A DNA stretch of 15,682 nt from an uncultured Colwellia sp. (GTDB lineage: Bacteria > Pseudomonadota > Gammaproteobacteria > Enterobacterales > Alteromonadaceae), in NCBI GenBank assembly GCA_913020705.1, contig CAJWBY010000116.1, positions 1-15,682 of the forward strand, read 5' to 3'. Made by a program: the position numbers and the translations under genes. Below are positions 1 through 15,682 of the stretch, in pieces. The notes under the pieces were generated by a model. It ran no database searches and was not told where the DNA came from. It saw nothing but the letters and a program-made list of their open reading frames with translations. Numbering within the stretch: the first letter of the stretch is position 1; each line of letters opens with the position of its first letter.

Positions 1-44
1 GTAGTGTGGGAGTTCCCATGTGAGAGTAGGACATTGCTAGGCTT
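1..44 (+). rRNA. rrf: 5S ribosomal RNA, 3' end (partial)
   Basis: The first bases match the 3' part of gammaproteobacterial 5S rRNA: GTAGTGTGGG, then TTCCCATGTGAGAGTAGGA, then a closing GCTAGGC that corresponds to the usual GCCAGGC. The gene is cut by the window start, so only about a third is visible. The exact 3' end (42-44) is inferred by comparison with E. coli 5S rRNA. A strong terminator follows at once, so an rRNA operon probably ends here, with 16S and 23S upstream of the window. Confidence 0.9.
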
Positions 45-52
45 CTAATTAG

Positions 53-83
53 AAAAGCCCGATTCGAAAGAGTCGGGCTTTTT
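53..83 (+). terminator. Rho-independent terminator of the rRNA operon
   Basis: Bases 53-65 pair with 70-82: the AAAAGCCCGA arm faces TCGGGCTTTT, and the stem extends inward with one G-T pair. It closes on a GAAA (GNRA-type) tetraloop at 66-69 and ends in a run of T. It lies about ten bases after the 5S rRNA end. Confidence 0.92.
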
Positions 84-196
84 GCTGTCTGCGTAAAATA
101 TAATTTAAGTGTAAACATATTGGCTTGTTTTTCTATTTGATTTCTTAAACTGAATATACTTTTGATAAGCCGCAATGCAGTATCATTAAACATTTT

Positions 197-658
197 ATGA
201 AAAATTAAATTTCTGTTAAATCTTAATGTTTTAATTACTGGTTTTAATCGTGGTATTGGTTCAGTAATGATAAAAATATTTGGAGAGCAGGGGAATATAG
301 TATTCTCTTTATATAGAAATAGCTTTAAGGAACTATAAGAGCTTCAGTTCATAGTATCCCTCATATTGATGAAAGAATGTTCAAGGTATTAAAAATACGA
401 AAGTGGCACTGATTTGAGCGACATTATGGATATCGAATGTCTTTATTTGCACTTAAGGTTGATGTTAAGTCGTTAAGTAAGAGGGAGCTGATCAGGATAT
501 ATCTGTAGGGATTTAACATCCAGGATACGTGCAAGCTGATATGGTTAATAACAATGGGCTGATGTGTCAGCAGAAATAATTGTTGGTATAATTAATGATT
601 TAACTAGAAAAATAGTGTTATATTCATGCGCTCAAATGGCCAAATGATCCCTAGGTAA
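197..658 (+). pseudogene. Decayed short-chain dehydrogenase/reductase (SDR) gene
   Basis: No open frame survives here, but SDR signatures appear in order across different frames. Bases 219-338 read ...NVLITGFNRGIGSV... and give the TGxxxGIG nucleotide-binding motif, ending at a stop (336-338). Bases 422-505 read HYGYRMS...ALKVDVKSLS, the region of the YxxxK active site; the position expected to be Lys is Leu. Bases 499-557 read ISVGI, a stop, then HPGYVQADMV, the usual segment after the active site, with the stop where Tyr is normal. Bases 558-611 read ADVSAEIIVGIINDLTR. After a shift at the A-run 608-612 the frame ends NSVIFMRSNGQMIPR and a stop at 656-658, like the -NGxxxPW ends of C-factor-type SDRs. 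Intact relatives are about 230-250 residues; this remnant is about 460 bp, so much of the centre (including NNAG) is missing. The start is uncertain; the ATG at 197 is out of frame with the next block. Confidence 0.75.
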
Positions 659-672
659 GTGTTCCAAAGTAA

Positions 673-702
673 CAACCAGATTATTATTAAGTAACCTGGT
701 TG
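673..702 (-). terminator. Possible weak hairpin downstream of ygiQ
   Basis: CAACCAG at 673-679 pairs with CTGGTTG at 696-702 across a 16-base loop, just beyond the ygiQ stop on the minus strand. There is no good T-run after it in the minus direction, so it may only stabilise an mRNA end. Low confidence as a terminator. Confidence 0.3.
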
Positions 703-719
703 GTCATATCAAAAAACAA

Positions 720-3050
720 TTACTTTTTCTTTCTACCGAAAGGTTTTTTAGGTTTTCTATCATCAAACTGGTTTTCAGAGAAACGTGTCAAACCTTGTTT
801 ACCTTTCTCTGCAGGCGAACTTGTTGATGGTTTTTTACCATAACCTGTTTTCGCCGCTACTGGTTTCTTACCAAAAGTCGTTTTATTGCCTTTAGCGTTA
901 TTTTTCCCTTTACCATTATTTTTATAATGCTGTTGATCTTTCTCGCCGCGAGTTTCGTTTGGCACAAGACAACCTGGTTTAGAACCAATTAGTATTTTTC
1001 CTAAGCCCATTTTAGTAAAAGCCTGACGAAGCATCGGCCAATTAGCCGGATCATGATAACGTAAAATAGCTTTATGTAAGCGACGCTGGATAGTACCTTT
1101 AGGTACGGCAACAGTCTTACTGTTTTTATTGACGTTACGCAATGAATCTATTTCGGTATGGTACAAGGTTGTAGCATTGGCTAATGGTGACGGATAAAAG
1201 TTCTGTACTTGGTCAAGTTTAAAGTCATTACTTTTTAACCAGAGTGCTAAATTCACCATGTCTCGATCTGTTGTTCCAGGATGTGCAGAGATGAAATAAG
1301 GTATCAAATACTGTTTTTTACCTGCTAACTTAGAGTAATGATCAAACATTTCTTTAAATTTATCATAGCTGCCCATACCAGGCTTCATCATGCTATTTAA
1401 AGGACCTTCTTCTGTATGCTCAGGGGCTATTTTTAAATAACCTCCTACGTGATGAGTGGCTAACTCTTTAACATATTCAGGATCTTGAATAGCTAAATCG
1501 TAACGAACACCAGATGCAATTAATACTTTCTTGATACCAGGGATTTTTCTCGCTGCACGGTAAAGCTCAATAGTTGGAGTATGATCTGTATCTAAATGGC
1601 CACATATTGTTGGCCAAACGCATGACGGTTTACGACACGTAGCTTCTGCTTTTTCGCTTTTACAATTAAGCTGATACATATTTGCGGTTGGACCGCCTAG
1701 ATCAGATATAACACCAGTAAATCCCGGAACTTTTAGTTGTATATCTTTAATTTCATTCAATATAGATTCTTGCGAACGACTTTGAATAATTCTGCCTTCA
1801 TGTTCTGTAATCGAACAAAAAGTACAACCACCAAAACAACCACGCATAATATTCACGGAAGTTTTGATCATGTCATATGCTGGAATTTTTGCATCACCAT
1901 AACTTGGGTGTGGTACTCGTGCATAAGGTAAACCGAAAACACCGTCCATTTCACTTTCAGTTAACGGCGTTGCAGGTGGGTTTAACCAAATTAGTCTGCT
2001 GCCATGACGCTGTACTATCGGTTTAGCAGAAGTAGGGTTTACTTCTTGATGAAAAATACGTGAAGCATGAGCATACATCACTTTGTTATCACGTACTTGT
2101 TCAAAAGTAGGTAAATTAATATAAGTGGTTTCCCATGGCTTTTTCTTATCAGCCCAAGATTTATTCTTATGTTGATCTGCTCTATGCGGTGAAAGCTCAA
2201 TGACTTGCGGTGTTTTAGTTATATCAGTGTCATTATTTACGGCTGTTGCATCGGCTTCTGCACTATTTTCAGAGCAATCAGTAGATGTTATTTCTTGATA
2301 AGGGCTGATAATAGGATCTATTTTACCTGGTTTATCAATTGATCTCGAATCAATACCTTTCCAGTTAGGTAATACTTGGTTTGCTAAAAAGGCGCTACCG
2401 CGTACATCAGTAATGTTTTTAACTTGCTCACCGTTTGCGATACGATGGGCTATTTCAATTAATGGTCTTTCAGCATTTCCATAGACGAGAAGATCGGCTT
2501 TTGAGTCGAAAAGCACTGATTGACGAACTTTGTCGGTCCAGTAATCATAATGGGCAATACGTCGTAAACTTGCTTCTATACCGCCAATAATTACTGGTAC
2601 ACCTTTGTAAGCTTGTTTACAGCGTTGAGTATAAGCTGTTACTGCTCTATCAGGACGTTTACCACCTTCATCATTAGGAGTGTAAGCATCATCATGACGC
2701 ATTCTGCGTTCAGCGGTATAACGGTTGATCATTGAATCCATATTTCCGGCAGTAACACCAAAAAATAGGTTAGGCTCACCTAGCGCCATAAACGCATCTT
2801 TTGTATCCCATGCAGGTTGTGCAATAATACCAACACGAAATCCTTGAGATTCCAACATTCTGCCAATAATTGCCATACCAAAACTAGGGTGATCAACATA
2901 CGCATCGCCGGTAACTAAAATAATATCGCAAGAATCCCAACCTAGCACATCCATCTCACTGCGAGACATAGGTAAAAACGGCGCTGTTCCGTAGCACTCA
3001 GCCCAATATTTTGGGTATTCGAACAATGATGTTTTTACTTGTGTGATCAT
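720..3050 (-). CDS. ygiQ: YgiQ family radical SAM protein (UPF0313)
   Basis: A 776-residue protein of the YgiQ/UPF0313 family, a normal length for it. The N-terminal half carries the family domain ([17 protein letters not shown] near residue 40; [12 protein letters not shown] near 155). The radical SAM cluster motif is CFGGCTFC, with Cys405, Cys409 and Cys412 to bind a 4Fe-4S cluster and S-adenosylmethionine. The C-terminal region carries a DUF3362-type segment and then about 70 residues rich in Lys, Gly and Asn, ending in KPFGRKKK; this tail looks disordered and could bind nucleic acid (inference). Residues about 245-300 form a low-complexity insert. The true reaction of YgiQ is, as far as I know, not established. 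The start ATG at 3050 is preceded by a weak TTAGG. The gene stands alone, divergent from the S9 peptidase gene. Confidence 0.95.
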
Positions 3051-3136
3051 AATTAGCCTAAGATTCTGTTAATAAAATTTTATTGTCCTTGATCAATACA
3101 CAAACCATAAATTTGATGTATTAGACAAGGCGCGCG

Positions 3137-3142
3137 ATTATA
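3137..3142 (-). promoter_or_regulatory. Candidate -10 element for ygiQ with GC-rich discriminator
   Basis: On the minus strand the bases read TATAAT followed directly by CGCGCGCC, about 87 bases before the ygiQ start. The -10 is a perfect match, but no good -35 lies 16-18 bases upstream. GC-rich discriminators after the -10 are typical of promoters shut down by ppGpp, so growth-rate control is possible (inference). Confidence 0.45.
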
Positions 3143-3276
3143 GCAAATTCTCACTTTAAGTGTAGGCTTAATCGACTAATAGGGTTTATTACGAAGTGTA
3201 GTCTCATTATGACGTAATTTCATGGCAGTTGGTCGCATAATATTACACATTACAACCAGTTAAATTTACTATTTGA

Positions 3277-3305
3277 TTGTATAAATTTAGTGGGTTAAGT
3301 ATAAC
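3277..3305 (+). promoter_or_regulatory. Candidate sigma-70 promoter of the S9 peptidase
   Basis: TTGTAT (3 of 6 to TTGACA), a 17-base spacer, then TATAAC (5 of 6 to TATAAT). Transcription would start near 3312, leaving a leader of about 47 bases. Confidence 0.4.
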
Positions 3306-3358
3306 TAGTTACATGATCTCTACTATCAAAATTCACCATCAAAATAAGTCTCTTACCT

Positions 3359-5872
3359 ATGAAAATAAAAATATTAACGGCTGCAATAAGTTTGTCTCTA
3401 GTTGCCTGTGTAACGACGACAGCTGACCAATCAGCTGAAACAGTATCAAATGACAATTATACGAAGAGTAAATATGTTTCAGTCTCCAAAGAAGTAAAGT
3501 TGGCAGCAGCTAAAAAAATCATGCCAACAAAGTCATTATTATCGAATGGTGATATTCAGATCAGTTTAGAGCAAATTATGTCCGACCCTGATTGGATGGG
3601 ACGTTCACCGCAACGCTGGTATTGGGGTGATGATAATCAAACTATATTCTACCAACAAAAGCGTGAAGGTAGTCCATTAAAAGATTTATACCGTCAGGAC
3701 ACTTCAAGTAAAGATGCAGAGAAAGTTAAACTAGCTGAAATGCATATTGTTAGCGACACCTATGCACAGAGAAATAAAGCCAATACTCATGAGATTTATA
3801 CTTTCGAAGGTAACGTTTTTGTAAAAGAACTCGCTAATTTGAATGTTCTACAACTTACCTATACCTCTGCCTATGAACATTCAGCGATGTTTTTAAATAA
3901 TGGTAATGTTGCTTATCGTGTAGACAATAAGATTTTTGAACATGATTTATCTAGCAATAAAATTATCGAATTAGCAAACTTACAGTTAATAGCAGATCCA
4001 AAAGATGCGAAAAGTGATGAGAGTTATATTGCCAGTGAGCAGAATGATTTAATTGCCTATGTTGCTCTGCAGAAAAGAAATAATAAATTAAGAAAAGATC
4101 AAAAAGAAAAGCTTAAAGCGCAAAACTCAACATTGACCAAAAGTGACTTTTACTTAGGAAAAGGTAAACGTATTAATCATGCTAGTTTATCTCCAAATGG
4201 CGACAAACTCATTGTGAGTATCAGCAGTAGTAAATCTACTCGTGCTGATAGTGATATTATGCCTAATTATATTGGTGATGATGGTCACGTAAAATCGAAA
4301 AATGTTCGTCATCGTGTTGCAGATAATCGCCAATATAATGATGAACTTTTTTTACTTGATCTGAAGTCAGGCCAAAAATTCCCGTTATCTTATGATGTAT
4401 TGCCTGGTTCTGATGAAGATGTTTTAGCCAGTGTAAAATCGGAAAATTATAAACGTGAAGGTAAGGACTACGAGTCAACGACATCTGAACGTAATATTCA
4501 TGTTATGCAAGCAAATTCTCCGATTAAATGGCATGAAAACGGAAAGCAAGTTGCCGTTTTATTAGAGGCTTGGGACAACAAAGACCGTTGGTTAACCACC
4601 GTTAATTTAATGGAGAACAAGTTAGAGTCACAGCATCGTTTACATGATGATGCATGGATAAACTGGAGTTTTAATGAGTTTGGGTGGTTAAAGGGTGATC
4701 ATACGCTTTATTATCTTTCAGAAGAGACGGGATACTCGCACCTCTACAGTAAAAGCTTAAAGGGTAAAGCAAAACAACTTACACGTGGTCAGTTTGAAAT
4801 TAGCGATGTCAGTTTAACCCAAGACAAATCTCGCTTTGTGTTTAAAGCAAATAAAAAGCATCCTGGTATTTATGAAATTTATCAAGTAAATGTTAAATCA
4901 GGTGAATTTAGTGCGTTAACTGATTTAGGCGGTATGAATGACTATTCATTGAGCCCAGATGATTCAACGCTTTTAATTGAGCATTCAACGGTTGCTATGC
5001 CTCCAGAACTTTATGTAAAACAATTGAGTGATGATGCCACCGCAGTGCGTTTAACACATACCGTATCTGAACAGTTTTTAAGTATGCCATGGACTGCGCC
5101 AAGTGTGGTTGCCGTGCCTTCTTCATATCAAGATGAACCTGTTTATTCTCGAGTCTATCTACCCGAAAACTTTGATAAAACCAATGAAAAAAATCGTGCT
5201 GTGATGTTTAGCCATGGCGCAGGATATCTACAAAACTCACACTTGGGCTGGTCAGGATATTTTCGAGAGCACATGTTCCACAGTATGCTTGTTCAACAAG
5301 GATATGTAGTTATTGATATGGACTATCGCGCATCAGCAGGTTACGGACGTGATTGGCGTACAGCCATTTATCGTCATATGGGTAAGCCTGAAGTACAAGA
5401 CATGAGTGATGGCGTTAACTGGTTAGTTGAAAATGCCAATGTTGATCGTAAACGTATAGGCACTTACGGCGGTTCGTATGGAGGCTTCTTAACATTAATG
5501 TCTATGTTCACTCAACCTGATTTATTTGAGTCGGGTTCTGCACTTCGGTTAGTGTCTGATTGGGCTTATTATAATCACGGATATACTTCAAATATTTTGA
5601 ACACTCCGAAAGATGATGCCATTGCATATGAGAGAAGTTCGCCAATTTATTTTGCTGAAGGCTTAGAAAAGCCCTTGTTGATAAATGCACCAATGGTTGA
5701 CGATAATGTGTTTTTCCAAGATACGGTGCGCTTAGTTCAACGTTTAATTGAATTAGAGAAACAAGACTTTGAAACGGCTATTTATCCAGTAGAGCCACAT
5801 GGTTTTGTTCAGCCAAGCTCTTGGTTAAATGAATATCGTCGAATTTTTAAGTTGTTTGAAAATACTTTGTAA
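3359..5872 (+). CDS. S9 family prolyl-oligopeptidase-type peptidase, lipoprotein
   Basis: An 837-residue exported serine peptidase of the prolyl oligopeptidase (S9) clan, most like dipeptidyl-peptidase IV-type enzymes. The N-terminus has a lipoprotein signal with lipobox LVAC (Cys17), so it is probably anchored in the envelope. Residues about 60-570 are expected to form the beta-propeller that limits access to peptides. The C-terminal alpha/beta hydrolase domain carries the catalytic triad: Ser706 in GGSYGG, Asp781 in VDDNV, His814 in EPHGF. The stretch before the Asp reads INAPMVDDNV, lacking the HG that many relatives have there. The likely role is cutting short peptides or dipeptides from imported or environmental protein. 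The start is fixed by the lipobox position; no clear Shine-Dalgarno sequence precedes it. It converges on the rhombosortase gene through a shared hairpin. Exact substrate preference cannot be read from the sequence. Confidence 0.92.
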   Translation: MKIKILTAAISLSLVACVTTTADQSAETVSNDNYTKSKYVSVSKEVKLAAAKKIMPTKSLLSNGDIQISLEQIMSDPDWMGRSPQRWYWGDDNQTIFYQQKREGSPLKDLYRQDTSSKDAEKVKLAEMHIVSDTYAQRNKANTHEIYTFEGNVFVKELANLNVLQLTYTSAYEHSAMFLNNGNVAYRVDNKIFEHDLSSNKIIELANLQLIADPKDAKSDESYIASEQNDLIAYVALQKRNNKLRKDQKEKLKAQNSTLTKSDFYLGKGKRINHASLSPNGDKLIVSISSSKSTRADSDIMPNYIGDDGHVKSKNVRHRVADNRQYNDELFLLDLKSGQKFPLSYDVLPGSDEDVLASVKSENYKREGKDYESTTSERNIHVMQANSPIKWHENGKQVAVLLEAWDNKDRWLTTVNLMENKLESQHRLHDDAWINWSFNEFGWLKGDHTLYYLSEETGYSHLYSKSLKGKAKQLTRGQFEISDVSLTQDKSRFVFKANKKHPGIYEIYQVNVKSGEFSALTDLGGMNDYSLSPDDSTLLIEHSTVAMPPELYVKQLSDDATAVRLTHTVSEQFLSMPWTAPSVVAVPSSYQDEPVYSRVYLPENFDKTNEKNRAVMFSHGAGYLQNSHLGWSGYFREHMFHSMLVQQGYVVIDMDYRASAGYGRDWRTAIYRHMGKPEVQDMSDGVNWLVENANVDRKRIGTYGGSYGGFLTLMSMFTQPDLFESGSALRLVSDWAYYNHGYTSNILNTPKDDAIAYERSSPIYFAEGLEKPLLINAPMVDDNVFFQDTVRLVQRLIELEKQDFETAIYPVEPHGFVQPSSWLNEYRRIFKLFENTL

Positions 5873-5897
5873 TTATATTCATCGATAAAAAATAAAT

Positions 5898-5931
5898 AGG
5901 CGCCACTCTTTATTGGTAAGAGTGGCGCCTT
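5898..5931. terminator. Strong bidirectional terminator hairpin
   Basis: A perfect 13-bp stem (AGGCGCCACTCTT at 5898-5910 with its complement at 5918-5930) and a 7-base loop. T-rich sequence follows on the plus strand and an A-rich stretch precedes it, so it can end both the S9 peptidase and the opposing rhombosortase transcript. Confidence 0.85.
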
Positions 5932-5933
5932 TA

Positions 5934-6554
5934 TTATTTACTCTCTAAAGTATTCTGATTGGTAGGTGATTTTATTATTATTAAAAGAATCACAGCGATT
6001 ACTCCACCAATAGCTCCCCATAAATGGGCATTTATAGCAACATTTGCGCCTATTAAGTCAGAAACGTCTTCGCTTGCCCCATAGTACTGCTCGTGTGCTA
6101 TTTTTAATATCACACCTAGTAGCAATAAATATCCAGTTCGTTCTTTTGCTTTGATATCTTCAATAGCTCCCCATATAAAAATCCCATGTAAAACACCTGA
6201 TAGGCCTACGTATTGTTCAATGTCTAGTGAAAACCAATGTATGCCTATAGAGCAAATTATTGCGCTAACCATAAATACAATGAGATAACTTTTAATGGTA
6301 TAAAAATGGCCATGTAAAGCCCATAACATAACAACGGCTGCTGCATTTAAAAGAAAATGAAAACCATTGGTATGAAAGAAGTGTCCACTAAATACACGCC
6401 AAATTTCGCCCTGGGTTACTAAACTACGCTGATAAACTAAAAGTTCGCTTAAACTGCTGTCAAATAAAAATGAAATCAGTGAAATAAATAAAACAAGTAA
6501 AGGAACCGATATTTGTTGAGGTGTTGTCGGTAATGAAGCAAGAGAAAATTTCAT
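5934..6554 (-). CDS. rrtA: Rhombosortase (rhomboid-family GlyGly-CTERM protease)
   Basis: A 206-residue integral membrane serine protease of the rhomboid family, of the short bacterial rhombosortase type. Features: WRVFSGHFFHTNGFHFLLN at about 52-70 (family His and Asn positions, with the HTN motif), the catalytic Ser119 in YVGLSGVLHG, and the catalytic His177 in NAHLWGAIGG, spread over about five or six membrane segments. Rhombosortases cut proteins that end in a GlyGly-CTERM tail (Gly-Gly, membrane span, basic end) and so release or sort them at the surface; known substrates often leave through type II secretion. None of the complete proteins in this window ends with such a tail, so its substrates are encoded elsewhere. 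The stop lies at the foot of the terminator shared with the S9 peptidase. The symbol follows the rhombosortase family and is less sure than the family call. Confidence 0.85.
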   Translation of the reverse strand: MKFSLASLPTTPQQISVPLLVLFISLISFLFDSSLSELLVYQRSLVTQGEIWRVFSGHFFHTNGFHFLLNAAAVVMLWALHGHFYTIKSYLIVFMVSAIICSIGIHWFSLDIEQYVGLSGVLHGIFIWGAIEDIKAKERTGYLLLLGVILKIAHEQYYGASEDVSDLIGANVAINAHLWGAIGGVIAVILLIIIKSPTNQNTLESK

Positions 6555-6691
6555 GAAATGTGCTTATAAACAAAGAGTAAAAATGTACTTTACTGTATTT
6601 CAGTCGTTTTTTATATTGAAAATATTCTTAACGTTTAATAACGAACAGCGTAAACTATTTATCTCATAATTATATTGTTAAGTTAAAATTG

Positions 6692-7282
6692 ATGACCCGA
6701 GCATATTGCTTCAAGTGTGAACGTCCTGAAAAATCCTGTATATGCCATTTAGTCTCTGTCGTAGATAATGATATTCATGTCGTGGTTTTACAGCACCCAT
6801 TGGAAGTTAAGCAAAGCAAGGGCAGCGTGACTCTATTACATCAATCTTTAACAAGTAGCCAAGTTATTGTAGGTGAAAACTTTAGTGATAATAGTGAAGT
6901 ACAATTATTACTCGAAAAATATGATCAGCAATGTGCGATGTTGTATCCAAGTGATGGTGCAATAGTTCTAAGCGAAGATAACAAGGAAATTACTCCACCT
7001 AAGTGTTTGTTTATTTTAGATGGTACTTGGAAAAAATCGTACAAAATGTTTATGAGTAATCTTTGGCTGCAACAACTTCCACATTTTACCTTAGCAAATG
7101 ATATTGTGGGTCAATATAAAATTAGAAAAACGACAAAAAAAAATGCGCTGTCATCTTTAGAAGCCTGTTGTTACGCGCTGAGTGTATTAGAGTCTCAGCA
7201 AAGGGGAACAAATAGATATCAGCCATTATTAGCGTCTTTTGTAGCTTTTAACCATTTTCAGTTATCGTTTAACCCCGATTAG
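6692..7282 (+). CDS. DTW domain protein, likely tRNA-uridine aminocarboxypropyltransferase
   Basis: A 196-residue DTW/TapT-like protein. The N-terminus has four cysteines in CxxC...CxC spacing (Cys6, Cys9, Cys16, Cys18), the zinc knuckle typical of the family. The signature DGTW is at 110-113, followed by KKSYKM. Family members transfer the 3-amino-3-carboxypropyl group from S-adenosylmethionine to uridine in tRNA (acp3U). I chose the ATG at 6692, which gives MTRAYC like other family members; a TTG three bases upstream is also possible. No strong ribosome-binding site is visible. The gene is followed after 24 bases by the gamma-glutamyltransferase gene on the same strand, so the two may share a transcript, though no functional link is obvious. 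Which tRNA and position it modifies (E. coli TapT: U47) is inferred from the family only. Confidence 0.85.
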   Translation: MTRAYCFKCERPEKSCICHLVSVVDNDIHVVVLQHPLEVKQSKGSVTLLHQSLTSSQVIVGENFSDNSEVQLLLEKYDQQCAMLYPSDGAIVLSEDNKEITPPKCLFILDGTWKKSYKMFMSNLWLQQLPHFTLANDIVGQYKIRKTTKKNALSSLEACCYALSVLESQQRGTNRYQPLLASFVAFNHFQLSFNPD

Positions 7283-7306
7283 TTCGGGTATTTATTAAGG
7301 GAAAAT

Positions 7307-9070
7307 ATGTCTCGATTCCAACTCTCTCAGCGTATAAGTATGATCACGCTATCGCTTGCACTTACATTTTCTAGTCAAGCAGAGGTCATAAAAAAACAAG
7401 AAGATCGTGAACCTGAAGCTGCTACGGGTGTAACTCAAAAACAAGCCGTTACAGCTAAAGAATTTATGATCGCAGCGGCTAATCCTTACGCCAGTGAAGC
7501 CGGTTTCAATATATTAAAAAAAGGGGGCAGTGCAATTGATGCAGCCATTGCCGTGCAACTTGTTCTTACCTTGGTTGAACCTCAGTCTTCGGGCATAGGG
7601 GGAGGTGCATTTATCTTGCACTGGGATCAAAATGAAAAATTTCTTACTACTTTTGATGGCCGTGAAACTGCGCCTAAAGCGGCAACATCTGAATTATTCC
7701 TTGATGAAAATGGCAAAGCTGTTTCTTGGATTAAAGCCGTAGTAGGTGGCCGTTCTGTTGGTGTACCTGGTGTTTTATCAGCACTTAAAAAAGCACATGA
7801 ACAATACGGAAAGCTTGCGTGGTCAGAATTATTTATTGATGCTATAGCTTTGGCAGAACATGGGTTTATTGTTTCTCCACGGCTTGAAAAACTAGTTGGA
7901 ATGCAATTTAATCCAGGGATTAGTCAGCTACCTGAAATTAAAAAATATTTTTTTCCTAATAACATTGCTATTAAAGCGGGTGATCGTTTAAAAAATAAAA
8001 AACTTGCTGCAGTATATAGAAGTATCGCAAAAGAGGGGCTGAAACCCTTTTATGAAGGTTGGATAGCTCACAAAATTATTGATGCAGTCCAGAATTCTAG
8101 TATAGCGTCAGGAAAACTTACACTGCAAGATTTAGCAAATTATAAGCCGAAACAACGACCTGCCGTTTGTGGAGGATATCGAGATTATAATGTGTGTGGT
8201 ATGGCTCCACCAAGTTCTGGTGGTGTAGCTGTAATTCAACTTCTTGGTCAACTTGAACCTTACAATTTGGCTGGAAAAGGTGTGTCGAGTCTAGAAACAG
8301 CACACTTATTTACCCAAAGTTCTCGGTTAACGTTTGCTGATCGTAATAGGTACATTGCTGATGATGATTTTGTAAGTGTGCCAGTGGACGGTCTAATATC
8401 TCGTGAATATCTGGCAGAACGATCTAAACTCATTAATATTAACGCAGATATGGGCAAAGCTAAAGCCGGTCATCCAAAGGGCGCCTTAGCTCAAGCAGAT
8501 GATCTTGCTTTGGAGTTACCGTCAACAAGTCATATTTCTATTGTTGATAAACAAGGAAATGCGATATCAATGACCACCAGTGTTGAAATGGCCTTTGGTT
8601 CAGCTGTTATGGTGGAAGGGTTTATTTTGAATAATCAATTAACTGATTTTTCATTATCGCCAAAGGTTAATGGGAAGTTTGTCGCTAATCGTCTAGAACC
8701 TTTAAAGCGACCAAGAAGTTCCATGGCACCAACTATGGTCTTTAATGCTGATAACTCATTAAAGCTTGTTGTCGGCTCTCCGGGCGGTAGTCGTATAATT
8801 AACTATGTTGCACAAACTATTCTTGGTGTGCTTGATGGTCAGTTAGATCCACAATCAGCGATAAACTTACCGAAAGTGACTAACCGTAATCATGTAACCA
8901 CGCTAGAAAAAGGTACTAATATTGTTCTATTAAAACCAGCTTTAGAAGCAAAGGGCCATAAAGTTATTATTAGAGATTTAAATAGTGGTATACATGCTAT
9001 TGAAGTGACAGATGCTGGCCTAACGGGCGGGGCTGATCCTCGAAGAGAAGGTGCCGTGTTAGGTTTGTAA
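7307..9070 (+). CDS. ggt: Gamma-glutamyltransferase
   Basis: A 587-residue periplasmic gamma-glutamyltranspeptidase. A cleavable signal peptide ends near Ala25 (SSQA|E). The N-terminal part (AASGxA-like region, then SSGIGGGAFIL at about 93-105) is followed by the self-cleavage site: Thr407 in PSTSHIS, the N-terminal nucleophile of the small subunit after autoprocessing. Downstream are the substrate-binding RSSMAPT and the SPGGSRI motif that forms the oxyanion pocket, and the protein ends with the usual GGADPRREGAV. It should hydrolyse or transpeptidate glutathione and other gamma-glutamyl compounds in the periplasm, feeding glutamate and Cys-Gly to the cell. AAGGGA-like bases (near 7298-7303) serve as the ribosome-binding site. 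It sits 24 bp after the DTW gene and ends at a clear terminator. The text after the nucleophile (MTTSVEMAFGS) differs from the E. coli type, as in many marine GGTs. Confidence 0.95.
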   Translation: MSRFQLSQRISMITLSLALTFSSQAEVIKKQEDREPEAATGVTQKQAVTAKEFMIAAANPYASEAGFNILKKGGSAIDAAIAVQLVLTLVEPQSSGIGGGAFILHWDQNEKFLTTFDGRETAPKAATSELFLDENGKAVSWIKAVVGGRSVGVPGVLSALKKAHEQYGKLAWSELFIDAIALAEHGFIVSPRLEKLVGMQFNPGISQLPEIKKYFFPNNIAIKAGDRLKNKKLAAVYRSIAKEGLKPFYEGWIAHKIIDAVQNSSIASGKLTLQDLANYKPKQRPAVCGGYRDYNVCGMAPPSSGGVAVIQLLGQLEPYNLAGKGVSSLETAHLFTQSSRLTFADRNRYIADDDFVSVPVDGLISREYLAERSKLININADMGKAKAGHPKGALAQADDLALELPSTSHISIVDKQGNAISMTTSVEMAFGSAVMVEGFILNNQLTDFSLSPKVNGKFVANRLEPLKRPRSSMAPTMVFNADNSLKLVVGSPGGSRIINYVAQTILGVLDGQLDPQSAINLPKVTNRNHVTTLEKGTNIVLLKPALEAKGHKVIIRDLNSGIHAIEVTDAGLTGGADPRREGAVLGL

Positions 9071-9076
9071 TATATT

Positions 9077-9113
9077 TTTGACCTATCCTGTTGTCGGATA
9101 GGTCAAATTTTCT
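9077..9113 (+). terminator. Rho-independent terminator after ggt
   Basis: A perfect 12-bp stem: TTTGACCTATCC at 9077-9088 pairs with GGATAGGTCAAA at 9096-9107 around a 7-base loop, then TTTTCT. It lies 7 bases after the ggt stop and just beyond the stop of the opposing lipoprotein gene, so it may serve both. Confidence 0.85.
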
Positions 9114-9133
9114 AGGTAAAGCAATTTTATAGG

Positions 9134-9568
9134 TTAGAAAGGGTCTTTTAATATTTTATCAATAACCCAATCACCGTCTATCTGAATCAGTGATAAGCGC
9201 TTAACGTCTTTCATACGGTTATTATCATAAATACCATCAAAATAAACAGTAATTACTGCAGCATCTTTAAACTGTTCACGAACTTTCACACCACTGTCAT
9301 CTGGCGAGGCCACAACACTATCGTAAGACATATTAAATAAGTGTCTCGCAACCGCTTTAGGCGATTTGTAATGCAAGATTATTCTTGATAGTTGTGGGCT
9401 ACAAACCTTAGCTGCTTTTTTTACATTTTTTTCGTTGTAAAGCGCATCAAAAAAAGCAATAGCAACAACTTCAGGGCTTTCAGATGTCTTAATGTCTCCA
9501 TTTCCTTCGTCACCACATGCAGTGAGGAGAAGTGTTAATGAGATAAGTATTAATTTTAAATAGTTCAT
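9134..9568 (-). CDS. Small lipoprotein, DUF4878-like
   Basis: A 144-residue predicted lipoprotein. The signal peptide ends in the lipobox LTAC with Cys18, followed by GDEGNG. The rest (SPEVVAIAFFDALYNEKNVKKAAKVC..., then FDGIYDNNRMKDVKRLSLIQIDGDWVIDK) has the shape of small NTF2-like DUF4878 proteins: an N-terminal helix describing a 'count of events' region, then strands ending in a GDW(V/K)I motif. The function of such proteins is not known. The gene is alone, convergent with ggt. Another Cys (in KVCSPQ) is present but its role is unclear. The family call is from general resemblance and is moderate. Confidence 0.7.
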   Translation of the reverse strand: MNYLKLILISLTLLLTACGDEGNGDIKTSESPEVVAIAFFDALYNEKNVKKAAKVCSPQLSRIILHYKSPKAVARHLFNMSYDSVVASPDDSGVKVREQFKDAAVITVYFDGIYDNNRMKDVKRLSLIQIDGDWVIDKILKDPF

Positions 9569-9655
9569 GAGTTATAAATATTCGATTTTAAGTATCTTTA
9601 TATACTACCTTAAATTTTTCATTGGTTAATATTAAATGTTATAAAAACTAAGATA

Positions 9656-9690
9656 TTGTTGAAATTTAACAAAGTAAGCCCATATATAAT
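9656..9690 (+). promoter_or_regulatory. Candidate promoter and palindrome before the 131-residue gene
   Basis: TTGAAA at 9659-9664, an 18-base spacer and TATATA at 9683-9688 (overlapping TATAAT at 9685-9690). The -35 sits inside a perfect inverted repeat, TTGTT (9656-9660) and AACAA (9668-9672), which could be an operator. No regulator is identified. Confidence 0.4.
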
Positions 9691-9705
9691 CTATTAATGA
9701 ATTAT

Positions 9706-9711
9706 AAGGAG
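9706..9711 (+). promoter_or_regulatory. Strong ribosome-binding site that supports a TTG start
   Basis: AAGGAG ends six bases before the TTG at 9718. No ATG lies nearby in that frame, so this decides the start of the next gene. Confidence 0.75.
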
Positions 9712-9717
9712 TAACAA

Positions 9718-10113
9718 TTGCAAAATATAATTTTGAACTTTATTTTGTTCATAAGCTCTGTATTATCCGTTAATACTGTTACTTCAGTCCCTTTGTCATC
9801 GGTTATTAGCAACGATACTCAACAAGTGGAATACATAGATTATTGTATTGAAGCCCCGATACTAATCTTACAAAAAACTACAGAAGTTCATTTATATGAT
9901 GTATTAAGTTCATTAAGTCTTAATGGAACTTATTTGGACATATTCAATGACACTTTTGATTTACATCAAGATTCTCTCATACTTGTCGATACATTGATAA
10001 GTAAACAAAAGTATAAAATTCAAAAACAGACTTTTCAAAAGTCTATTACAACTATCCGTCTACAATTCATTAAAACGCTTTATCAAGTTGAAAGTGAAAA
10101 CCTCAGCGCTTAA
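9718..10113 (+). CDS. Hypothetical secreted protein
   Basis: A 131-residue protein I do not recognise. It begins at TTG with a strong AAGGAG ribosome-binding site. The N-terminus (MQNIILNFILFISSVLSVN) is hydrophobic and lacks the positive residues expected of a signal peptide, so it could be an atypical signal or a membrane anchor. The rest is mixed polar sequence with no motif known to me, containing one Cys (DYCIEAP) and a Lys/Gln/Thr-rich C-terminal third likely to be helical. It is followed after 72 bases by another small gene on the same strand, with no terminator visible between them. Codon use looks like its neighbours, so it is probably a real gene. Confidence 0.55.
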   Translation: MQNIILNFILFISSVLSVNTVTSVPLSSVISNDTQQVEYIDYCIEAPILILQKTTEVHLYDVLSSLSLNGTYLDIFNDTFDLHQDSLILVDTLISKQKYKIQKQTFQKSITTIRLQFIKTLYQVESENLSA

Positions 10114-10185
10114 CTGATTATTTTAATAAATATCCGTTTGATCATTTATTGATTAAACCTTTTAAATAATTTGATTGAGTGTTCT

Positions 10186-10461
10186 ATGGAAAATATCCTT
10201 ACGTACGACCTATATTTGGCGTTAGCGCCATGGTTAGTTTTTGCTGTACTGTCAATATTAGCGATAATACTAATGAAGTTTGCTAAAAAACGCCGCGGTA
10301 TAGCCATTGCCTTTGCTGTTTTTGTTCAAATGTTTTCACCAGATCCTCTTGTTGAAAAGACTATTGCTATGGTGGTTTCTGAAAAAAGAGCAATAAAAAA
10401 GCAACAAGCCGAAGATGGCGGAGAAAAGGGGCTTATAAAAAAGCGAGTGAAAAAAGATTGA
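10186..10461 (+). CDS. Small conserved-type membrane protein, function unknown
   Basis: A 91-residue protein with one clear N-terminal membrane span (about residues 9-30, LYLALAPWLVFAVLSILAII) and a second short hydrophobic stretch (GIAIAFAVFVQMF, about 38-50). Between them lies a basic loop KFAKKRRG; the C-terminal 40 residues are highly charged (EKRAIKKQQAEDGG...KKRVKKD) and should lie in the cytoplasm. I chose the ATG at 10186; a TTG at 10171 is in frame but has no ribosome-binding site. Similar small membrane proteins occur in Alteromonadales as hypothetical proteins (recollection, not checked). It ends at the hairpin shared with dusC. Confidence 0.6.
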   Translation: MENILTYDLYLALAPWLVFAVLSILAIILMKFAKKRRGIAIAFAVFVQMFSPDPLVEKTIAMVVSEKRAIKKQQAEDGGEKGLIKKRVKKD

Positions 10462-10477
10462 GAAAAGGTCTTATTAC

Positions 10478-10510
10478 AAAATGCCAAACGCCAATGTTCT
10501 GGCATTTTCT
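10478..10510. terminator. Terminator hairpin between the small membrane protein and dusC
   Basis: AAAATGCCA at 10478-10486 pairs with TGGCATTTT at 10500-10508 around a 13-base loop, with T-rich sequence after it on the plus strand. In the minus direction the A-run gives a T-run, so it can also end dusC. Confidence 0.7.
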
Positions 10511-10522
10511 AAATAAGTTTGT

Positions 10523-11482
10523 TTATAAAGAATTCGTTGAAGATTTATTTAATAAAGTTAAAATTTCTTCTTTATTTTTTAATGTTTTAATATCACTAAA
10601 CAGTTGCTCCGCCTCCGGGTATTGTAACCTTAAGTAGCGTAACCATTGCTTTAATCGACTAGAGAAATAAAAACTTTTATCGCCAATTAATTCAAGTTCA
10701 CTGTATTGCTTTAGAAGAGTACAAATTTGTTGCCAAGGCATAGGTTGTTGATTGTCTTTTATCACCGCTTCTAAGTTTGGTAAAGCAAGCGCGCCACGGC
10801 CAAGCATTAAGTTAGGGGTATGGCTTTCTTCTATACAGCGATGGGCATCTGCTAAATTCCAAATTTCACCATTTGCGAAAATTTCTATCGGATATTTTTT
10901 AACTATATCTGCGATAAAATGCCAGTAGGCAGGAGGGCGATAGCCGTCAGCTTTTGTTCTAGCGTGAATCGTTAGTTGATCAGCATTAGCTGACGTAATA
11001 GCGCTTACTATTTCATCTAACAATGATGCATCATCAAAGCCTAAGCGAATTTTCGCTGATAGTACGACGTCTTTTCCAAGCGCTTCTTTTACTGCGAGCA
11101 CTATTTTATAAATATCTTCAGGCGTTTTAAGTAATGCTGCACCACCGCGGTTTTTATTCACTGTTTTAGCAGGACAACCAAAATTAATATCTAACCCATG
11201 AGAACCAAGTTCTACAGCTCTAACAGCATTCTCTGCCATCCAGTTTGGTTCTTGTCCAAGTAACTGCATTCTAAGGGGCGTTCCAGATTTCGTAAAACCT
11301 TGCTGTTCTAGTTCAGGACATACCTTATAAAAGCATCGCTCGGGTAATAATTGATCAACAATCCGAAGAAATTCAGTGATGCAAAAATCGTAATTATTCA
11401 ATGAGGTTAATAAATGACGCATCAAAGCATCGGCCACACCTTCCATTGGTGCTAAAACCACTTTTTTTACTTGAGTATTCAT
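10523..11482 (-). CDS. dusC: tRNA-dihydrouridine(16) synthase
   Basis: A 319-residue flavoenzyme of the Dus family that reduces uridine to dihydrouridine in tRNA using NADPH. The TIM-barrel start is VVLAPMEGVADALMR; the catalytic Cys103 lies in NFGCPAKTVNKNRGG, the Dus signature. FMN-binding barrel segments follow (LSAKIRLGFDD, LTIHARTK, IFANGEIWN, LMLGRGALA), then a helical C-terminal domain that binds tRNA. The length and sequence are closest to the DusC branch, which in E. coli modifies U16. The gene stands alone, divergent from the Cys-repeat gene. The start ATG at 11482 has only a weak ribosome-binding site; a ten-base palindrome AGGTTAACCT (11490-11499) lies just upstream. Confidence 0.93.
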   Translation of the reverse strand: MNTQVKKVVLAPMEGVADALMRHLLTSLNNYDFCITEFLRIVDQLLPERCFYKVCPELEQQGFTKSGTPLRMQLLGQEPNWMAENAVRAVELGSHGLDINFGCPAKTVNKNRGGAALLKTPEDIYKIVLAVKEALGKDVVLSAKIRLGFDDASLLDEIVSAITSANADQLTIHARTKADGYRPPAYWHFIADIVKKYPIEIFANGEIWNLADAHRCIEESHTPNLMLGRGALALPNLEAVIKDNQQPMPWQQICTLLKQYSELELIGDKSFYFSSRLKQWLRYLRLQYPEAEQLFSDIKTLKNKEEILTLLNKSSTNSL

Positions 11483-11539
11483 ATGTCTAAGGTTAACCTG
11501 AAAATGAGTGATAAGTTTACTCTATAAAGAACAAATATT

Positions 11540-11556
11540 TTTCAACATTATTGAAA
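11540..11556. promoter_or_regulatory. Inverted repeat in the divergent dusC / Cys-repeat region
   Basis: TTTCAA (11540-11545) and TTGAAA (11551-11556) around 5 bases. It lies 77 bases before the Cys-repeat start and could be a regulator site. I could not find a convincing -10/-35 pair for that gene nearby. Confidence 0.3.
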
Positions 11557-11633
11557 TTTATTTACTGAGTCGAAGGTCTTTGTTCTTAGCTTACATATGT
11601 AGTGCCAAAATTATAAAATTAAAGGAAAACATA

Positions 11634-11984
11634 ATGAAACTTTTGAAAAAATCATCGATGACAGCTCTATTAGGTTTATTTGCTCTATCTCTTGCTGTAT
11701 CAGCACCTGTAAAAGCAGAAACCAATCCTTTTGAAACTAAAAGCATTGTCGCTATTGTAGCTGAAGAAGCTAAAGCAGGTAAGTGCGGCGAAGGCAAGTG
11801 TGGCGAAAGTAAAAAAGCCAAAGCAGGTAAGTGCGGCGAAGGCAAGTGTGGCGAAAGTAAAAAAGCCAAAAAAGGCAAGTGCGGCGAAGGTAAATGTGGC
11901 GAAAGTAAAAAAGCCAAAAAAGGCAAGTGCGGCGAAGGTAAATGTGGCGAAAGCAAAGCAAAAGCTAAAAAATGTGGCGGTTAA
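11634..11984 (+). CDS. Secreted Cys-rich EGKCG-repeat protein, HvfA-like RiPP metallophore precursor
   Basis: A 116-residue exported protein. The start ATG at 11634 follows AAAGGA at a good distance; the longer in-frame reading from 11508 has no signal and is rejected. A clear signal peptide (KKSS...LLGLFALSLAVSA) ends at APVKA|ET, residue 28. After a short linker come four 16-residue repeats of A-K-(A/K)-G-K-C-G-E-G-K-C-G-E-S-K-K and a final KKCGG: nine Cys in all, no other hydrophobic core. EGKCG repeats mark the HvfA family, whose Cys are turned into oxazolone/thioamide groups by an MNIO (DUF692) enzyme with a DUF2063 partner, giving a copper-binding peptide. Neither partner is next to this gene, so it is an orphan, served from elsewhere or unmodified. 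Even unmodified it should bind soft metals. A good terminator follows. Family call from motif only. Confidence 0.75.
   Translation: MKLLKKSSMTALLGLFALSLAVSAPVKAETNPFETKSIVAIVAEEAKAGKCGEGKCGESKKAKAGKCGEGKCGESKKAKKGKCGEGKCGESKKAKKGKCGEGKCGESKAKAKKCGG
11769..11960 (+). repeat. Four tandem 48-bp in-frame repeats
   Basis: Units at 11769-11816, 11817-11864, 11865-11912 and 11913-11960, each 16 codons. Units 1 and 2 differ by one synonymous base (GCT/GCC); units 3 and 4 agree until the last few codons. Between the pairs, the second residue changes (AGK to KGK) and several third bases change. They encode the GKCGEGKCGE repeats. There are no spacers, so this is not a CRISPR array. Confidence 0.95.
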
Positions 11985-12018
11985 TTCTTATTAACTAATA
12001 CAACAAAAATACTATTAG

Positions 12019-12054
12019 AAAACCATGTTAATCATAGATTATCATGGTTTTTTT
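12019..12054 (+). terminator. Rho-independent terminator of the Cys-repeat gene
   Basis: AAAACCATG (12019-12027) pairs with CATGGTTTT (12043-12051); beyond one T-T mismatch a further 5 bp pair (TAATC/GATTA) to an ATA loop. A long T-run follows (12048-12054). Confidence 0.85.
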
Positions 12055-12134
12055 ATATTACACTTTTTTAAAGTAATCCCCCTTAATCAAAGAAATGCAC
12101 ATAATAAAATTTAGCTATTTCATGATGAATTATC

Positions 12135-12174
12135 TTGTAATCTTTCTTTAACCCTTTAGTCATTTTTCTGCCAC
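12135..12174 (+). promoter_or_regulatory. Tandem Pho-box-like operator before the anchor-I lipoprotein
   Basis: Four 7-base half-sites lie exactly 11 bases apart: TTGTAAT (12135), CTTTAAC (12146), TAGTCAT (12157) and CTGCCAC (12168). Compared with the PhoB half-site CTGTCAT/C they match at 5, 5, 5 and 6 of 7 positions, and the 4-base spacers are T/C-rich. The last pair ends 57 bases before the start codon with AT-rich sequence (ATAAATTATTTA) after it, where a -10 would be. The regulator itself is not in the window. Confidence 0.55.
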
Positions 12175-12231
12175 ATAAATTATTTAGTGTATCCCTAATT
12201 TAAATACCAACACTAAACTTAGGGCTTAATA

Positions 12232-14097
12232 ATGTATAAAAATATCAAATGTAAATTGGGGCTATTAGCTTTAGCTATATCATTAGGACTAACCGGTTGT
12301 GACCTTGATGGTAAAGATGGAGACCAAGGTTTAATTGGTATTCAAGGGGAACAAGGTGTCGCTGGCAATAATGGTAATGACGGTAAGACTTTACCCAGGT
12401 CTTTAAATGTTGAAGTGGTAGGACGTTTTGCTACGGGCATATACGGTAAAAGTGCTGCAGAAATTGTTCAATTTCATAAAAGTTCTAACTCTGCATTTGC
12501 GATTAATGGTGCAACTAATCAAATTGAGGTCATTAACTTAGCAAACCTTTCTGTAACAGCGTCAAGTAATCCTACCTCAGATGAAAGTTTAAGTTCAAGT
12601 GCCTTTACTTTTCCGTTAAGTGTTTCTGTAAAAAGTAGCTCTGGTTTTGATAAAGAAATTCTTTTAGCTGCAGTTAACTCAATTGCGATTAAAGATAACT
12701 TACTCGCAATCGCTGTTGAAGGACAAGTAAAACAAAACAATGGAGCTATTTTATTTTACCGCCTAAATGAACTGGGCGAGGGCGCTTTTATTAAAGCCGT
12801 TGAAGCAGGTGCTTTACCGGATATGGTGACCTTTACACCTGATGGGTTAAAGGTTTTAGTCGCAAATGAAGGCGAGCCTAGTGCTGATTATAGTAACGAC
12901 CCTGAGGGATCTATTTCGGTTATATCAGTATTAGATTCAGTGCCTGCAAACATTGCTACAACAATTAATTTGAACACAGACATAGTCTTTAATGATGATA
13001 ATTTAGATCCTGAAGATTTTGATACCGACGCCAAACGCTTGGCTATTTTATCAAACTCAGGAGTGAAATTTGCAGGTCCAACAGGAAATACTGTTGCTAA
13101 GGATTTAGAGCCTGAATACATAACCACATCTCACGATAGTAAAATGGCGTTTGTTTCTCTTCAAGAAAATAATGCCATTGGTCTTATAAACCTTGAAGAT
13201 AATACGATTGAAGTTAAGGCTTTAGGTTATAAAGACTGGAGTCAATATCAATTAGATTTTACCAATAAAGACGAAATGGCTGAATTTAAGAGTGTTGAAG
13301 GGCTCTACGGCATGTACCAACCCGATACAATTGTGTCATATACTTGGAATGACACTACCTTTATTCTTTCTGCAAACGAAGGTGATGCAAGAGACTATGA
13401 TGGTTATTCAGAAGAAGTACGTGTAAAAGACATTATTGACCCCGATGAATTAAACAAAACACTTTCTACTGACCTTCAAATGCAATATGACCAATCAGGT
13501 GGAAAGAATTACCTTGGTCGTTTGAAAGTTACTACTGCACTTGGTGATGAAAATCAAGATGGCGAATTTGAAAAATTATTTGCTTATGGAGCTCGATCAT
13601 TCTCTATATGGGATCAAAATGCCAATTTAGTTTTTGATTCTGGTGATGATTTTGGGAAAATTTCATCAGCAATCTTGGGCGAAAATTTTAATGCTGCCCA
13701 CACAGCAAACAAAGGTGATAATCGTTCTGATGATAAAGGTGGTGAACCTGAAGCGATTGATGTGGGTGAAATTGAAGGGAGAACATACGCATTCATAGCA
13801 CAAGAACGTGCGGGTGATTTATTTGTTTATGATATTACTAACCCATTTAACACTGCTTTCGTGACACATTACAATAATCGAGACTTTAATATTGATTACG
13901 AAATGGATGATGACTTAGATAATCCATGTGATGTCAATGAGGGCATGGACTGTACCAACATTAACTTAGCTGGCGATTTAGGGCCTGAAAGCATAAAGTT
14001 TGTATCGGCTGAAGATAGCCCAACTGACAAACCGTTATTGATTATTGGAAATGAAGTGTCTGGAACGGTAACCGTTTATCAAGTTACTGAACAATAG
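12232..14097 (+). CDS. Choice-of-anchor I domain lipoprotein with collagen-like stalk
   Basis: A 621-residue lipoprotein. The signal ends with lipobox LTGC (Cys23). Residues 27-53 are nine unbroken Gly-X-Y triplets (GKD GDQ GLI GIQ GEQ GVA GNN GND GKT), a collagen-like stalk. From about 58 to the end is one long domain of the choice-of-anchor I family, often annotated as alkaline-phosphatase-like, probably a beta-propeller. Family marks: LEPEYITTSHDSKMAFVSLQ near 285-305, NEGDARDYDGY near 380, and DNRSDDKGGEPEAIDVGEI...GRTYAFIAQER near 490-520, closing with GNEVSGTVTVYQV. Asp-rich loops such as DENQDGEFE (439-447) could bind calcium. Its activity is not proven; phosphatase or esterase action is inferred from the family. 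A Pho-like operator precedes it. AGGG at 12221 is a modest ribosome-binding site. It stands alone, with a terminator after it. Confidence 0.85.
   Translation: MYKNIKCKLGLLALAISLGLTGCDLDGKDGDQGLIGIQGEQGVAGNNGNDGKTLPRSLNVEVVGRFATGIYGKSAAEIVQFHKSSNSAFAINGATNQIEVINLANLSVTASSNPTSDESLSSSAFTFPLSVSVKSSSGFDKEILLAAVNSIAIKDNLLAIAVEGQVKQNNGAILFYRLNELGEGAFIKAVEAGALPDMVTFTPDGLKVLVANEGEPSADYSNDPEGSISVISVLDSVPANIATTINLNTDIVFNDDNLDPEDFDTDAKRLAILSNSGVKFAGPTGNTVAKDLEPEYITTSHDSKMAFVSLQENNAIGLINLEDNTIEVKALGYKDWSQYQLDFTNKDEMAEFKSVEGLYGMYQPDTIVSYTWNDTTFILSANEGDARDYDGYSEEVRVKDIIDPDELNKTLSTDLQMQYDQSGGKNYLGRLKVTTALGDENQDGEFEKLFAYGARSFSIWDQNANLVFDSGDDFGKISSAILGENFNAAHTANKGDNRSDDKGGEPEAIDVGEIEGRTYAFIAQERAGDLFVYDITNPFNTAFVTHYNNRDFNIDYEMDDDLDNPCDVNEGMDCTNINLAGDLGPESIKFVSAEDSPTDKPLLIIGNEVSGTVTVYQVTEQ
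12304..12384 (+). repeat. Collagen-like Gly-X-Y coding stretch
   Basis: Nine consecutive Gly-X-Y triplets right after the lipid-anchored Cys. Bacterial collagen-like segments of this kind can form trimers and act as rigid spacers; only nine triplets may be short for a stable helix. Confidence 0.75.
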
Positions 14098-14126
14098 AAT
14101 TTTAATATTATTCTAGTTGATTATCG

Positions 14127-14149
14127 AGCCTGCGTTAGCAGGCTTTTTT
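14127..14149 (+). terminator. Rho-independent terminator after the anchor-I gene
   Basis: AGCCTGC (14127-14133) pairs with GCAGGCT (14138-14144) over a GTTA loop, followed by six T. It lies 30 bases after the stop. Confidence 0.92.
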
Positions 14150-14366
14150 AATGCCGCTGCTCGATTAAAAATCAATCTAAGACATAAGTATTTGTGGTGA
14201 TTTTAAATTGTTTTCTATGAACAATTTAATCAATTAATGTAATTTTTCCAAGACTAATGTAACGAAAACACAGATAATGGCCATAATTAATCACAGATCG
14301 CCGATAGGCAGCCACTAGAACCTCCAAAATACTTTGGTTTTAGCGCATAACACCGGAAAATATTTC

Positions 14367-15682
14367 ATGGAAATCAAAGTTAATTATCTCGACAACCTTA
14401 GAATTGAAGCTAAGTTTGATGATTTTTCTGTCATCGCTGACCAACCGATTCGCTATAAAGGTGACGGTTCTGCACCTGGACCTTTTGATTACTTTTTAGC
14501 GTCATCAGCACTTTGCGCTGCATACTTTGTTAAGGTTTATTGTAGTTCACGTGATATTCCCACTGAAAATATTCGTTTGTCTCAGAACAATATTGTTGAC
14601 CCGGAAGATCGATATAATCAAATTTTTCAAATTCAAGTAGAATTACCTGAAAGTATTTCAGAGAAAGATCGCAAAGGTATAATTCGGTCAATTGATCGTT
14701 GTACCGTTAAAAAAGTGGTTCAAAGTGGTCCTGAGTTTAAAGTAGAAATCGTAGAAAGCCTTGAAGACGATGCACAAGCGATGCTTATGGCTAAATCAGA
14801 AAATGATGTGAGCACGTATATTTTAGGTAAAGATTTACCGCTTGAACAAACCATTGCTGATATGACGGGTTTGTTATCTGATTTAGGAATGAAGATTGAA
14901 ATATCTTCTTGGCGTAATATAGTTCCTAATGTTTGGTCGTTGCACATTCGTGATGCAGCATCTCCAATGTGTTTTACCAATGGTAAAGGATCGACTAAAG
15001 AAAGTGCGCTTTGTTCTGCGCTTGGTGAATTTATTGAGCGACTTAACTGTAACTTTTTTTATAATGATCAGTTTTTTGGTATGGACATCGCTAACAGCGA
15101 TTTCGTGCATTATCCAAATGAAAAATGGTTTGTTCCAGGCGAGAATGATGAACTGCCAAATGATATTTTAGATGATCACTGTTTAGGTATTTATAACCCA
15201 GAAGAAGAGTTGCGCGGTTCAAACCTTATTGATACAAATTCAGGTATGACAGAACGCGGAATTTGTTCAATTCCTTATGTACGCCATTCCGATGGCGAAA
15301 CTGTATATTTCCCTTCAAACTTAATTGAAAACTTATTCTTAAGTAATGGCATGGCTGCAGGAAATAACCTGCCAGAAGCACAAGTGCAATGTTTGTCAGA
15401 AATTTTTGAACGTGCTGTTAAAAAGCAAATTATTGCAGAAGAAATTGTTTTACCTGACGTACCTAAAGACGTTATTGCAAAATATCCAAGTATCTTAGCC
15501 GGTATTGAAGGGCTTGAAGCACAGGGCTTTCCTGTTGTCGTTAAAGATGCTTCGTTAGGTGGTCAGTTTCCTGTTATGTGTGTCACGTTAATGAACCCTA
15601 AAACAGGTGGGGTTTTTGCCTCATTTGGTGCGCATCCTAGTTTTGAAGTTGCTCTTGAAAGAAGTTTAACTGAACTGTTACA
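14367..15682 (+). CDS. ycaO: OsmC domain-YcaO domain fusion protein (partial, 3' end outside window)
   Basis: The first 438 codons of a gene that runs off the window. Residues 1 to about 140 are an OsmC-like domain: KGDGSAPGPFDYFLASSALC with Cys50, and Cys112 in DRCTVKK, the two Cys expected of OsmC-type thiol peroxidases. From about 150 the sequence closely follows E. coli YcaO, which lacks the OsmC part (PNVWSLHIRD, CFTNGKGSTKESALCSALGEFIERL, VHYPNEKWF). The ATP-binding acidic residues sit in STKESALCSALGEFIER (209-225) and AAGNNLPEAQVQCLSEIFER (330-349). YcaO is an ATP-dependent enzyme reported to aid RimO in methylthiolating ribosomal protein S12; the related RiPP YcaOs make azolines and thioamides. 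The OsmC half may guard thiols or supply sulfur (inference). GGAAA precedes the start ATG by about 8 bases. Not shown: the C-terminus and the downstream gene. Confidence 0.9.
   Translation, partial: MEIKVNYLDNLRIEAKFDDFSVIADQPIRYKGDGSAPGPFDYFLASSALCAAYFVKVYCSSRDIPTENIRLSQNNIVDPEDRYNQIFQIQVELPESISEKDRKGIIRSIDRCTVKKVVQSGPEFKVEIVESLEDDAQAMLMAKSENDVSTYILGKDLPLEQTIADMTGLLSDLGMKIEISSWRNIVPNVWSLHIRDAASPMCFTNGKGSTKESALCSALGEFIERLNCNFFYNDQFFGMDIANSDFVHYPNEKWFVPGENDELPNDILDDHCLGIYNPEEELRGSNLIDTNSGMTERGICSIPYVRHSDGETVYFPSNLIENLFLSNGMAAGNNLPEAQVQCLSEIFERAVKKQIIAEEIVLPDVPKDVIAKYPSILAGIEGLEAQGFPVVVKDASLGGQFPVMCVTLMNPKTGGVFASFGAHPSFEVALERSLTELL

Follow-up and report, generated by a model that had tools for sequence, protein, structure and literature searches.

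Here, we describe an EGKCG-repeat protein gene of an uncultured Colwellia sp., found in a 15,682-nucleotide stretch of DNA that was analysed as a whole (the window). The reading that we favour, with some reserve, is that this gene belongs to a Colwelliaceae-wide, stand-alone branch of the EGKCG family whose members are no longer MNIO substrates and whose products would serve as a stress-induced, exported and unmodified thiolate buffer. The branch is apparently inherited vertically. The features that carry this reading, all of them read from sequences, are the conservation of the gene under purifying selection, the absence of MNIO and DUF2063 genes from many of the genomes that carry it, a leader that lacks the [GA]Y pair, and a shared promoter-like element.

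The gene (11634..11984, + strand) is an ORF running from ATG to TAA, which encodes 116 amino acids including nine Cys. As read by eye, the translation begins with a signal-peptide-like stretch, MKLLKKSSMTALLGLFALSLAVSAPVKA (residues 1-28; 11634..11717, +), which ends in a putative V-K-A|E cleavage site, and the protein is apparently secreted. This stretch is followed by a linker, ETNPFETKSIVAIVAEEAK (11718..11774, +), which retains NPF but has no [GA]Y element of the kind seen in MNIO-linked precursors; across 29 relatives, A28 and N31-P32-F33 are invariant and E29 is nearly so. The rest of the translation consists of four 16-residue repeats, (A/K)GKCGEGKCGESK... (11775..11966, +), and a KKCGG C-terminus with the stop codon (11967..11984, +). 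The initial annotation had described four EGKCG motifs, nine Cys and a signal peptide, with a second Cys in each repeat in an (A/K)GKCG context, and counting on the translation agrees with it: EGKCG occurs four times, AGKCG and KGKCG twice each, and the final KKCGG supplies the ninth Cys. Its further idea that the two kinds of Cys are treated differently found no support; in the accessible part of PMC13097082, FonA variants at repeat position 1 were processed, except those with Pro or Arg.

The EGKCG domain model NF050137 (NCBIfam) matched four stretches of the protein and scored 83.3 bits against a cut-off of 19.5, and 4166 of the 7995 candidates scored were homologues at E <= 1e-3. Together with the intact syntenic relatives in many Colwellia and Thalassotalea genomes, these matches indicate that the ORF is not a chance one. 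The HvfA equivalog model NF050188 gave 56.2 bits, which is below its cut-off of 95; since just one of the 147 family genomes and none of the 274 class genomes reached that cut-off, MNIO-linked genes included, the model does not discriminate. Its matches were confined to one gene per genome (40 of the 42 carrier genomes had matches). No Pfam family matched the protein. AlphaFold2, run on a 29-row alignment, returned a mean pLDDT of 44 and no confident fold, with a low-confidence helix at residues 8-22; the beta-helix published for another EGKCG protein is absent from this model, which is too poor to argue from.

The gene is flanked by a divergent dusC (10523..11482, - strand), identified by family matches, and by a gene for a choice-of-anchor I protein. 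A single scan of the GTDB species genomes yielded 73 loci, mostly from Colwellia, Cognaticolwellia, Thalassotalea and relatives. Among the 59 loci L001-L059, 29 have dusC on the minus strand upstream of the EGKCG gene, at a distance of no more than about 2.7 kb. Many of the other loci have a TonB2-type operon upstream and a DUF1456-like gene or cheY-apt-dnaX downstream (the names TonB2, cheY, apt, dnaX and sigma-32 (rpoH) come from reading the sequences, not from a family search of each). The dusC arrangement is conserved synteny, and dusC is not thought to be a functional partner of the EGKCG gene. The term orphan, under which the gene had first been described, is thus misleading, because the gene is a conserved locus of a clade made up of Colwellia and its relatives and not a stray. 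The description as an HvfA-like EGKCG protein whose modification genes are missing locally holds good: in addition to the NF050137 match, no MNIO or DUF2063 was found in the window by a Pfam scan of 11 of the 14 ORFs of at least 80 amino acids (the three outside the scan are short, and 11591-11956 on the minus strand is a shadow of the repeats), and no MNIO was found in the flanking DNA examined at any of the loci L001-L073.

A hairpin of the form AACCATG...CATGGTT with a T run, seen by eye 3' of the gene (12020..12055, +), is a probable terminator, so that the gene is probably a single-gene transcription unit. Comparable hairpins follow the EGKCG gene in L001, L004, L012, L029 and L192; a scan with a loop limit of 8 did not list the hairpin of the window. 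In the 5' region, a palindrome, TACATATGTA (11592..11601, +), is shared by the window and its nearest relatives L001, L004, L012 and L192, and occurs with one change in L029. The choice-of-anchor I protein (12232-14097) has a short collagen-like Gly-x-y stretch, GDQGLIGIQGEQGVAGNNGNDGK, directly after its lipoprotein-type start. On the other side of dusC, the small ORFs 9718-10113 and 10171-10461 had no family match above the cut-off; each has a strong relative in L012, and the latter has one in L029 as well.

In principle, an MNIO-DUF2063 pair of the Buf1 or Buf2 type encoded elsewhere in the genome could modify the peptide in trans to give a 5-thiooxazole metallophore, with the unmodified form in MNIO-less genomes. 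We consider this unlikely. Of the 42 carrier genomes, 23 have an MNIO (PF05114) and 19 showed none, although single absences may be false since the set comprises many isolates and some MAGs; DUF2063 was found in 22 and not in 20, and the difference between the two is one genome that holds MNIO fragments only (L096). When 147 genomes were sampled from the GTDB family, 107 had an MNIO and 105 an EGKCG gene, and 22 of these 105 were without an MNIO. Among 274 genomes drawn from the class, 72 had an EGKCG gene, and three of those, one of them a Colwellia, lacked an MNIO. The published share is 67 of 2583 EGKCG genomes (PMC12452194, Table 3), and the accessible text of that paper calls precursors without an MNIO rare and perhaps no longer functional. 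The persistence of the EGKCG gene with or without an MNIO in the genome argues against modification in trans. Of six genomes of the nearest genus, five carry the EGKCG gene, and these same five each have a single MNIO at a great distance from it; for this reason, the window's own species may well have an MNIO too, which speaks for modification in trans. As far as the available part of PMC12452194 goes, one pair can also serve several precursors.

We also asked which clients these MNIOs have beside them and to which type they belong. Of 30 MNIO loci taken from the carrier genomes (which leaves aside four full-length matches and one further G022 fragment), 28 have their own Buf1- or Buf2-like precursor upstream; L085 had no precursor by the filter used, and L096 is an MNIO fragment. 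The Buf1 label was checked as DUF2282 in all three proteins tested, and the Buf2 labels were assigned by reading, with one 13-Cys protein tested that gave no Pfam match. In a tree of 118 MNIOs, which contains the duplicate rows L162/L233 and L253/L280, a branch with support 100/100 separates 88 of the 89 EGKCG-locus rows from all 29 Colwelliaceae MNIOs, which fall outside the main EGKCG-type group. This placement argues against the Colwelliaceae enzymes acting on the EGKCG peptide. The exception is L250, where a GY-bearing EGKCG precursor adjoins an MNIO outside the EGKCG-type group, which is about 44% identical to the Colwelliaceae MNIOs and sits on a long branch; this case favours modification in trans, as it shows that the client does not follow strictly from the type of MNIO.

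A [GA]Y pair between signal peptide and repeats, typically in the form L-x-S-G-Y-M/Q, was present in all 53 scorable MNIO-adjacent genes of the family (the 54th, L228, was dropped because its leader is masked) and in none of 33 EGKCG genes of MNIO-less genomes. The window gene is also without it. This marker was found in the present analysis and is not a published criterion. The count comprised 124 EGKCG genes, one per genome, from two overlapping sets, the 42 carriers and 97 of the 105 family genomes (G081, G109, G116, G118, G142, G143, G150 and G166 were left out, two of which are MNIO-less). When the EGKCG gene was not adjacent to an MNIO in an MNIO-bearing genome, the pair was present in 4 of 37 cases, two at contig ends and two, L172 and L175, on a contig that also carries an MNIO at a distance of about 59 kb. 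The class sample had the pair in 33 of 34 distinct MNIO-linked EGKCG genes, with L269 as the exception (LSSSHM, that is, SSSHM in place of SSGYM); this count excludes L243, which is MNIO-linked, and a spurious overlapping ORF of L235, and the two genes shared by L253 and L280 were counted once. Three genes from two other MNIO-less gammaproteobacterial genomes, L262 and L263 (G311) and L264 (G365), have no GY and are possibly independent cases. Since the stand-alone genes are mostly of one clade, these counts are not independent, and the pattern of losses rests on perhaps three lineages.

The same marker bears on modification in trans from both sides. At the level of the class, such modification is plausible, as GY is kept by all 11 EGKCG genes of MNIO-bearing genomes whose own stretch, as examined, shows no MNIO, and the precursor and MNIO of L172 and L175 show the separation that it presupposes. 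However, all these candidate trans precursors keep the pair, whereas the stand-alone Colwelliaceae genes of MNIO-bearing genomes lack it in 33 of 33 cases. Leaders were also scored with a profile built from the MNIO-linked precursors in the class sample. The median was 45.5 bits for MNIO-adjacent genes and about 21 for stand-alone genes, with 21.4 for the window, and the two groups overlap at about 19-31 bits (stand-alone genes reach 31.2 and adjacent ones go down to 19.3). By these scores, the stand-alone leaders are homologous to the MNIO-linked ones but have drifted. According to the accessible part of PMC13097082, no single Ala substitution ahead of the core stopped FonBC, so loss of GY alone need not stop modification; HvfBC hardly modified a peptide without its signal sequence in the available text of PMC13419390, which indicates that the leader as a whole matters. 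The initial annotation had posed the choice as one between a distant MNIO and plain thiols. That fork was the right one, and the evidence tips towards plain thiols, because 19 of 42 carriers have no MNIO, the MNIO loci mostly have other precursors, their MNIOs lie outside the main EGKCG-type group and the [GA]Y pair is missing.

Upstream of the gene, the promoter-like element TGAAAT-N17-GGTC (11552..11578, +) is an exact match and the sole one on either strand of the window; judged by its form, it is probably the promoter of an ECF-type sigma factor. Of 67 stand-alone genes, 58, that of the window included, have the element in the 250 nt before the gene (spacer of 17 in 55 and of 16 in three), as do 37 of 54 MNIO-adjacent EGKCG genes, with a mean of 0.2 in shuffles. 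In a class-level set, 2 of 49 genes had it exactly, which suggests a family-level signal. A sigma-70 promoter scan gave three sites against 3.6 expected and was set aside for the conserved element. Genome-wide, a slightly stricter element gave 47 sites in 10 genomes and a backward control gave 15, so about a third of the sites may be chance. This element precedes a thioredoxin-fold protein gene in 6 of the 10 genomes read, a DoxX protein gene and, in Thalassotalea, an AhpC/TSA protein gene (one genome) and a sigma-32-like gene (two genomes). The proteins were identified by Pfam on one example each, and the AhpC, sigma-32-like and chemoreceptor-like associations come from one to three genomes. 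This set of sigma-32-like, AhpC/TSA, thioredoxin-fold and HAMP/chemoreceptor-like genes suggests an envelope-stress regulon. Individual instances of the element before genes of these four kinds are L290, L310, L309, L295, L283, L287 and L307. Another recurrent site, TGAAATATCTTCAGG..., was dropped since no sensible gene lay behind it in the three loci read.

The element also precedes the Buf2-type MNIO operon in five of eight loci, and the Buf1-type operon in 1 of 21 (L093, spacer 16). In MNIO-less genomes, six of eight HvfX-like doxX genes have it, L327 and L336 being without. Four MNIO-bearing Colwellia and Cognaticolwellia loci (L074, L077, L078 and L080) have the order element-doxX-Buf2-MNIO-DUF2063, with a lipoprotein gene next that is visible in three of them, and four loci of MNIO-less relatives (L333, L334, L335 and L338) have the order element-doxX-lipoprotein. 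As read from these gene orders, the Buf2-MNIO-DUF2063 cassette comes or goes behind doxX, and the EGKCG gene, doxX and the element stay.

The main functional rival also takes the thiols to be unmodified and would make them a sink for oxidants or reactive chlorine, or a redox partner, instead of a metal buffer; to us this seems improbable. The genes behind the stricter element, which include those for thioredoxin-fold, AhpC/TSA and sigma-32-like proteins, point in its direction, as does the hvf/doxX operon of H. influenzae, which requires the ECF factor RpoE2 and is switched on by HOCl according to the part of PMC7907618 available. On the other hand, modified relatives bind copper and bufferins protect against it, as reported in the accessible sections of PMC12452194.

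In order to see how the stand-alone genes evolve, dN/dS was calculated over the first 46 codons in 13 pairs, two of which had saturated dS. The window and L012 differ by a dN of 0.03 and a dS of 0.24, three pairs of MNIO-less species gave dN/dS of 0.019/0.211, 0.010/0.208 and 0.029/0.164, and the ratios of all 13 pairs lie at about 0.03-0.18. As measured on these codons, the stand-alone genes are under purifying selection. In the repeats, Cys occupies the x of K-x-G-E at every position counted in MNIO-less genomes (367 of 367) and in stand-alone genes elsewhere (340 of 340; together 707 of 707), and at 393 of 399 in MNIO-adjacent genes. Both TGT and TGC codons are in use at these positions; repeat homogenisation may also retain Cys without site-by-site selection. 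The parity of Cys was considered as a sign of disulphides (32 even and 34 odd in stand-alone genes, 42 even and 11 odd in MNIO-adjacent genes), and fixed pairing is unsupported. The strict retention of Cys with its flanking Gly could also be expected if some other enzyme modified the Cys of the stand-alone branch; this is very unlikely, as none of the recurrent neighbours (dusC, the TonB2-type genes, cheY, apt and dnaX) was recognised as a modification-type gene. The missing local MNIO cluster might suggest that the gene is a decaying relic of a lost RiPP cluster, and this is scarcely credible, being largely contradicted by the low dN/dS, the intact frames and the conserved promoter-like element and Cys in MNIO-less species.

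Taken together, these results favour a stress-induced, unmodified thiolate buffer, which we propose would work as follows. A stress-responsive and probably ECF-type sigma factor would switch the gene on, and the protein would pass through Sec to the periplasm, where its signal peptide would be removed. Nine unmodified thiols on a flexible, lysine-rich chain would then form a thiolate buffer, whose most likely target is Cu(I) or some other soft metal, and could possibly be kept reduced by the co-regulated thioredoxin-fold proteins. Soft-metal buffering is favoured here by analogy with the modified relatives. Free thiols in the oxidising periplasm tend toward disulphides, which counts against unmodified thiols. 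With regard to the origin of the branch, there is about an even chance that a RiPP precursor family gave rise to a free-standing, unmodified envelope poly-thiol protein through loss of the leader element, becoming independent of the enzymes and keeping the same stress promoter.

If this is true, MNIO clients among the EGKCG proteins can be told by their [GA]Y element, and the automatic name "oxazolone/thioamide-modified RiPP metallophore" is a misnomer for the stand-alone branch, whose proteins are labelled as modified RiPPs by automated naming whenever NF050137 scores above its cut-off. The analysis offers this simple sequence marker together with a candidate regulon. The clade is conserved and includes named isolates in which no MNIO was found, such as Colwellia polaris and Thalassotalea loyana, which makes EGKCG function without heterocycles directly testable. 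C. hornerae is an example of a carrier that does have an MNIO, and Colwellia and Cognaticolwellia with and without the Buf2-MNIO block provide a natural presence/absence comparison. In the literature searched, with subscription papers mostly outside its reach, we found neither the stand-alone Colwellia branch nor the TGAAAT-N17-GGTC element described.

Small Cys-rich proteins that buffer metals through thiolates are known as metallothioneins, and the likeness of the EGKCG protein to them lies in its proposed function only; unlike metallothioneins, it would be exported and has a regular KCGEGKCG spacing, and no homology is claimed. Like HvfA/oxazolin of Haemophilus influenzae (hvfABCX), the window protein has KCGEGKCG repeats, preceded by a putative Sec signal peptide that looks convincing by eye, and the ECF-type promoter-like element proposed for its gene would correspond to the ECF sigma factor control of the hvf/doxX operon (available part of PMC7907618). 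In contrast, the HvfA gene stands together with those for an MNIO, a DUF2063-type partner and DoxX, and the six Cys of HvfA are converted to 5-thiooxazoles according to the accessible text of PMC13419390, whereas the window gene has no such genes adjacent, no GY and an equivalog score of 56 against a cut-off of 95. The EGKCG 5-mers are shared with fontiphorin and gonophorin of the "captophorin" class, a class which is defined by MNIO-PME1 clusters and 5TO groups (PMC13097082, accessible part) and differs in this respect. On sequence grounds, we place the window protein in the EGKCG domain family as a member that would work like a thiolate buffer and in which the gene adjacency of HvfA/oxazolin RiPPs is not found. 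The Buf_EGKCG precursors without an MNIO in the genome are the same phenomenon, which is described as rare in the available portion of PMC12452194; in the clade described here, it is frequent, with conserved synteny and purifying selection, and is accompanied by a sequence hallmark and a shared promoter-like element. Thus, the EGKCG family and its MNIO-less members were known already, and what appears new against the literature searched is a conserved enzyme-free clade, its marker and the promoter-like element that it shares.
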